Shown: one piece after another, positions 1-64,000 of the stretch | Layout: each line of letters opens with the position of its first letter | Position numbering within the stretch: the stretch's first letter is position 1 | Origin: an uncultured Clostridia bacterium | GTDB lineage: Bacteria > Bacillota > Clostridia > Christensenellales > Borkfalkiaceae | Length of the DNA stretch: 64,000 nucleotides | Assembly (NCBI GenBank): GCA_947627575.1 | Contig: CANQWN010000001.1 | Coordinates: forward strand, 62,001-126,000 | Direction: 5' to 3' | Program-made: the position numbers and the translations under genes | Notes under the pieces: generated by a model | Databases searched by the model: none | The model's input: the letters and a program-made list of their open reading frames with translations, nothing else | Told to the model about the DNA's origin: nothing

Positions 1-2238
1 CCAAACGCTTTCAACGTAGTTTTCAAAGTTGGTTCTGTTTATAAGCCCCGCCGTTTCGTTGGTGTTCCAGTCGTCGTAGGGGAGAGAAATGCTGTCGCGC
101 TTAACTATGTTGGAGCTTGCGCCGTTCACCCCGTTGTAGTTTGCGGGATTTACTATTTTGTTCTCTATGTCGTCCGTCTGATTGTCAAACACGCTGTCGA
201 ATGCGTGTTCTTCCTTATCTTCGTCCTCCGTAAACGTAAGCGAAGAGGTATGGTCGCCGGAAGAGGTGTATCCGAACGCCGTTTCGTCCACGTCCAGAAC
301 TTGCATATTTGCCACTGCAACCCAACCGGAATAGTAGGAAGAGGGGGAAACCGTAGTATCCTTTATCGTAAGATTTCCCGCGTTGAATTCCACTTTATAA
401 CTCTGTTCGGTTTGCGTTTCGTTCTTGACGAAGAAGAAGCACTGCACCCAGCCGTCGTAGATATCCTTGTTATCCTCGTCGATATCCGTAGTTAAATCGG
501 TTGTGTCCAAGGTAATCGTCGCGGCATTGTCCTTATCGTTTGAGTCCGTAAGGGTCACCGTCGCGGCTTTCGCCCCGTCCATATCCGAAGTTTTAAGCCA
601 GAATGAAATTATCCTGTAACTTTCGGCGGGTATGGTAACGGGTTCGTTATAGCAAGCCGAGTATGCCGCGCCGTATCTCGAAAGCATAACCAGCATATTG
701 TTGCTGTCCGCGCTGTCGGTTTTGGGCAGAGCGGCGGCGCTTGCAAGTTTTTCGTTCAAAAGTTCGTAATCTTCCGTATCGGCGGCGGTGAACGCGTATC
801 CCGCTTTTACTACCGCCAGCAAGTCTTTTTCGGTATTAAGCGCGGGGAATTTATCGGGAAGTTTAACCCCGTCGTAATCGCTTTTAAGTGTCAAACCAAC
901 GCTTTTGCCCTTATATTCGGTGGCGGTAGCGTATTTGTCTGCGTCTACCGTAAGCCCCGCGGTAATGTTTTCAAAGCTGTTCAGCACGTATGCGCTTTCG
1001 GAAGCGAGGTCGATAAGATAGTGGAAGTTTTCCGCGTATCTCTTATCGGTTATGCCGCCGCTCGCCGCGCCGCCGTTTCTCTCGTAAACGTCCGCGGCGT
1101 AAGTCTTTTCGTTGCCGTCGGAAGAGAGGGTGCAGGTGGTGTGTTCCACAAGTTCCGGTTCATACGTGCATTTTTCGTCGTCCAAAGAAGTGTATTTGGT
1201 AACCGAAACGTCGTCGAAGAAGGCATAGCCCTCAACGTTCCCCTTTGCTTGTCCCAGCCCTAGTTCAAGCGAGATGGAACTTGAAGCAAAGTCGCATGCG
1301 TTTACATAAATTACGTATTCCACCCAGCCGTTGTTTTCCGCAAGCGCGCTGTTTGCGCCTATAAGTTTTTCGGTGTTTATGCAGGTGATGGAAAAATCTT
1401 CGAGGGTGGAGGAACCCACGGTCTGCGTAACGGTAATGTTCGCGCCCTTATCCTGTTTTACGTCCGCGCCCTTCGAATGTTTCAGCCCTACGGTCTTTAC
1501 CCAAACGGAAATTTCCGCCGCGGTATTTGCGGGCAAATCTACGCTTACCGAAGCGTAGTTCTGCGCTATGCCGTTATGGCTGTCGGCATAGTTGTGCAAC
1601 ATAAGCACGTGAGATATGGGCTGTTCAAATTTTTCGTCGAGGAAATAGTCGCCGTTTTCGTCAACATAAACGGTCTTTTTGTCCGCGCCGTCCATATAGT
1701 AGTACCCGTCGCCTTCCTTCGTCACGCCGTAGTGCGTCCCGGGATTGGCTATAAGTTCTTTTGCTACGTCGTCCGTAGAACCTTCGTCGTTCAGCGCGGC
1801 GTACGTGTCCTTATAAAGTATGTCGCTTGACTTCATACCGTTATAGTCCACGTATTTGTCGTTATAGTCCTTGTCGGTAGTTTTAAGGTCGTTGTTCGCG
1901 TCAAGTTGGCCCGCAAGAGAGGGGTCGGTAAGTTCTTCCCACGCCTTGTCGGAAGTGCCGATTATACCGGACATCGTATAACTTGAATCTCCGCCTCTCG
2001 TCCAGTTGACGGGGGTGGAAATCAACCATTGCGCGTCCTTCGGCTCGTTATAAAATTCAAAATTGCCGTTTTTAAGCAGCTGGTTGTCCTCTTTCGAGGT
2101 TATCGTTTCATCCTCGTTAGGTTGCTCGTTATCCTTGTGGCACGCCGAAGCTATACCCGAAAAGGTGAACGCCGCGGTTGCCGCAAGCGCCAACGCCGCA
2201 AATTTCAATTTGCTTTTTTTTGTGTAGTGTTTTGCCAT
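1..2238 (-). CDS. Secreted protein/lipoprotein-like, 3'-truncated by the window edge; not in the ORF track because it has no stop in the window
   Basis: Reverse complement from ATG at 2236-2238 reads MAKHYTKKSKLKFAALALAATAAFTFSGIASACHKDNEQ..., a signal peptide with a lipobox-like ASAC, followed by beta-rich repeats ('ISVWVKT', 'ISFWLKTSD') resembling carbohydrate-binding jelly-roll modules. Confidence 0.75.
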   Translation of the reverse strand, partial: MAKHYTKKSKLKFAALALAATAAFTFSGIASACHKDNEQPNEDETITSKEDNQLLKNGNFEFYNEPKDAQWLISTPVNWTRGGDSSYTMSGIIGTSDKAWEELTDPSLAGQLDANNDLKTTDKDYNDKYVDYNGMKSSDILYKDTYAALNDEGSTDDVAKELIANPGTHYGVTKEGDGYYYMDGADKKTVYVDENGDYFLDEKFEQPISHVLMLHNYADSHNGIAQNYASVSVDLPANTAAEISVWVKTVGLKHSKGADVKQDKGANITVTQTVGSSTLEDFSITCINTEKLIGANSALAENNGWVEYVIYVNACDFASSSISLELGLGQAKGNVEGYAFFDDVSVTKYTSLDDEKCTYEPELVEHTTCTLSSDGNEKTYAADVYERNGGAASGGITDKRYAENFHYLIDLASESAYVLNSFENITAGLTVDADKYATATEYKGKSVGLTLKSDYDGVKLPDKFPALNTEKDLLAVVKAGYAFTAADTEDYELLNEKLASAAALPKTDSADSNNMLVMLSRYGAAYSACYNEPVTIPAESYRIISFWLKTSDMDGAKAATVTLTDSNDKDNAATITLDTTDLTTDIDEDNKDIYDGWVQCFFFVKNETQTEQSYKVEFNAGNLTIKDTTVSPSSYYSGWVAVANMQVLDVDETAFGYTSSGDHTSSLTFTEDEDKEEHAFDSVFDNQTDDIENKIVNPANYNGVNGASSNIVKRDSISLPYDDWNTNETAGLINRTNFENYVESVW

Positions 2239-2427
2239 ATAGCACCTTGATAAAATTAATATTTAACAGTTTTAAATTTTAATCGTACTATACTATTTTA
2301 ATATAATAAGCCGCTTTAATCAAGCGATTAAGCCGCAAACTGCAAAAAAATATTATTTTTTTTGTCCCGATTGCCGAAACTTATGCTATAAGGCGGACAG
2401 ATAATTCCGTCTTGCGGGGTAACAGAG

Positions 2428-2790
2428 ATGAAAGAAGGCAATCTTATTTACAAGCGCGTTCTGTCGGGCGCGCTGACGGGCGCGGTGAACGGGCTTTTCG
2501 GCGGCGGAGGCGGTATGGTGGCTGTTCCCGTTTTATGCGGCGTTTTGGGCTATGATAACCGTTCCGCCCACGCAACGGCAATTCTGCTTATCGCGCCCGT
2601 ATGCGCCGTAAGCGCCGCGGTATATATAATCAACGGCTATTTTTCCGCGGACATAATTATACCCGCGGCTTTGGGTATGGCAGCGGGCGGTATTCCGGGC
2701 GCTCTGTTTCTCAACAAATTGCCCGTAAAGCTGATAAACGCGGTTTTCGTCGCCGTGATGCTCGCCGCGGGCATAAGGATGCTGGTATGA
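2428..2790 (+). CDS. TauE/SafE-family membrane permease, half-length
   Basis: 120 aa, hydrophobic, GLFGGGGGMVAVPVL glycine-rich N-terminal motif typical of TauE/SafE. Confidence 0.75.
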   Translation: MKEGNLIYKRVLSGALTGAVNGLFGGGGGMVAVPVLCGVLGYDNRSAHATAILLIAPVCAVSAAVYIINGYFSADIIIPAALGMAAGGIPGALFLNKLPVKLINAVFVAVMLAAGIRMLV

Positions 2791-3167
2791 GTTTTTTGCT
2801 GTACCTCGCGGCGGGATTTTTATCGGGACTTCTCGGCGGTATGGGTATGGGAGGCGGCACGTTGCTGATACCCGTTCTCACCGTCTTTTTGGGCGTGGAA
2901 CAGCACGTCGCGCAGGCGGCAAATCTTATAGCCTTTCTGCCTATGGCGCTGTTTTCGCTTAAAATTCATTCGCGCAACGGCTTGATAAATGCGCAGGACG
3001 TGTGGTGGATGATAATTCCCGCCGCGCTGTGCGCGGCGGCTTTCGGCGTTGCCGCGGCTTTTCTGCCCGCCGATTTTTTAAAAAAAGCCTTCGGGGCGTT
3101 TCTTGTCTTTCTTGCCGTGCGCGCGGCTTTCCAATTTCTTTCAGGTACGGGAAATAAGTCTTTTTAA
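2787..3167 (+). CDS. TauE/SafE-family membrane permease, second half-length protein
   Basis: Starts in ATGA overlap with the previous stop; MSFLLYLAAGFLSGLLGGMGMGGGTLLIPVL repeats the same motif; frame of ORF 2601..3167. Confidence 0.75.
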   Translation: MSFLLYLAAGFLSGLLGGMGMGGGTLLIPVLTVFLGVEQHVAQAANLIAFLPMALFSLKIHSRNGLINAQDVWWMIIPAALCAAAFGVAAAFLPADFLKKAFGAFLVFLAVRAAFQFLSGTGNKSF

Positions 3168-4640
3168 AGGGCGCAGGGTAAACATTTTAAAGCAGTATAA
3201 AAATCCGGCGGAAAACAGTATGCAGGCGGGCGCGCATATGACAATTTGCCAGAATGAAGATACGTACAAACTGACTATTCCGTCAAGCAGACTGCCGAAA
3301 AGGCACGAAAGGCAGGTTACGCCCAGCCCGCACATAAGATATTTTATGTATTTCAGGCGCGTGCATTTTTTGCCCAAAAGCCGCAGGTTCAGCGCAGATG
3401 TTATTACATAGCTTGCGGCAAGCCCCACCATATAGGAATATACACCGAGGACGTGCGTAAGCGCTATTATGCAGATAAGCATCGCCGCCGCGCCGAGGAA
3501 GAAATACAGCAGGGTTTTCCGCTCGCAGTTCATCGAATTCAATATAGTTGTCGTAATCATTGCTATGCACATAGGCACAAGTATGAACGAGCAGTTTCTT
3601 ACTATCTCGCCGCTCATCTTGTTGGAATACAAAAAATCGCCTATTTCGTCGCCGAGGACGAACAGCAGGGGTATCAAAAGCGTAGCTATGAATATGGCGG
3701 CTTTTATGGATTTTTCCACGTCGAATTTAACTTTATCCGCCTTGCCCCTGTAAAAATTTTCCGAAAGTTCGGGCGCAACCACGACGGCGATGGAACCTAT
3801 TAGGGAAGAGGGGATAAACAGTATGGGCACGCTCATCCCTATGGCTACGCCGTACAAACTTAACGCCTGCGAATTTGTAAGCCCGCCCGCCTTCATAAGC
3901 AGCATAGGCAGAAGTATGGCAACGGCGGAATTAAGCAGGGAAGTGGAAGTGCGCATCGCCGTAATGGGCAGGGAAGAGGCGAACAGCGGTTTAAGCTGTT
4001 TGCCGGGGTTCACAAACCTTCCGCCGCGTATCAGGTACCACGCCACCGAAACGACGAAGGAAAAAACGTACGAAATAAGCACTGCGTATGTCGCCCGCGT
4101 GGCGCCGTCTATCGCGTCGGTTGCGCCGCGGATGAATACGCAACCCAAAATCACCATAACCGCGTCTTCCAAAAGCTCGATAATGCTGTACGGCAAAAAC
4201 TGTTTGTTTCCCCAGAAAGAGCCGCGCATAACCGCGTAAATCGAGGTAAGTATAAGCCCCGGCAGCAGAATGACGAAGATGTTTATGCACCGCTCGTCCG
4301 AAAACAGAAACCCCAACGCCTTGCGCCCCGCAAACAGCAAAAGCGCAACGGGTACGGTTACTATAAGGGTAGCCGCCACGCCCGCCGTAACTGCGGCATG
4401 TTTGCCGCTCGTATCGCCGTTTGCGGCGTTTTTCGCCATAAGGCGCGATACCGTTATCGGCACCCCGCTTGAAGCCGCGGTGAGGAACACCGCAAAAACC
4501 GAAAGGCATATCTGGTAAACGCCTATGCCCTCCGCGCCGATTGTGTGCGCAAGCACTATCCTGTAAAAAAAACTTAACGCCTTTTCCACCGTGGAAAATA
4601 CGGTTACTTGCGCCGCAGACTTGTAAATATTGCTTTTCAC
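3141..4640 (-). CDS. Polysaccharide biosynthesis/MATE-type flippase, SpoVB-like
   Basis: 499 aa multi-TM; N-terminus KSAAQVTVFSTVEKALSFFYRIVLAHTIGAEGIGVYQ typical of SpoVB/Wzx-like proteins. Confidence 0.8.
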   Translation of the reverse strand: MKSNIYKSAAQVTVFSTVEKALSFFYRIVLAHTIGAEGIGVYQICLSVFAVFLTAASSGVPITVSRLMAKNAANGDTSGKHAAVTAGVAATLIVTVPVALLLFAGRKALGFLFSDERCINIFVILLPGLILTSIYAVMRGSFWGNKQFLPYSIIELLEDAVMVILGCVFIRGATDAIDGATRATYAVLISYVFSFVVSVAWYLIRGGRFVNPGKQLKPLFASSLPITAMRTSTSLLNSAVAILLPMLLMKAGGLTNSQALSLYGVAIGMSVPILFIPSSLIGSIAVVVAPELSENFYRGKADKVKFDVEKSIKAAIFIATLLIPLLFVLGDEIGDFLYSNKMSGEIVRNCSFILVPMCIAMITTTILNSMNCERKTLLYFFLGAAAMLICIIALTHVLGVYSYMVGLAASYVITSALNLRLLGKKCTRLKYIKYLMCGLGVTCLSCLFGSLLDGIVSLYVSSFWQIVICAPACILFSAGFLYCFKMFTLRPLKRLISRT

Positions 4641-4709
4641 AACAATATTTTACAAATTTCACCAACGGAATATGAACGGTTTTGCCTTACTTTGAATATA
4701 ATGTAGCAG

Positions 4710-4991
4710 ATGATTACGCTTGTAAAGGATAAAAGCCGGTTTTACAGGGTAAAGAGAGGACAGGACTGCCGTGAAATTGAAGCCCGTCTTTCGGTTCCCG
4801 TGTCTGGCGCCGTATTTGCGGGCAGAATAATAGAAACGCCCTCAACGCCGTTCAAAGTGTATTCCGCCTGCGTCGGCGATACCTACCGCACCGTAGCGCT
4901 TAAATTCGGCGTAGAGGAACAGGCGCTTAAAGATATAAACGGCGGCAAGGTAGTTTATCCCACCTGCAAACTGTTTGTGCCGTGTAAATAA
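4710..4991 (+). CDS. Small LysM-like domain protein
   Basis: 93 aa; VYSACVGDTYRTVALKFGVEEQALKDINGGKVVYPTCKLFVP resembles a LysM repeat. Confidence 0.6.
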   Translation: MITLVKDKSRFYRVKRGQDCREIEARLSVPVSGAVFAGRIIETPSTPFKVYSACVGDTYRTVALKFGVEEQALKDINGGKVVYPTCKLFVPCK

Positions 4992-5038
4992 AATGCTTTG
5001 CAAGCATATAATGGAATATAAAACCAAGGAGGTAAACA

Positions 5039-5695
5039 ATGTCATTTTTTTCCAATTTTCAGTCGGATAAATGCCCCGGCGTAATAAACGGCAACCCTCT
5101 GAACGGAATGTGTGAAAAAGTGTGTATTCAGGCGCAGAAAATTTTCGACGCCTGCATAAAGCAGATTCAGCTTGAAAACTATACTTTGACGCTTACCGAC
5201 GCGTCTCCCGCCAATCCTACATACCCCCTGACTTTCGTCAGCGCAAGAAGCCTCACATCCACGGGGGACATAACCGCCCTCAATATCGAAAGGCTTACGG
5301 ATAAACCCAATTGCGCGCGCGTTCAGGCGACGATAAGCATACCCGTAGAAGTTATCTACGTGGACGCGGCGGGGGTGGAGGGATCCGCTACGTCTGCAAT
5401 AAGTGTATCCGAAGACGTGCTTTTGTACGTTCCCGCGCCTTCCATAATGCCTTACAGGGCTACGGCGGAGGTAAGCGCGGTATGCGCGGAGGGCACGTTC
5501 AATCCCGCGACGGGCACGTTCGCCGTCAACGCATGCATAACGGTGATACTTAAAATAGCCATCGACGTGGAATTGCTTGTTCCCAGCTACGGCTATTGCG
5601 CCATTCCTCCCGCGCAGGATTACTCGCAGGAAGTTTGCGCGGGCTTTTTCGAACTTCCTCTGTACCCGCAGGGTAAAAGCTGTTCGCGTCAATAA
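5039..5695 (+). CDS. Conserved hypothetical Cys-containing protein
   Basis: 218 aa with AAGGAGG RBS upstream; terminator at 5718. Confidence 0.6.
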   Translation: MSFFSNFQSDKCPGVINGNPLNGMCEKVCIQAQKIFDACIKQIQLENYTLTLTDASPANPTYPLTFVSARSLTSTGDITALNIERLTDKPNCARVQATISIPVEVIYVDAAGVEGSATSAISVSEDVLLYVPAPSIMPYRATAEVSAVCAEGTFNPATGTFAVNACITVILKIAIDVELLVPSYGYCAIPPAQDYSQEVCAGFFELPLYPQGKSCSRQ

Positions 5696-5717
5696 CCCAT
5701 ATTTTTCTCTCTTTTTT

Positions 5718-5757
5718 AAGGGCGCAGCGGAATTTTCGCCGCGCCCTTATTTTTTTG
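5718..5757 (+). terminator. Rho-independent terminator
   Basis: AAGGGCGC..GCGCCCTT hairpin followed by T-run. Confidence 0.8.
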
Positions 5758-5920
5758 TTTTTTATTAAAATATCCGCCTTAAATACGCGTTTTAAGGCGT
5801 AAATAAAGTACTATGCCACACATAATAGGCTGTTTAAACGACAAAATCGTTATTTTTGTTTAATATTTTTTACCCGTCTTTCTTCTTGAAATTTTTGCGC
5901 GTAAATGTTAAAATAAAGAT

Positions 5921-6616
5921 ATGAAAGTATTTTCGGTAAGCGATTTGCATCTTTCCGGTCTTTCGGTCAAGCCGATGGAAGTGTTCGGCTCCGCTTGGGA
6001 AAATCATTTTGAAAAAATCAAAAACGATTGGAACGGCAAGGTAAGCGACGGCGACGTGGTGCTTATATGCGGGGACATAAGTTGGGGCAAAGTTCTGGAA
6101 GAGGGGCTGTACGATCTGCGGGCATTGGCGCCGCTTAAAGGCGAAAAAGTTTTTATACGCGGCAACCACGATTTCTGGTGGAACGGCATAACCAAACTAC
6201 GCGAAGCCGCGCCAGACAAAACTTTTCATTTTTTGCAGAACGACTGTATAAAATTCGGTTCCGTGGTCGTTTGCGGTTCACGTGGATGGACGTGCCCCGG
6301 AAGTTTGGATTATACCCCGCACGACGAAAAAATTTACAGCCGCGAAGCGGAACGCTTCAAACTTTGTTTCAAGCGCGTGCGGGAAGTCAGGGAGGAAGGC
6401 GACGCGCTGATTGCGATGATTCATTACCCGCCTTTTTCCCTGAAATCGCCGTCCTCGCTGTTCACCGAACTGTTTGAAAGCGAAAAGGTGGATAAAGTAG
6501 TTTTCGGCCATCTGCACGGCGAAATATTTTTCCCGTTGCGCACCGTAAAAAACGGGATAGAGTACGTGCTTACTTCCTGCGACAAAGTGGGGTTCAGCCT
6601 ACAAAGAATTTTATAA
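5921..6616 (+). CDS. Metallophosphoesterase
   Basis: SDLHLS, GDISWG, RGNHDFWW and FGHLHGE motifs of calcineurin-like phosphoesterases. Confidence 0.85.
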   Translation: MKVFSVSDLHLSGLSVKPMEVFGSAWENHFEKIKNDWNGKVSDGDVVLICGDISWGKVLEEGLYDLRALAPLKGEKVFIRGNHDFWWNGITKLREAAPDKTFHFLQNDCIKFGSVVVCGSRGWTCPGSLDYTPHDEKIYSREAERFKLCFKRVREVREEGDALIAMIHYPPFSLKSPSSLFTELFESEKVDKVVFGHLHGEIFFPLRTVKNGIEYVLTSCDKVGFSLQRIL

Positions 6617-6654
6617 AAACGTCGTCTGCGGCGTAACATAATATCGTTATTAAA

Positions 6655-6683
6655 TTGACAAAACGCTTTAAGTATGGTATAAT
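6655..6683 (+). promoter_or_regulatory. Sigma-A promoter of the pyr operon
   Basis: TTGACA (6655-6660) - 17 nt - TATAAT (6678-6683). Confidence 0.8.
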
Positions 6684-6807
6684 TTTCAAAATGCAAAAAA
6701 GGGCGTCTGTCGGCGTCCGAAGCGGTACTGTATGCGTCGGATAAAATTTTACGTCGAAAACGTAATTTTACAAAGCGGAAAGGTAATTGCGGACGGTTTT
6801 ACCGTTT

Positions 6808-6834
6808 GCGGTTAAAGCCTTTACCGCTTTTTTT
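6808..6834 (+). terminator. Terminator-like hairpin in the pyr leader (possible attenuator)
   Basis: GCGGTTAAAGCCTTTACCGC followed by TTTTTTT, between the promoter and pyrB. Confidence 0.5.
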
Positions 6835-6858
6835 ACGGCGAAGTATCAAAGGAAGAAT

Positions 6859-7788
6859 ATGCTTAAAAGAAAAGATTTATTGGGGCTTTACGATTGTTCC
6901 GCCGAAGAAATCGACGAAATTTTAACCGAAGCCGACGCCATGTACGAAAGTTTGGATAAGGGCGGCAAGTGCGGAAACGTACTGCGCGGCAAAACGCTTA
7001 TAACTCTGTTTTACGAAAACAGCACCCGCACCCGCACGTCGTTTGAACTTGCCGGCAAATACCTCGGCGCGCACGAAGTTAATATATCTTCGGCGGCAAG
7101 CTCGGTGCAGAAGGGCGAAACGCTTATCGATACGGGGATGACGCTTAACGCGTTGAAATGCGATTTCATAGCCATCCGCCATCCGATGGCGGGCGCGCCC
7201 AAACTGCTTGCGGAACACGTAGGCGCAAGCGTTATAAACGGCGGCGACGGAATGAACGAACACCCCACGCAAGCGCTTTTGGATATGCTGGAAATGCGCC
7301 GCCGCTTCGGCAAAATAAAGGGACTTAAAGTTGCCATTCTCGGCGATATAAAGCACAGCAGGGTTGCAAAAAGCAATTTGTTCGGTCTAAAAAAGCTGGG
7401 CGCGGAAGTGTGGATGTATTCCCCGGCTACGCTTATGCCGCAGGGCATCGACAGGTTGGGCGCGAAGATAGCCAAATCCCGCGAAGAGGCTGTGGAAGGC
7501 GCCGACGTGGTGATGGGGCTGCGCATACAGCTTGAAAGACAGACGGGCGGGCTTTTCCCCTCGCTTTCCGAATATTCCAAATTTTACGGCGTAAACGACG
7601 CCGTTATGAAGTACGCGAAACCCGGCGCGGTAATTATGCACCCCGGTCCCGTGAACAGGGGCGTGGAACTTACGCCCGCGCTGATAGACGGAAAAAGCAG
7701 CGTAATAGTGGATCAGGTCACCTGCGGGCTTTCGGTAAGAATGGCGGTGTTGAAGTTGCTTTCCCGCTACAGGGAGGAAAGATTATGA
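6859..7788 (+). CDS. pyrB: Aspartate carbamoyltransferase catalytic subunit
   Basis: FYENSTRTRTSFELAGKYLGA and MHPGPVNRGVEL motifs; start chosen at MLKRKDLLGL. Confidence 0.95.
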   Translation: MLKRKDLLGLYDCSAEEIDEILTEADAMYESLDKGGKCGNVLRGKTLITLFYENSTRTRTSFELAGKYLGAHEVNISSAASSVQKGETLIDTGMTLNALKCDFIAIRHPMAGAPKLLAEHVGASVINGGDGMNEHPTQALLDMLEMRRRFGKIKGLKVAILGDIKHSRVAKSNLFGLKKLGAEVWMYSPATLMPQGIDRLGAKIAKSREEAVEGADVVMGLRIQLERQTGGLFPSLSEYSKFYGVNDAVMKYAKPGAVIMHPGPVNRGVELTPALIDGKSSVIVDQVTCGLSVRMAVLKLLSRYREERL

Positions 7789-9050
7789 AACTTATTATAA
7801 AGGGCGGCACGGTAGTTACCGCGGAAAAAAGTTTTAAAGCCGATGTGCTTATAGAGGACGGCAAGATTGCTTCTGTCGGGAAAATCGCGGACAGCGGTTG
7901 TCCCGTAATCGACGCAAAGGGATTGCACGTTCTGCCGGGGCTTATCGATATGCACGTGCACCTGCGCGAACCGGGCTTTGAGGGTAAAGAGGACATAGAA
8001 AGCGGTTCCCGCGCGGCGGTAGCCGGCGGCTTCACGCAGGTTTGCTGTATGCCCAACACCAATCCCGTATGCGACAACGCGGTGGTGGTTTCCTATATAA
8101 AAAACAGGGCAAAGCAGGTAAATCTCTGTAAAGTAAATCCCATAGGCGCAATCACAAAAGGCGAGGAAGGGCAAACCCTTGCAGACATAGGCAAGATGAA
8201 GCAGGCGGGCGCCGTAGCGTTAAGCGACGACGGCAAGTCGGTTATGAATTCGCAGATAATGCGCCTCGGAATGGAATACGCAAGCGGATTCGGGTTGAAA
8301 TGCCTCTGCCATTGCGAGGACGCCGCGCTTGTGGACGGCGGCGTGGTAAACGAGGGCTACAATTCCACGCTTACGGGGCTTAAAGGAAGTTTGCGCGCGG
8401 CGGAGGACATAATGGTTGCGCGCGACATAGCTTTGGCGGAAAGTTTAAATCTTCCCGTGCATATCTGCCATGTTTCAACCTATTCCGCCGTTGAAATAAT
8501 CCGCTCGGCAAAGGCGCGCGGGGTTCGCGTAACCGCTGAAACCTGCCCGCATTACTTTACTCTGACGGACGACGTTATCACTTCTTTCGATACTAACACC
8601 AAAGTCAATCCCCCGTTAAGGGAGGAAAAGGACAGAAAGGCGGTAACGGAGGGGCTGAAGGACGGCACGATAGACTGCATAGTTACAGACCACGCGCCCC
8701 ATTCGCAGAAGGACAAGCAGGTTGAATACAATTTGGCGGCTTTCGGCATAAGCGGGATAGAAATAAGTTTCGCCCTGTCCTATACGCAGTTGGTGGAAAG
8801 AGGCGAAATCAGCCTTAATGCGCTTGTAAAACTTATGAGCGCAAATCCCGCCTGTATCCTCGGGCTGGAAGGCGGAGCGATAGCGGAGGGCTTGCCCGCC
8901 GATATCACGATAGTGGATTTATCCGCAGAATATACCGTGGACGCGGACAAATGGTATTCCAAAGGCAAAAATACACCGTTCAACGGCAAGCGTGTAAAGG
9001 GCAAAGTAAAATATACGTTAGTCGGCGGCGAAATAAAATATCAGGGATAA
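7785..9050 (+). CDS. pyrC: Dihydroorotase
   Basis: GLIDMHVHLREPGFEGKEDIESG and CIVTDHAPHS motifs; operon context. Confidence 0.95.
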   Translation: MKLIIKGGTVVTAEKSFKADVLIEDGKIASVGKIADSGCPVIDAKGLHVLPGLIDMHVHLREPGFEGKEDIESGSRAAVAGGFTQVCCMPNTNPVCDNAVVVSYIKNRAKQVNLCKVNPIGAITKGEEGQTLADIGKMKQAGAVALSDDGKSVMNSQIMRLGMEYASGFGLKCLCHCEDAALVDGGVVNEGYNSTLTGLKGSLRAAEDIMVARDIALAESLNLPVHICHVSTYSAVEIIRSAKARGVRVTAETCPHYFTLTDDVITSFDTNTKVNPPLREEKDRKAVTEGLKDGTIDCIVTDHAPHSQKDKQVEYNLAAFGISGIEISFALSYTQLVERGEISLNALVKLMSANPACILGLEGGAIAEGLPADITIVDLSAEYTVDADKWYSKGKNTPFNGKRVKGKVKYTLVGGEIKYQG

Positions 9051-9066
9051 AGCGAGGGAAAAATAT

Positions 9067-9981
9067 ATGATTGACGCGCTGATAGATAAAATAATCGATA
9101 TGCAAAACCCCACGTGCGTGGGGCTTGATACAAGTTTTGAATATCTTCCCGACGAGATGCGTGAAGATATCGCAACTTTTGAAGGCGTTGCGGAAAGAAT
9201 TATAGAATTCAATATGAATATCATAGACAAAGTGTGCGACATCGTACCCGCGGTTAAAGTGCAGGTTGCATATTACGAGATGTACGGGTATGAGGGTTTG
9301 CGCGCTTTCGATTATACCGTAAATTACGCCGGAGGCAGGGGTATGACGGTAATAGCGGATTGCAAACGCAACGACATAGGTTCCACGGCGGGGTGCTATT
9401 CCAAAGCGTTTATCGGCGAAACGTCGGTGAACGGCAAAATAATGCGCCCTTTCCCCGCCGATATGCTTACGGTAAACGGATATCTCGGAACAGACGGCAT
9501 CAAACCCTTTACGGACGATATCAAAAAGCACGATAAGGGCATATTCGTTCTCGTAAAAACTTCCAACCCTTCCGGCAGCGAGTTGCAGAATCTCAAACTT
9601 GAAAACGGCAAGTACTTATACGAACAAATGGGCGATCTCGTCGCCGAATGGGGCAAAGACCTGATAGGCGGCTACGGCTATTCGGAAGTGGGCGCGGTTG
9701 TTGGCGCAACCCACCCCGTAGAGGCGGCAAATCTTCGCAAAAGGTTGCCTTCCGTCTTTTTCCTCATTCCCGGATACGGCGCGCAGGGCGGCAACGCGGA
9801 AATGCTTAAAGTATGTTTCGACGGACGCGGGCTGGGCGGAATAGTCAATTCCTCCCGCGGCATAATCTGCGCCTACCGCGACCCCAAATACAGCGGAATG
9901 AGTTACGCCGACGCGGCGCGCGCCGCCTGCGTGGATATGCAGCAGGATTTATCTAACGTTATAGGCAGAATGGGCAGATGA
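9067..9981 (+). CDS. pyrF: Orotidine 5'-phosphate decarboxylase
   Basis: CVGLDTSFEYLP, VIADCKRNDIGSTA; long PyrF form. Confidence 0.93.
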   Translation: MIDALIDKIIDMQNPTCVGLDTSFEYLPDEMREDIATFEGVAERIIEFNMNIIDKVCDIVPAVKVQVAYYEMYGYEGLRAFDYTVNYAGGRGMTVIADCKRNDIGSTAGCYSKAFIGETSVNGKIMRPFPADMLTVNGYLGTDGIKPFTDDIKKHDKGIFVLVKTSNPSGSELQNLKLENGKYLYEQMGDLVAEWGKDLIGGYGYSEVGAVVGATHPVEAANLRKRLPSVFFLIPGYGAQGGNAEMLKVCFDGRGLGGIVNSSRGIICAYRDPKYSGMSYADAARAACVDMQQDLSNVIGRMGR

Positions 9982-10739
9982 AAGATTATACGGCAACGGT
10001 AAGGCAAAACGAAAAAATAGCCGAAAATATATTTATGATGAAATTGTCCCTGCACGGCGAACCGGAAAAAATTCACGGCGGGCAATTCGTTAATCTGTCC
10101 ACGGGCGACAATTCTCTGCTTTTGCGCCGTCCCTTCGGCGTCTGCAAAGCGGAGGGCAACGAAATAACCCTGTGCTATCAGATAAAGGGCGAGGGCACTT
10201 TAAAACTATCGGCTACGCCCGCGGGCGCGCAACTTAAAGTTCTTCTTCCGCTGGGCAATTGGTTCGACCTCGAAAGTTACAAAAACGTGGTTGTTGTGGG
10301 CGGCGGCGTGGGAATATTTCCCCTCATAGCCGCAATCCGCGAATATTGCGACCGCGTAAATTTTCATTCCTTCATAGGTTTCCGCAATAAAAACGCGGTG
10401 TGCCTTCTCGACGAACTTGAAAAAAGCAAGACGTTGACCGTGGTTACCGACGACGGCAGTTTCGGCGGAAAGGGCAACGCGGTGCAGGCGTATATACAGC
10501 GCGCGGGCGAAATTGAGGCGGACGCGGTGATAGCGTGCGGTCCACCCGTAATGCTTAAAGCGCTTAAATCGGAAATAGCTTCGCACGGCATAAAAACGCC
10601 CTGTTTTGTATCTTTGGAGGAGCGTATGGGTTGCGGTATGGGGGCCTGCCTCGTATGCGTGTGCAAAACGGCGGACGGCGGAAACGCGCGCGTCTGCCGC
10701 GACGGTCCCATATTCCCCATAGAGGAAGTACAGCTTTAA
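9978..10739 (+). CDS. pyrK: Dihydroorotate dehydrogenase electron-transfer subunit
   Basis: FAD/NAD reductase fold and C-terminal CGMGACLVCVC [2Fe-2S] motif. Confidence 0.92.
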   Translation: MKDYTATVRQNEKIAENIFMMKLSLHGEPEKIHGGQFVNLSTGDNSLLLRRPFGVCKAEGNEITLCYQIKGEGTLKLSATPAGAQLKVLLPLGNWFDLESYKNVVVVGGGVGIFPLIAAIREYCDRVNFHSFIGFRNKNAVCLLDELEKSKTLTVVTDDGSFGGKGNAVQAYIQRAGEIEADAVIACGPPVMLKALKSEIASHGIKTPCFVSLEERMGCGMGACLVCVCKTADGGNARVCRDGPIFPIEEVQL

Positions 10740-10751
10740 AGGAAATAGCAT

Positions 10752-11663
10752 ATGGCGGATTTACAAGTTGAAATATGCGGGGTGAAGTTTAAAAACCCCG
10801 TCATTGCCGCAAGCGGCACGTTTGGCTTCGGCAGGGAATACAATTTGCTTTACGATATTTCGCAGTTGGGCGGGATTTCCACAAAGGGTATGACGTTGGA
10901 ACCCCGCAACGGCAACCCCACTCCGCGCATTGCGGAAGGCAAAAGCGTTATTTTAAACGCCGTAGGGTTGCAAAATCCCGGCGCGGACTATTTTATTCGC
11001 AACGATTTACCCTTTTTAAAAAGCAAAGGTTTGGTTGTAATAGCCAATGTCGCAGGCAAAACGCTTGAAGATTACGGCGAAATTTGCGCCAAACTTGACG
11101 GACTTGCGGATATGGTGGAACTTAACATTTCCTGCCCCAACGTAAAGGCGGGGGGTATGGCTTTCGGCATCAGACCGGAAAGCATATTAAAAGTTACGCA
11201 AATTTCCAAAAAATCGCTTAAACGCACCCCGCTGATAGTAAAACTTTCCCCCAATGTGGAAAGCATAGCGGTAAACGCGCAGGCGGCTGAAAGCGGCGGC
11301 GCAGATTGCGTTTCCCTTATAAACACCCTTACGGGTATGGTTATCGACATAGAAAAGAGAAAACCGTTGCTTGCCAACAATACGGGCGGCGTTTCGGGCG
11401 CGGGCATAAAGCCGATAGCCGTAAGGATGGTTTACGAGGCGGCGCACGCCGTAAAAATTCCCGTTATAGGCATGGGCGGGATAACCTGCGGCAAAGACGT
11501 AATAGAATTTATGATGGCGGGCGCTTCGGCAGTGCAGGTAGGCACGGCTAATTTTACCGACGCAAACGCAATGCCGAGGATAATAGCCGAAACAGGGCGC
11601 TGGCTTGACGAAAGAAAGATAGCAAGCGTAAAACAAATAATAAATACGGTAACTTTGAATTGA
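10752..11663 (+). CDS. pyrD: Dihydroorotate dehydrogenase, class 1B catalytic subunit
   Basis: NPVIAASGTFGFG, NISCPNVKAGG motifs; next to pyrK. Confidence 0.94.
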   Translation: MADLQVEICGVKFKNPVIAASGTFGFGREYNLLYDISQLGGISTKGMTLEPRNGNPTPRIAEGKSVILNAVGLQNPGADYFIRNDLPFLKSKGLVVIANVAGKTLEDYGEICAKLDGLADMVELNISCPNVKAGGMAFGIRPESILKVTQISKKSLKRTPLIVKLSPNVESIAVNAQAAESGGADCVSLINTLTGMVIDIEKRKPLLANNTGGVSGAGIKPIAVRMVYEAAHAVKIPVIGMGGITCGKDVIEFMMAGASAVQVGTANFTDANAMPRIIAETGRWLDERKIASVKQIINTVTLN

Positions 11664-11673
11664 GGTGAAAGAT

Positions 11674-12330
11674 ATGACTTACAAACAGCAATTTATTAAA
11701 TTCATGGTTGAAAACGGAGTGCTTAAATTCGGCGAATTTACATTGAAAAGCGGCAGGATAGCCCCTTATTTCATAAATACGGGCAACTATAAATCTGGCG
11801 CGCAACTTGCAAAATTGGGCGAATATTATGCAAAATGCATAGTGGATAATTGTTTGGAAGCCGATACGTTGGTAGGTCCCGCCTACAAGGGTATACCCCT
11901 TGCGGTTACAACGGCGGTTTCGCTTTACAATCATTTCGGCAAAGATTACAACTATTGTTTCGACAGAAAGGAAGTTAAAGACCACGGCGAGGGCGGACTT
12001 TTCGTTGGCAAACAGCTGACCGACGGAGAGAGAGTTATAATAATAGAGGACGTAATGACGTCGGGGAAAGCCCTTCGCGAAACATTGCCCAAACTTGCGC
12101 AGGCGGCGGACGTAAAAGTTGCGGGTATGGTTATTTCCGTGGACAGAATGGAAAGGGGTTTGGAAACAAATCTTTCCGCCGTGCAGGAAGTTTATAAAGA
12201 GTTCGGCATAAAAGTGTATTCCATAGTTACTATGGCGGATATTATCGCCGCAATAGAGGAAGGGATAATAGAAGGCAAACAGTATCTCGACAAGATGATA
12301 GCCTACCGCAAAACTTACGGCGTAGATTAA
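11674..12330 (+). CDS. pyrE: Orotate phosphoribosyltransferase
   Basis: VIIIEDVMTSGKALRE PRPP-binding motif; LKSGRIAPYFINTG. Confidence 0.94.
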   Translation: MTYKQQFIKFMVENGVLKFGEFTLKSGRIAPYFINTGNYKSGAQLAKLGEYYAKCIVDNCLEADTLVGPAYKGIPLAVTTAVSLYNHFGKDYNYCFDRKEVKDHGEGGLFVGKQLTDGERVIIIEDVMTSGKALRETLPKLAQAADVKVAGMVISVDRMERGLETNLSAVQEVYKEFGIKVYSIVTMADIIAAIEEGIIEGKQYLDKMIAYRKTYGVD

Positions 12331-12349
12331 ATAAATTTTCAAAAAGCAA

Positions 12350-12386
12350 GCCCCCTTCCGTCTGAACAGACGGGAGGGGGCAATTT
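12350..12386 (+). terminator. Rho-independent terminator of the pyr operon
   Basis: GCCCCCTTCCGTCTGAACAGACGGGAGGGGGC followed by AATTTT. Confidence 0.85.
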
Positions 12387-12472
12387 TATGCGGAAAATTG
12401 TCAAAAAAAATTATTGACTTTTAAAGGAATTATGTGATAGAATACCGTACATAAATAATATGGAAGTCAGTT

Positions 12473-12796
12473 ATGGAAAAAATAGTTAAAAAACTTATCA
12501 ATTGGGAAAAAACGGGAAGAAATTTAAAATTTTTAAGGCAGGGCAACATGGATCTTCGCAGATATGTTTGCCGGGTTTTGAAGTATGACGATAACGATTG
12601 CGACGGCGCTTGCGAATCCTGCAACTACAAGGTGGACGACAGTATAAGCCAGCGCGAGCTTGCGGAAGTTTTCAACGTCACGGATAACGTAATATGTAAT
12701 TGGGAAAGCGGTAAAACCGTCGTAGGATTGGAAGATTTGCTTTATTATTGCCGCATTGCAAAGGTAGACTTGTTCGATTTGCTTGTGCTGGAATAA
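12473..12796 (+). CDS. XRE-type helix-turn-helix protein
   Basis: ISQRELAEVFNVTDNVICNWESGKTVVGLEDLLYYCRI; promoter TTGACT-18-TAGAAT at 12414-12443. Confidence 0.75.
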   Translation: MEKIVKKLINWEKTGRNLKFLRQGNMDLRRYVCRVLKYDDNDCDGACESCNYKVDDSISQRELAEVFNVTDNVICNWESGKTVVGLEDLLYYCRIAKVDLFDLLVLE

Positions 12797-12917
12797 TCAA
12801 TAAATTCTTAAATTCTGTAGATGGAGGTAGATTATCGTAATTCGCATATAAATTAAATCAGGTTAAATTGCTTTTTAAAAAAATCGTTATTAATTACGGT
12901 TTTTTTGTAATTTTTAA

Positions 12918-12968
12918 GGAACTTCGGTTTAATGTGCAACAAACCCGCAATACCCGAAGTTCTTTTTT
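12918..12968 (+). terminator. Terminator-like hairpin between the HTH gene and the TraG-like operon
   Basis: Arms GGAACTTCGG/CCGAAGTTC followed by TTTTTT. Confidence 0.55.
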
Positions 12969-12969
12969 C

Positions 12970-12999
12970 TTGCTCGTTAAATACCCCAAATGGTATAAT
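12970..12999 (+). promoter_or_regulatory. Promoter of the TraG-like operon
   Basis: TTGCTC - 18 nt - TATAAT, then AAGGAGG RBS. Confidence 0.55.
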
Positions 13000-13034
13000 A
13001 TAAATGTAAAAAACAAGGAGGTGAAAAATAAAAA

Positions 13035-13151
13035 ATGGTAAATGCAGTAGTCGAGGCAAAAGGTATCAATGTAACACACATGTCTGCGGGGATCGCCCGT
13101 AAAAAGCCGCAAACGGAAAAGCGCGGCAGCGAAAGGACGGTTTTCCCGTGA
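13035..13151 (+). CDS. Small 38-aa ORF (MVNAVVEAKGINVTHMSAGIARKKPQTEKRGSERTVFP)
   Basis: Strong AAGGAGGTG RBS upstream; its stop TGA overlaps the GTG start of the next CDS (GTGA). Below the ORF-track size cutoff. Confidence 0.6.
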   Translation: MVNAVVEAKGINVTHMSAGIARKKPQTEKRGSERTVFP

Positions 13152-13873
13152 GTAAAATTCTGACGGAGGAAATTATTTTGAATAGCGTAAAAGAAACTAT
13201 CAGGGAATATGAATACCTGACAGCCGGACGTCATTACGAGCCGGCACAAAAAAAGGCGATATTCGCGCTTGTGGCAAGGGCGAATATGCTTGATAAGGAA
13301 AGGGAAAAAGCAATAGAACGTACGCTTTTTTCGGCTGAATTTGAAGAATACGAAAACGAAACTGACTGCGCCAACGGCTTGCTTATGGCGTCGCTGTACG
13401 TCAGGGGGGAATACAGCAAACAGATTCTTGAATACAGAAAACAATTTCTTACCGATTTATCGGATAAGTGCATTTTCAAAGACAAGACCAAATGGTTGCA
13501 ATACGTATTTTCCGGTATAGCGGATTTCAATCATATTCTTGAAAACGCCGTCTATATGTACGCGGTAAATCAGCCGGACAAGGCTTTGCGCCAATTTGAA
13601 AGATTGGCAGAGTACTGTCACGGATTGTCGGTCAAACTTGCAATTGCGCTGTGCAGGGAACTCGGCGAAACGGGCAAAGAATTGAGGTATTTGATAATTT
13701 TAAACAGAATTACCGAAAGCCTGTATTACGATAAACTGCCCGAAGCGTTTAAAGCGCGTATGGACGAAATCCGCGGCGCTCTTACGGAAAACGAAATCCG
13801 CGACGCGAACGAAAAGAAAATTTACTACTTTGACGAATCGGTAGAATTGGGGCGCATGGGTTTCAGAGCATAA
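13148..13873 (+). CDS. Hypothetical alpha-helical (SEL1/TPR-like) protein
   Basis: 241 aa helix-rich; coupled to flanking ORFs. Confidence 0.6.
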   Translation: MSKILTEEIILNSVKETIREYEYLTAGRHYEPAQKKAIFALVARANMLDKEREKAIERTLFSAEFEEYENETDCANGLLMASLYVRGEYSKQILEYRKQFLTDLSDKCIFKDKTKWLQYVFSGIADFNHILENAVYMYAVNQPDKALRQFERLAEYCHGLSVKLAIALCRELGETGKELRYLIILNRITESLYYDKLPEAFKARMDEIRGALTENEIRDANEKKIYYFDESVELGRMGFRA

Positions 13874-13886
13874 GGAGGGACGCGCA

Positions 13887-15566
13887 ATGAATATCGATCA
13901 GATAAAATCAAATTGTTTGGAAGCAAACAGAGATTACTTTGAAAATTCCGTTTTGGTTGACGTGAACGGGATGGGTAAATATTTCAGCCCTTTCAGTCTT
14001 GCCGACGATAAATTCGAGGTTACGGGTCCCGTAATCGCAAATTACGTTGAAAACGGAGCGAGGAAAAATTACTGTCTGCCGCACCCGTGCCACACCATAA
14101 TAATAGGCGGCACGGGCTCCGGCAAGACGGAGTGCTATTTTTCGGCTCAGGCGGAAGCGTTCGCCAAATCGGTAAACAAGCCTTCGGTTTTCTTTATGGA
14201 CCTGAAAGGCGATTATTACAGAAATTTCTCGGGCTTGTATAAAGCTATGGGCTACAAAGTTTTTGTGCTCAATCTCAAACAGCCCTTTATGTCCTGCAGG
14301 TATAATCCGCTTACGCCCGTGTGGTTATGTTACCGCCGTTCGGTAAGCGCAAAGGCGCTTTTAAAAAATCCCACGGGGAACGAAAGGACGTTTTTGGATA
14401 AAACTTACGAAAGTTTTGCACAGTGGAAGGACGCCGTAAACTGTTATGCGATGGAAGAGATGGAGGAATGTCAAAATTATCTTCGGCGCATAACCAATAT
14501 GATAATTCCCCTCGAATCGGAAAAAGACCCCACGTGGGAAATGGGCGCCCGCGAAATGTTCTATAATCAGGCGATAGGGTTGCTTGAAGATTCCGCATAT
14601 CCCGAAAGGAGAATGAGCCGTGAAAAATTCACTATCGCAAATATCATAAGGATAGCCAATTGTACCGAAGATGATTGCGATTATATCTATGATTGGATAC
14701 GCGCACGCGACAAAAAGTCCGTTGTGCGCGGGCTTATGAACTACTACACGGAGCATGCAAAGGTAACCCGCGACGGCTACATAAGCACGTTTACTTCAAG
14801 GGTGGATAAGTGGAAAGGCTACGCGATAGAGTGGCTTACTTCCGATTCCGATATAGACGTGGAAAAGATAGTTGCAAGACTTAATTACGATAAGGTTGCC
14901 ATCTTCTGCATAACGGACGAAACCCGTCCCGAAACATACGACCTGTGTATGGCGCTGATGGACCACCTTATTTCCGCAATCAAGATCTACAACGACAAAG
15001 TAGAACCTATGCGCAGGGACTTCCACATACTCGCGGACGAATTTGCGAATATGCCGCCCCTTTCAAATATGCAAAACCGCATAACTACGCTTCGCAGTTA
15101 CAGGGTATGGTTGCATATGGGTATACAAAGTTATGATCAGCTTGACGATAAGTATAATGCAAACGTGCGCAATATAATTCTCGATAACTGCGACTGTCAG
15201 GTGTTTTTCGGAACCAATAATTCCAAAACGTCCTCCGAATTTGCAAGTTCGCTGGGCGAACGGATAGCCCCCGTATCGGGACACGTAATAGGGAACGACG
15301 GAAAACTTTCTATAAACATTTCGGCGGCAGACCGCCCTCTCATAAGGCGCAGCGACCTTGCCGCTTTGCAGTTGGGTGAAGCGTACGTCAAAGTTTTCAG
15401 AAATCCCACGGCGTTTACTTTATTGCAGCCCCACTTCAAATGCGCCGATCTTTATCACGGCGACGCCGAACCCGAAAGGGAAGAAGCCAATCTTGCCAAA
15501 CTCGAGGCTTCGGTATACGATATAAGATTGCTCGGTTTAAGAACCCGCACGCGTTTCGGCGACTGA
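13887..15566 (+). CDS. VirD4/TraG-like type IV coupling ATPase
   Basis: Walker A IIGGTGSGKTE, FFMDLKGDYYRNFSG, Walker B-like FHILADEFANMP, and SYDQLDDKY..ILDNCDCQVFFGTNN typical of TraG/VirD4. Confidence 0.85.
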   Translation: MNIDQIKSNCLEANRDYFENSVLVDVNGMGKYFSPFSLADDKFEVTGPVIANYVENGARKNYCLPHPCHTIIIGGTGSGKTECYFSAQAEAFAKSVNKPSVFFMDLKGDYYRNFSGLYKAMGYKVFVLNLKQPFMSCRYNPLTPVWLCYRRSVSAKALLKNPTGNERTFLDKTYESFAQWKDAVNCYAMEEMEECQNYLRRITNMIIPLESEKDPTWEMGAREMFYNQAIGLLEDSAYPERRMSREKFTIANIIRIANCTEDDCDYIYDWIRARDKKSVVRGLMNYYTEHAKVTRDGYISTFTSRVDKWKGYAIEWLTSDSDIDVEKIVARLNYDKVAIFCITDETRPETYDLCMALMDHLISAIKIYNDKVEPMRRDFHILADEFANMPPLSNMQNRITTLRSYRVWLHMGIQSYDQLDDKYNANVRNIILDNCDCQVFFGTNNSKTSSEFASSLGERIAPVSGHVIGNDGKLSINISAADRPLIRRSDLAALQLGEAYVKVFRNPTAFTLLQPHFKCADLYHGDAEPEREEANLAKLEASVYDIRLLGLRTRTRFGD

Positions 15567-15598
15567 AAAAATCGTCCTCCAAATGGAGGGCGATTTTT
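15566..15598. terminator. Bidirectional terminator between convergent genes
   Basis: AAAAATCGTCCTCCAAATGGAGGGCGATTTTT. Confidence 0.75.
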
Positions 15599-16280
15599 AA
15601 AATGTCTTGAATTTATACCCTTTATCTTTAAAATACCTTATAACGCTTTTAAGCGCCTGCGCCGTTGCGCTTTTCATTGTGGAATCGTGCGCAAGCATAA
15701 TTACTTTCCGCGCCCCCGCCGAAGTGCTTACGGCAGAATCGTAAAGCTGTTCGGGAGTGGCGTTTTTTATTTCGCTGTCGCAAAAGGAAGCGTTCCAATC
15801 CACGTATTCCAATCCGTGCGCTTTAACCGCGTCTAAAAACTTTTTATCCAGCCCGAAACTTCCGCCGGGGAATCTGTACAGACGGGAATATTCGCCCTTG
15901 ACGCTTTTTATAACTTCGTTGCACCTGTCTATATCCCGTATCAGCGCGTCCTCTGAAGAATAAATTTCGGAATAGCAGTGCGAGTAGGAATGGACGCCCA
16001 AAGCGTGCCCTTCGCCGCAAATTCTTTTAAGCAGATCTTTTCTGCTTTCGGCATGTTTTCCCACTATAAAAAACGTCGCTTTAACGTTTTCTTCTTTCAA
16101 AACGTCCAAAATCAAAGGCGTAACTTTGTCGCTGGGTCCGTCGTCAAACGTTAGGTAAACAGCCTTTTCGTCCGCTTCGGCAAATCCAACCGAATTTTTG
16201 ACGAAAAGTCCGCCGCAAAACGCCGCCACAATCGCAATCGCCAGCATAACCGCCGTAAAGGCGGGTATATTTCTGTTCAT
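15597..16280 (-). CDS. Polysaccharide (peptidoglycan) deacetylase
   Basis: VYLTFDDGPSDKVTPLILDVL, LGVHSYSH, YRFPGGS NodB-homology motifs; N-terminal TM. Confidence 0.9.
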   Translation of the reverse strand: MNRNIPAFTAVMLAIAIVAAFCGGLFVKNSVGFAEADEKAVYLTFDDGPSDKVTPLILDVLKEENVKATFFIVGKHAESRKDLLKRICGEGHALGVHSYSHCYSEIYSSEDALIRDIDRCNEVIKSVKGEYSRLYRFPGGSFGLDKKFLDAVKAHGLEYVDWNASFCDSEIKNATPEQLYDSAVSTSAGARKVIMLAHDSTMKSATAQALKSVIRYFKDKGYKFKTF

Positions 16281-16311
16281 ATACGCAGTTTGTGCAAACG
16301 TGCGATTTTTA

Positions 16312-16977
16312 TCATAAGTCTATATTTAAAATCGCGTCGGCTATGGCAACCTGTAAAAAGCGCAGCTCGCGGGAATAGATATAGCCTTTTTTTATTTCGT
16401 CGCATATCTCGCTTACCGTTTCCGCACATACGGAAAAGGGGTTGCCCGCTTCGGAATTTTTTATCGCTTCCGTTCCGCTTTTTATTGCGGAAATTATTTC
16501 TTTTGCTTTGCTCTGCCCGAATTCGCCCGTATCCAGCGAGTTCGCGCAGTTGTACGCCATATCCGCAAGCGAAACAAGCGTGTTCAGGTTCCCGGCATAC
16601 CTTTCTGCATTTTTACGGTCTTTCGTGGCGTACTTTGTCCGTTCGGCTTTTAAAATTTCACAGCTGAGATTGCGCCGCTTTAACGCCGCCTGCACGCTTT
16701 CGGCGGATTTTTCGTCGCTATAACAAGCCACCGTAACGTAAAAGCCGTCCGAGTATTCAAGCACGTATCCTGCGCCGCCGTAACTTTCCACCGTTTCCGA
16801 TAATGCGCTTACCGAAATTTCGTTTTCCGCGCCGGAATAATAGATTACATAAAAAACCGCTTTAAAATTTATTTTTTTTGCGGGGCAGGCAACCGCGCTT
16901 AAACATATCGCCGCCGTTAAAGCAACTATAACGATAATCGCTACCGCAAGCCCGAAATCAGTTTTTTTATGTTTCAT
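16312..16977 (-). CDS. Membrane-anchored hypothetical protein with SPOR-like region
   Basis: 221 aa, N-terminal TM; GGAGYVLEYSDGFYVTVACYSDEKSAESVQAALKRR resembles a SPOR domain. Confidence 0.55.
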   Translation of the reverse strand: MKHKKTDFGLAVAIIVIVALTAAICLSAVACPAKKINFKAVFYVIYYSGAENEISVSALSETVESYGGAGYVLEYSDGFYVTVACYSDEKSAESVQAALKRRNLSCEILKAERTKYATKDRKNAERYAGNLNTLVSLADMAYNCANSLDTGEFGQSKAKEIISAIKSGTEAIKNSEAGNPFSVCAETVSEICDEIKKGYIYSRELRFLQVAIADAILNIDL

Positions 16978-17110
16978 ATATTATTTTATTTTTCCGCCCG
17001 CATCAAATATGCGCCCAAACGCGCAATAGGGTACAGCCGCCAAACGTTATTTCGCTGACGGCTATCAGCTAAAAACAAAACCGCCTTGAAAAAAGCAAGG
17101 CGGTTTAAAA

Positions 17111-17196
17111 TGGAGCTAATAGCAGGATTCGGTAGACGCAAAGCGTCGTATTTGGCGATAATGCGCCAAACGTTATTTCGTTGACGGCTATTAGCT
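17111..17196 (-). other. tRNA-like cloverleaf element, distal copy
   Basis: Same architecture; one mismatch in the terminal stem. Confidence 0.6.
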
Positions 17197-17236
17197 GAAA
17201 ACAAAACCGCCTTGAAAAAAGCAAGGCGATTTGAAA

Positions 17237-17322
17237 TGGAGCTAATAGCCGAATTCGGTAGACGCAAAGCGTCGTATTTGGCAATAATGCGCCAAACGTT
17301 ATTTCGCTGACGGCTATTAGCT
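17237..17322 (-). other. tRNA-like cloverleaf element, middle copy
   Basis: Same as proximal copy; one change in the central hairpin converts a pair to G-U. Confidence 0.6.
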
Positions 17323-17361
17323 AAAAACAAAACCGCCTTGAAAAAGCAAGGCGGTTTAAAA

Positions 17362-17447
17362 TGGAGCTAATAGCCGGATTCGGTAGACGCAAAGCGTCGT
17401 ATTTGGCGATAATGCGCCAAACGTTATTTCGTTGACGGCTATTAGCT
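17362..17447 (-). other. tRNA-like cloverleaf element, copy proximal to tRNA-Thr
   Basis: Minus strand: AGCTAATAGCC ... GGCTATTAGCTCCA, an 11-bp terminal stem with CCA overhang and three internal hairpins. Confidence 0.6.
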
Positions 17448-17486
17448 AAAAACAAAACCGCCTTGAAAAAGCAAGGCGGTTTAAAA

Positions 17487-17562
17487 TGGAGCTAATAGCC
17501 GGATTCGAACCGGCGACCTGCTGATTACGAATCAGCTGCTCTACCAGCTGAGCCATATTAGC
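17487..17562 (-). tRNA. tRNA-Thr (anticodon CGT)
   Basis: GCTAATATGGCTCAGCTGGTAGAGCAGCTGATTCGTAATCAGCAGGTCGCCGGTTCGAATCCGGCTATTAGCTCCA folds as a cloverleaf with encoded CCA. Confidence 0.95.
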
Positions 17563-17774
17563 GTTCCGTTTACTATATCATTATAGCAAATTAATTTAAA
17601 TTTGCAAGCAATTTTGCGGTGCATTTTAACTTAATTGGGATGCAAAGGTCCGATAAGAACGAATAAACACATTTTTGTATGCTATTTTCATTTTTCTGTT
17701 TACTTTTGAAAACAGTTATTGTATAATTAATTTGTATAATTATAAATTCCTACTTATGACGGCAGGCTGAAGAA

Positions 17775-18767
17775 ATGGCAAAAGAGCGTAAAAAACTTTC
17801 TAAACGCGCCGTAAAAGCAATAGTTGCGGCGGCGCTTATAATTATTATAACCGTTTCATTGCTTATAACCGATATCTTTGTGCCTGTAAAATTTCTCGCT
17901 TCGTACTTTGTTTTAAGGAACAAGAGCGCCGAAAAAGGCGTTATGCGCGTCCGCTTTGTCGATGTCGGGTACGGCGATTGCACCGTTATCGAACTTCCCG
18001 ACGGTAAAAATATGCTTATAGACGGCGGCGACGGGTCGTACAAAAACCAATTGCGCCTGTTCAGATTTTTAAACAAGTGCGACATAGATAGCATCGACTA
18101 TCTGATTTGTTCTTCCGTCAACCCCGAACACTGCGGCGGGCTTGCCGACGTTGTAAAATACAAAAAAGTAAAAAATATCTATCTGCCTTATTGCGCCAAT
18201 ACTTATATCACCGAAGATTATCGCGATTTTTATGTTGAAGCGAGCAGGAGCGGAGCCGGTATAGTATACAGCGAATACGGCGTAAGCCAATCCGGGGATG
18301 ATTATTTCTTTGAATTTCTTTCGCCGTCGGTACACGAAAACGGCGAAGGGGAGTACGGCGACCTTGCCGATGATCCCACGGGTAACAACGTTAAAAACAA
18401 CGCTTCCGCGGTTGTATGGCTGGAATATTCCGGCACGGCGTTTTTGTTTGCCGGCGATATAACCGGGGAAGTGGAAAGCAAAATTTTGTTCAATTTTTCC
18501 GTGGGCGCATATCCGCGGTTGGAACCCGCGCATTGCAAAGTTTTAAAAGTCGCAAATCATGGGCATAAGGACAGTTCTTCCGCGGAATTCGTTGATTTCT
18601 TTTCGCCCGAAACCGCCGTAATAAGCGTGGGAGACGGCGCCTACGGCTGTCCGTCCGTAGAGGCGCTTTCAAATATAGTAAACAAAGTAGGGGAAGAAGT
18701 TTACATAACGGAAAACTACGGCACAGTCACGCTGGAAATTACACCGAAAGGATATAAAATCGTTTAG
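17775..18767 (+). CDS. ComEC/Rec2-like metallo-beta-lactamase-fold protein, membrane anchored
   Basis: RVRFVDVGYGDCTVIELPDGKNMLIDGGDG, ..EHCGGLADV, NHGHKDSS; N-terminal TM. Confidence 0.8.
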   Translation: MAKERKKLSKRAVKAIVAAALIIIITVSLLITDIFVPVKFLASYFVLRNKSAEKGVMRVRFVDVGYGDCTVIELPDGKNMLIDGGDGSYKNQLRLFRFLNKCDIDSIDYLICSSVNPEHCGGLADVVKYKKVKNIYLPYCANTYITEDYRDFYVEASRSGAGIVYSEYGVSQSGDDYFFEFLSPSVHENGEGEYGDLADDPTGNNVKNNASAVVWLEYSGTAFLFAGDITGEVESKILFNFSVGAYPRLEPAHCKVLKVANHGHKDSSSAEFVDFFSPETAVISVGDGAYGCPSVEALSNIVNKVGEEVYITENYGTVTLEITPKGYKIV

Positions 18768-18775
18768 GAGAGAAA

Positions 18776-19903
18776 ATGAAACTTGTAACCGCAGGCGAAT
18801 CTCACGGCAAAGCCATTGTAGGCATAATAGAAGGTTTGCCCTCCAATCTCGAAATAGACATAGACGAAATAAACGCCGCCTTGGCGTTGCGGCAAAGCGG
18901 ATACGGCAGAGGCGCAAGGCAGAAGATAGAGCGCGACAAAGCGGAAATTTTAAGCGGCGTGCGCAACAGGCTTACTTTGGGCAGTCCGCTGGCATTCTGC
19001 GTTTACAATGCGGACTATGAAAACTGGAAAGATTGCATGGCGCCGGATGGATGCGACGTTACGCTTAAAACGCTTACGCGCGTGCGCCCCGGACACGCCG
19101 ACCTTACGGGGCTTAAAAAATTCGGACAGACCGACGCCCGCAATATTTTGGAACGTGCAAGCGCGCGCGAAACGGTTGCCCGCGTTGTGGCGGGAACGGT
19201 TGCAAAGCAATATCTGCGTTCATTCGGCGTGCAGGTAAGCGGATACGTAAAGGGCGTGTGCGGAATAAAAGACCCCCACATATATGCCTTTGAACGCCTT
19301 TCGGAGGCAAAAAACAATCCGCTGTTTATGTTGGATCCCGATATCGAAAAACAGGCGATGCTTAAAATAGACGGGCTTAAAGCGGAGGGCGATACCGCAG
19401 GCGGACTTATAGAAATACGCGTAAAAGGGCTTAAAAGCGGCTTCGGCAGTTGTATGACGTACGGCGAAAAACTCGACGCCCGCCTATGCGCCGCAATGAT
19501 GGGGGTGCAGGCGATAAAGGGCGTTGAAGTGGGTATGGGTTTTGCCGCGGCGGACAGCGCAGGCAGTAAAGTTCACGACGAAATTTATTACGACGGCGCG
19601 TTCCGCCATAGCAGCAACAATGCCGGCGGAATAGAGGGCGGAATGTCCAACGGGGAAGAAATTGTTTTGCGCGCCGCAATGAAGCCCATTCCCACGCTTA
19701 TGAAGGGGCTTCATACCGTGGATTACGTTACACATAAACCCGAAACGGCTGCGGCGGAAAGAAGCGACGTAGCCGCTGTGTGCGCGGCTGAAATAATATT
19801 GGAAAGCGCCGTTGCTTTTGCCCTTGCGGAAAGCGTTTCCGAAAGGCTTGGCGGCGACAATATGAAAGAAGCGATCGAAAGATACGGAGGGCTGCCCGAT
19901 TAA
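18776..19903 (+). CDS. aroC: Chorismate synthase
   Basis: TAGESHGKAIVGIIEGLPSNLEID; RVRPGHADLTG; ERASARETVARV. Confidence 0.95.
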   Translation: MKLVTAGESHGKAIVGIIEGLPSNLEIDIDEINAALALRQSGYGRGARQKIERDKAEILSGVRNRLTLGSPLAFCVYNADYENWKDCMAPDGCDVTLKTLTRVRPGHADLTGLKKFGQTDARNILERASARETVARVVAGTVAKQYLRSFGVQVSGYVKGVCGIKDPHIYAFERLSEAKNNPLFMLDPDIEKQAMLKIDGLKAEGDTAGGLIEIRVKGLKSGFGSCMTYGEKLDARLCAAMMGVQAIKGVEVGMGFAAADSAGSKVHDEIYYDGAFRHSSNNAGGIEGGMSNGEEIVLRAAMKPIPTLMKGLHTVDYVTHKPETAAAERSDVAAVCAAEIILESAVAFALAESVSERLGGDNMKEAIERYGGLPD

Positions 19904-19905
19904 CT

Positions 19906-20982
19906 ATGAATATGAAAAAAATAGAAATAAATACCAAATATTCAAGCAGTACTGTGTATTGCGGTACAGACGCCTTTGACGAGCGTGCTCCGCTTTTGAA
20001 AGACAGGCAGCTTTATATAATTACCGACGGCAACGTATTCGCCTTTTACAGGTATACGATGTGGGAAGTTTTCGGCGACTTTGTTCCCATTCACATACTT
20101 CCCGCAGGAGAAACCGCCAAAACTTTCCGATATGTAATCGAAATCATAAGGGATATGATAAAAAGCGGCATTGGGAGAGACGGTTGCGTACTTGCGATAG
20201 GCGGCGGCGTGGTAGGCGATATAGCGGGGCTTGTTGCGTCCATCTATATGCGCGGCATACACTTTGTCCAGATGCCCACGTCCTTGCTTGCAATGGTAGA
20301 TAGTTCGGTGGGCGGCAAAACCGCTATCGATCTGGACGGCGTAAAAAATGTAGTGGGCACGTTTTATCCCGCAGAAGAAGTGATAATCGATCCCGACTTT
20401 TTGCTTACTATCCCTTACCGCGAAATAAGGTGCGGTTTGGGTGAAATAGTAAAATACGGCGCTCTGGACGAAAATATTTATAACTTTTTATATGAAAATT
20501 TCGATAAAATAGCCAAACCCGACAAGGCGTTTATCGACAATATAATTCCTCTGTGCGTGGAACATAAGGCGAGCGTCGTCAGGGAAGACGAATTTGAAAG
20601 GACGGGCTTGCGCAAATCGCTTAATATGGGGCACACCACGGGGCACGCCTTCGAGCTTACGTACGCACGTAAAACCCACGGCGAATTTGTGCTTATAGGT
20701 ATGTATTACGAATTGTATATCGCCACCATAAAGGGTGTGTGCAAGGGGGAATACAGCAACAAGATTGCCGCGCTGATAAATCAGGTGGTAAAACATATCC
20801 CCGCATACGAAGACATAGAAAAAGCAGTGGAAAAGGCAAAGCACGATAAAAAGAATACGGAAGGTCTCGTTTCCATTATAGTGCCCACGGAAGTGGGGAA
20901 GTTTACGGAAATGAAGCTGGAATTCAATGAATATAAACGTCTGATCGTGCAGTGTAGGGATTGGATAAGGGGCGATAAATGA
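19906..20982 (+). CDS. aroB: 3-dehydroquinate synthase
   Basis: IGGGVVGDIAGLVASIYMRGIHFVQMPTSLLAMVDSSVGGKTAID; LNMGHTTGHAFE. Confidence 0.95.
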   Translation: MNMKKIEINTKYSSSTVYCGTDAFDERAPLLKDRQLYIITDGNVFAFYRYTMWEVFGDFVPIHILPAGETAKTFRYVIEIIRDMIKSGIGRDGCVLAIGGGVVGDIAGLVASIYMRGIHFVQMPTSLLAMVDSSVGGKTAIDLDGVKNVVGTFYPAEEVIIDPDFLLTIPYREIRCGLGEIVKYGALDENIYNFLYENFDKIAKPDKAFIDNIIPLCVEHKASVVREDEFERTGLRKSLNMGHTTGHAFELTYARKTHGEFVLIGMYYELYIATIKGVCKGEYSNKIAALINQVVKHIPAYEDIEKAVEKAKHDKKNTEGLVSIIVPTEVGKFTEMKLEFNEYKRLIVQCRDWIRGDK

Positions 20983-21788
20983 AAAAATTAAAACTTGCGG
21001 TGATAGGTAAGGACGTTTCGCAATCTTTAAGCCCCGCAATGCAGACGTTTATTGCGGAAAATACGGGCAATTTCATCGATTATTCCGCCGTTTCTATTCC
21101 CGAAGAACAGTTTGAAGACAGGATAGATGAAATTCTCGAAACTTTCGACGGGATAAACGTTACTATACCTTACAAACTTAAAATAATTCCCCATCTTTCC
21201 CGCGTTTACGGCGACGCAAAAACTTTCGGCGCGGTGAACACGGTGCGTTGCGGCGACAAGTCCGGGTACAACACCGACGGTAAGGGCTTTGCGCTTATGC
21301 TTGAAAGCAACGGCGTAAAAACCTGCGGAGAAGCCGCGCTTGTGTTGGGCGCGGGCGGCGCCGGAAGAAGCGTTGCGCTCACTCTGTCCGCAATGGGTTG
21401 TTCAAGCGTCAGCTTTTACGACTGCAATTCCGCGGCGGCTGAAAGGGCGGCGGCAGAACTCGGGTTAGGCTGTGCGGAAAGTCCCGAACAGGGCGAATAC
21501 GGCATAATAATAAACGCTACGGGCGTGGGAATGCATAAAACAACGGGTGTTTCGCCCGTCGGTGAAAGCGTGCTGTCCAAATGTAAAGCCGCGGTGGATC
21601 TTATCTATCAACCCGCAAAAAGCAAATTTCTCGAAATAGCGGAAGGGTTGGGTAAAAAAATTGTAAACGGAAGCGCAATGCTTTTTTATCAGGCGTATTA
21701 CGCGCAGAGAATCTTTCTCGGCAAGTCTGCAAGCGCAAGCGTCGCAAAAAAACTTTTTGAAAAATATTCGGGTGGAAACGATTTATGA
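20979..21788 (+). CDS. aroE: Shikimate dehydrogenase
   Basis: VIGKDVSQSLSPAMQ, INVTIPYK, GAVNTVR, VLGAGGAGRSVA. Confidence 0.93.
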   Translation: MKKLKLAVIGKDVSQSLSPAMQTFIAENTGNFIDYSAVSIPEEQFEDRIDEILETFDGINVTIPYKLKIIPHLSRVYGDAKTFGAVNTVRCGDKSGYNTDGKGFALMLESNGVKTCGEAALVLGAGGAGRSVALTLSAMGCSSVSFYDCNSAAAERAAAELGLGCAESPEQGEYGIIINATGVGMHKTTGVSPVGESVLSKCKAAVDLIYQPAKSKFLEIAEGLGKKIVNGSAMLFYQAYYAQRIFLGKSASASVAKKLFEKYSGGNDL

Positions 21789-22195
21789 AATTTTTATTTA
21801 TCAACGGCGTCAACCTCAATCTGACGGGAATACGCGAAAAAGGTGTATACGGGGAGCAAACTCTCGACGAAATCAACGCGCAAATAAAGGCGCATTTCAA
21901 GGACGACGAGTGCGGATTTTTCCAAAGCAATTGCGAGGGGGAAATTTGCACGGCTATACAGACGGCAAAGTGCGACGGGATAATTCTCAACGCGGGCGCA
22001 TATACGCATTACAGTTACGCCATTCGCGACGCAATCGCTTCCGTTGCCACGCCCGTTGTAGAAGTTCATATGTCAAACGTCCATTCGCGCGAACAATTCA
22101 GGCATACTTCGGTTATTTCGGAAGTGTGCAAAGGCGTGATATGCGGCTTCGGCAAAAACAGCTATATCCTTGCCGCGGAAAGTTTTAAATTATGA
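21785..22195 (+). CDS. aroQ: 3-dehydroquinate dehydratase type II
   Basis: FINGVNLNLTGIREKGVYGEQTLDEI, ILNAGAYTHYSYAIRDAI, VEVHMSN. Confidence 0.93.
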   Translation: MKFLFINGVNLNLTGIREKGVYGEQTLDEINAQIKAHFKDDECGFFQSNCEGEICTAIQTAKCDGIILNAGAYTHYSYAIRDAIASVATPVVEVHMSNVHSREQFRHTSVISEVCKGVICGFGKNSYILAAESFKL

Positions 22196-22686
22196 ATCTT
22201 GCGCTTATAGGTATGCCGGGCAGCGGCAAAACCACCGTTTCGCGCATTTTGGGCGAAAAGTACGGGTTTGAAGTTACCGATACGGACGCCATAGTCGAAA
22301 AAAAATACGGCAAAATAGCCGATATATTTGAAAAATACGGGGAAGAATACTTCCGCGGGCTTGAAACGCGCGCCGTAAAGGAGGCGTGCGGCGGAGACGG
22401 CAGGGTTATATCCACGGGCGGCGGCTGTATTTTGCGCGAACAAAACAGAATGATGCTTGCCAAAAACTGCAAAATAATTTATTTGCGCGCAACCGTAGAA
22501 ACGTTGCTTGAAAGACTGCGCGGCGACAATTCAAGGCCGCTTTTGAAAGGCGATGCGGAGGGACGGCTGAAAGAACTTTACGCCGAGCGCGCCGAAATTT
22601 ATTCGCGTTCCGCGCATTTGATTGTGGATACGGACGTAATCGCTCCCGAACGGACAGCCGAAGTTATAATGGAGAGGGTAAAATGA
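22192..22686 (+). CDS. aroK: Shikimate kinase
   Basis: LIGMPGSGKTTVSRILGEKYGFEVTDTDAIVE; FRGLETRAV; STGGGCILRE. Confidence 0.93.
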   Translation: MNLALIGMPGSGKTTVSRILGEKYGFEVTDTDAIVEKKYGKIADIFEKYGEEYFRGLETRAVKEACGGDGRVISTGGGCILREQNRMMLAKNCKIIYLRATVETLLERLRGDNSRPLLKGDAEGRLKELYAERAEIYSRSAHLIVDTDVIAPERTAEVIMERVK

Positions 22687-23408
22687 AAACTGCGCTTATA
22701 ACGGGCGGAACAAAGGGCATAGGCAAGGCGATCGCCCTCGAATTTTTGCGCAACGGGTATGAAGTTGTGCTTAATTACCGCAACGACGAACGTACCGCCG
22801 TTGCCACGCAGGAAGAATTCAATATGTTGGGATATTGGCCCGTCTTAATGCGCGCCGACGTTTCCGACGAAATCAAAGTGCGCGAAATGTTCAAGGAATT
22901 TTTCACTATTTACGAAAATCTTGACGTGCTTGTAAACAACGCGGGCATTTCGCTTATAAAAGTTTTGCAGGAAACGTCCTCCGCGGATTGGAACAGAATT
23001 TTCGACGTCAACGTAAAGGGCGTGTACAACTGTTGCAGGGCGGTATGCGACAATATGATTTCCTGCGGAAAGGGTTGTATAATCAACGTATCTTCCATTT
23101 GGGGCGAAGTGGGCGCAAGTTGCGAAACCGCCTATTCCGCGTCGAAGGGGGCGGTGATTGCTTTTACAAAGGCGCTTGCAAAGGAATTGGCGCCTTCAAA
23201 CGTGCGCGTAAACTGCGTTTCGCCCGGCGTGATAGATACCGATATGAACGCGCACTTTACGGAAGCCGAAATGGTGGATATAGTGGAATCCATTCCCATA
23301 GGCAGGTTGGGTAAGCCGGAGGACGTGGGCAAGGCGTGTATGTATCTCGCGGAGGCGGAATACGTTACGGGCGAAATACTTTCCGTCGGCGGCGGTTTCG
23401 GCAAGTAA
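22683..23408 (+). CDS. Short-chain dehydrogenase, 3-oxoacyl-ACP reductase-like
   Basis: TGGTKGIGKAIA; NNAGIS; YSASKGAVIAFTKALAKELA. Confidence 0.88.
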   Translation: MKTALITGGTKGIGKAIALEFLRNGYEVVLNYRNDERTAVATQEEFNMLGYWPVLMRADVSDEIKVREMFKEFFTIYENLDVLVNNAGISLIKVLQETSSADWNRIFDVNVKGVYNCCRAVCDNMISCGKGCIINVSSIWGEVGASCETAYSASKGAVIAFTKALAKELAPSNVRVNCVSPGVIDTDMNAHFTEAEMVDIVESIPIGRLGKPEDVGKACMYLAEAEYVTGEILSVGGGFGK

Positions 23409-23572
23409 CGGTAATTTTTTACAAAAAAAAGGATAAACGGAAAATTTTTCGTATTAATGTATGAGTTTCGGAAATTGATACGGAAAATTTTTTTATTTTA
23501 GCGCATAAAAAGTGAAATATCGCAACATATATCGATATTTTGGGTTACAGTCATAAGTCAAGGGGATAGCCG

Positions 23573-24601
23573 ATGGATAAAATTCCACCTTTGTATAAAC
23601 GCACGTTTGAAATGGAAAAGCAGTTCTTTTCGCCGTATGCCGCGTTTTCCGAAAATACCCGCGGGCGCGACCGTGAAGAACAGACCTGCGTTATGCGTAC
23701 GGAATATCAGCGCGACAGGGACAGGATAATCTATTGCAAGGCGTTCAGAAGACTTAAAAACAAAACGCAGGTATTTTTTTCGCCGGAGGGCGACCATTAT
23801 ATAACCCGCCTTACGCATACTCTGGACGTGGCGCAGATTGCAAGAAGCGTCGCCCGTGTTTTGGCGTTGAACGAGGATTTGACCGAAGCCATAGCTTTGG
23901 GGCACGATTTAGGGCATACCCCGTTCGGGCACAGCGGCGAAAGGATATTGAACAAACTTTCCCCTACGGGGTTCAGGCACAACGAACAATCCGTGCGGGT
24001 AGTGGAAGTGCTTGAAAAGGACGGCAAGGGGCTTAACCTTACTTACGAGGTTCGCGACGGTATATTAAACCATAAAAAGAGCGGCGTAGCTTGCACATTG
24101 GAAGGCAAATGCGTTTCGCTTGCCGACAGGATAGCGTACATAAATCATGACCTTGACGACGCCATACGCGCCGGAATTCTCACCCCGGGGGACGTCCCAA
24201 AAAGCATTTCGGACGTGCTGGGCAATACCTCGCGCGAAAGGATAAATACCGCTATTTCTTCGATATATTCGCGCAGTAACGGCAAAAACGTTGTGGAAAT
24301 GGACGAAGAAGTGGAAAAAGCAAGCGAAGACTTGCGCAACTTTATGTTTGACAGGGTATATTTCACCGATTCCGCCCGTGGCGAAGAGCAAAAGGCGGAG
24401 CGCATGATATCGGCGATGTTCGATTATTTTACCGAAAACACGGACAAGCTGCCCGCCACATACAGGGATCTGCTTGAAAAATATTCCGCGGAACAAGTTG
24501 TCTGCGATTATATTTCTTCCATGACGGACAGATACGCATTATATACTTTCAATTGCATTTTTGTTCCAAAAGGTTGGGCGTTTACGGACGAGATAAAGTG
24601 A
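23573..24601 (+). CDS. dGTPase-like HD-domain triphosphohydrolase
   Basis: FRRLKNKTQVFFSPEGDHYITRLTHTLDVAQIARSVAR; LGHDLGHTPFGHSGE. Confidence 0.88.
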   Translation: MDKIPPLYKRTFEMEKQFFSPYAAFSENTRGRDREEQTCVMRTEYQRDRDRIIYCKAFRRLKNKTQVFFSPEGDHYITRLTHTLDVAQIARSVARVLALNEDLTEAIALGHDLGHTPFGHSGERILNKLSPTGFRHNEQSVRVVEVLEKDGKGLNLTYEVRDGILNHKKSGVACTLEGKCVSLADRIAYINHDLDDAIRAGILTPGDVPKSISDVLGNTSRERINTAISSIYSRSNGKNVVEMDEEVEKASEDLRNFMFDRVYFTDSARGEEQKAERMISAMFDYFTENTDKLPATYRDLLEKYSAEQVVCDYISSMTDRYALYTFNCIFVPKGWAFTDEIK

Positions 24602-24602
24602 T

Positions 24603-26399
24603 ATGGCAACACCTCTTCAAGAATTTTTGGTGACGTTAAAGGAAAAACTTAATATCGTGGACGTCGCGGGCTGGTATATGACGCTTGAAAAGCGCGGTTC
24701 CGGCTATTGGGCTTGCTGTCCCTTTCACCATGAAAAAACCCCGTCCTTTTCAGTAAACGAACCCGACCAGTTTTATCACTGCTTCGGCTGCGGGGAATCG
24801 GGCGATGTAATCAAACTTGTGCGCGAACTTGAAAATATCGACTTTATGGACGCCGTAAAATTGCTTGCGGATAAAGCCGGGCTTGCAATGCCGCAGTCTG
24901 CGTACGATAGCAGGCAGACGGTGGAAACCAAACGCAAGCGCGACGTTTTGCTTAAAATAATGAACGATTGCGCGCATTTTTATCTGGATAATCTCAATTC
25001 CGGCAATGCGGACGAGCATATAGAATATATATTAAAAAGACGTATTCCTTCAAATATAGTGCGCACGTTCGGTTTGGGCGCAAGTTTAAATTATACCGAC
25101 TTGCCGCAATTTCTGCTTTCCAAGGGCTATTCCAAACAGGATATTGTGGACAGCGGAGCCGTAAACGAAGTGGACGGCAGACTTACCGACGCGCAGGGCG
25201 GCAGGCTGATTTATCCCGTGATAAACGCCATGGACGAGGTTGTGGCTTTCGGCGGCAGGGCGCTTAAAAAAACCGACTTCGCAAAATACAAAAATACCAA
25301 AGAGACGCTTATTTTCAACAAAAGCAAAACTCTGTACAATATAAATCTTCTTAAAAAACTGCGCAAAACGCAGACCATAAAAGAAGTTATAATGGTAGAG
25401 GGGTATATGGATGTGATATCCCTGTATTCCGCCGGGTTTAAAAACGTTGTGGCAAGTATGGGCACATCCCTCACGCAGGATCAGGTAAGGCTTATAAAAC
25501 GCTATACGGATACCGTGCTGATAAGTTATGACGGCGACGCCGCCGGGCAAAAGGCGAATATGCGCGGGTTGGAACTTCTCAAAGACGAGGGGATAAACGT
25601 CAAAGTAGTTCCCCTGCCGGAAGGGCTCGATCCCGACGACGTTATAAAACAACGCGGCGCGGAAGGGTATCAGGCGTGTCTCGACGCGGCTATGCCGCTT
25701 ATCGATTACAAGCTGTCTACCCTGCAAAAGGGCTTCGATTTGTCGAGGACGGAAGATAAGCGCAAATATGTTTCCGAGGCGATAAAGGTAATCAAAACGG
25801 CGGATTCCGCGGCTGAAAAGGAAGACCTGCTTAAACAACTGCGTGAAAAGACGGGCATCACCTACGAATCGCTTTCCCGCGACCTCGATTCTTCGCCGTC
25901 GCCGCAGAAAAAGGTATCGGAAAAACCACCCGCCCGCGCGGGGGACGGCGTATCGGCAATAGTAAAAGCGTCGCGCTTCGTGATAGCCGCCTATCTGTTC
26001 GATAGCAAAATTGCCGCGGGAGTATCCATTGACGAATTGAGTTTTGCGCACGACGTGCATACGATAATCGCAAAGTACGTCAAGTCGAAAAAACTGCTTT
26101 GCGAAAAAATTCAACCGTCTGAACTTTTCGATTTCTTTGAAGAGCGAACTCCCGAGTATGAGGAACTTACCCGCATACTCGATTACAGCGACGGCAACGC
26201 TTTGGACGGCGCGGTTGCGGAAAAATATTTCAACGACTGCGTGCTTGCGCTTAAAGTAAACGAAGTGGACGAAAAAATAAATTCCGTAAAAGCGCTTATA
26301 ACCGCGGAAAACGATTTAAACACGCGTAAAGCGCTTACGGTAAAATTACAACAACTTTTAAAACTTAAAGAAAAAATCAAAATCGGTGAAAAGCTATGA
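24603..26399 (+). CDS. dnaG: DNA primase
   Basis: [32 protein letters not shown] zinc finger; [19 protein letters not shown]. Confidence 0.96.
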
Positions 26400-27454
26400 G
26401 TTTATCTGAACAAAAACTTAACGAAATTTTAAAACAGATTATAGACAGTTACGGCGCGAAAGGTTCCATAACCACCAACAGCCTCTGCGATATAATGGAA
26501 AAATACGAAACCACGCCCACCCAAATGGACTTCGTATACAAATCCATAGCGGAAGCGGGCATCCAGATTATCGACGAGGCGGAACGCGACAAGGAACTTT
26601 ACGAACAGGCGCTTTCCGATATAGGACTTGACGACCCCGTTAAGATGTATCTAAAGGACATAGGCAGGGTGCCGTTGCTTTCTCCGGACGACGAGATAGA
26701 ACTTGCCAGAAGGATGCAGGAGGGCGACGAGGCGGCGAAGAAAAAACTTTCGGAAGCCAACTTGCGCCTTGTCGTTTCGATAGCCAAAAGGTACGTGGGG
26801 CGCGGTATGCTTTTCCTCGATCTCATTCAGGAAGGCAATCTCGGGCTTATGAAAGCCGTCGAAAAATTCGATTATCAAAAGGGCTTTAAATTTTCCACGT
26901 ACGCAACGTGGTGGATAAGGCAGGCGATAACCCGCGCCATAGCGGATCAGGCGCGCACCATCCGTATCCCCGTGCATATGGTGGAAACCATAAACAAACT
27001 TACGCGCGTTTCGCGTATTCTTTTGCAGAAGTACGGCAGGGAACCCACGCCCGAAGAGATAGCCAAAGAGATGAACATCAGCGTAGAGCGCGTTCACGAA
27101 ATACAGAAAATAGCGCAGGATCCCGTCTCTCTCGAAACGCCTATAGGCGAGGAAGAGGACAGCCATCTCGGCGATTTCATAGAGGACGATAAAACCGAAA
27201 CCCCTTCGGAAAGCGTGTCTACCACGATGTTGAAGGAAACGCTTTTAAACGTTTTGAATAGCCTTACCCCCCGTGAAGAAAAAGTTTTGCGTTTGAGGTA
27301 CGGCGTGGACGACGGCAGACCCCGCACTCTGGAAGAAGTGGGCAAGGAATTCAACGTCACCCGCGAAAGAATAAGGCAAATAGAGGCAAAGGCTTTAAGG
27401 AAGTTGCGCCACCCGTCGCGTTCAAAGCATCTTAAAGATTTCCTCGATACCTGA
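26396..27454 (+). CDS. rpoD: Primary sigma factor
   Basis: [44 protein letters not shown]; region 4.2 [22 protein letters not shown]. Confidence 0.96.
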
Positions 27455-28104
27455 TGCGCCGCGTAGAATTGCTTTGCGGCTATTTGCCCCGTTGCCGTGT
27501 ATTTGCGGACGTGGGGTGCGACCACGGTTATTGCGCCCGCTACGCCGTAAAAAACGGGCTTTGCGAAAGCGCGATAATTTCCGACATAAGCGAAAAAAGC
27601 CTGCAAAAAGCGGAAAAACTGCTTAAAAATTACATAGAAGAGGGTAAAGTCCGTTCCGTCTGTTGCGACGGGCTTGAAAAAGTTTCCGCCGACGGCGTGC
27701 TTATAGCCGGTATGGGCGGAGAAGAGATAATACGCATACTGAAAAATGCTTATATCCCCCGCGCTTTCACCCTGCAACCCATGAAAAACGCGCGCAGGTT
27801 GCGCGGGTATCTGCTTGAAAACGGTTGTCTGCTTACGCAGGACGATTTGTTCTGCGACGGAAAAAATTATTATTTTGTAATCTGCGGGGAATACAACCCC
27901 GACGCCGTCGGTTGCGCCTATACGGAAGCGCAGCTTCGTTACGGCAAACACAGCCTTGAAAATCCGCTTTTGCGCGAATATCTTAAAATACAGCTCGCAA
28001 AAAAACGCGAATATCTCTCGCGCGGGCTATCCGCGGCTTCGCGCGCGGCGGTACAGGAAGAATACAACTTTATCGAGGGGGTACTGAAAGGTGAAATTAA
28101 ATGA
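27454..28104 (+). CDS. trmK: tRNA (adenine(22)-N1)-methyltransferase
   Basis: VFADVGCDHGYCARYAVKNG; IAGMGGEEIIRIL; position after sigA. Confidence 0.88.
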   Translation: MRRVELLCGYLPRCRVFADVGCDHGYCARYAVKNGLCESAIISDISEKSLQKAEKLLKNYIEEGKVRSVCCDGLEKVSADGVLIAGMGGEEIIRILKNAYIPRAFTLQPMKNARRLRGYLLENGCLLTQDDLFCDGKNYYFVICGEYNPDAVGCAYTEAQLRYGKHSLENPLLREYLKIQLAKKREYLSRGLSAASRAAVQEEYNFIEGVLKGEIK

Positions 28105-28870
28105 ATTGTTTGCCGAATTGGAACAGGTTGCGCCCCTTGCGCTATCCCGCGAGTACTGCGAAAAGTTCGGCGCATACGACAACAGCGGCGTACTTATCGA
28201 TTGCGGCGGCGAAATTACGGGCGCGCTTTTCACTTTGGATTTAAGCGCGGAAGCGGTGGAACGCGCAACCGAATTGGGTTACAACCTGATAGTTACGCAC
28301 CATCCCGCAATTTATACGGGTTTGAAGAATATAGATTTCCGCGCGCCTTTAAACAGAGCCATATGCGAATGTATAAAGCGCGGTATAAGCGTTGTGTCCA
28401 TGCATCTCAATTACGACGCGGCTCCGTTCGGCATAGATTACTACCTTATGCGCGGGTTAGGCGGGGAGGAGGGCAAAACAATGCACAACCTTTCCTGCGG
28501 CGCATACGGCAGGGTTTTCAATATTCACCCCACGGCGTTTTCGGATTACGTTGCGGCGGTAGGCAACACTTTTTCAACCCGCAGGATAATCTGTTACGGC
28601 GAGGACCGCACCGTCCGCCGCGTGGCTTCGTTCTGCGGCGCGGGTTGCGATGAACAATCGCTTGCATTTGCCGTTGAAAACGGCGCGGACGTATTTGTTT
28701 CGTCCGATTTGAAACATAACAGGATAGCCGAACTTGTCGCCCGTAAAATCTGCGTTTTGCAGCTTACGCATTATTCGGCGGAAAATTTCGGTTTTCAAAA
28801 AATATATTCAAAATTATCGGCAAGTCTGTCGGTGCCGTCGCATTATTATACCGACGAGTCGCTGATGTGA
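28091..28870 (+). CDS. Nif3-like dinuclear metal center protein (YqfO family)
   Basis: DNSGVLIDCG; LIVTHHPAIYTGLKNID; conserved gene order after trmK. Confidence 0.88.
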   Translation: MKLNELFAELEQVAPLALSREYCEKFGAYDNSGVLIDCGGEITGALFTLDLSAEAVERATELGYNLIVTHHPAIYTGLKNIDFRAPLNRAICECIKRGISVVSMHLNYDAAPFGIDYYLMRGLGGEEGKTMHNLSCGAYGRVFNIHPTAFSDYVAAVGNTFSTRRIICYGEDRTVRRVASFCGAGCDEQSLAFAVENGADVFVSSDLKHNRIAELVARKICVLQLTHYSAENFGFQKIYSKLSASLSVPSHYYTDESLM

Positions 28871-28884
28871 CAAAAGGAGAAAAT

Positions 28885-29592
28885 ATGTCGCAAAATCAAA
28901 TACAATTGCTTTTGAAGTATCAGGAAGAGGATGAAAAAATACTTCGCATCGAAAACGAAGTAAACAATTCGGAACAGCGCAAAAACTATATGAAAGCCCG
29001 CGCATTTTTAAAGGCTGCGCCCGAAAAATTGGACGCAATGGACGCGCGCGCCCTCGAACTTGCAAAACTGCTTGAAAAACTTGTGGCGGAACAGCAGGAT
29101 ATAGCCGAAACGCTTACCGATTTTGAAAATATCGACGAGTTGGTTGAGGACGGCGGCGATATCTCTTTCTATAAAAAGAATCTTTCCCAGCTTACCGAAA
29201 AACTGAAAAAGATAAAAAGCGAGCTTAACAACCTTACAAAATCCGCAAAGGACGCCGACGAGGAATTTCAGGCTTTCAAAAAGAAGACCATAAGCATCCA
29301 AAAACAGTACGAAGAATATAAAAACGCCTATCAGGAATACAGGGCAAAACGCCAGAAAGAGGCTGAAGCCGTCAGGGAAGAGTTGGAAAAACTTTCCGCG
29401 GACATAAGCGAAAAGGCGATGAACGGCTATCAGACGAAGAGAAGCGAACGCATTTTCCCCGTCATTTGCGCCGCCTTGCAGGACAGGTGTTCCAAATGCG
29501 GAATGAGCCTTTCCATCGCCGGTAAGGAAGCGCTTGCCCGCGGCGATATTATCGAGTGCGAAAACTGCCACAGATATCTATTTAAAGGCTGA
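28885..29592 (+). CDS. Coiled-coil zinc-ribbon protein (CT398-like)
   Basis: Long coiled coil and C-terminal CSKCGMSL..ECENCHRYLF. Confidence 0.8.
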   Translation: MSQNQIQLLLKYQEEDEKILRIENEVNNSEQRKNYMKARAFLKAAPEKLDAMDARALELAKLLEKLVAEQQDIAETLTDFENIDELVEDGGDISFYKKNLSQLTEKLKKIKSELNNLTKSAKDADEEFQAFKKKTISIQKQYEEYKNAYQEYRAKRQKEAEAVREELEKLSADISEKAMNGYQTKRSERIFPVICAALQDRCSKCGMSLSIAGKEALARGDIIECENCHRYLFKG

Positions 29593-29639
29593 CCGCCTGT
29601 GCAGTTTGCACAAAAATTAAAAAAATTAGCAAAAAACTG

Positions 29640-29766
29640 TTGACAACTAACTTTTTTTGTGATAACTTATAGGAACTCAATCAAGAGGACTATTTGAACG
29701 GCAGAAAAGCTGTAACTTAATAGGAAGAGCGGTTCGGTTAAATTTATTTAGTCGGACCTTTCTTTT
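29640..29766 (+). ncRNA. Candidate small RNA with promoter and terminator-like hairpin
   Basis: TTGACA (29640) with weak -10 TAACTT at 17-nt spacing; GGTTCGG..TCGGACC hairpin then TTTCTTTTT. Confidence 0.3.
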
Positions 29767-29876
29767 TGCACGGCGCACCGCCGCACAGATTTATTGCGGT
29801 ACGTCGGCGGGGGCGCAAAATCGCGCAAATCCGCGCAAAAAAATGTTGAAAAAGCGGCGCGGGCATAGGGGTGCAT

Positions 29877-30563
29877 ATGAAAAATCTTAAAGGCAAAAAA
29901 GTTGCTGTTTTCGGCGACAGCATAATGTACGGTTCGGGCAACGGCGGGCGCGGCGTTGCGGAATATGTTGCCGAAGCGACGGGCGCGGAGTGCGTAAAGT
30001 ACTGCATAGGCGGCGCGCGCGTAGGCTACCGCGAGGGCAAAAGCTGGGTCGTGGAACAGGTGAAAAAGGCGATAAACGAAAATTGCACGGCACAGCTTAT
30101 AATTTTCGACGGGTTTACCAACGATTGCAATTTAAGCGGCGGCAGTTCTGTTCCCGACGTGCCTTTGGGCGAGATGACCGAAGGTTTCGACGGGTTCGAT
30201 ATTTTTGCCGTGAAGAAGGAAAATACGCAATTTTCCCGCTGTTTGGAGGAAGTTATCGCCGCTTTCCGCAAATATTTCGTCGGGGCGAAACTGCTTTTCG
30301 TCCGTCCGCACAAGATGGGCAGGCGTGACGCGCAGTTGCAGAAAATTTACGGCGAACGCGCCGTTGAAATCTGCAAAAAGTGGGGCGTTGCCGTCGCAGA
30401 TATATATACGGACAGCGATATGGATACTTTCGTACCCGAACAGCGCGATATGTACACGGGCGATACGTACGGATGGGGCAGGGGAGACGCCACACATCCC
30501 AACGCCGCCGGATATACGCAAAAATATATGCCCCTGATTTTAGAGGCAATAAATAAAATTTGA
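29877..30563 (+). CDS. SGNH/GDSL hydrolase
   Basis: VAVFGDSIMYGSGNG block I; DATHPNAAGY block V. Confidence 0.82.
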   Translation: MKNLKGKKVAVFGDSIMYGSGNGGRGVAEYVAEATGAECVKYCIGGARVGYREGKSWVVEQVKKAINENCTAQLIIFDGFTNDCNLSGGSSVPDVPLGEMTEGFDGFDIFAVKKENTQFSRCLEEVIAAFRKYFVGAKLLFVRPHKMGRRDAQLQKIYGERAVEICKKWGVAVADIYTDSDMDTFVPEQRDMYTGDTYGWGRGDATHPNAAGYTQKYMPLILEAINKI

Positions 30564-30571
30564 GGTGAAGT

Positions 30572-31195
30572 ATGAAAGTTTTGCTTTTAAACGGCAGCCC
30601 GCACGAAAAGGGTTGCACTTATACCGCGCTTGCGGAAATATCCAAATGGCTTAAAGCTCAGGGCGTGGACAGTGAAATAGTATGGCTCGGCAACGGCGCG
30701 GTGCGCGGTTGTATAGGTTGCGGCGGTTGCAATGTGCGCGGCAAGTGCGTTTTCGACGACGACCCGCTTAACGCCATAGCCGAAAAAGCCAAAACCGCGG
30801 ACGGCTACGTTTTCGGCGCGCCCGTTCATTACGCCTCGCCCAACGGCGCAACGATAGCGGTAATGGATAGGTTGTTTTACAGCGCGGGCGCGCATTTCAG
30901 ATATAAACCCGCGGCGTGCATAGTTTCCGCCCGCCGCGCCGGCACAACCGCTTCTTACGACGTGCTTAACAAGTACATAGGCATAAACAATATGATTCAG
31001 GTTCCCTCGTGCTATTGGAATATGGTTCACGGCAACACCCCCGAAGAGGTGTTGAAGGACGAAGAGGGGCTTAACATTATGCACGCGCTTGCCAACAATA
31101 TGGCGTGGCTGTTGAAATTGCTTGAAAGCGCAAAGGGCACCCCGCTTGAACGTCCCGAAGGCGTGCCCAAAATCCGCACCAATTTCATTCGCTGA
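30572..31195 (+). CDS. NADPH-dependent FMN reductase / flavodoxin-fold protein
   Basis: VLLLNGSPHEKGCTYTAL; CIGCGGCNVRGKCVFDDD; APVHYASPNG. Confidence 0.88.
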   Translation: MKVLLLNGSPHEKGCTYTALAEISKWLKAQGVDSEIVWLGNGAVRGCIGCGGCNVRGKCVFDDDPLNAIAEKAKTADGYVFGAPVHYASPNGATIAVMDRLFYSAGAHFRYKPAACIVSARRAGTTASYDVLNKYIGINNMIQVPSCYWNMVHGNTPEEVLKDEEGLNIMHALANNMAWLLKLLESAKGTPLERPEGVPKIRTNFIR

Positions 31196-31220
31196 CGAAG
31201 TTGCCAAAGGGCAAAATAAA

Positions 31221-31256
31221 CGCGGCTGAACGTTTGTAAACGTTCAGCCGCGTTTT
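31221..31256. terminator. Terminator between convergent genes
   Basis: CGCGGCTGAACGTTTGTAAACGTTCAGCCGCG followed by TTTT. Confidence 0.75.
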
Positions 31257-31276
31257 CATACAATAAATTTTTGAGG

Positions 31277-32608
31277 TTAGGGCGTAACCCTGTTTATATC
31301 TCTCGGGAACATAGCCGCGTTTCGTATATTTTTAAAGCCCAGCAGGTGCATGGTAAGCCTTTCAAGCCCCAACCCCAAACCGCCGTGAGGCGGCGCGCCG
31401 TATTTGTGAAGCATAAGGTAGGTTTCAAATTCTTCCGGGTTCATTCCCAGCCTTTTCATCTTTTCAACCTGCATATTGTAATCGTGTATTCTCTGCCCGC
31501 CGGAAGTTATTTCTATCCCCCTGAACAGCAGGTCGAACGACAGCGTAACTTCGGGGTCCTCCGGGTCGTCCATAGTGTAAAAAGGTCTCTTTTTGGATAA
31601 GTAATGGGTTACGAACAGAAAATCGGAATTAAATTGCTGTTTTGCCCACTTGCCCAAAAACGCCTCTTCCTCGGGTTCAAAATCCTTCATATCCGTTATG
31701 TTTTTCAGTTTTTTAACGCACATTTCCTTTGCGTCTTTAAACCTTATGCAGGGTATAGAGGTAATTTCCGGTATATCCGCTTTAAGCATTTCAACTTCCG
31801 CCGCATATTCCGTTTTAAGCAGGTTCATTATATATTTCAACACGCCCGTTTCGGTGTTCATAATATCCGTAAAGCTATCGATGAACCCCATTTCAAAGTC
31901 CATTGAAATATATTCGTTCAGGTGCCTGCAAGTATCGTGGTGTTCCGCGCGGAAAACGGGCGCAATTTCAAACACTCTTTCGTATACGGGCACAAGCGCC
32001 TGCTTGTAAAGCTGCGGGCTTTGCGCAAGGAACACCGTTTTGCCGAAGTAATCCAGCTTAAACACGTTTGTTCCGCCTTCCGCCCCCGCAAAATTTATTT
32101 TAGGCGTGTGAATTTCGGTAAACCCTTCGCCCTGCAAATATTCCCTGAATCCGCGCTGAATCCCTTCCTGCAACTTAAAAACAGCCCTTTCTTTGGGGTT
32201 TCTCAACGTAACGGGTCTGTTGTCAAGGTTCACAGCCAAATCGCAGTTTACCTGTTTTTTGGAAATAACCACGGGCGGAATGGCGGCGGGGGAGGAGATT
32301 ATTTCGATATTGTGAATCTGCAACTCAAATCTTTCGCTTCCGTCGCGCGTTTCGCTTTTAACTATTTTCCCCGTAACTTTTGCGGCGGCTTGTTCAACCA
32401 CCTTATCGCTTAACCTGAAATCTGAAAATTCGGGCGAATATACGCACTGTATAAGTTCCCTTGCCGTTCTTAAAAGAATGAACGCAAAATCAGACATTTC
32501 CCTTATGTTATGGATAAACCCTTTAACCGTGGCAACTTCGCCTTCGTGCCGTTTAAATTCGCTATAAGGCAAAGAAGTGCAAACGATATTGCCGTCAATT
32601 TCCTGCAT
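31277..32608 (-). CDS. aspS: Aspartate--tRNA(Asp/Asn) ligase, archaeal-type
   Basis: 443 aa class II aaRS; FTEIHTPKI, FRAEHHDTCRHLNEYISMDFE, GGLGLGLERLTMHLLG. Confidence 0.9.
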   Translation of the reverse strand: MQEIDGNIVCTSLPYSEFKRHEGEVATVKGFIHNIREMSDFAFILLRTARELIQCVYSPEFSDFRLSDKVVEQAAAKVTGKIVKSETRDGSERFELQIHNIEIISSPAAIPPVVISKKQVNCDLAVNLDNRPVTLRNPKERAVFKLQEGIQRGFREYLQGEGFTEIHTPKINFAGAEGGTNVFKLDYFGKTVFLAQSPQLYKQALVPVYERVFEIAPVFRAEHHDTCRHLNEYISMDFEMGFIDSFTDIMNTETGVLKYIMNLLKTEYAAEVEMLKADIPEITSIPCIRFKDAKEMCVKKLKNITDMKDFEPEEEAFLGKWAKQQFNSDFLFVTHYLSKKRPFYTMDDPEDPEVTLSFDLLFRGIEITSGGQRIHDYNMQVEKMKRLGMNPEEFETYLMLHKYGAPPHGGLGLGLERLTMHLLGFKNIRNAAMFPRDINRVTP

Positions 32609-32718
32609 AAATAAAAGCCTCGCAACGTTTTTTAATAATTTTACGGCTTTTTACCTTAAAAATCAAGTAATAAACCCCCACAATAAAATAAAATTCCAAA
32701 CTAACCTTTAATTACCTC

Positions 32719-32747
32719 TTGCATTATCGCCCAAACGGTGCTATAAT
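32719..32747 (+). promoter_or_regulatory. Sigma-A promoter of the candidate 6S RNA
   Basis: TTGCAT - 17 nt - TATAAT. Confidence 0.7.
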
Positions 32748-32753
32748 GTATAT

Positions 32754-32932
32754 ACAAAATTTCTGCGGTGTTCGTGGTATGGGAAATTCGTAATCCACAA
32801 AAATTTTCAGGGAACGTTTCGTTTGCGGAAATAGGCAAGGTCTGTTTGGTCGGAAAGTCTGATGTTTCGCTTCGGCGTACCCACCTGCGAGAAGCGGGTT
32901 AATACTTTTTCATACCACGGCACAGGCGGATT
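32754..32932 (+). ncRNA. ssrS: Probable 6S RNA
   Basis: Terminal stem GTGTTCGTGGTATG / CATACCACGGCAC closes a ~160-nt largely double-stranded RNA with an internal CCTGCGAGAAGCGGGTTAATAC segment. Confidence 0.6.
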
Positions 32933-32988
32933 TACGCGGTTGCATTACGGTGCAACCGCGTAAATCTTAATAAAGCAAAGGATAAAAA

Positions 32989-33519
32989 ATGAACGTTTGG
33001 CACGAAATACCTCCCGATCTTGTCACCCCGCGCCTTTTCGACGCGCTTATCGAAATACCCAAGGGCAGTAAAACCAAGTACGAGCTGGATAAGCGTACGG
33101 GTCTGCTCCGCCTCGACAGGATACTGTACACTTCTACGGTCTATCCCGCAAATTACGGCTTTATCCCCTTAACGTACGCCGCCGACGGCGACCCGCTGGA
33201 CGTGCTTGTCCTTTCCGCAGAACCCGTTCTGCCTATGACGCTTGTTTCCTGCTCGCCGATAGGCGTGATAAAAATGGACGACGGCGGCAAATCCGACGAA
33301 AAGATTATCGCCGTAGCCGTAGGCGACCCCACATACCGTTCCTGCAAAAGCCTTAAAGACTTGCCTTCCCACGTTTTCGAGGAAATGTCGCACTTTTTTG
33401 AAGTGTACAAAACCCTTGAAAATAAGCACACCGCGGTAAAGCGCATAGGCGGGGTAGAGGAGGCACGGCTTGTTATTGCCGATTGCATAAAAGCCTACGC
33501 CGAAAAATTTCCCCGCTGA
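32989..33519 (+). CDS. ppa: Inorganic pyrophosphatase
   Basis: IEIPKGSKTKYELDKRTGLLRLDRILYTSTVYPANYGFIP; DGDPLDVLV. Confidence 0.95.
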   Translation: MNVWHEIPPDLVTPRLFDALIEIPKGSKTKYELDKRTGLLRLDRILYTSTVYPANYGFIPLTYAADGDPLDVLVLSAEPVLPMTLVSCSPIGVIKMDDGGKSDEKIIAVAVGDPTYRSCKSLKDLPSHVFEEMSHFFEVYKTLENKHTAVKRIGGVEEARLVIADCIKAYAEKFPR

Positions 33520-33610
33520 AATTTCGCCCGCCGCGCCTTAATTTTTCTTTCGCGCGCCCGCGCTTATATATTGTTTAGTTTATACCATATAATATATATA
33601 ATGTCAGCCC

Positions 33611-33655
33611 GCCGCGACGGCAAGCCTTTGCAGGCTTCCCGTCGCGGCATTTTTT
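33611..33655 (+). terminator. Rho-independent terminator after ppa
   Basis: GCCGCGACGGCAAGCCTTTGCAGGCTTCCCGTCGCGGC then ATTTTTT. Confidence 0.75.
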
Positions 33656-33689
33656 GCAATTTGCAATCCCCGCCAAACATTCTGCGCCC

Positions 33690-34141
33690 CTAAATATGGC
33701 GAAGAAGGACGAGCGCGGACTTCTCAAAACAGCACAGTGCGCTGTTTTGCCGCGCGAGATGAGTGAGCACCTAATTCCCGCGCGAACGGTGCCCGAACAC
33801 GGCGTTGCCCTTACGCCGCGTGAGAAAGTAGTCCTTAAATCACGAAAAATTTGCGCCTTATTATAAGATATTTTTATAATAAGGTGCGCAAACCGTCGCT
33901 ATGCTCGGGCGCAGGGCGCGCAACCGCCCGAGATTTTTGTGAACTTCCCAAATAATTCACGGCGCAAGCAAAACCACGCTTTTGCGCCGCGCAACCCAAT
34001 TTGCGAACCCTTTCGCCTGAGCGAGGTGAATGACTGCGATTATATATTCGTGCGCCCTTAAATATCGCAGTCAGAGGACGAGTAGTCCTTAACTCACGAA
34101 AAATGTAAACGTCCGCAAAGACGTTTACATTTTTGTGAACT
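33690..34141. repeat. Hairpin-dense intergenic region with mosaic repeated motifs
   Basis: AGTAGTCCTTAA(A/C)TCACGAAAAAT near 33827 and 34087; GCGCCC(C/T)TAAATAT near 33685 and 34055; several strong inverted repeats. Confidence 0.75.
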
Positions 34142-34225
34142 CTCTATTTTTGCTCTCCCCAAACAAAAATTTTTATTATTTTTGAGATAGAAAAACAAAT
34201 TAGGTTATTTAATCTCAAAATAGTC

Positions 34226-34254
34226 TTGACAACGAATATTTAAAGTGATAAAAT
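34226..34254 (+). promoter_or_regulatory. Promoter of lipoprotein gene
   Basis: TTGACA - 17 nt - TAAAAT. Confidence 0.65.
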
Positions 34255-34274
34255 CTATGTGTCGAATAACGGAA

Positions 34275-34327
34275 TTTTATTTGCCGAAACTGCAAATAAA
34301 AGGTGGCGGAACTGCGTTCCGCCACCT
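34275..34327 (+). promoter_or_regulatory. Two adjacent 5'-UTR hairpins
   Basis: TTTTATTTGC-cgaaact-GCAAATAAAA directly followed by AGGTGGCGGAA-ctgcg-TTCCGCCACCT; no T-run. Confidence 0.6.
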
Positions 34328-34388
34328 ATAAACACGTAATTGCAAATACTTTTCCGCAAATTAGACGAAAATAACCATGGAGGGTAAA

Positions 34389-36542
34389 ATGAAAAATTTC
34401 AAACGCGTACTGTTTTCCCTCCTTGCCGCCGTTATGGTATGTATAATACCTTTCGGCGTCGCCTGTAAAGGTTGCAAGGAAGAAGACAAAAAGCCCGCTA
34501 CTAATTCCGTCTATCTCGCCAATTTGAGAATAGATTCAAGCGCGGCAAAAACCTTATACGATTTGGGTGAAGAGTTCACCTCGGAAGGCTTGGTGGTAAC
34601 GGCGGTAATGTCTGACGAAACCGAAAAAGACGTTACGTCCTCCGCCACGATAGATTCTTCCGCCTATAACAAGGATGCAGTGGGTGAATACCAGATAGGG
34701 GTTACTTACGAGGAAAACAGCGTAATCAAAAACGGCACATACACAGTAACTGTCGAAGATAAAGTTTTATACGACGGTTTGGTTATCAGTTTTGCTGACG
34801 GTTATTCCGATACGGTAGTACTTGACGGCGAAACCACGGCTTCTGTCGATTTAACAAAGATAACTGTTAAGGAGATAAATGAGGACGGCACCGAGGGCGG
34901 CGTTGTAACACCCGATTCCATCAAGGTATATCAGGGCTTGACCGAAAAAACCGCAACCGAAAACGTTGTAAGCGGACTTGCCGAGGGCATCTATCAGATA
35001 GTTGTTGAAAAGCCTTCCGACAGAAACGATGGCTACATGCGTAAGGGTATGCGCAACTTCTATGTTGTGGATAATCTTGATTCCCTCACGCTTGCCGCGG
35101 AAGCTGTAAAAACTCAATCCGCAGGCGCTAACACAATGAAGGCTACGTGGATATTCACCGCAACCTTCACAAGCGGCAAAACGCAGGACGTAACCGAAAA
35201 CGTAACTTACGATCCCGATGTTGACACCAAGAATGTAGGTACAAGAACAACCGTAGCGTCCTATAAGTTTGTAAATGTTAAGGACGAAACAACAACCAAA
35301 ACGGTTTCAATAGAGTATACGATAGAAGAAAATGCGGGTGCAACCGCGATAAGTTGGCTTGTTAGCGATACGGCGCAAGATCCTGAACCTGAAATCAGTA
35401 GCGGAACGGCTATTGAAGATAATGTGCTGTTTAAAGTTACCGCAGAAACAAACGTTAAATACAGCATAGGCAAAAATGCTACTAAAGGTGTAGGTAATAC
35501 AAGTAAGGCTGTAACCGTAACTTTGCAGGACAATTCTTCGCATACTTTCAAACGCGGTATTCAAACAGCGTCCGATACTGCCGGTTCAAGCGACGGCGGT
35601 GTGACGGGCGTTAATTCGGATGCATATATCTTTACAGCCAAACAGGATATTACTTTGCGCCTTTATATGGTATTCTCAAATAGCAGTTTCAACAGCGACA
35701 GACAACACACTTTCACTTATCAAATCAACAGTAACGCTGCAACTACTACCACGAAGTACACAAAGAGACAAGACGCAAATAATTTGCCTGAAATTTCGCT
35801 TAAAGCAAACGATGTCCTTAAAATTTATGCAACCAATTATGCATTTAAACATAATGATGAAACCAGCAGTGATGATCCGCAGGCAGGTAGGCTTTGGCTG
35901 TTCGGTGCGGAAGCTACGGGCGTAGGCGGTACGGCACAAGCCGCATCCAACACGTTTGATTTGGCAGAACTTGAAGCTAATATTTTGGAACGCGTAAAGA
36001 AGTTGTCCACTAACGAAAACCCCAATAACAATAGCGCCCCTTATTACACCGGCGATACGTTGGGCGACAAAATACAGCTTGAAGCCAGCGACTTTGAAGG
36101 CGATAAAAACGGCTTTATAACTTTCTTGACGGCAGGCACAAGTAAGAGTTCTCAATACAGACACGATGCTCAATGCATAGAAATCAAGGGCGACAGGTTG
36201 CAGTTCACCCTTTCCAAACCCGGCACAATAACAATTGTTTGCTCGTCCACCGGCACTAAGGCTGGTAGTAATGAATCCGACATTGCGCTTAAAGACGCAA
36301 GCGGAAGTTATATGACAGCCACAGGCGGAACCGATGCAACTACAACAGGTTATTATACCGTAACCAATACGACAAAAGTTACAATAACGTTTGAAAATTT
36401 GCCGGCGGGGACTTATACGTTGACGGCAGGCACAACTACACACGATAGGGGTGCGCGTATACACGGAATTACTGTTGAAGAAACCGCACCCGCGGCGGCT
36501 TCCGTATCGGTGTTGTACCCTGTAATTATCAAAAAATATTAA
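34389..36542 (+). CDS. Secreted lipoprotein with bacterial Ig-like domains and a C-terminal beta-rich module
   Basis: Signal peptide with lipobox FGVAC; 'LYDLGEEFTSEGLVVTAVMSDETEKDV' Ig-like. Confidence 0.75.
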   Translation: MKNFKRVLFSLLAAVMVCIIPFGVACKGCKEEDKKPATNSVYLANLRIDSSAAKTLYDLGEEFTSEGLVVTAVMSDETEKDVTSSATIDSSAYNKDAVGEYQIGVTYEENSVIKNGTYTVTVEDKVLYDGLVISFADGYSDTVVLDGETTASVDLTKITVKEINEDGTEGGVVTPDSIKVYQGLTEKTATENVVSGLAEGIYQIVVEKPSDRNDGYMRKGMRNFYVVDNLDSLTLAAEAVKTQSAGANTMKATWIFTATFTSGKTQDVTENVTYDPDVDTKNVGTRTTVASYKFVNVKDETTTKTVSIEYTIEENAGATAISWLVSDTAQDPEPEISSGTAIEDNVLFKVTAETNVKYSIGKNATKGVGNTSKAVTVTLQDNSSHTFKRGIQTASDTAGSSDGGVTGVNSDAYIFTAKQDITLRLYMVFSNSSFNSDRQHTFTYQINSNAATTTTKYTKRQDANNLPEISLKANDVLKIYATNYAFKHNDETSSDDPQAGRLWLFGAEATGVGGTAQAASNTFDLAELEANILERVKKLSTNENPNNNSAPYYTGDTLGDKIQLEASDFEGDKNGFITFLTAGTSKSSQYRHDAQCIEIKGDRLQFTLSKPGTITIVCSSTGTKAGSNESDIALKDASGSYMTATGGTDATTTGYYTVTNTTKVTITFENLPAGTYTLTAGTTTHDRGARIHGITVEETAPAAASVSVLYPVIIKKY

Positions 36543-36563
36543 GCGGGGAGGTAATAAAGAATT

Positions 36564-39500
36564 ATGGTTAAAAATAAAAGTAAAAAATTAATTTCGGCTA
36601 TTGCCGCGCTCGCATTATCCGCAACAACCGCGTTCGGCGTTGCGGCGGCGGTAAGAAACAACGGCGTAAATAAGGCAATACCCCAAATGCCCGCCGCGGC
36701 TTTCGCGCAGACGGTTACGGGCGACGTATACTATGTTTCCGCAGACGTTGACCCCGGTGTAGACGGCGAGGTAAACAATCCCGCAAAGCCCTTCCAGTTT
36801 ACAAATCTGGTAGGGCAGGGCAGTAAACTTAAACCCGGCGACGTAGTTGTCGTTCCCACGGGCGATTTCAATACCGACCAAAAGATCGATATCTTGTGTA
36901 ACGGCACATATAACGCTTATATCACTTTTGTAAACGCTTCCTGTTGGGACGCGGCTACCAAAACAATAAGCGAGGAGCCGCCCGAACAAAGCGCAACGTT
37001 AAAATTCTACGAACAGCAATTTGACAGCTCTAACCGCGGCGTAAGGATTATAGGCGACTATATCCGCTGGTACGGCATAGACATTGCAGGCGCGGGCGAT
37101 AACGGTATGCTTATAAACGGCAGTTACAACATAGTTGAATATTGCCAGTTCTATGATAACCGCGATACGGGCTTACAGCTTGCAAGGTTTGAAGAGGCGC
37201 AGACCAACGTAAAGGATTGGCCTCATTACAACCTTATCAAAAACTGCACCTCGTTCAACAACTATGATAACGAAACTTACGGTGAAAATGCCGACGGCTT
37301 TGCGGCAAAACTTACGGTTGGTTACGGCAACGTATTCGACGGCTGTATAGCATACCGCAACTCTGACGACGGTTGGGACTTGTTCGCCAAACCCGAATCG
37401 GGCAGCATAGGCGCGGTTATCCTCTATAACTGCGTGGCGTTTGAAAACGGCTTTATTGCCGAACCGCAAGCTACTTTCAACGCTAAATTCTCTAAATTCA
37501 ATTCCGAAAAAGCCGAACAGAAAACCGATAAAGACGCTTACGGCGACGAAAAGTATACCACCCGTGACGGCGACGGCAACGGCTTCAAGTTGGGCGGCTC
37601 TACAATGGTAGGCGACGTTGTTGTTGTAAACAGCCTTACGTTCCACAACAGAATGCACGGCGTAACCGACAACAGCAACCCCGGCGTTATCCATATCGAA
37701 GGTATAACCTCCTACGATAACGGGCGTGACGTACAGAACGATAAAAACGCCGCAAACTATGGGCAGATTCTTGCAACCGGTTCCGATACGGACAGCGGAC
37801 ACGGCAACGTAGACCTTGCCCGTCAGCTTTACAGCTATAACAACATTATCGATACCCTTTCTGTGAAGAGTTCAAGCGTTACGGGGCTTTCCGCAGACGC
37901 GTACCGCGCTTCCGTAAGGAACAGCTTGTTGGGCACGGGCACCAAGTCCAATGTAGACAAAGCTCACCTTATAGACGGCAAGTTAGACTGCAACACCAAG
38001 GGCGATGTAGACCGTGTTGATAACAGCGGCAACCCCGTATATATAAATATCACCACCGGCACTTCCGACGTAGACGCGCCCGCCCCCGAAGCCGTATTTG
38101 AACAGCTTCCCGTTACGTGGGCTTCAGAACCGGCATCCATAGGTTATGTTTTCTCCGGTAAGGCTAACACCACCGTGCATCAAACTTGCCGCAATGACGA
38201 CGGTTCGATAAATATGGGCAATATCCTTAAAATCAAATCTGATTTTACTTACAATCAGATAGGAGAGGAAAATATAGGCGCGCGCCTTTCCGAAACCAAC
38301 TATGAAGCATATCCTCACTTCAAGATGGATAACAAGTTCACGGGCGACATAGCCAACGCGGAAGCGGCAGTGCTTGACGTAGCTAAAAAGGTTGTTACCA
38401 TAGCTACCGACCTTGACGCAACTTATCAGAACTTCCCCGTGCCTTGCCTTATGGAAAACTGCACGATAGAGTGGGAATCCGCAGATCCCACCGTGCTTGA
38501 AGTAGGCACCGATCAGATTATTTCGTTCTCGCAGACGGTATACAAGACGATAATCGTTCACCGTCAGGCGGACGCGGATAAAACCGTAAAACTTACGGCG
38601 CACATCAGCGTAAACAATTCCACCGTAACGGGCGACGTTGATTTCAACGTAACCGTTATAAAGGCGGATCCCCGCGTAGGGCAGGTAACCGTAGTAACTT
38701 CCAAGGGACAGACCGTAAAGGACGGCGAAAGCATAATTATCGACCAGCACACCGTTATGACCGAACCCGAAGTTGTGGTATATGACGCTTCCAACTATAA
38801 CGGGCTTGTGCTTGATAAAGATTTGTACGATCTGGAAACGGAATATCAGTTTGCGCCTTCGGCTACAAGAACATTTTCCGTAGTTAAGGGCTTCACCCCT
38901 TCCGCGGCGGGCGTATTCAAAATCACCCACACGGCAACCCTTAAAGCCGACCCCACCAACGTGAGGACGATGTCTTACAGCATTTATCCCGCCAGCACCA
39001 CCGACGAAAACGATTTCGGCAACGACGTATCCGTTACCGTAAACCGCGGCGGATTTGCAATTACCGGTACCCCCGGCATAGCAAAGGGCGCTTTGTATGC
39101 GGTATCCGTTGCAGATAAAGATGCGGCAGACGCAATCAACGTAACCAACATTAAGGAAGCGGCAGGCGTTCAAAGATATGATTATGAAGCCAGCTACCTT
39201 GAAAATATTCCTTTCACGCAGGCTAACTCTTCCGCATACTATGTATGCTTTGCGTTGGCTAACACCCACGGCGATATAACTCACGTTCATCAGGCTCAGA
39301 TTTATGTTCAGAACATAACCACCGCCGAAGAATTTATGGACGTTGCAAAGGGTAGCGAAAGCGCGGACGACACTTCGGCTTCAACCATCTACCTGCTTAC
39401 CGGCGATATCGATTTCAGCGGCAAAACCGTAAACGCAAGCGGCTCGTTCAAAGCTCTGCTTAACGGCAACGGGCACACCATAAGCAATATCACCACCACA

Positions 39501-40379
39501 AGCAAGGGCGTGTTCAGCAAGGTTGAAGGCGGCACGATAATGAACCTTAAAGTGGATAAACTCAATATCAATTGCTCCGAACAGAAAGTAGGTTTCGTAT
39601 CCATATGTACGGGTACGGGCGGCACGTTCTACAATATCCAGATGACTAACGTAAATATCAGGGGCGGCCAGCGTACGGGCGGACTTATCGGCGCGATTGA
39701 AAACGGCATTGTCAATATCGAAAAGGTTTCGCTTACCAATCCTCTGGGGGCAACTTCTTTCGACGAAAATGGTTATTATATCGCTTCCGACACGGCGGCG
39801 CGCGTCGGCGGACTTGTAGGCTTCTCGCAGGCTAATTCCGGGTTGTCAAGCGGCGCTATCAAAATCTACTTCAAAGATTGCTACGTAGTATCCGACGTAA
39901 CCGCAAAGGGCGACGTAGGCGGTCTGTTCGCATTGTACGACGCGGGCAACAACGCCAACTGCGAATACCTCCTTCAAATGGATCATTGCTATTATCAGGG
40001 CGAAGTAAGAACGCTTGACAACAGCAACAACAAGTTGGGCGGTATGTTAGGCAACCAGAAGGGTAGTACGGAAACGGCGATTATCGATATCCGCAACTGC
40101 GTATCCCTTGCAGTTCTCAACTATCGCGGCGAAGTGCTTACAAGCTGCGTAAAGAACGGTTCCGGCATAGTCGGCGCGTATGTTGTCGGCAGTCAGGGCG
40201 TATACGATTGTATCGCGCTTATGGACGAACACAACAGCGACTTCGGCGTAACGGCATACATTATCGATAATGTAAAGGCTGAAACGTTCACCGGTCTCGG
40301 CTTCACGGGCGAAACGTGGAGCGCGGTTGAAAACGGCGCGTTGCGTTCACCGTTCATAAAACTTAATTTTGCGGGTTAA
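36564..40379 (+). CDS. Secreted pectate lyase-like (PL9-type right-handed beta-helix) protein with GLUG-like repeats
   Basis: 1271 aa; NADGFAAKLTVGYGNVFDGCIAYRNSDDGWDLF typical of PL9; C-terminal TGGLIGAIENG.., VGGLVGFSQ GLUG-like motifs. Confidence 0.75.
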   Translation: MVKNKSKKLISAIAALALSATTAFGVAAAVRNNGVNKAIPQMPAAAFAQTVTGDVYYVSADVDPGVDGEVNNPAKPFQFTNLVGQGSKLKPGDVVVVPTGDFNTDQKIDILCNGTYNAYITFVNASCWDAATKTISEEPPEQSATLKFYEQQFDSSNRGVRIIGDYIRWYGIDIAGAGDNGMLINGSYNIVEYCQFYDNRDTGLQLARFEEAQTNVKDWPHYNLIKNCTSFNNYDNETYGENADGFAAKLTVGYGNVFDGCIAYRNSDDGWDLFAKPESGSIGAVILYNCVAFENGFIAEPQATFNAKFSKFNSEKAEQKTDKDAYGDEKYTTRDGDGNGFKLGGSTMVGDVVVVNSLTFHNRMHGVTDNSNPGVIHIEGITSYDNGRDVQNDKNAANYGQILATGSDTDSGHGNVDLARQLYSYNNIIDTLSVKSSSVTGLSADAYRASVRNSLLGTGTKSNVDKAHLIDGKLDCNTKGDVDRVDNSGNPVYINITTGTSDVDAPAPEAVFEQLPVTWASEPASIGYVFSGKANTTVHQTCRNDDGSINMGNILKIKSDFTYNQIGEENIGARLSETNYEAYPHFKMDNKFTGDIANAEAAVLDVAKKVVTIATDLDATYQNFPVPCLMENCTIEWESADPTVLEVGTDQIISFSQTVYKTIIVHRQADADKTVKLTAHISVNNSTVTGDVDFNVTVIKADPRVGQVTVVTSKGQTVKDGESIIIDQHTVMTEPEVVVYDASNYNGLVLDKDLYDLETEYQFAPSATRTFSVVKGFTPSAAGVFKITHTATLKADPTNVRTMSYSIYPASTTDENDFGNDVSVTVNRGGFAITGTPGIAKGALYAVSVADKDAADAINVTNIKEAAGVQRYDYEASYLENIPFTQANSSAYYVCFALANTHGDITHVHQAQIYVQNITTAEEFMDVAKGSESADDTSASTIYLLTGDIDFSGKTVNASGSFKALLNGNGHTISNITTTSKGVFSKVEGGTIMNLKVDKLNINCSEQKVGFVSICTGTGGTFYNIQMTNVNIRGGQRTGGLIGAIENGIVNIEKVSLTNPLGATSFDENGYYIASDTAARVGGLVGFSQANSGLSSGAIKIYFKDCYVVSDVTAKGDVGGLFALYDAGNNANCEYLLQMDHCYYQGEVRTLDNSNNKLGGMLGNQKGSTETAIIDIRNCVSLAVLNYRGEVLTSCVKNGSGIVGAYVVGSQGVYDCIALMDEHNSDFGVTAYIIDNVKAETFTGLGFTGETWSAVENGALRSPFIKLNFAG

Positions 40380-40398
40380 TTAAACCCACATAACTTTC

Positions 40399-40432
40399 AA
40401 TCCCCCTTGCCTCCGCAAGGGGGATTGTTTTT
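40399..40432 (+). terminator. Rho-independent terminator
   Basis: CAATCCCCCTTGCCTCCGCAAGGGGGATTG followed by TTTTT. Confidence 0.88.
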
Positions 40433-40533
40433 GCGGTTTGCGTGCAAAAGGTTTGCCCGCAAACCGCAAATTCCTTTACATTGCGCGCGTAAAATGCTAA
40501 AATAAATTTATCAACCAAAGGAAGTAAGTTTTA

Positions 40534-41712
40534 ATGAATTACAGAGAACAATCGCTTATAAAACACGCCGAATGGCAGGGCAAGATAGAAACAAAGGTGC
40601 GCGTCCCCGTAGACACGCGCGAACAGCTTTCGCTTGCCTACACGCCCGGCGTTGCGGAACCTTGCCTCGCCATACACGCAGACCCCGAAAAAAGTTTTAC
40701 GCTTACCCGCCGTTGGAACACCGTTCCCGTAATAACCGACGGCACGGCTGTGTTGGGTTTGGGCGATATCGGACCCGAAGCGGGTATGCCCGTAATGGAG
40801 GGCAAGTGCGCGCTTTTCAAGGCTTACGGCGACGTAGACGCTTTTCCCCTCTGCATCCGTTCCAAAGACGTGGAGGAAATTATAAAAACCGTCAAATTGC
40901 TTGCAGGCAGTTTCGGCGGGATAAATCTTGAAGATATTTCCGCGCCCCGTTGCTTCGAGATAGAGCGCAGGCTTAAAGCCGAGCTGGATATCCCCGTATT
41001 TCACGACGACCAGCACGGCACTGCGATAGTTACCGCCGCGGCGCTTTTAAACGCGCTTAAAATAGTTAAAAAACCCTTAAAAACCCTTAAAATAGTTATA
41101 AACGGCGCGGGCGCGGCGGGCATAGCCATTGCCGAATTTTTGTTGGGAATGGGCGTTGAGGACGTAACTATGTGCGCCAGCCGCGGCATTATCTGCGAGG
41201 GCGACCTTACCGTAAACCCCGCCCAGCAAAAAATTGCAAAAGTTACAAACCGCGCGCATTTGAAGGGCAAACTTGCCGACGCAATGGTGGGCGCGGACGT
41301 ATTTATAGGCGTTTCCGTCGCAAACTGCGTCACCCGCGAAATGGTAGCTTCCATGGCGGAAAAAGCCATAGTTTTCACCTGCGCCAATCCCGTGCCGGAA
41401 ATTCCCCGCGCAGAGGCGCTTGCCGCAGGCGCGGCGGTGGTGGGAACGGGCAGTTCGGAATATCCCAATCAGATAAACAACGTGCTTGTGTTCCCCGGGC
41501 TGTTCCGCGGCGCGCTTGACGTGCGCGCCACCACTATAACCCCGCAAATGATGCGCGCGGCGGCGGAGGGCATTGCTTCCTGCGTGCCCGAAGATAAACT
41601 TTCGCCAGAATATATCTTGCCTTACGCCTACGATAAATCCGCGCACGTTGCGGTTGCAAAGGCTGTTTCCGCGGCGGCTATCGCCTGCGGCGTGGCTAAA
41701 ATTTCAAAATAG
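40534..41712 (+). CDS. NAD(P)-dependent malic enzyme
   Basis: LAYTPGVAEPCLAI; TDGTAVLGLGDIGPEAGMPVMEGK; VFHDDQHGTAIV; INGAGAAGIAIAEFL. Confidence 0.95.
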   Translation: MNYREQSLIKHAEWQGKIETKVRVPVDTREQLSLAYTPGVAEPCLAIHADPEKSFTLTRRWNTVPVITDGTAVLGLGDIGPEAGMPVMEGKCALFKAYGDVDAFPLCIRSKDVEEIIKTVKLLAGSFGGINLEDISAPRCFEIERRLKAELDIPVFHDDQHGTAIVTAAALLNALKIVKKPLKTLKIVINGAGAAGIAIAEFLLGMGVEDVTMCASRGIICEGDLTVNPAQQKIAKVTNRAHLKGKLADAMVGADVFIGVSVANCVTREMVASMAEKAIVFTCANPVPEIPRAEALAAGAAVVGTGSSEYPNQINNVLVFPGLFRGALDVRATTITPQMMRAAAEGIASCVPEDKLSPEYILPYAYDKSAHVAVAKAVSAAAIACGVAKISK

Positions 41713-41733
41713 TTTAAATCGGTTAATATTCCG

Positions 41734-41766
41734 TCCGCCGCAAAAGCCGCGGCGGATATTTTTTTA
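41734..41766 (+). terminator. Terminator
   Basis: TCCGCCGCAAAAGCCGCGGCGGA followed by T-run. Confidence 0.7.
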
Positions 41767-41792
41767 TGCCGCAGATTTTGCGGCATTTTTTT
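41766..41792 (+). terminator. Second tandem terminator
   Basis: ATGCCGCAGATTTTGCGGCAT followed by T-run. Confidence 0.7.
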
Positions 41793-41994
41793 GTTTTATC
41801 GCGCCGCTTTTTTGTCTGTTTTGCAATAATCGCGCACTAATAGTATAAAAATTGCGATAAATCATTTTTTTAGTTTTGTTTCACGCCGAAAACGACCGTC
41901 CGCGTAATTTTGCCCCGTACTATTGCAGTTCACAAATGTTAAGAAATGTTAACAAATTTGGCTGTCGATTTATGTATTTAATTTTCACATATAG

Positions 41995-42023
41995 TTGACA
42001 TCTGTCAAAATTGATAGTAAAAT
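41995..42023 (+). promoter_or_regulatory. Promoter of the giant surface protein gene
   Basis: TTGACA (41995) - 17 nt - TAAAAT (42018). Confidence 0.65.
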
Positions 42024-42077
42024 TAAATTTGGATTATAACCGCAAATCCGCGTTGTTTCACACAATTTAAAAATCGC

Positions 42078-42087
42078 GGGGGGGGGG
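42078..42087 (+). repeat. G10 homopolymer in the ribosome-binding region of the giant gene
   Basis: aaatcgcGGGGGGGGGGtaacaaaTTG; start codon TTG at 42095. Confidence 0.95.
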
Positions 42088-42094
42088 TAACAAA

Positions 42095-45000
42095 TTGAAA
42101 TCTCATACAAGAAAACTTTTAATTGCTGTATTAAGCGTTATCTTGTCTGTGTGTTTGTGCAGTGTTATTGCCGTAACTCTTTCCGGGAAGTGGAAAAAGT
42201 CTACATTCAGTCTTGCCGATAGCGTAGAGGCAAGCTACACTTCGGAAAACTTTGTGATAACCGAAGCGGACGATTTTGCATACGAACAGATATCGGGCGA
42301 CGACGGAAAAACTTATACGTTCATAAGCGGCTTTTCCGAAGATTTTAAAAGGTTAAATTTCACCGGTAAAAATTTAAACCAAACAAATCTTAACGCCCAC
42401 AACGTCATTCGCATAAAAATTCCCGAATACGTCCCCGCAGGCATATCCGGCATAGCTGAAGGCTTGCACGTGGATTACGTGCAGGAAAATGCTTTCGGCG
42501 ATTATTTGGGCATAGGCGACGTCAACACCCCGGACGGCGTCTATTGGCAGGTTAAACAGCCGGACGGTTCAAACGATGGTATGTTTACCATAGACAACAC
42601 AAGTAAATATGCCAAAGCCGACGGCAGAACGGCTTCCATCACCGCATTTAACAATAAATGGTTCAATGATGCGAAGCCTTCCACGGTTATTTTGCCTTCG
42701 CCCCTCTGGTACGATGTGAACGACGACGGCGTGATGGATTCCTTCGAGGGGAAATATCCCTTCACCGAAATGATAGGCGATATCAATTTCGGCAGCAGCG
42801 ATTTCTCCGCTTCTTTCGGCAAAAGCGGCAGCGTTAAAAACCTTGTTATATCCTCCGGCGTAAACATTGTTGCGGCAGGCGTGGATAAAGAAGACGGAAC
42901 TACAAAGGTAGAGGACTGCTTACGTAAGTCCACATCGCTTGAAAGCGTTTATTTTGCCACGGGAAGAACGCAGGTTTTGTCCTTATATGCCTTAACTTTT
43001 GAAGATTCGTTCAATCTTAAAAAAGTTACTTTAAGCTCGGGCGTGTTGCTTGCGGACGGCGCGCGGGCTTTTCAGGGTTGCACCGCGCTTTCAAACGTAT
43101 ACATAACCCCCGAACAAAACCCCAACGTAACTTCTTTCTACGTAATAGGCGAGGGAGGCGCGCTGTATACCGACGCGTTCAACTATAAGTATTACGACCG
43201 CGACGGCTTCCGCGAATGGTGGAAGTGGTATGCGGATAATCATACCGCCGTTGAAGAACAAACTTCCGCACCCGTATCTTCAACTTCTTCCGCGGTTTCA
43301 ACCGAACCTCAACCCAACGCCTCGCTTGTTTCACAACAGGTTACTTTTGAAGATAAGGTTATGTCGCCTGCAAGTTACAATACCGACAACAAAGGTTTTG
43401 ATATCCCCGAGGGCAGTGTAGTTGTCGATTTCGGCAACGACGATATTAATACTTCCGACTATGTAGGCGTTACCTTTACCGATATTAACTTTACTGATTC
43501 AGGGGATAATACATTAACGGCTAATAAAGATAACACCATATCGGTGAATTTTGCGTCAAGCGGTGAAGTGGCGTACATAAATCCGAATGACATCAAGTTT
43601 AAAAAAGACAATAAGGCTTCCATCAACGGTAAAGAATATAGCGGCGCGTATCTTATAAGTAAAAACAGTTATTATATGAAGATACACGTTCCCGCAGAGT
43701 TTAACCTTGCCGTATATATTGCTTCAAACGGCCCCAATGAAAGAAATGTGTATTTGCTTGAAAGTGTACCTACTTCTTCACCTTCGTCTGATATTAGCAC
43801 TACGGCGCCTAAAAAGGACGATGCCGCTGCCGCAACAAACACCCTTTTCGGTTTTACCGATACCAAAGGGCTGTTAAAAGCCGATAAGCTGGCGGCAGGC
43901 GATTATTATTTAACGGCTGATGGTGAATCTGTTGTATTTGCCATTGTTATTACGCCGACAAATATTACTCCCAAACCCGCAATTTCAATGGCTTCGTCTG
44001 CAGAAAAAATAGCCCATTCTAAAAACGAGAATGCAACTTTAAACGTAACGGCAAAAAATTTCCCCGAAGGCGCTGACGCATTTGACGTTGCAAACCTTTC
44101 CTATGCGCTTTCCGGGGGCGCGGAAGATTATGTTGAACTTTCGCCCTCTTCGGGTAGTGCAGAAGTTACGCTTTCCTTTAAAGAAAGTTTGTCGGATGAG
44201 CAACTTGCCGCAATGGACGGCAAACAGATTACCGTAACGGCAACCTATTCCGACGCGGATGCGGCGGACGGCGCAATAGAATGTACCGCCACGGCAAAAA
44301 TAACGCTTTTGCGCTATGTTCCGACGGACAGCATTGCGCTTGGCAAACCCGAAACAGATACTTTCCTTTATGACAGCGGGGAGGAACCGCTTACGTTTGA
44401 ACCGTTGTCCGTCACGCTTACAGCCACGGTAACGCCCGTCGGGGGGGGGACTGCCCCCGTGGTATGGCAATCGTCCGATCCCGCCGTAACGGTAGCGGGC
44501 GGGGTTGTTACGCCTACGGGTAAACCTTCGTCCGGTAAAGTTACCATAACCGCCACAAGCGGCGCAAAATCAACTTCCCAAACGTTCACTTTTTCCGATA
44601 AAAACGTAGCGCAGGATATCGCAATCGAAAGCGACAGGATATACGCTATGTATCCCTCCGACAGTGCGCAAGTAACCGTTACGGCGCTTGTTACTATGCC
44701 GTTTGGTTCTTCGTCTCACACTGCCGTAACGTGGGCTTCTTCCAATCCCGACGTTATAGCAAACGATATAGTTGATAGTTATAAAACGGTGGACGGGGTA
44801 GACGTGCATACCGTCAGCCTCACCATATCAGGTTACGGCAGTACGGTAATTTCCGCTTCGGCGCCTTGTGCCGAGGGCGAAAAAACCGTCTACTGCATTG
44901 TCTATGTAGATTCGCCCGTCACAAAGGGCGAGGAACCCGCCGCAAACATTGCGGAACACTTTGTGCGCTATCAAAAACTTGTTTTGTATCCGCCCGCTTA

Positions 45001-48000
45001 CAATGCCGAAACGTTCGACTTCCGTTATCAGTCTACCACGATAATAGGTAACAGCGCGTTCTACGGCACCCAACTTACCGTAATAGACATTCCCGACAGA
45101 ATAAGCAAAATAGAAGATTACGCTTTCCGTTTCTCAAACAATCTGCAAACGGTTTATCTCCCGTCGTCCGCAACATACGGCTCGGCTATTTTCGGTCAGG
45201 AATCAGACGCGGAATATAATAGCACAAGCAGCTATAATTTGGATACAAGTAATACAAAAACATTCAGTTACAGCGAACTTGAAGGAGTGGCAGGCAGTTT
45301 AGGCGACAACGGTGTTTTAAGTCAAACTTATTTCAATACCCCTTCAAATAGCTTTATACAAGTTATCGAGGGTAGCTCTGTTACTTTCAGAACAAGTAAT
45401 TGTTTTGAAATAAAGGGTGAAGCGTTGAAATTCACTTTCAAAGGCACGGGCACGCTTTCTTTAAAGTTCAGCTCTACGGGCGATTCCAACACATCCAACA
45501 TAGGTTTGAAGGGACCCGACGGCAATTTTATAAAGGCTTCAACAACAGGTTCTTCCGTAACCTATCAGGAAACGAACGGTACCGAAGATCCCTTAACCAA
45601 CTATGCGGGTACTTATACCGTCACCGGTACCACCGCCGCGGATATGTCGTATGCAATCACAAAACCCGGCGATTATATCTTGTACAGTAATTATACTCAT
45701 TCAAGCGGTACCCGCGGTTGCCGTATCAGCAGTTTATCTATGACGGATAACGGCGCAACTGCGGAAAAGCAGGCGGTAAATAAAAACGACGTAAAAAATA
45801 CTTACACTGCCGGCAAGGATAACTTTGTTATAATCGCGCCCTCGCGCGAGGCGTTTAAGGATATACTTCTTAACGCCAAATTCGATATGGTTTCAAGCGA
45901 CCCTGGCGGCAATAGTGATAACGACGGTTACAGCTACAGCGGTCATTTGACGTACGAAATAGAGGTAACCTATCAGGTTTACAGCGGCGGCGCGCCCGTG
46001 GCGGGTAAATCCGTTACGCAAACAAAACTTTTCGGTAAACTGGCGAATTTCACAAAGAATACCCAAGACAGCACCATAGTATGGTCAAAGGATTATAACA
46101 ACAACGTAACCGATATGGAATGGGGGCATAAAGTAGATAAGCAGCATATCGTTACCCAAAACCTTTCTTATCCCTCAAGCGAAGAAGGGTGGGATATTGC
46201 CTCCGGCGGTTGGTATATTGATTTTACCGAAGGCGCCGACGAATTCCCCACAACTATAGCCGAAACTCCCGTTTCGCAGTATTTTTACGGGAAGGGCGAA
46301 CTTAAAGAATCCACGGAAGTGGGCGGCGTGCATTACAGCCCCTTAAGCCGTTTCCTTTGCGGCACTTATCCGTTGCCCGAGGGCAGTTACATAGATTCCA
46401 CTACGTACACAAAATACGAAGGCACCTCCTATAAGAAAGACTCGATAACTTTCTATATGTTGCCGTATTTCTTGACGATAACGGGTATTGAAGATACCGA
46501 AAATCCTATTTACAGCACCTATGTAAACGCGCCTTTGTTCCAAAATCTTTCCACGCCCATTATGGGCGGCACAATGCCCACAATGTATGTGGAATTCGAC
46601 TTCGCGGGTTATCCCATAAGCCGTTTCCTTTCCGGTTACGACGCGGCGAGAATGACTGCGCAAATAGAATCTTTCAAACCCTATTACGATAGTAAGGATA
46701 GGCAGCCTTATACCGATTTAAACGCCGTCAACGAAAATGAAAGACCCACTTTAAACGGCAACGCATACGACGTGGGCACCTACATAATAGCGGTAAACGT
46801 TAATGAAAAATACAGTTGGCAGGGCGTATACAACAATGCGCGTATAACCCACGATACCATGCTTGAAGGGGTAAAGGTATCCGGTAACGATAAGGACGTT
46901 TTGCGGTTCGAGCTGATAATAACCCCTCGCCGCGTATCCGTTCCGGGCGAAAGTTTTGTAACTTCCGCTTCCTATACGGGCGCCGACGTAAGCATTTTTG
47001 AAAATCAGGCGTTCTATTCCGTAGAGGAATATCTGCCTTTCGGCCGCTCTGCCGACGGAAACCTTGTAACGCCCGGCACTTCGCAATACGAAAGTTCCAC
47101 AAAGATAAAGTTAAGCGAAAATAACAGACCTTTCGATATAGGCAGTTATTACACCTATCTTAAACTTTTCGACGATAAGTATACGGGCGAAACGCAAACC
47201 CCCAACCTGTATTGGGATCCCGAACCTACCGAATACGATAGCGGGCACGAAGGTTCGGTAAGGGTACAGCTTAACATAAGCGATAACCCCAAACTTGCTC
47301 CGCCTACATTACAGCACCCCGACGCAACGATATCACTGCACGGCAGCAGGGCTGTTATTACGTATACGGGCAATGAATTTACGCCCGAACAGCTGTTTGG
47401 TTCGTCCTATACGGACTACAATATGCAGTTCAAAGTGCGCGATTACAAGAAGATGGACGCCAACACGTTCAGCAACGCTACCATAGTGCTTAACGCGGGC
47501 ACGTATCACGTTGATGTAACGCCCGCCGCCGGTTACGAATGGCGTTCGGGCAGTACCCACAACAGTGAAATTATTTCCGCAACTGCAACTTTAACTTTTG
47601 AAATTGTTGTGGAAAAGTTGCCCGTCAACTCCCCCGCAGACCAGTATATAATTATGGACGGAAACCCGCCTTATCCTTACGAGGTACATTCCGGCGAGGT
47701 TTACAGCCTGCTTACTTATCAAAAATTGCAGGTAGAAAAAGACGGCACACTCGTCCTTGACGGAGATGGCAATCCCGTTCCCGAAGTCGGCAAATCGCCT
47801 TCCGCAGAAGCTCCTACGGAAGCCGGCGCATATTGGGTTACGCTTGATTTAAAGGATAAGGACAATTACGAGTGGTTGGCAACCGGCAAAACGGATGGGA
47901 TACATTCCATTTTGTACGTCCTTGAAAACGGCGCTATCCCCGTGCCCGTATTCAAAAAATTGGGTACGATAAACGAAAATACAATCACCCTTTCGTACGA

Positions 48001-51000
48001 TCCCGCCATATCCAACTACGGGTTAAGCGACTTGTTCAACAACTATCTGCCCGGCTTGCAGACGGGGTTGGTGGCGGAAGGCAGAATAGAGGGCGGAATT
48101 AAAAAGGACGCTCCTTCGTCTGTCGCCAACTCGGTTGTAATTAAAAACGCGGGTACCTACACGGTAACTTTCTATACAAGCGAATATTTCACTCAAGATA
48201 GCGAACCTGCCGAAGATCACACCAACCGGACGTGGTGGGCGGACGATTCAACCCACAAAGATTATCAATCCGCAAAAACTTTCTATGTGGTTATCGAACC
48301 CATAAAAGTTGAAGCTACCGACGAAACCGCGCCTTTAAGCGAAGGTTCGGTTACATATGCCGTTTCCACGGGGTATAGGGTAGTAGGCTATCAGAAGTAC
48401 GATAAAGGTTCTTCGCAGTTCACCACCCCGATAACGGAAGTGGGTAAATATTGGGTTGAACTTAAACTTGTAAGCAGTAACTACGCGTGGGCTTCAAGCA
48501 CGGGCGTGAATGAAGCGGGCAATAAAGTTGTGCTGTTCACCGTCACGGGCGAAATAGTAAACGCGCCCACGTTCCGCAATACGGTTTCCGTGTTGGGAAG
48601 CGACAAAGATTCTTTCAGTCAGATTATTTTCGATGAAAGCGACCCGTACAACCTCGGGCTTATAATAAACGACGAACAGCAGTTCAAAAATGCAAAGTAT
48701 GACCTCAATCGTGTGCTGGATTACGGCTCTGTAATACCCAACAGCGTAATACAGTACAATGCAAAGGCTGCCGATAAGATAAAAATCACTTTGGGCACCG
48801 GCGAAGAATATAACGGCGAAGTGCTTGAGGAATTGCGGACGTACAAGGTTGTATTTACCCTGCCGCAAAGCGAGTGGGAAAGCGGTAATCTGCTTTGGTC
48901 CAATTCCCCCGAACAATCGCTTACGTACACGGTTGTCGTAACCTCTTCAATTGTAGCCGCACCCGACTTTATTGATAAAGTTTACACATCCGAAGAGATA
49001 AGCGCGGAAGAGTTCTTAAAAACCGATAAGGATGCCAACTTGTCCGTCAGCCTTGTGGAAGGTTCGTATATCCCTTACGAAGGCGGAATCACTTCCGAAA
49101 ATATCGTTAACGCCGGCACTTACAGCCTGCTTGTTACGGCTATAAACAATTCGGTACTTTCAGGCGCCAAAGACAAATTCGGCGCCACGCAGGTAACGCT
49201 TACTTCTTACGTGATACCCGTAAAGGTAAACGCCGCAACCATAAACGTTTCGCTTGAATTTGAGGGCGGCAATGTTTACAGCGGAGCCGAAAAGTCGGTA
49301 ACAGCGTCGTTTACGGGCGTTTTGGGCGGCGCTACGCTTGCCAAAGATTCCGATTATACCATAGATGCTGTCGCGGCGGCTTCAAAAGAGGGTAAAAACG
49401 CCTTTAAGGATGTAGAAGGCGGCGGCGTTAAGGCTACGCTTATATTAAAGGAAGGTTCTGCCGCGCGCAACAATTATAGATTCGGTACGCCTGCCGAAGG
49501 TTACGAACGTACGCAAAATACCACCGACGGGCACAAAGGCATAACGCGCAATTTACTTGCCATAACCCCTTATGCGCTTACAATAAGCGGCACGGCAACA
49601 GCTTCAAACGTAACTTACGACGGTTCAAATAAAGATTTCACCGTCACCGCAGATAAAAACGGCACAAGCGGGCTTACGCTTAACGCGTTGGGCTCCGACG
49701 AAGTTTCCGCAGAAATAAAATTCACCACAACAGCTTCCGACGTAGGCGAATATAAGTATTCCGAAGACAAACTTACCGCAAGCGTAACAAGCAGCGATAT
49801 AGGCGAAAACTATACCTTTGACGAAAGTTTGTCCGGTGCGGTATTAGAGGCTTCGATAACCATCGACCCCGCAAAGGCTTCCTCTATAGAATGGAAAGTG
49901 GATAATAACGACCTTACGGACGGAGATTCGCTTGCGGACGGGTATCAGTACGTCTACAACGGCAAAACGCGCAACGTCGCCGCAGAAGCGCGGTGGGCGG
50001 GAGGTACAGTGCCTCTTTCGCTTACGGGGGCTACCTCTTTCATCGATATAAAAACATCCGCGGAAAAAGACGGCAAATATACTTTCACCGTAGAAGAACT
50101 TACGGGCAACGTAGTGTTTGGCGAAGAAGTAAGCAATAAGTCGATAACCGTGCAGGTAACGCCTTATACGCTTAACGTTGAAACCAGATACAGCACAACG
50201 TGGTATTATAACGAAGCCAAAACTTCAATAACGGCAGAACGCGCTATCAACAGTACGTCTACGCCGAAGACGTTGAAAGCGGACGAAACGGCTGTGATAA
50301 CCTTTACGTTCACCACCCAAAGCGCAAATAAGGGCGTTTACGGTAAGGATAGCGGTCTTTCGGTATCTGCGGTAATAGACAATATCAACTACAAGATAGG
50401 CGAAATAACTTACAATGACGCTAACATACAAATAGAGGCGGCGCCGCTTACAGTTGGGCTTACAAGCGCAGAAGCGCCCTACATAGGCTATAAAGCCGCC
50501 ACCGAAAATTATTACGGCGGCGACGGCGAAGATAAGGGGATTGACGTATCGCTTACCGTTTCGGAAGAAAGCGCAACTTCAACCGTGCCTTCCTACACGT
50601 TGTCCTATGCCGCCGACGGCGCGGGCAACGAGTACACCCGCTCGATTGAGGGCGGCAAAATGATAAACGCAGGCGCTTACAAGGTTACCGTAACCATTTC
50701 GGACGATAACTACGAAATTACAAGCGCAAGCGGCGGCACTATTGCCCCGGACGGAATGTCCTCCGAATTTGGGTTCACCGTAAATAAAGTTAATATTTCC
50801 GCCAAACTTGTCAAAAACGACGGCGTAAGCGATGGAGAGGACGACGACAACGGTGTTATCACGTTCACCTACAACGGCAAGGACAGAAAGAATGACGTAA
50901 AGGCGCAGTTCACCCTTGCGGGGACGGACGTTACTACCGATGTGAACAATGAATTTATCATAGGTTACTTCGCCACCGCGTCGGGAAGCGGTTCCTCTGC

Positions 51001-54000
51001 CGATGTTATAAATTGCGGCGCATATTATGCGCGTGCAACCCTCAATGGCAGGGCGTTAAACAATTACACTATCGTACGCGCTTCGGGTAACCTCACCAGC
51101 CAAATCGTGATAGAGGAAGCGCGCATAACCATTTCGGGCGAATTGAACCTCACTTCGCTCGAAGCCGAAACACAGCAGGCGCTTGCGGAATATCTTACAT
51201 ATTCCAACAAGTTAAAGACCATCGCGCTTACCACATACGACCTTTCCACCATGGGCGTTGACGAAAAGGGCGGCGAGGGCGCAGGAAGCAGTACGCACAG
51301 GTACTTCTATCTTCCCCTTAAAGAGGGCGTAAACGGCGTAACCGCCGCCGACGGCGTTATAACGGCTTACGGGCTTACCATCAGTAATTATTACGGCGAG
51401 TTGGGCGTAACCACAAACGACGTGTTCTCCGTAATGTTTACGTCCAGCGCGGTTACTGCGGCAACGTATAACTTTACGCATACGGGAAATTATGCGGAGG
51501 GTCAAAGCTCGGCGTATGCCAACATTGCGGAAAACGCTTCCGATAACTTCAAAGCCAACTATAAGGATACCGACAAGGACGATTTCAGCGACGCCGACTT
51601 CCTTGAAGGGTTTAAGGCTTCCTTCCAGATTACAAAGCGCGAAGTGGAAGTTAAGTGGAGCTATACAGGCGAAGCCCACGGTACAACCGAGGGGTATAGC
51701 TGGACGTTCACGTTTAACGGCGCGGATTACAAGGACGAGGTAACCGCAAAGATAGAAAGCGAGTATCTCACTTCCGGCAGTTATACTTTCGCAAGCATAT
51801 CCGTAACAAAGGAAAGCGAAGCGGCGGATAGCGTTATTGAAAGCGGCACATATAAATTTACCGTTGCCGATACAACCAACTACAAAATGAAGGCAGGCAC
51901 CGCCGAACTTACCTTTGTAGTAGAAAAGTACACCGTACAGCAGACCGATCTCGACGCATTTGCGGAAGCGTGGGAAAACGAAACTTCCAACGTTGCCCTT
52001 GCGGACAGACAGCTTGACGGCGAGGGTGAATTGCTTAAAAACTCGTTTGCGAGAAAGCGCGAAGCCGCCGCCGAAATTAAATATCAGCAGTCCGTTGTCA
52101 ACGCCGCGAAGATAGGCGAATATCCTATGTTCACCATTTCGTACGAGGGCAACAACCAAAGCGAAGTGAACGGCAAGGAAAATCCTTACAGCGCAACCGC
52201 AACATTCACTTTAAATTCAAACTTCAAGTGGGCGGATAGCTATACCGTAATAGCCAACCATGAAAGCACTTCCATTGTGGAAGGCGTGCTTAAAGTGGTA
52301 AAGCAGTGGTATATAATAGAATTTACCAACGGCTATGTATGGAACGCCGCCACAACGTGGGTATACGGCAGTACCGTATCGTTTGATGAACCGCAAGCCG
52401 AAGTAAATCCTTCCGGTTCAGACAGGATTTCTTACCAACTTTCGTGGTCGTTTAACGGAAGCGGAACGCTTTCAGCGAATGCGGGCAGTCTTTCGGAATT
52501 GCTTAATTCTTCCACGCCCGCAGGTACTTACCGCCTTACAATAACCGTAAACGAAACCGATTACGAATTACAGCATTACGACAAATATTCCGATACCGTA
52601 ACAATTACCGTAAATGCGGCTTCCGTTACGTCCGTTTCGGTAAACTATAACGGCGAAAGCGAATTTACGTACGTCTACAACGGCAAGGTACAGCTTCCTT
52701 CCAAAGCGGCGTTCACTGTTACTTATCCAACCGTAACCCGCAGCGGCAAATGGGCGGATAGCGCGTATGATTCCTACTACGATCAGACGTATGAAGTAGG
52801 TTTCAGCAACGACGACGCAGGCACCGATTACGACTACACCGCAACTTGGGCGGCAGGTCCCAAAACGGTAAAAGCGGATGGCGCGTACACCCTTTACTAC
52901 AACATAAGGACGGCTAAAAACTTCGCGTCGTATTCCAATGCGGGCAACGCTGAACAACACCATGTCAGCGTTACCATAACCCCGCGTCCGCTTGTATTCC
53001 ACGCACAACCCGCCACGGAAAGCAGTAAAGTTTCGGGCAGCAATCTGGATATGAAGTGGACTTATTCCACAAGCAAACCCGGGCGTTCTGATTTTGACAT
53101 AGGTTTCCCGTCGGATGGGGTTATAGAAGGGGACGAAGTGTATTTCGCGTATAAGTTCCTTACGCGTAATGACCAATCGTCTACCTCTTACGGCGGCAAT
53201 ACGCAGGCTGATTTCGGACCGAATAACATTCCCAACGACGCGGGCGAATATATCTGTCGCTTCACGCTGTTCAACGACGGCGCTTACCTCAACTACAAGA
53301 TAAGCAACGGCGCGGGCGGAGACAGCCACGTAGACGCAAACGTCACAATAGAAAGGGCTGATTCGGCGGTAAATCCCACGGATAAACGCGTGGATTACAC
53401 CGGCTCTGCGGCAATATATCCCGAAGAGAGGTACACAGATATAGTTTACGCCGAGGATGCCGCGGCGCGCGTTAATGTAACAGATACGGGTTACGGCGTA
53501 TACTTAACCCTTTCCAATAAAAACTACAAGTGGAGGGACGATTTACAGACATATACCCATTCCGACAACGAAAAACTTACAGAAGGGTACGAATATGTGC
53601 TTGTAAAACTTTTCGTCGACCCGATCAGCCTTACGATTAAAGTAAGCGATTACAACAGCGTAGCTTACGATACAAGATCGCATACGGTAAACGTATCCGC
53701 CGATAACGACATAAGCGAAGAACTTACGTTGGGTGAAGATTTTACCGTAACTTACAAACTCGGCGACGACGCAACGTCCATGGTAGACGCAGGCACGTAT
53801 ACGGTGCTGATAACCTTGCTTAACAATAACTTCCGTATCAAAGCCGTGCAGGACGAGGATAGTTCCGCAGACCTCACGTCAAGCGGTTGGGTAATCGACG
53901 GAACCGAAAAGACGGTTACCGGAAGTTACAATATTGAAAAGGCTATCGTAAGCGTAAACAAGAGGGCGGGCAACGATCATGCCCATCCTTACATAGGCGA

Positions 54001-57000
54001 AGATTACGCTTCGTCTGAACATAATTTCTTCAGCACGCATTATACGGTAGACATTCGCAACAACGGCGCTTTGCAGGCAAGCAATTACAACGTAACGTAC
54101 GACGAAGCGGTAACTCACGAAACAAAACTTATAAACGTCGGCGTATATACGATAACCGTTACGCTTACGGATGGCGCTTTCAAAAATTACAGCTTTGCAG
54201 CAGGTGAAAGAAGCGACAGCGGCAACACCGTCGAAATTACCGCCGCTACGGTAGCCGACCTCGGAAGCCACGAACAGGGCATAACAGTAAACGATTCCGA
54301 TAGCTTCGTATACGACGGCACCGACCAAAGCGGAAAAGTTTCCGTAACGTTCAACAACGATTTGCTTAATTCCACCGTAAGGACGATGGCTACGGGCGGC
54401 AAAACGCCGTACACGCTTACGTTCGATTCGGGTTCGGCGTTCGAGGACGCAAAAACTTATACGCTTAAAGTTACGTTAAGCAGCGAACTTGCCCGCAACT
54501 TCTCGTTTGCAAGCGGTCCCGATAAGGAACAGAGCGCAACCACGCAGATAGAGATGAAACCCTACATAGTTACGTCGGCTGATTTGGAAATAAGTCCGTA
54601 CGTTTACACGGGCGAATCGCAAGGCGATGTTTCCGATATTTCGGTTACGTTTAATTACGGCTCGTCTTGCGGCATAGCTTCCGAAAAGCGCATAGACGAA
54701 GACGGATATACGCTTTCGTTTGTGCAAGCAAGCCGCATAAACGCGGGTACATACGGCGTAAAGGTTACGCTTACCAACCAGAACTATGCGTTCGGTACTT
54801 TAAGCGGCGGGGCATATAACCGCGAATATACCGATAATTCGGCAATGGTAATATCCAAAGCCACCGTAAGTTTCGGCGTAGAGGCAAGGTACTATAAAGC
54901 GGAAGCGCAATCTTACACCGCGGAAGATATAGTATTCGTTATTCCCGAATCCGTGTCGGGAAGCGCGCCCAAGCCCGAAATTTCAAGGGTAACGCATTAC
55001 GATAAGATTCAGATGGCTACCGAAAGCGGTGATTACGGTTCCACGTATTGGATTGAAGTTACATTGCGCGACGGCAACTATCAGTTTGAAGGCAATGTTC
55101 TTACAAGCAGAATTTCGGGCGGAGACAAGATTGTAATTCTTCCCGTAGAGGTGGAACTTGCGGTTCAAACTTCCTATAATTACAACGGAAGCGTTCAAAG
55201 CATCATAGGCACCGGTCCGGAATTCGAGGAAAGAAATTCGCCGTTCAAAAAGGTTACGCCGGGCGCGGCGGAGGAAACGGTTCCACGCTATCATCACGAA
55301 GCCGCGCATGAAAGCAATTATTCCGGTTATACCGTAACTTATCTCGGTTTAAGCGGCGCGGCGACGGGCAGAAGCGAAATGCGCGCAACCGGCAGATACA
55401 GCGTAACAATTACCCTCGGCGAATACACCGCAAACAACTTCGATATAAAACTTCCCGCAGGCGGCACCGCCGACGAGATAACGTTTGAAGTGGAAGTTAT
55501 CGGCGTAGACATAGTTTCGATACGTTGGGATCATTCTTCAAGCTATACCTACAGCGGCATAAGCCTTTTAACGGCAAATTCCAAGTTCGGTATAGATACA
55601 ACGTTAAAAGCGTACGGCAGGCTTGAAACGGGCTCTGAAATACCTCTCGAATTCACAAGCCTCGGCAAAACAAGCGGCGACACTACGTTCACGCAAGCCG
55701 ACGTACATACCTTTACCGCAAAAATCCCCGCAGGTTCGGGCGACGGATATTCTTTCGCGGCTGATTGCAGAGATTTGACGATAGATATCGAAGTAAAGCC
55801 CAATAGGGTTGTCGCGGAAATTACGGGCGCTACCGAAGTGGTTTACGACGGCGATTCGCACAGCCTTGACGTTAAGGTTTACTACATATATCCCGGCGAC
55901 GGGCAGAAGTATTATCTCAACGAGGGTATAGGGTTCGAGGTTGAAGGCAACGATATAAGCGACGTTGGCACGGCGCAGATAGTTGTAACCCTGCTTAATG
56001 ACCCCGTAGGAAATCATTACAACGCAAGGAACTTCCGTTTCGGCAATAACCAAATTTATATCGAGAGAACGTTGACCGTTACTCCCGCAGAGATAACTGC
56101 CGTCGATTGGTATGTTGACGGCGACGAGGCTTTGTCAAGCTACGTTTACGACGGCGAAACCCATTCGGTAACCGCCTACGGACATTGGGGCGAAGGTTCG
56201 TTGGATGAACTTACGCTCGATCTGGCGCAATTCCTCAACGTCCTTGCGGAAGGTTATACGTTTACCGCTCAAAGCGGCGGCAACTTCATATTTGCCGAAG
56301 GGGTAAGCAACACGTTTACATTGCAGGTAAGCAAGGCTACGCCCGTCATAGGCGGCGCGGCAGACTGGTTTGCGGAATACGACGGAACGGCAAAAACCGC
56401 TACGTATAACGTTCCCGATTATGTTGATAAGTCAACGGTTACCGTAACTTATCAGGGCGAAGCGCAGGCGGTAAACGCTGGCGAATACAGCGTGGTGATA
56501 ACCATACCGGAATCCGCCAACTATGTTTCCGCAAGCGTTACCGTAAAACTTACGATAAACAAAGTTACGCTTTCCGTGCAGTGGGATGAAAACACCGAAT
56601 TCGATCTTGACGGCACAAAATTAACGCCTTACCTCGGCGTGGATAAAACTCAATGGGCGGATAAGGTAAGCCTTGTCTACAAAACCGCGCAGGGCGAAAC
56701 CTTGGCTTCCGCGCCTACCGAAGAGGGTGAATACACCGTAACCGTCGTTTTGACGGACAGCGTAAACTTCGCGCTCGAAGGGGCGGAAAGTAAATCGTTC
56801 AGTTTGTTCCGCGTAACCCCGCCCGACTCTGGCGACAGCGGAGACAGCGGCGATGAGGGAGACGGCGGAGACAGCGGCGATATCGGCGATAATGGCGATA
56901 TCGGCGGAATAGGCGACATAGGTGGAGAAAGCGACGGCGGTTCAACGCATTTGTGGCTTATTATATCGCTTTCCGTTGTACTTGCCGCAGAGATTGCGGT

Positions 57001-57091
57001 TACGGGCGTTTTGATTGCAAAACAAAGCAAATTGAAAAAGCGCGCGGCAACGCAGGACGGAATGGACAGCGGCTTCTATGACGAAGCGTAA
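42095..57091 (+). CDS. Giant (4,998 aa) surface protein: BspA-like leucine-rich repeats, Ig-like and many MBG/YDG-like repeats, C-terminal Gly/Asp/Ser linker and TM anchor
   Basis: Signal peptide; LRR segments 'TIIGNSAFYGTQLTVIDIPDRISKIEDYAF'; repeated 'Y(D/N)G' modules; C-term GDSGDSGDEGDGGDSGDIGDNG.. then LWLIISLSVVLAAEIAVTGVLIAKQSKLKKR; no LPXTG. Confidence 0.88.
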   Translation: MKSHTRKLLIAVLSVILSVCLCSVIAVTLSGKWKKSTFSLADSVEASYTSENFVITEADDFAYEQISGDDGKTYTFISGFSEDFKRLNFTGKNLNQTNLNAHNVIRIKIPEYVPAGISGIAEGLHVDYVQENAFGDYLGIGDVNTPDGVYWQVKQPDGSNDGMFTIDNTSKYAKADGRTASITAFNNKWFNDAKPSTVILPSPLWYDVNDDGVMDSFEGKYPFTEMIGDINFGSSDFSASFGKSGSVKNLVISSGVNIVAAGVDKEDGTTKVEDCLRKSTSLESVYFATGRTQVLSLYALTFEDSFNLKKVTLSSGVLLADGARAFQGCTALSNVYITPEQNPNVTSFYVIGEGGALYTDAFNYKYYDRDGFREWWKWYADNHTAVEEQTSAPVSSTSSAVSTEPQPNASLVSQQVTFEDKVMSPASYNTDNKGFDIPEGSVVVDFGNDDINTSDYVGVTFTDINFTDSGDNTLTANKDNTISVNFASSGEVAYINPNDIKFKKDNKASINGKEYSGAYLISKNSYYMKIHVPAEFNLAVYIASNGPNERNVYLLESVPTSSPSSDISTTAPKKDDAAAATNTLFGFTDTKGLLKADKLAAGDYYLTADGESVVFAIVITPTNITPKPAISMASSAEKIAHSKNENATLNVTAKNFPEGADAFDVANLSYALSGGAEDYVELSPSSGSAEVTLSFKESLSDEQLAAMDGKQITVTATYSDADAADGAIECTATAKITLLRYVPTDSIALGKPETDTFLYDSGEEPLTFEPLSVTLTATVTPVGGGTAPVVWQSSDPAVTVAGGVVTPTGKPSSGKVTITATSGAKSTSQTFTFSDKNVAQDIAIESDRIYAMYPSDSAQVTVTALVTMPFGSSSHTAVTWASSNPDVIANDIVDSYKTVDGVDVHTVSLTISGYGSTVISASAPCAEGEKTVYCIVYVDSPVTKGEEPAANIAEHFVRYQKLVLYPPAYNAETFDFRYQSTTIIGNSAFYGTQLTVIDIPDRISKIEDYAFRFSNNLQTVYLPSSATYGSAIFGQESDAEYNSTSSYNLDTSNTKTFSYSELEGVAGSLGDNGVLSQTYFNTPSNSFIQVIEGSSVTFRTSNCFEIKGEALKFTFKGTGTLSLKFSSTGDSNTSNIGLKGPDGNFIKASTTGSSVTYQETNGTEDPLTNYAGTYTVTGTTAADMSYAITKPGDYILYSNYTHSSGTRGCRISSLSMTDNGATAEKQAVNKNDVKNTYTAGKDNFVIIAPSREAFKDILLNAKFDMVSSDPGGNSDNDGYSYSGHLTYEIEVTYQVYSGGAPVAGKSVTQTKLFGKLANFTKNTQDSTIVWSKDYNNNVTDMEWGHKVDKQHIVTQNLSYPSSEEGWDIASGGWYIDFTEGADEFPTTIAETPVSQYFYGKGELKESTEVGGVHYSPLSRFLCGTYPLPEGSYIDSTTYTKYEGTSYKKDSITFYMLPYFLTITGIEDTENPIYSTYVNAPLFQNLSTPIMGGTMPTMYVEFDFAGYPISRFLSGYDAARMTAQIESFKPYYDSKDRQPYTDLNAVNENERPTLNGNAYDVGTYIIAVNVNEKYSWQGVYNNARITHDTMLEGVKVSGNDKDVLRFELIITPRRVSVPGESFVTSASYTGADVSIFENQAFYSVEEYLPFGRSADGNLVTPGTSQYESSTKIKLSENNRPFDIGSYYTYLKLFDDKYTGETQTPNLYWDPEPTEYDSGHEGSVRVQLNISDNPKLAPPTLQHPDATISLHGSRAVITYTGNEFTPEQLFGSSYTDYNMQFKVRDYKKMDANTFSNATIVLNAGTYHVDVTPAAGYEWRSGSTHNSEIISATATLTFEIVVEKLPVNSPADQYIIMDGNPPYPYEVHSGEVYSLLTYQKLQVEKDGTLVLDGDGNPVPEVGKSPSAEAPTEAGAYWVTLDLKDKDNYEWLATGKTDGIHSILYVLENGAIPVPVFKKLGTINENTITLSYDPAISNYGLSDLFNNYLPGLQTGLVAEGRIEGGIKKDAPSSVANSVVIKNAGTYTVTFYTSEYFTQDSEPAEDHTNRTWWADDSTHKDYQSAKTFYVVIEPIKVEATDETAPLSEGSVTYAVSTGYRVVGYQKYDKGSSQFTTPITEVGKYWVELKLVSSNYAWASSTGVNEAGNKVVLFTVTGEIVNAPTFRNTVSVLGSDKDSFSQIIFDESDPYNLGLIINDEQQFKNAKYDLNRVLDYGSVIPNSVIQYNAKAADKIKITLGTGEEYNGEVLEELRTYKVVFTLPQSEWESGNLLWSNSPEQSLTYTVVVTSSIVAAPDFIDKVYTSEEISAEEFLKTDKDANLSVSLVEGSYIPYEGGITSENIVNAGTYSLLVTAINNSVLSGAKDKFGATQVTLTSYVIPVKVNAATINVSLEFEGGNVYSGAEKSVTASFTGVLGGATLAKDSDYTIDAVAAASKEGKNAFKDVEGGGVKATLILKEGSAARNNYRFGTPAEGYERTQNTTDGHKGITRNLLAITPYALTISGTATASNVTYDGSNKDFTVTADKNGTSGLTLNALGSDEVSAEIKFTTTASDVGEYKYSEDKLTASVTSSDIGENYTFDESLSGAVLEASITIDPAKASSIEWKVDNNDLTDGDSLADGYQYVYNGKTRNVAAEARWAGGTVPLSLTGATSFIDIKTSAEKDGKYTFTVEELTGNVVFGEEVSNKSITVQVTPYTLNVETRYSTTWYYNEAKTSITAERAINSTSTPKTLKADETAVITFTFTTQSANKGVYGKDSGLSVSAVIDNINYKIGEITYNDANIQIEAAPLTVGLTSAEAPYIGYKAATENYYGGDGEDKGIDVSLTVSEESATSTVPSYTLSYAADGAGNEYTRSIEGGKMINAGAYKVTVTISDDNYEITSASGGTIAPDGMSSEFGFTVNKVNISAKLVKNDGVSDGEDDDNGVITFTYNGKDRKNDVKAQFTLAGTDVTTDVNNEFIIGYFATASGSGSSADVINCGAYYARATLNGRALNNYTIVRASGNLTSQIVIEEARITISGELNLTSLEAETQQALAEYLTYSNKLKTIALTTYDLSTMGVDEKGGEGAGSSTHRYFYLPLKEGVNGVTAADGVITAYGLTISNYYGELGVTTNDVFSVMFTSSAVTAATYNFTHTGNYAEGQSSAYANIAENASDNFKANYKDTDKDDFSDADFLEGFKASFQITKREVEVKWSYTGEAHGTTEGYSWTFTFNGADYKDEVTAKIESEYLTSGSYTFASISVTKESEAADSVIESGTYKFTVADTTNYKMKAGTAELTFVVEKYTVQQTDLDAFAEAWENETSNVALADRQLDGEGELLKNSFARKREAAAEIKYQQSVVNAAKIGEYPMFTISYEGNNQSEVNGKENPYSATATFTLNSNFKWADSYTVIANHESTSIVEGVLKVVKQWYIIEFTNGYVWNAATTWVYGSTVSFDEPQAEVNPSGSDRISYQLSWSFNGSGTLSANAGSLSELLNSSTPAGTYRLTITVNETDYELQHYDKYSDTVTITVNAASVTSVSVNYNGESEFTYVYNGKVQLPSKAAFTVTYPTVTRSGKWADSAYDSYYDQTYEVGFSNDDAGTDYDYTATWAAGPKTVKADGAYTLYYNIRTAKNFASYSNAGNAEQHHVSVTITPRPLVFHAQPATESSKVSGSNLDMKWTYSTSKPGRSDFDIGFPSDGVIEGDEVYFAYKFLTRNDQSSTSYGGNTQADFGPNNIPNDAGEYICRFTLFNDGAYLNYKISNGAGGDSHVDANVTIERADSAVNPTDKRVDYTGSAAIYPEERYTDIVYAEDAAARVNVTDTGYGVYLTLSNKNYKWRDDLQTYTHSDNEKLTEGYEYVLVKLFVDPISLTIKVSDYNSVAYDTRSHTVNVSADNDISEELTLGEDFTVTYKLGDDATSMVDAGTYTVLITLLNNNFRIKAVQDEDSSADLTSSGWVIDGTEKTVTGSYNIEKAIVSVNKRAGNDHAHPYIGEDYASSEHNFFSTHYTVDIRNNGALQASNYNVTYDEAVTHETKLINVGVYTITVTLTDGAFKNYSFAAGERSDSGNTVEITAATVADLGSHEQGITVNDSDSFVYDGTDQSGKVSVTFNNDLLNSTVRTMATGGKTPYTLTFDSGSAFEDAKTYTLKVTLSSELARNFSFASGPDKEQSATTQIEMKPYIVTSADLEISPYVYTGESQGDVSDISVTFNYGSSCGIASEKRIDEDGYTLSFVQASRINAGTYGVKVTLTNQNYAFGTLSGGAYNREYTDNSAMVISKATVSFGVEARYYKAEAQSYTAEDIVFVIPESVSGSAPKPEISRVTHYDKIQMATESGDYGSTYWIEVTLRDGNYQFEGNVLTSRISGGDKIVILPVEVELAVQTSYNYNGSVQSIIGTGPEFEERNSPFKKVTPGAAEETVPRYHHEAAHESNYSGYTVTYLGLSGAATGRSEMRATGRYSVTITLGEYTANNFDIKLPAGGTADEITFEVEVIGVDIVSIRWDHSSSYTYSGISLLTANSKFGIDTTLKAYGRLETGSEIPLEFTSLGKTSGDTTFTQADVHTFTAKIPAGSGDGYSFAADCRDLTIDIEVKPNRVVAEITGATEVVYDGDSHSLDVKVYYIYPGDGQKYYLNEGIGFEVEGNDISDVGTAQIVVTLLNDPVGNHYNARNFRFGNNQIYIERTLTVTPAEITAVDWYVDGDEALSSYVYDGETHSVTAYGHWGEGSLDELTLDLAQFLNVLAEGYTFTAQSGGNFIFAEGVSNTFTLQVSKATPVIGGAADWFAEYDGTAKTATYNVPDYVDKSTVTVTYQGEAQAVNAGEYSVVITIPESANYVSASVTVKLTINKVTLSVQWDENTEFDLDGTKLTPYLGVDKTQWADKVSLVYKTAQGETLASAPTEEGEYTVTVVLTDSVNFALEGAESKSFSLFRVTPPDSGDSGDSGDEGDGGDSGDIGDNGDIGGIGDIGGESDGGSTHLWLIISLSVVLAAEIAVTGVLIAKQSKLKKRAATQDGMDSGFYDEA
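44441..44449 (+). repeat. G9 homopolymer inside the giant gene's coding sequence
   Basis: cccgtcGGGGGGGGGactgcc, in frame as Gly-Gly-Gly (codons 783-785). Confidence 0.95.
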
Positions 57092-57103
57092 GTGTAAATA
57101 AAT

Positions 57104-57130
57104 AATCCCCCCGAAAATCGGGGGGATTTA
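57104..57130. terminator. Terminator
   Basis: AATCCCCCCGAAAATCGGGGGGATT. Confidence 0.85.
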
Positions 57131-57132
57131 TT

Positions 57133-57627
57133 TTACGCTATTTGCAGGATGGTATAAATTATAAGGCTTAAAATTATGGCTAAAATAACCGCACGGGAAA
57201 TAACGTAAGGTACAATAAATTTCTTTGCCTGCATACGTTTGTATTTCGGTTTGCTTAATATTGCAAATACTATGTAACCCGCGGTTGCGGTTATGCTGCC
57301 GAATGAAAAACAGATATTTTGCAGAAAGTAGGTTAAAAGGCTGAATAGGGTGGCTGCCGCAAGGCAAATTAACGCGCAAATGTAAAATTTCTGCGCAACA
57401 GCTTTATCCAGCAGTCTTTTTGTGCGGATATCGTCGTCTGAAATCAAATCGTCTATACTTACGTCAAACAGCTTTGATATCGCCATAAGGCTGTCAATAG
57501 CGGGAAAGCCTTTGCCCGTTTCCCATTTGGAAATTGCCGTTCTCGTCACAAAAATTCTTTCGGCAAGGTCCTCTTGCGTCATATTGCAGTCCGTGCGCAG
57601 TTTTTTAAGTTTGTATCCGAAATCCAT
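57133..57627 (-). CDS. XRE-family HTH regulator with C-terminal transmembrane helices
   Basis: LKKLRTDCNMTQEDLAERIFVTRTAISKWETGKGFPAIDSL; two to three TM segments. Confidence 0.88.
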   Translation of the reverse strand: MDFGYKLKKLRTDCNMTQEDLAERIFVTRTAISKWETGKGFPAIDSLMAISKLFDVSIDDLISDDDIRTKRLLDKAVAQKFYICALICLAAATLFSLLTYFLQNICFSFGSITATAGYIVFAILSKPKYKRMQAKKFIVPYVISRAVILAIILSLIIYTILQIA

Positions 57628-57728
57628 AGTTTTTTCCTCCGTACTTAAATTTTACCACGCCAATTAAAGTTTGTCACGACACTTTCCGTCACATCGGTAT
57701 ATCGCCATATGTGAAGTAATGTCGCACG

Positions 57729-57825
57729 CGTCGCCTGCGGCTCCTCGCGTGAACCGCACGGGTTCAATCGTTACAGAATCACAAAACAGAAAACACGGCA
57801 AAAACCGTGTTTTTCGTTTTGGTGA
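57729..57825. repeat. Left direct repeat of the tRNA-Glu-associated cassette
   Basis: CGTCGCCT..GGCTCCTCGCGTGAACCGCACGGGTTCAATCGTTACAGAATCACAAAACA..AAAACACGGCAAAAACCGTGTTTTTCGTTTTGGTGA, matches 61270-61367 with only a few differences. Confidence 0.93.
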
Positions 57826-57858
57826 GAGGACAGGTTAAAAAGTCTAATTATTTAAATG

Positions 57859-58434
57859 TTATCCAATTTGTCTCAATATATCCCTAACAATACTTGTAAT
57901 TCTTTCTATTTCGATTTGCGGCAAAACCCCTGTATGCATAACAATATTTCTTGCCATTTCCAAATCATCCATTCTTGACGTTAGCCAAGCTTGACTGGGG
58001 ATTATGTCACTGAAATCATTCCAATTATTTATTATTATTTGTCCCAAATTTCCCATCATTGTATAACCAATTTCTGAATCGGATCGGGAAGAAAAAAATT
58101 TATTTTTTTCTTCCCGCGTTTTAAGACGTTCGACATCGTCCTTTATCTTTTTGGGTACGGATTGCGCCCACCAATCTAATCCATGCCGCTCAGACATTCG
58201 TTCGACAATAAAATTTCTTAGAGTGTTTTCTATGCAAAAAATTGATTGATATACTGAAGACATATCAATAGCGTTATGCCAAATTTTAGGACTAAAGTCT
58301 GCTTCTATAATACGACTTACTGGCGAAAAATCTCCAGATGCTTTTATCGAAATGCCTTCTTTTTCCAACAAGTTGAATTCCTCTTGGAGCAATAAGCCAT
58401 TAAATACGAATTCTTTAAATTTGCTTTTACTCAT
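57859..58434 (-). CDS. Swt1-like HEPN-domain protein
   Basis: IENTLRNFIVERMSERHGLDWWAQSVPKKI...IIINNWNDFSDIIPSQAWLTSRMDDLEMARNIVMH; RNxxxH motif of HEPN. Confidence 0.75.
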   Translation of the reverse strand: MSKSKFKEFVFNGLLLQEEFNLLEKEGISIKASGDFSPVSRIIEADFSPKIWHNAIDMSSVYQSIFCIENTLRNFIVERMSERHGLDWWAQSVPKKIKDDVERLKTREEKNKFFSSRSDSEIGYTMMGNLGQIIINNWNDFSDIIPSQAWLTSRMDDLEMARNIVMHTGVLPQIEIERITSIVRDILRQIG

Positions 58435-59024
58435 AACAGTAGATTCTCTTTTAAACTCTTAAAGATTGCATTGTATACTGATATATCGGTGGTGGCTGGA
58501 AGATGAATTTGAATATTGTAGTGGAACTCAGTCTTTCTGCTTTCCGATTGAATGGGAGAGGGAACAGAATCTTCTTCTACTTTTTCCGTGTGAACAACTT
58601 GTATACTTCCACTAAAGTCAGCTATAGCACAAAGGGCTTTGAAGGTATTGTATATCCGATTTACGCCATCTTCATCTTTGCCTGTAACTCTGCTTAATGC
58701 CCCTTTAATCTCTTGTTCTGAAGCTCGCTGAATCTCTGTATTGATTGCAAATAAATCTGCGTATAACGTCCGAATTTGCAAAGCCAATATTTTGGCAGAT
58801 GAGGTAACATCCTTTAATTGATCATAAAGCGTTGTCGGAGTCCCATCATCCATCAAAAATCCAAGCTTTTTAGCCAGTGGGATAAAGGCACGATCATTGG
58901 TACTTGTAAAACCTAAAGTGCGCAAAAATTCAAGTGTAAATTTCGCAGGGCGTGCTGCTTGTTGAATTTTGGAAATAATAGGCTGAATTTTATTATTCGA
59001 TAACATATAAGGATAATCCGTCAT
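58431..59024 (-). CDS. DUF5343-like protein
   Basis: YPYMLSNNKIQPIISKIQQAARPAKFTLEFLRTLGFTSTNDRAFIPLAKKLGFLMDDGTPT; ATGA overlap with the HEPN gene. Confidence 0.7.
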   Translation of the reverse strand: MTDYPYMLSNNKIQPIISKIQQAARPAKFTLEFLRTLGFTSTNDRAFIPLAKKLGFLMDDGTPTTLYDQLKDVTSSAKILALQIRTLYADLFAINTEIQRASEQEIKGALSRVTGKDEDGVNRIYNTFKALCAIADFSGSIQVVHTEKVEEDSVPSPIQSESRKTEFHYNIQIHLPATTDISVYNAIFKSLKENLLL

Positions 59025-59041
59025 TTGAATACCTCCAATTT

Positions 59042-59671
59042 TTATTTCAATCTTTTGATTTCTTCTTTGATTTCATCAATCACTTCAGTGTTTACGATTA
59101 TTTTTTTGTCTCCCGATTTGCAGGAGAATAAGTAAAATACTTTTCCTCCATATTGCTTTGTAAACTTTATATGGGTAGAATGTTGTATCTCACGCTCTTT
59201 GTAAATTTCGGGGATACTCGATACTTGCGATACGGGTTTAATTTGCAAGCCAATGAATTTTCCGTTGATTTCGATATAAAAATCAACGTTGAACAATCGA
59301 TCCCATTCATCAGGCGCAGGTTTGATTGGAACTTGTAGGATTTCTTGTAATTGCTCATAAATCGTTTTGATTTCACGCACATAACCGTCATAAGTACGAT
59401 CAATCACTAATTGTTTAATGAAATTGATGCAATCTTCTTCCGTAACTTCTTCTATTTCTGCAACAAGGACTTCCGTAATTTTAATATAAAGCTTCTTACC
59501 TAATTCAACAATATGTTCTTCAGACCAAACATTCTCAAAGTAATACGCTTGCCATTCCTCAAGCGATTTCGGCGCACATTTTCTAATCGCTTCGGACGTT
59601 GCCCCCACATTTCGCTTAAAGTTCAGTTGAAACCTGTTCGTTGCGCTGTTCAAAATCCATTCTTTAGCCAT
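59042..59671 (-). CDS. MjaI-family-like type II restriction endonuclease
   Basis: MAKEWILNSATNRFQLNFKRNVGATSEAIRKCAPKSLEEWQAYYFENV; putative nuclease core NVDFYIEINGKFIGLQIKP; overlaps MTase stop. Confidence 0.7.
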   Translation of the reverse strand: MAKEWILNSATNRFQLNFKRNVGATSEAIRKCAPKSLEEWQAYYFENVWSEEHIVELGKKLYIKITEVLVAEIEEVTEEDCINFIKQLVIDRTYDGYVREIKTIYEQLQEILQVPIKPAPDEWDRLFNVDFYIEINGKFIGLQIKPVSQVSSIPEIYKEREIQHSTHIKFTKQYGGKVFYLFSCKSGDKKIIVNTEVIDEIKEEIKRLK

Positions 59672-60935
59672 TTGTATATACCTCTATAAATTTTTTCTTA
59701 TATTTGTATTCGATTGATGTATCAACTTCCACATACCTTGTGCGTATCAGATGGGCGTTCACAAAAGTGCGGTTGTCAAGATATAGATAGCAAAGCAAGT
59801 TTCCATCCTCATCGTACTTGGTAGAATCAAATTTAAGATATACTTTTCTCTTTTTGAATTTGTCTTGCAAAAATTCTATCGCTTTTTCGGACCCCAAAGG
59901 ATTAGTCTTTACGCCGAGCAATTTGACTTTAAGTCCTGATGAAAGCAAAATATCTTCAGGGGATAAGACCTCTTTCACTCCAAACAATTCTTCTTTTTGC
60001 GTGCGCTCTGCACCTATCCTTGAACCGAATTGAAGCGACTTAACGTCAATCTTTTTGTCCATATTATGCGGGTCGTGAAAGATGTAGGGCAACTTTTCGA
60101 ATGAAAAAGTCGAAGTTGTTTCATCTTTGATTAACGAAACCTCATTTTGCCGTGTAAACAAATCGCCGCTTAGTTTATCTTGAATGACGGGGATGAACGC
60201 TTCGTTGATTTCATAAGCGATAGAATTTCTGCCTAAATGCATTGCGGCTAAAGATGTCGTTCCGCTCCCTGCAAATGGGTCGAGGACTGTTTCGCCGTAA
60301 AACGAAAACATCTTAATGAGTCGCTTGGGTAGTTCTTCGGGAAACATTGCGATATGCTCCAACTGCTTTACACCGTTGAAATTCCAATGTGAAGAGAAGT
60401 ATTGTGCCCATTCTTCATTTGTCAAAATAGATTTTTGTTTTTGCTCAGCTGTAACTTTCGGTGGCGTTCCGAGTTTCTTAAAAATTAGAATAAACTCGTA
60501 GTCCATTTTCAAAATGCCATTCCTAGGATAGGGAAAACTTCCCATGACGGCTCCGCCGCCGGTTGTGTTCATGGTGGTGGTTTTTTGCCAGATAATTGCG
60601 CCCATGTAGTCCATTCCTAAAGCTTCGCAACATCTGATAATCTCGGTTCTTATGGGAATCACTTTATATCTTCCATAATAAACCGAACGTGCAAACTGAT
60701 CACCAATATTGATACATAGACGGCAACCATCGGAAAGTACGCGGTAACATTCTTTCCACACTAAATTGAGGTTGTTTATATACTCTTCATAGCTGTCGTT
60801 AAAACCAATTTGATTTACCGCACCATAATCTTTTAACTGCCAGTAAGGCGGTGACGTAATGATTAGCTGTACAGATTTATCTTTAACTTGTTTTAGAGAG
60901 CGGCTATCGCCCAAAACGATTTTATGATGCGTCAT
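59664..60935 (-). CDS. Site-specific DNA methyltransferase (beta-type, TSPPY) with C-terminal SNase-like domain
   Basis: LIITSPPYWQLKDYG, DPFAGSGTTSLAAMHLGRNSIAYEI; C-terminus VKLLGVKTNPLGSEKAIEFLQDKF..YDEDGNLLCYLYLDNRTFVNAHLIRTRYVEVD resembles staphylococcal nuclease fold. Confidence 0.88.
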   Translation of the reverse strand: MTHHKIVLGDSRSLKQVKDKSVQLIITSPPYWQLKDYGAVNQIGFNDSYEEYINNLNLVWKECYRVLSDGCRLCINIGDQFARSVYYGRYKVIPIRTEIIRCCEALGMDYMGAIIWQKTTTMNTTGGGAVMGSFPYPRNGILKMDYEFILIFKKLGTPPKVTAEQKQKSILTNEEWAQYFSSHWNFNGVKQLEHIAMFPEELPKRLIKMFSFYGETVLDPFAGSGTTSLAAMHLGRNSIAYEINEAFIPVIQDKLSGDLFTRQNEVSLIKDETTSTFSFEKLPYIFHDPHNMDKKIDVKSLQFGSRIGAERTQKEELFGVKEVLSPEDILLSSGLKVKLLGVKTNPLGSEKAIEFLQDKFKKRKVYLKFDSTKYDEDGNLLCYLYLDNRTFVNAHLIRTRYVEVDTSIEYKYKKKFIEVYTNG

Positions 60936-60961
60936 ACTTGTTTCCCAAATTCTATGACTTA

Positions 60962-60990
60962 ATTATAACATATATTATCGCTTTTTTCAA
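60962..60990 (-). promoter_or_regulatory. Promoter of the MTase operon
   Basis: Minus strand TTGAAA - 17 nt - TATAAT. Confidence 0.65.
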
Positions 60991-61024
60991 GCTGAATCAA
61001 GCAAAAACTTAAAAACGGCATTTA

Positions 61025-61072
61025 GGCGTGAGCTTGTCCGCGCGGCTAACGCCGCGCGGACAAGCTCACGCC
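61025..61072. repeat. 22-bp perfect inverted repeat with 4-nt loop
   Basis: GGCGTGAGCTTGTCCGCGCGGC-taac-GCCGCGCGGACAAGCTCACGCC. Confidence 0.95.
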
Positions 61073-61180
61073 CAAAAGAAAAATAAATCGGTCAAAAAAA
61101 TAATTTGAACGCCGTGCGGGAAGGGCGTTCGCCGCTAACCCGCTATGCGAATAGCTGAGTTATCTTGTTACAAATTTTAC

Positions 61181-61214
61181 CCCAAAAAGCGTAGCTTAAG
61201 CTATGCTTTTTGGG
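61181..61214. repeat. 17-bp near-perfect inverted repeat
   Basis: CCCAAAAAGCGTAGCTT AAGCTATGCTTTTTGGG. Confidence 0.9.
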
Positions 61215-61269
61215 ACAGTTAATGCGGGGATTTATCAAAGCCTTTAAAAAGCGCAAAGGCGCAAAGCGT

Positions 61270-61367
61270 CGTCGCCTATGGCTCCTCGCGTGAACCGCAC
61301 GGGTTCAATCGTTACAGAATCACAAAACAAAAAAACACGGCAAAAACCGTGTTTTTCGTTTTGGTGA
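61270..61367. repeat. Right direct repeat overlapping the tRNA-Glu 3' end
   Basis: Counterpart of 57729-57825; ends with TGGTGA, the tRNA 3' TCACCA on the minus strand. Confidence 0.93.
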
Positions 61368-61436
61368 CCCTGCCGGGAATTGAACCCGGGATTGAGCCTT
61401 GAGAGGGCTCCGTCTTAACCTCTTGACCACAGGGCC
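61362..61436 (-). tRNA. tRNA-Glu (anticodon CTC)
   Basis: GGCCCTGTGGTCAAGAGGTTAAGACGGAGCCCTCTCAAGGCTCAATCCCGGGTTCAATTCCCGGCAGGGTCACCA. Confidence 0.93.
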
Positions 61437-61663
61437 GATATTTACATTGCGGAAGTGATTATATCATATTAACCTTTTGTTTGCAAGCAAAAACGTCTTA
61501 TAATCTTCCTTTTTATTTGATTAATGTAAATACGCGGCTGTTACGGAGTAAGTATTTTAAAATTTAACTAAAATTTCACTTTAAGAAAAGGGTTATAAAG
61601 TTGACAGAAATTTATTATAATAATAAAATTTAATAGTATAATAAATTGAAGCAAGAGGTATAG

Positions 61664-63418
61664 ATGGTTAAAACATTACTTAAAAGCGTAAGGGAATATA
61701 AAAAACCTTCCATACTGTGCCCCATCGTTATGATAGGCGAGGCGGCAATGGAAATAGTTATCCCTTTCCTGACAAAATTTATAATACAGGAACTTGAAAA
61801 CCTCAATAAAGGGATGGAGTATAACCTTAACACAATAATTATTTGTTCGGTGCTTATGGTTGTATGTTCGTTGTTTGCCTTGCTCTGCGGCGTATGGGGC
61901 GGGCAGCTTTCCGCGCGCGCTTCCTGCGGTTTTGCGCACAACCTGCGCGAGGATATGTACAACAATATCCAAACTTATTCATTTGCCAATATAGATAATT
62001 TTTCAACCTCAAGCCTGATAACAAGGGTTACAACCGACGTCACAAACGTTCAAAACGCATACCAGATGAGTATACGTATGTTGGTGCGCGCCCCCGTTTT
62101 GTTTGTTTCGGCAACTATTATGACTTGCCTTATAGAGCCGAAAATGGCGCTTATCTTTATTGCCGCGGCGGCTTTTTTAGGCGTAATTGTTTTCATATGT
62201 ATGTTTAAAGTGGTTCCCCACTTTAAAATGATGTTTAAAAAATACGATAACCTTAATTCCGTCGTGCAGGAAGACCTTACGGCTATACGCGTAGTTAAAT
62301 CTTACGTGCGCGAAGACCACGAAATAGAGAAGATGCGCAAAGCCACGGGCGACGTATACGAATATTCCGTAAAAGCCGAAAAAATTCTTACGTTTATGAT
62401 GCCTTGCGTGACGTTGACAATGTTCGCAACAATAATAGTGCTTCTGCTTGTCGGCTCGCATATGTCCGTCGGCAACATTGCTGGCAACGTAGGCGCCGCC
62501 GATTTGCAGACCCTTATAAGCTATTCCACGCAGATACTTTCCGGCGTAATGATGGTGGCAATGTGCCTGAACTTCATTTCGCTTTCAAGGGGCAGCATGG
62601 AGAGAATTTGCGAGGTTCTTAATGAAAAAACAACTTTGCCCAAGCCCGTACAGCCCGTATATGAAGTTGAAAACGGATCGATAGAGTTTGAAGACGTTGA
62701 TTTTGCCTATTCGCAGAAAGCCGACGTCACTGTTTTGAAAAATATCAATTTTTCTATCAAACAGGGCGAAATGGTGGGCATTATAGGCGCCACCGGTTCG
62801 GGAAAAACTTCGCTTGTTTCGCTTATTCCAAGGCTTTACGATACCACCAAAGGTACGGTAAAGGTAGGCGGGGTGGACGTAAAAAATTATAACCTCGATT
62901 CCCTGCGCAATAAAGTTGCTATGGTTTTGCAAAAGAATGTACTGTTTTCCGGCACAATCGCCGAAAATCTGCGTTGGGGCGACGAAAACGCCACGGACGA
63001 AGATTTGCGCTTTGCCGCAAGACAGGCTTGCGCGGAAGAATTTATCGACGCGCTTCCCGGCGGCTTCGACTATGATTTGGGGCAGGGCGGCGTAAACGTT
63101 TCCGGCGGACAGAAGCAGAGGCTTTGCATAGCCCGCGCTATGTTGAAAAAACCGCTTGTAATTATCTTTGACGATTCAACGTCCGCAGTAGATACAAAAA
63201 CGGACGCGCAGATTCGTTCCTCTTTAAGGCAGTACGCGCCCGACACGACGAAGATAATCATTGCCCAGCGTATAGCTTCCGTGCAGGACGCAGACAAGAT
63301 AATAGTTTTGGACGAGGGCGAGATAGTGGGCATAGGCACGCACGAACAACTTCTCGAAACAAACGAGATTTACAGGGAAGTGTACAGTTCACAGGTAAAG
63401 GGGGCGGACAATGAATAA
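61664..63418 (+). CDS. ABC transporter ATP-binding/permease protein
   Basis: GIIGATGSGKTSLVSLIPRLYD Walker A; VSGGQKQRLCIARAMLKKPLVIIFDDSTSAVD signature; N-terminal TM domain. Confidence 0.93.
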   Translation: MVKTLLKSVREYKKPSILCPIVMIGEAAMEIVIPFLTKFIIQELENLNKGMEYNLNTIIICSVLMVVCSLFALLCGVWGGQLSARASCGFAHNLREDMYNNIQTYSFANIDNFSTSSLITRVTTDVTNVQNAYQMSIRMLVRAPVLFVSATIMTCLIEPKMALIFIAAAAFLGVIVFICMFKVVPHFKMMFKKYDNLNSVVQEDLTAIRVVKSYVREDHEIEKMRKATGDVYEYSVKAEKILTFMMPCVTLTMFATIIVLLLVGSHMSVGNIAGNVGAADLQTLISYSTQILSGVMMVAMCLNFISLSRGSMERICEVLNEKTTLPKPVQPVYEVENGSIEFEDVDFAYSQKADVTVLKNINFSIKQGEMVGIIGATGSGKTSLVSLIPRLYDTTKGTVKVGGVDVKNYNLDSLRNKVAMVLQKNVLFSGTIAENLRWGDENATDEDLRFAARQACAEEFIDALPGGFDYDLGQGGVNVSGGQKQRLCIARAMLKKPLVIIFDDSTSAVDTKTDAQIRSSLRQYAPDTTKIIIAQRIASVQDADKIIVLDEGEIVGIGTHEQLLETNEIYREVYSSQVKGADNE

Positions 63419-64000
63419 GACTGTTGCAGGTAAAAGGCGCGGCGCCAAAAACCCCATGCAGACCCTAAAAAGGTTGCTTAAATATACATTTAAAAATTAT
63501 AAGGCGGCAACGGCGTTCGTTATAATTTTCGTACTTCTTTCTTCGGCGGCAAACGTTTTGGGCGCGTCTTTCGTTGCGCCTATAATCACCGCGCTGTTCA
63601 ATTTTTCCAAAGGCGCACCCGTAGATATGTGGATAATTTATAAAAACGTAATTATCATTGCATGTATCTACACGGCGGGCGCGCTTGCGGCGTTTGCGTA
63701 TAACAGGATAATGATGTACATTGCGCAGGGCACTTTAAAGCGTTTGCGCGACGAGATGTTCGCCAAGATGCAAAAGTTGCCGCTTAAATATTTCGACGCC
63801 CACACTCACGGCGATTTGATGAGTTTGTATACAAATGACGTGGATACAATGCGCCAGTTGCTTTCGCAAACAATTCCGCAGCTTGTTTCTTCTGCGCTTA
63901 CGGTTATATTTGTATTTACGATGATGGTTTTGTATAGCGTTACCCTTACTTTGGTAATTGTAATTATGCTTGTGGTTATGATATTCTCAATCAAAGCCAT
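63411..64000 (+). CDS. Second ABC transporter half (TM domain), truncated at window end
   Basis: ATG at 63411 overlaps the previous stop; MNKTVAGKRRGAKNPMQTLKRLLKYTFKNYKAA.. LRDEMFAKMQKLPLKYFDAHTHGDLMSLYTNDVDTMRQ. Confidence 0.88.
   Translation, partial: MNKTVAGKRRGAKNPMQTLKRLLKYTFKNYKAATAFVIIFVLLSSAANVLGASFVAPIITALFNFSKGAPVDMWIIYKNVIIIACIYTAGALAAFAYNRIMMYIAQGTLKRLRDEMFAKMQKLPLKYFDAHTHGDLMSLYTNDVDTMRQLLSQTIPQLVSSALTVIFVFTMMVLYSVTLTLVIVIMLVVMIFSIKA

Follow-up and report, generated by a model that had tools for sequence, protein, structure and literature searches.

A tandem array carrying direct and inverted copies of a tRNA 3' end behind tRNA-Thr(CGU) in an uncultured Clostridia bacterium: an rtT-type architecture that recurs at other tRNA genes

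Introduction

Behind the tRNA-Tyr gene of the Escherichia coli tyrT locus lie 178-bp direct repeats, in which exact 19-nt copies of the tRNA 3' end recur at +159, +337 and +515. The repeats also have an inverted arm that closes the fold; this arm gives a local score of 29, compared with 19 for the best noncognate tRNA, and none of 300 shuffles did as well. To our knowledge these tyrT/rtT repeats have remained a single unexplained case for decades. Two other kinds of sequence deserve comparison. The palindromic repeats known as REP, BIME and REPIN are moved by RAYT (Y1) transposases. Phages, islands and ICEs leave a duplication of the tRNA 3' end, and the attachment sublocations of tyrosine integrases include the T loop and the anticodon region (Williams 2002, as cited in PMC2647930). 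The tyrT repeats have been listed as REP-bearing (PMC12306157), and tRNA gene fragments are discussed in PMC9897764. A search of the open-access literature gave no paper devoted to the tyrT repeats, and parts of what follows may be described outside that set.

The array considered here lies in a 64,000-nt stretch of contig CANQWN010000001.1 (hereafter the window) from an uncultured Clostridia bacterium. Like tyrT, it consists of tandem repeats downstream of a tRNA gene, each with a copy of the tRNA 3' end running through CCA, an inverted arm that pairs with it and a hairpin-rich core, and the copies begin in the same T-loop stretch. In E. coli, by contrast, no comparable terminator is seen between the tRNA and the repeats, the inverted arm is out of register with a terminator, and the units are longer and contain a small annotated ORF (tpr). 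The array is rtT-type by architecture, without sequence homology to rtT: the family model for the E. coli RNA (rttR, RF00391) has no match in it, and its best match in the whole source genome, located elsewhere, reaches 14.3 bits against a cut-off of 45. With REP-like sequences the array and its relatives share the character of short dispersed palindromic repeats, one class being present in high copy; they differ in a design tied to tRNA 3' ends and in arms taken from the host tRNA. The direct copy from the T loop onward resembles the duplications left by phages and islands (sublocations as cited in PMC2647930). Those lack the inverted arm, the terminator copy, the gene-less insert of only ~105 bp between tRNA copies and the single core behind unrelated tRNAs that are found here. 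A genus in which such a plan recurs, with cores of several unrelated kinds and with arms that follow the tRNA, offers natural variation for studying the origin, the spread and the RNA relevance of these repeats.

Results

Anatomy of the array

Direct reading places tRNA-Thr(CGU) at 17487-17562 on the minus strand, followed by a tandem array at 17038-17507 (-), to which Tandem Repeats Finder assigns a period of 126, 3.7 copies, 95% matches and a score of 863. The original prediction, made from the sequence alone, had described three units of ~126 bp after this tRNA, each with an 86-nt segment. Three full units of 125-126 bp are indeed present, and a truncated fourth follows them. One unit opens with a terminator hairpin and its U tract (hp1). 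Then comes an arm of 12 nt (T') whose sequence is that of the 3' strand of the tRNA acceptor/T-stem in reverse complement; a core follows, and the unit closes with the tRNA 3' end in direct orientation, copied from the T loop to CCA (T). The layout is tRNA-hp1-T'-core-T-hp1-T'-core-T, continuing. The core in the array units is about 53 nt long with two hairpins; among the units that share it, which we call class A, core length is about 55-75 bp. The features of the locus are as follows.

17487-17562 (-): tRNA-Thr(CGU), source of the copied 3' end (ARAGORN; Rfam RF00005, 73.5 bits)
17455-17482 (-): tRNA terminator hp1, copy 1, with an 11-bp stem and a U tract after it
17362-17447 (-): element 1, with T' arm at 17436-17447, hairpin core, and T with CCA at ~17362-17382 (class A model, 113 bits)
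17330-17357 (-): terminator copy 2 (terminator search)
17237-17322 (-): element 2, in which a C-to-T change in a hairpin leaves a G-U pair (read directly, fold, class A model)
17204-17232 (-): terminator copy 3 (terminator search)
17111-17196 (-): element 3, with a closing-stem pair broken by CCGG to CCTG (read directly, fold, class A model)
17078-17106 (-): terminator copy 4 (terminator search)
17038-17070 (-): truncated element 4, T' arm and core start only, at the array end (94% over 33 nt)

A terminator hairpin had been proposed for each unit, and four array terminators were located; in the whole window there are 9 terminator-like sites of all kinds, compared with 1.3 in shuffles. Promoter-like sites were found upstream of tRNA-Thr(CGU). 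The segment T-hp1-T' folds into a single hairpin (z = -9.9), interrupted by a 7/7 internal loop. As RNA, element 1 folds into a closing stem of 12 bp, two hairpins and a free CCA, with an energy of -34.2 kcal/mol (z = -6.3; 0 of 200 shuffles). The CCA overhang, the 3' end of ~20 nt copied from the tRNA and the G-U pair in the middle copy are as originally described. The stem details need revision: the acceptor-like stem, given as 11 bp, folds as 12 (seven acceptor pairs, four T-stem pairs and an extra A-U pair), and the proposed AACG/CGTT hairpin does not appear in the fold of lowest energy; there CGTT extends the TGGCG/CGCCA stem, and an 8-bp hairpin results. The rest of each element had been called unrelated to the tRNA. 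This holds for the remainder of the element and fails for the 5' arm, which is itself tRNA-derived in inverted orientation; T' of element 1 matches the reverse complement of the tRNA at 11 of 12 positions. Element 3, with its broken pair, is less stable (-28.1 kcal/mol).

Neither ARAGORN nor Rfam calls a tRNA within the array elements, in agreement with the earlier remark that they have no tRNA-like anticodon or T loop. No credible Rfam match to the cores was obtained at E up to 0.1; matches to Plastid-ycf2 proved to be antisense to tRNA, and the remaining ones were weak. A coding function was also rejected: a 114-aa ORF (16986-17330) that runs through the array gives no match in Pfam, and with the 125/126-nt spacing its frame is lost from one unit to the next.

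Recurrence behind other tRNA genes

When 93 genomes of the genus were searched with a covariance model of class A, 15 gave matches at E <= 0.001; among the weaker matches, L263, L269 and L276 were unlike the element on reading or unplaceable in a truncated stretch. Class A units stand behind Thr(CGU) in the source genome (G000) and in G021, G015 and G026, behind Thr(GGU) in G072, G088, G112, G032 and G034, behind Leu(UAG) in G032, Cys in G061, Arg(CCU) in G071 and Ser(GCU) in G072 and G071, and, across a run of N, behind Ser(UGA) in G071. At several of these loci the units stand in tandem. In the same order, two further families have class A matches at E about 1e-5; each lies beside a Thr(GGU)-like gene, and one is tandem. 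The core remains recognisable from tRNA to tRNA (CGAAATA..GCTATTCCGTCGC..CGCTCCTTAC) while the arms change. A loose form of the class A pattern has 88 genome matches; a tRNA adjoins one among those screened, the screen having covered matches other than L185-L192.

Some arrays are mixed. In G032 the class A unit at Leu(UAG) precedes one with another core and a fresh T' and T, and in G026 two class A units at Thr(CGU) come after a unit with yet another core (class B). Such arrays cannot be made by plain tandem duplication and imply repeated events. One class B unit that was folded did no better than shuffles (z = -1.2).

Agreement of the arms with the resident tRNA

T' was compared with tRNAs in 17 units, of which one, the second at Leu, has another core. 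It agrees with the cognate tRNA at a mean of 9.8 of 12 positions, compared with 6.5 (maximum 8) for noncognate tRNAs even when the best of 30 positions is taken. In an alignment of 17 class A units, 86% of the cells in the 11-pair stem formed by T' and T are paired, against 67% in shuffles, and 9 of the 11 pairs show double changes. Covariation in this stem is 0.491, compared with 0.163 in shuffles (0 of 500) and at most 0.18 in structures slid along the alignment; the units are related and not independent, and the slid controls preserve this relatedness. The core hairpins show double changes as well, between G000, G021 and G015, and the first pairs of the closing stem are often lost in relatives. 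The proposed fold had originally been set against the case in which substitutions across strains ignore the pairing. Among the relatives, pairing is kept through double changes.

The arms change with the tRNA while the core stays, and hence the arms either derive from the resident tRNA or are kept equal to it. Since arms that copy a tRNA would keep their pairing through palindrome correction or gene conversion, the preserved pairing does not establish a tRNA-mimic RNA.

Other cores with the same plan in the source genome

The genome of 1.59 Mb on 11 contigs contains the class A core at the array locus only. A search of it for the element at other tRNAs, as had been suggested, returns a single locus for this core, together with a different core behind four more tRNAs. 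With a near-exact copy defined as the last 20 nt of a tRNA at <=4 mismatches and <=450 nt from the gene, 3'-end copies were found downstream of 5 of the 42 distinct tRNAs (Thr-CGU, Tyr, Ser-CGA, Ser-GGA and Arg-CCG), which is far above chance. By the same criterion none of the 42 has a 3'-end copy upstream, and 5'-end copies were found on neither side of any of them.

The Tyr, Ser-CGA, Ser-GGA and Arg-CCG loci share a core that is unrelated to class A (class C, GTTCGCGCGAG..CGACGCTTTGCCGAGG..GGGAAACGGCAAAATCC). Most class C units in this genome open, behind a terminator, with a degenerate reverse complement of the resident tRNA 3' end, and at the Tyr locus two of them stand in tandem. At Arg-CCG the T' arm is not significant (z = 0) and the unit fold has z = -0.2. 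Class C is a high-copy dispersed repeat, with up to 60 matches in one genome (G014). It also occurs away from tRNAs, where some copies, as read by eye, have inverted flanks.

Three further loci may be recorded here. In the window, a weak class C match (18 bits, E 0.006) at 61228-61295 (-) lies directly downstream of tRNA-Glu(CUC) at 61362-61436, with a decayed inverted arm ahead of it. Between tRNA-Cys and tRNA-Leu(UAA) of the source genome (L093, G000:C9) there are two 5' fragments of tRNA-Leu-like sequence (TTGTGTGGCGGAATAGGCAGACGC) with a class B-like hairpin between them. In G019 (contig C52, L197, ~1447-1658) an extra tRNA-Thr has its T loop interrupted by a class C core, and an intact-looking tRNA-Thr follows ~40 bp further downstream; this case comes from one assembly and lies near a contig end.

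Junctions and geometry

Read by eye, the T copies start in the T loop, near nucleotides 57-59, in class A and class C as well as in E. coli rtT; those of class B start in the variable/anticodon region. In 14 of 14 class A loci T' is found within -1 to +2 nt of the position that mirrors T on the far side of the terminator. Part of this regularity may follow from similar lengths of spacer and U tract, and we take it as support, not proof. With noncognate tRNAs as the reference, the fold-back score is high at most loci that have a T copy (mean z 3.0, n = 11) and close to zero at many tRNAs that have no element. It is also high at some loci that have T' and no T copy. T' therefore has two partners: one T lies upstream, beyond the terminator, and the other downstream, beyond the core.

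Discussion

We favour, with confidence a little better than even, the reading that the array is a tRNA-anchored, rtT-type DNA-level repeat formed at the hairpins of the T loop and the terminator, with arms made by fold-back copying and growth by unequal exchange. What the sequences show is the anatomy, its return behind many tRNAs, arms that both agree with the tRNA they follow, a junction in the T loop and a T' close to the mirror position. The class C loci of the source genome, the mixed arrays, the class C core in the T loop of G019 and the tyrT repeats of E. coli speak for this reading too. From these observations we infer three steps. A palindromic core would lodge at the palindrome centre of the T loop in a tRNA gene; its arms would be made by fold-back (template-switch) copying between the two DNA hairpins that flank T, namely the T arm and the terminator; and unequal exchange between the resulting direct repeats would account for both the growth and the homogeneity of the array. 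An RNA product would be unnecessary for this, and if terminators were read through, the units might be processed like the rtT RNA as a by-product. Against fold-back copying it must be said that T-loop junctions would be equally expected from crossovers by tyrosine integrases. The process, if real, would be a possible source of structured sequences.

The conserved arm pairing also fits selection on RNA, and a functional RNA, either rtT-like or a tRNA mimic, must be weighed against this DNA-level repeat. Read-through of the terminators would then yield 86-nt RNAs, minihelices with CCA that would be handled by RNase P, RNase Z or the CCA enzyme and serve as decoy or regulator. The strong folding of element 1, its tRNA-sized minihelix (12-bp acceptor/T-stem) with a free CCA, the compensatory changes in closing stem and core hairpins, the promoter-like sites upstream of the tRNA and the precedent of rttR, an annotated small RNA in E. 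coli, are all in keeping with such a role. Yet four strong terminators stand before and between the units, the closing stem of copy 3 is broken and the first stem pairs are often lost in relatives, several other units (among them Arg-CCG and a class B unit) fold no better than shuffles, unrelated core sequences fill the same frame, and compensation is expected anyway if the arms are copied from the tRNA. We regard a functional RNA as unlikely, though worth keeping in mind. Similar doubt attaches to the idea of tiny circles being put into the T loop by a tyrosine recombinase that targets tRNA genes, with the T copies as attachment-site duplications and the arrays as successive integrations. The starts of T (T loop in classes A and C and in rtT, anticodon/variable region in class B) coincide with the sublocations used by tyrosine integrases, the mixed arrays would be explained, and an element end and an integrase-like stretch lie beside T copies in two genomes, as detailed below. 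A crossover explains neither the inverted T' nor the terminator copy, however; the units are too short for genes, and no donor with these cores appears among the viral contigs. On balance such integrations seem to us rather improbable. An artefact of assembly, or plain tandem duplication by no special process, is the reading we find hardest to credit: contigs of several relatives do end at tRNA-Thr(CGU), but the copies in the window differ from one another, homologous single and tandem units occur in many separate genomes and at many tRNAs, and plain duplication does not produce T'. Among the options of the original prediction, MITE-like palindromes and tandem mini-integrations came closest, given a core that recurs through the genus behind at least 6 tRNA species, arms from the host tRNA and some arrays of mixed cores; the original interpretation is partly supported.

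Whether by fold-back copying or otherwise, the design looks like a general kind of tRNA-tied repeat and not a local oddity, and what may be new is how widely it occurs and that its inverted arm tracks the tRNA. A bolder formulation, which we put forward tentatively and think less likely than not, is that of a distinct class of gene-less repeats that targets tRNA T loops, copies the host 3' end in both directions together with the terminator, and is refitted to each tRNA, E. coli rtT being one old member. Two candidate routes of movement were tried and set aside. Reverse transcription primed by tRNA, an idea raised by the 18-20 nt length of the T copies, is unsupported for present activity, as the source genome has no RVT_1 domain. 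Movement by a RAYT, as for REP/REPIN, fails for the source genome, which has no intact Y1 transposase; its sole Y1 match (L245, G000:C2:130529-130843) contains an internal stop, has no convincing class C repeat around it and was assigned by us, from its sequence, to a broken IS200-like TnpA.

Extra tRNA 3' ends may act as attachment sites for mobile elements. In G027, tRNA-Thr(CGU) is followed directly by two large serine recombinases with a shorter third recombinase between them (L246, 3658-7662). The end of this element recurs in G002 (L247) as a stretch of 331 bp and 98.8% identity behind the distal T copy; judged from this pair of sequences, a T copy can apparently serve as a landing place for elements. 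In G028 (L257), by eye, a coding-like stretch resembling the 3' end of an integrase lies just before the T copy that precedes a class A unit. The stretch contains no tRNA and is a probable prophage in tRNA-Thr(GGU). One could suppose that the extra T copies are kept because they divert integrative elements from the tRNA gene, and the comparison of G027 with G002, in which the element end abuts the tRNA in one and follows the distal T copy in the other, is what such decoys would give. It is a single case, however; the insertion in G028 lies in front of the unit, and a probable insertion in G016 is on the tRNA side of the unit, separating it from tRNA-Thr. Integration into tRNA genes normally restores the tRNA, and little benefit would therefore be expected. 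We consider decoy sites very unlikely.

The class A and class C core patterns have no match in the viral contigs, and the loose class A pattern has 4 matches there, none with a tRNA beside it. About 1.5 kb past the end of the array, at 13887-15566 (+), the window encodes a type IV coupling protein (TraG/VirD4-like, PF02534, 4.3e-30), which is a possible remnant of a mobile element. The window also contains a 6S RNA at 32757-32936 (+), with 55.1 bits.
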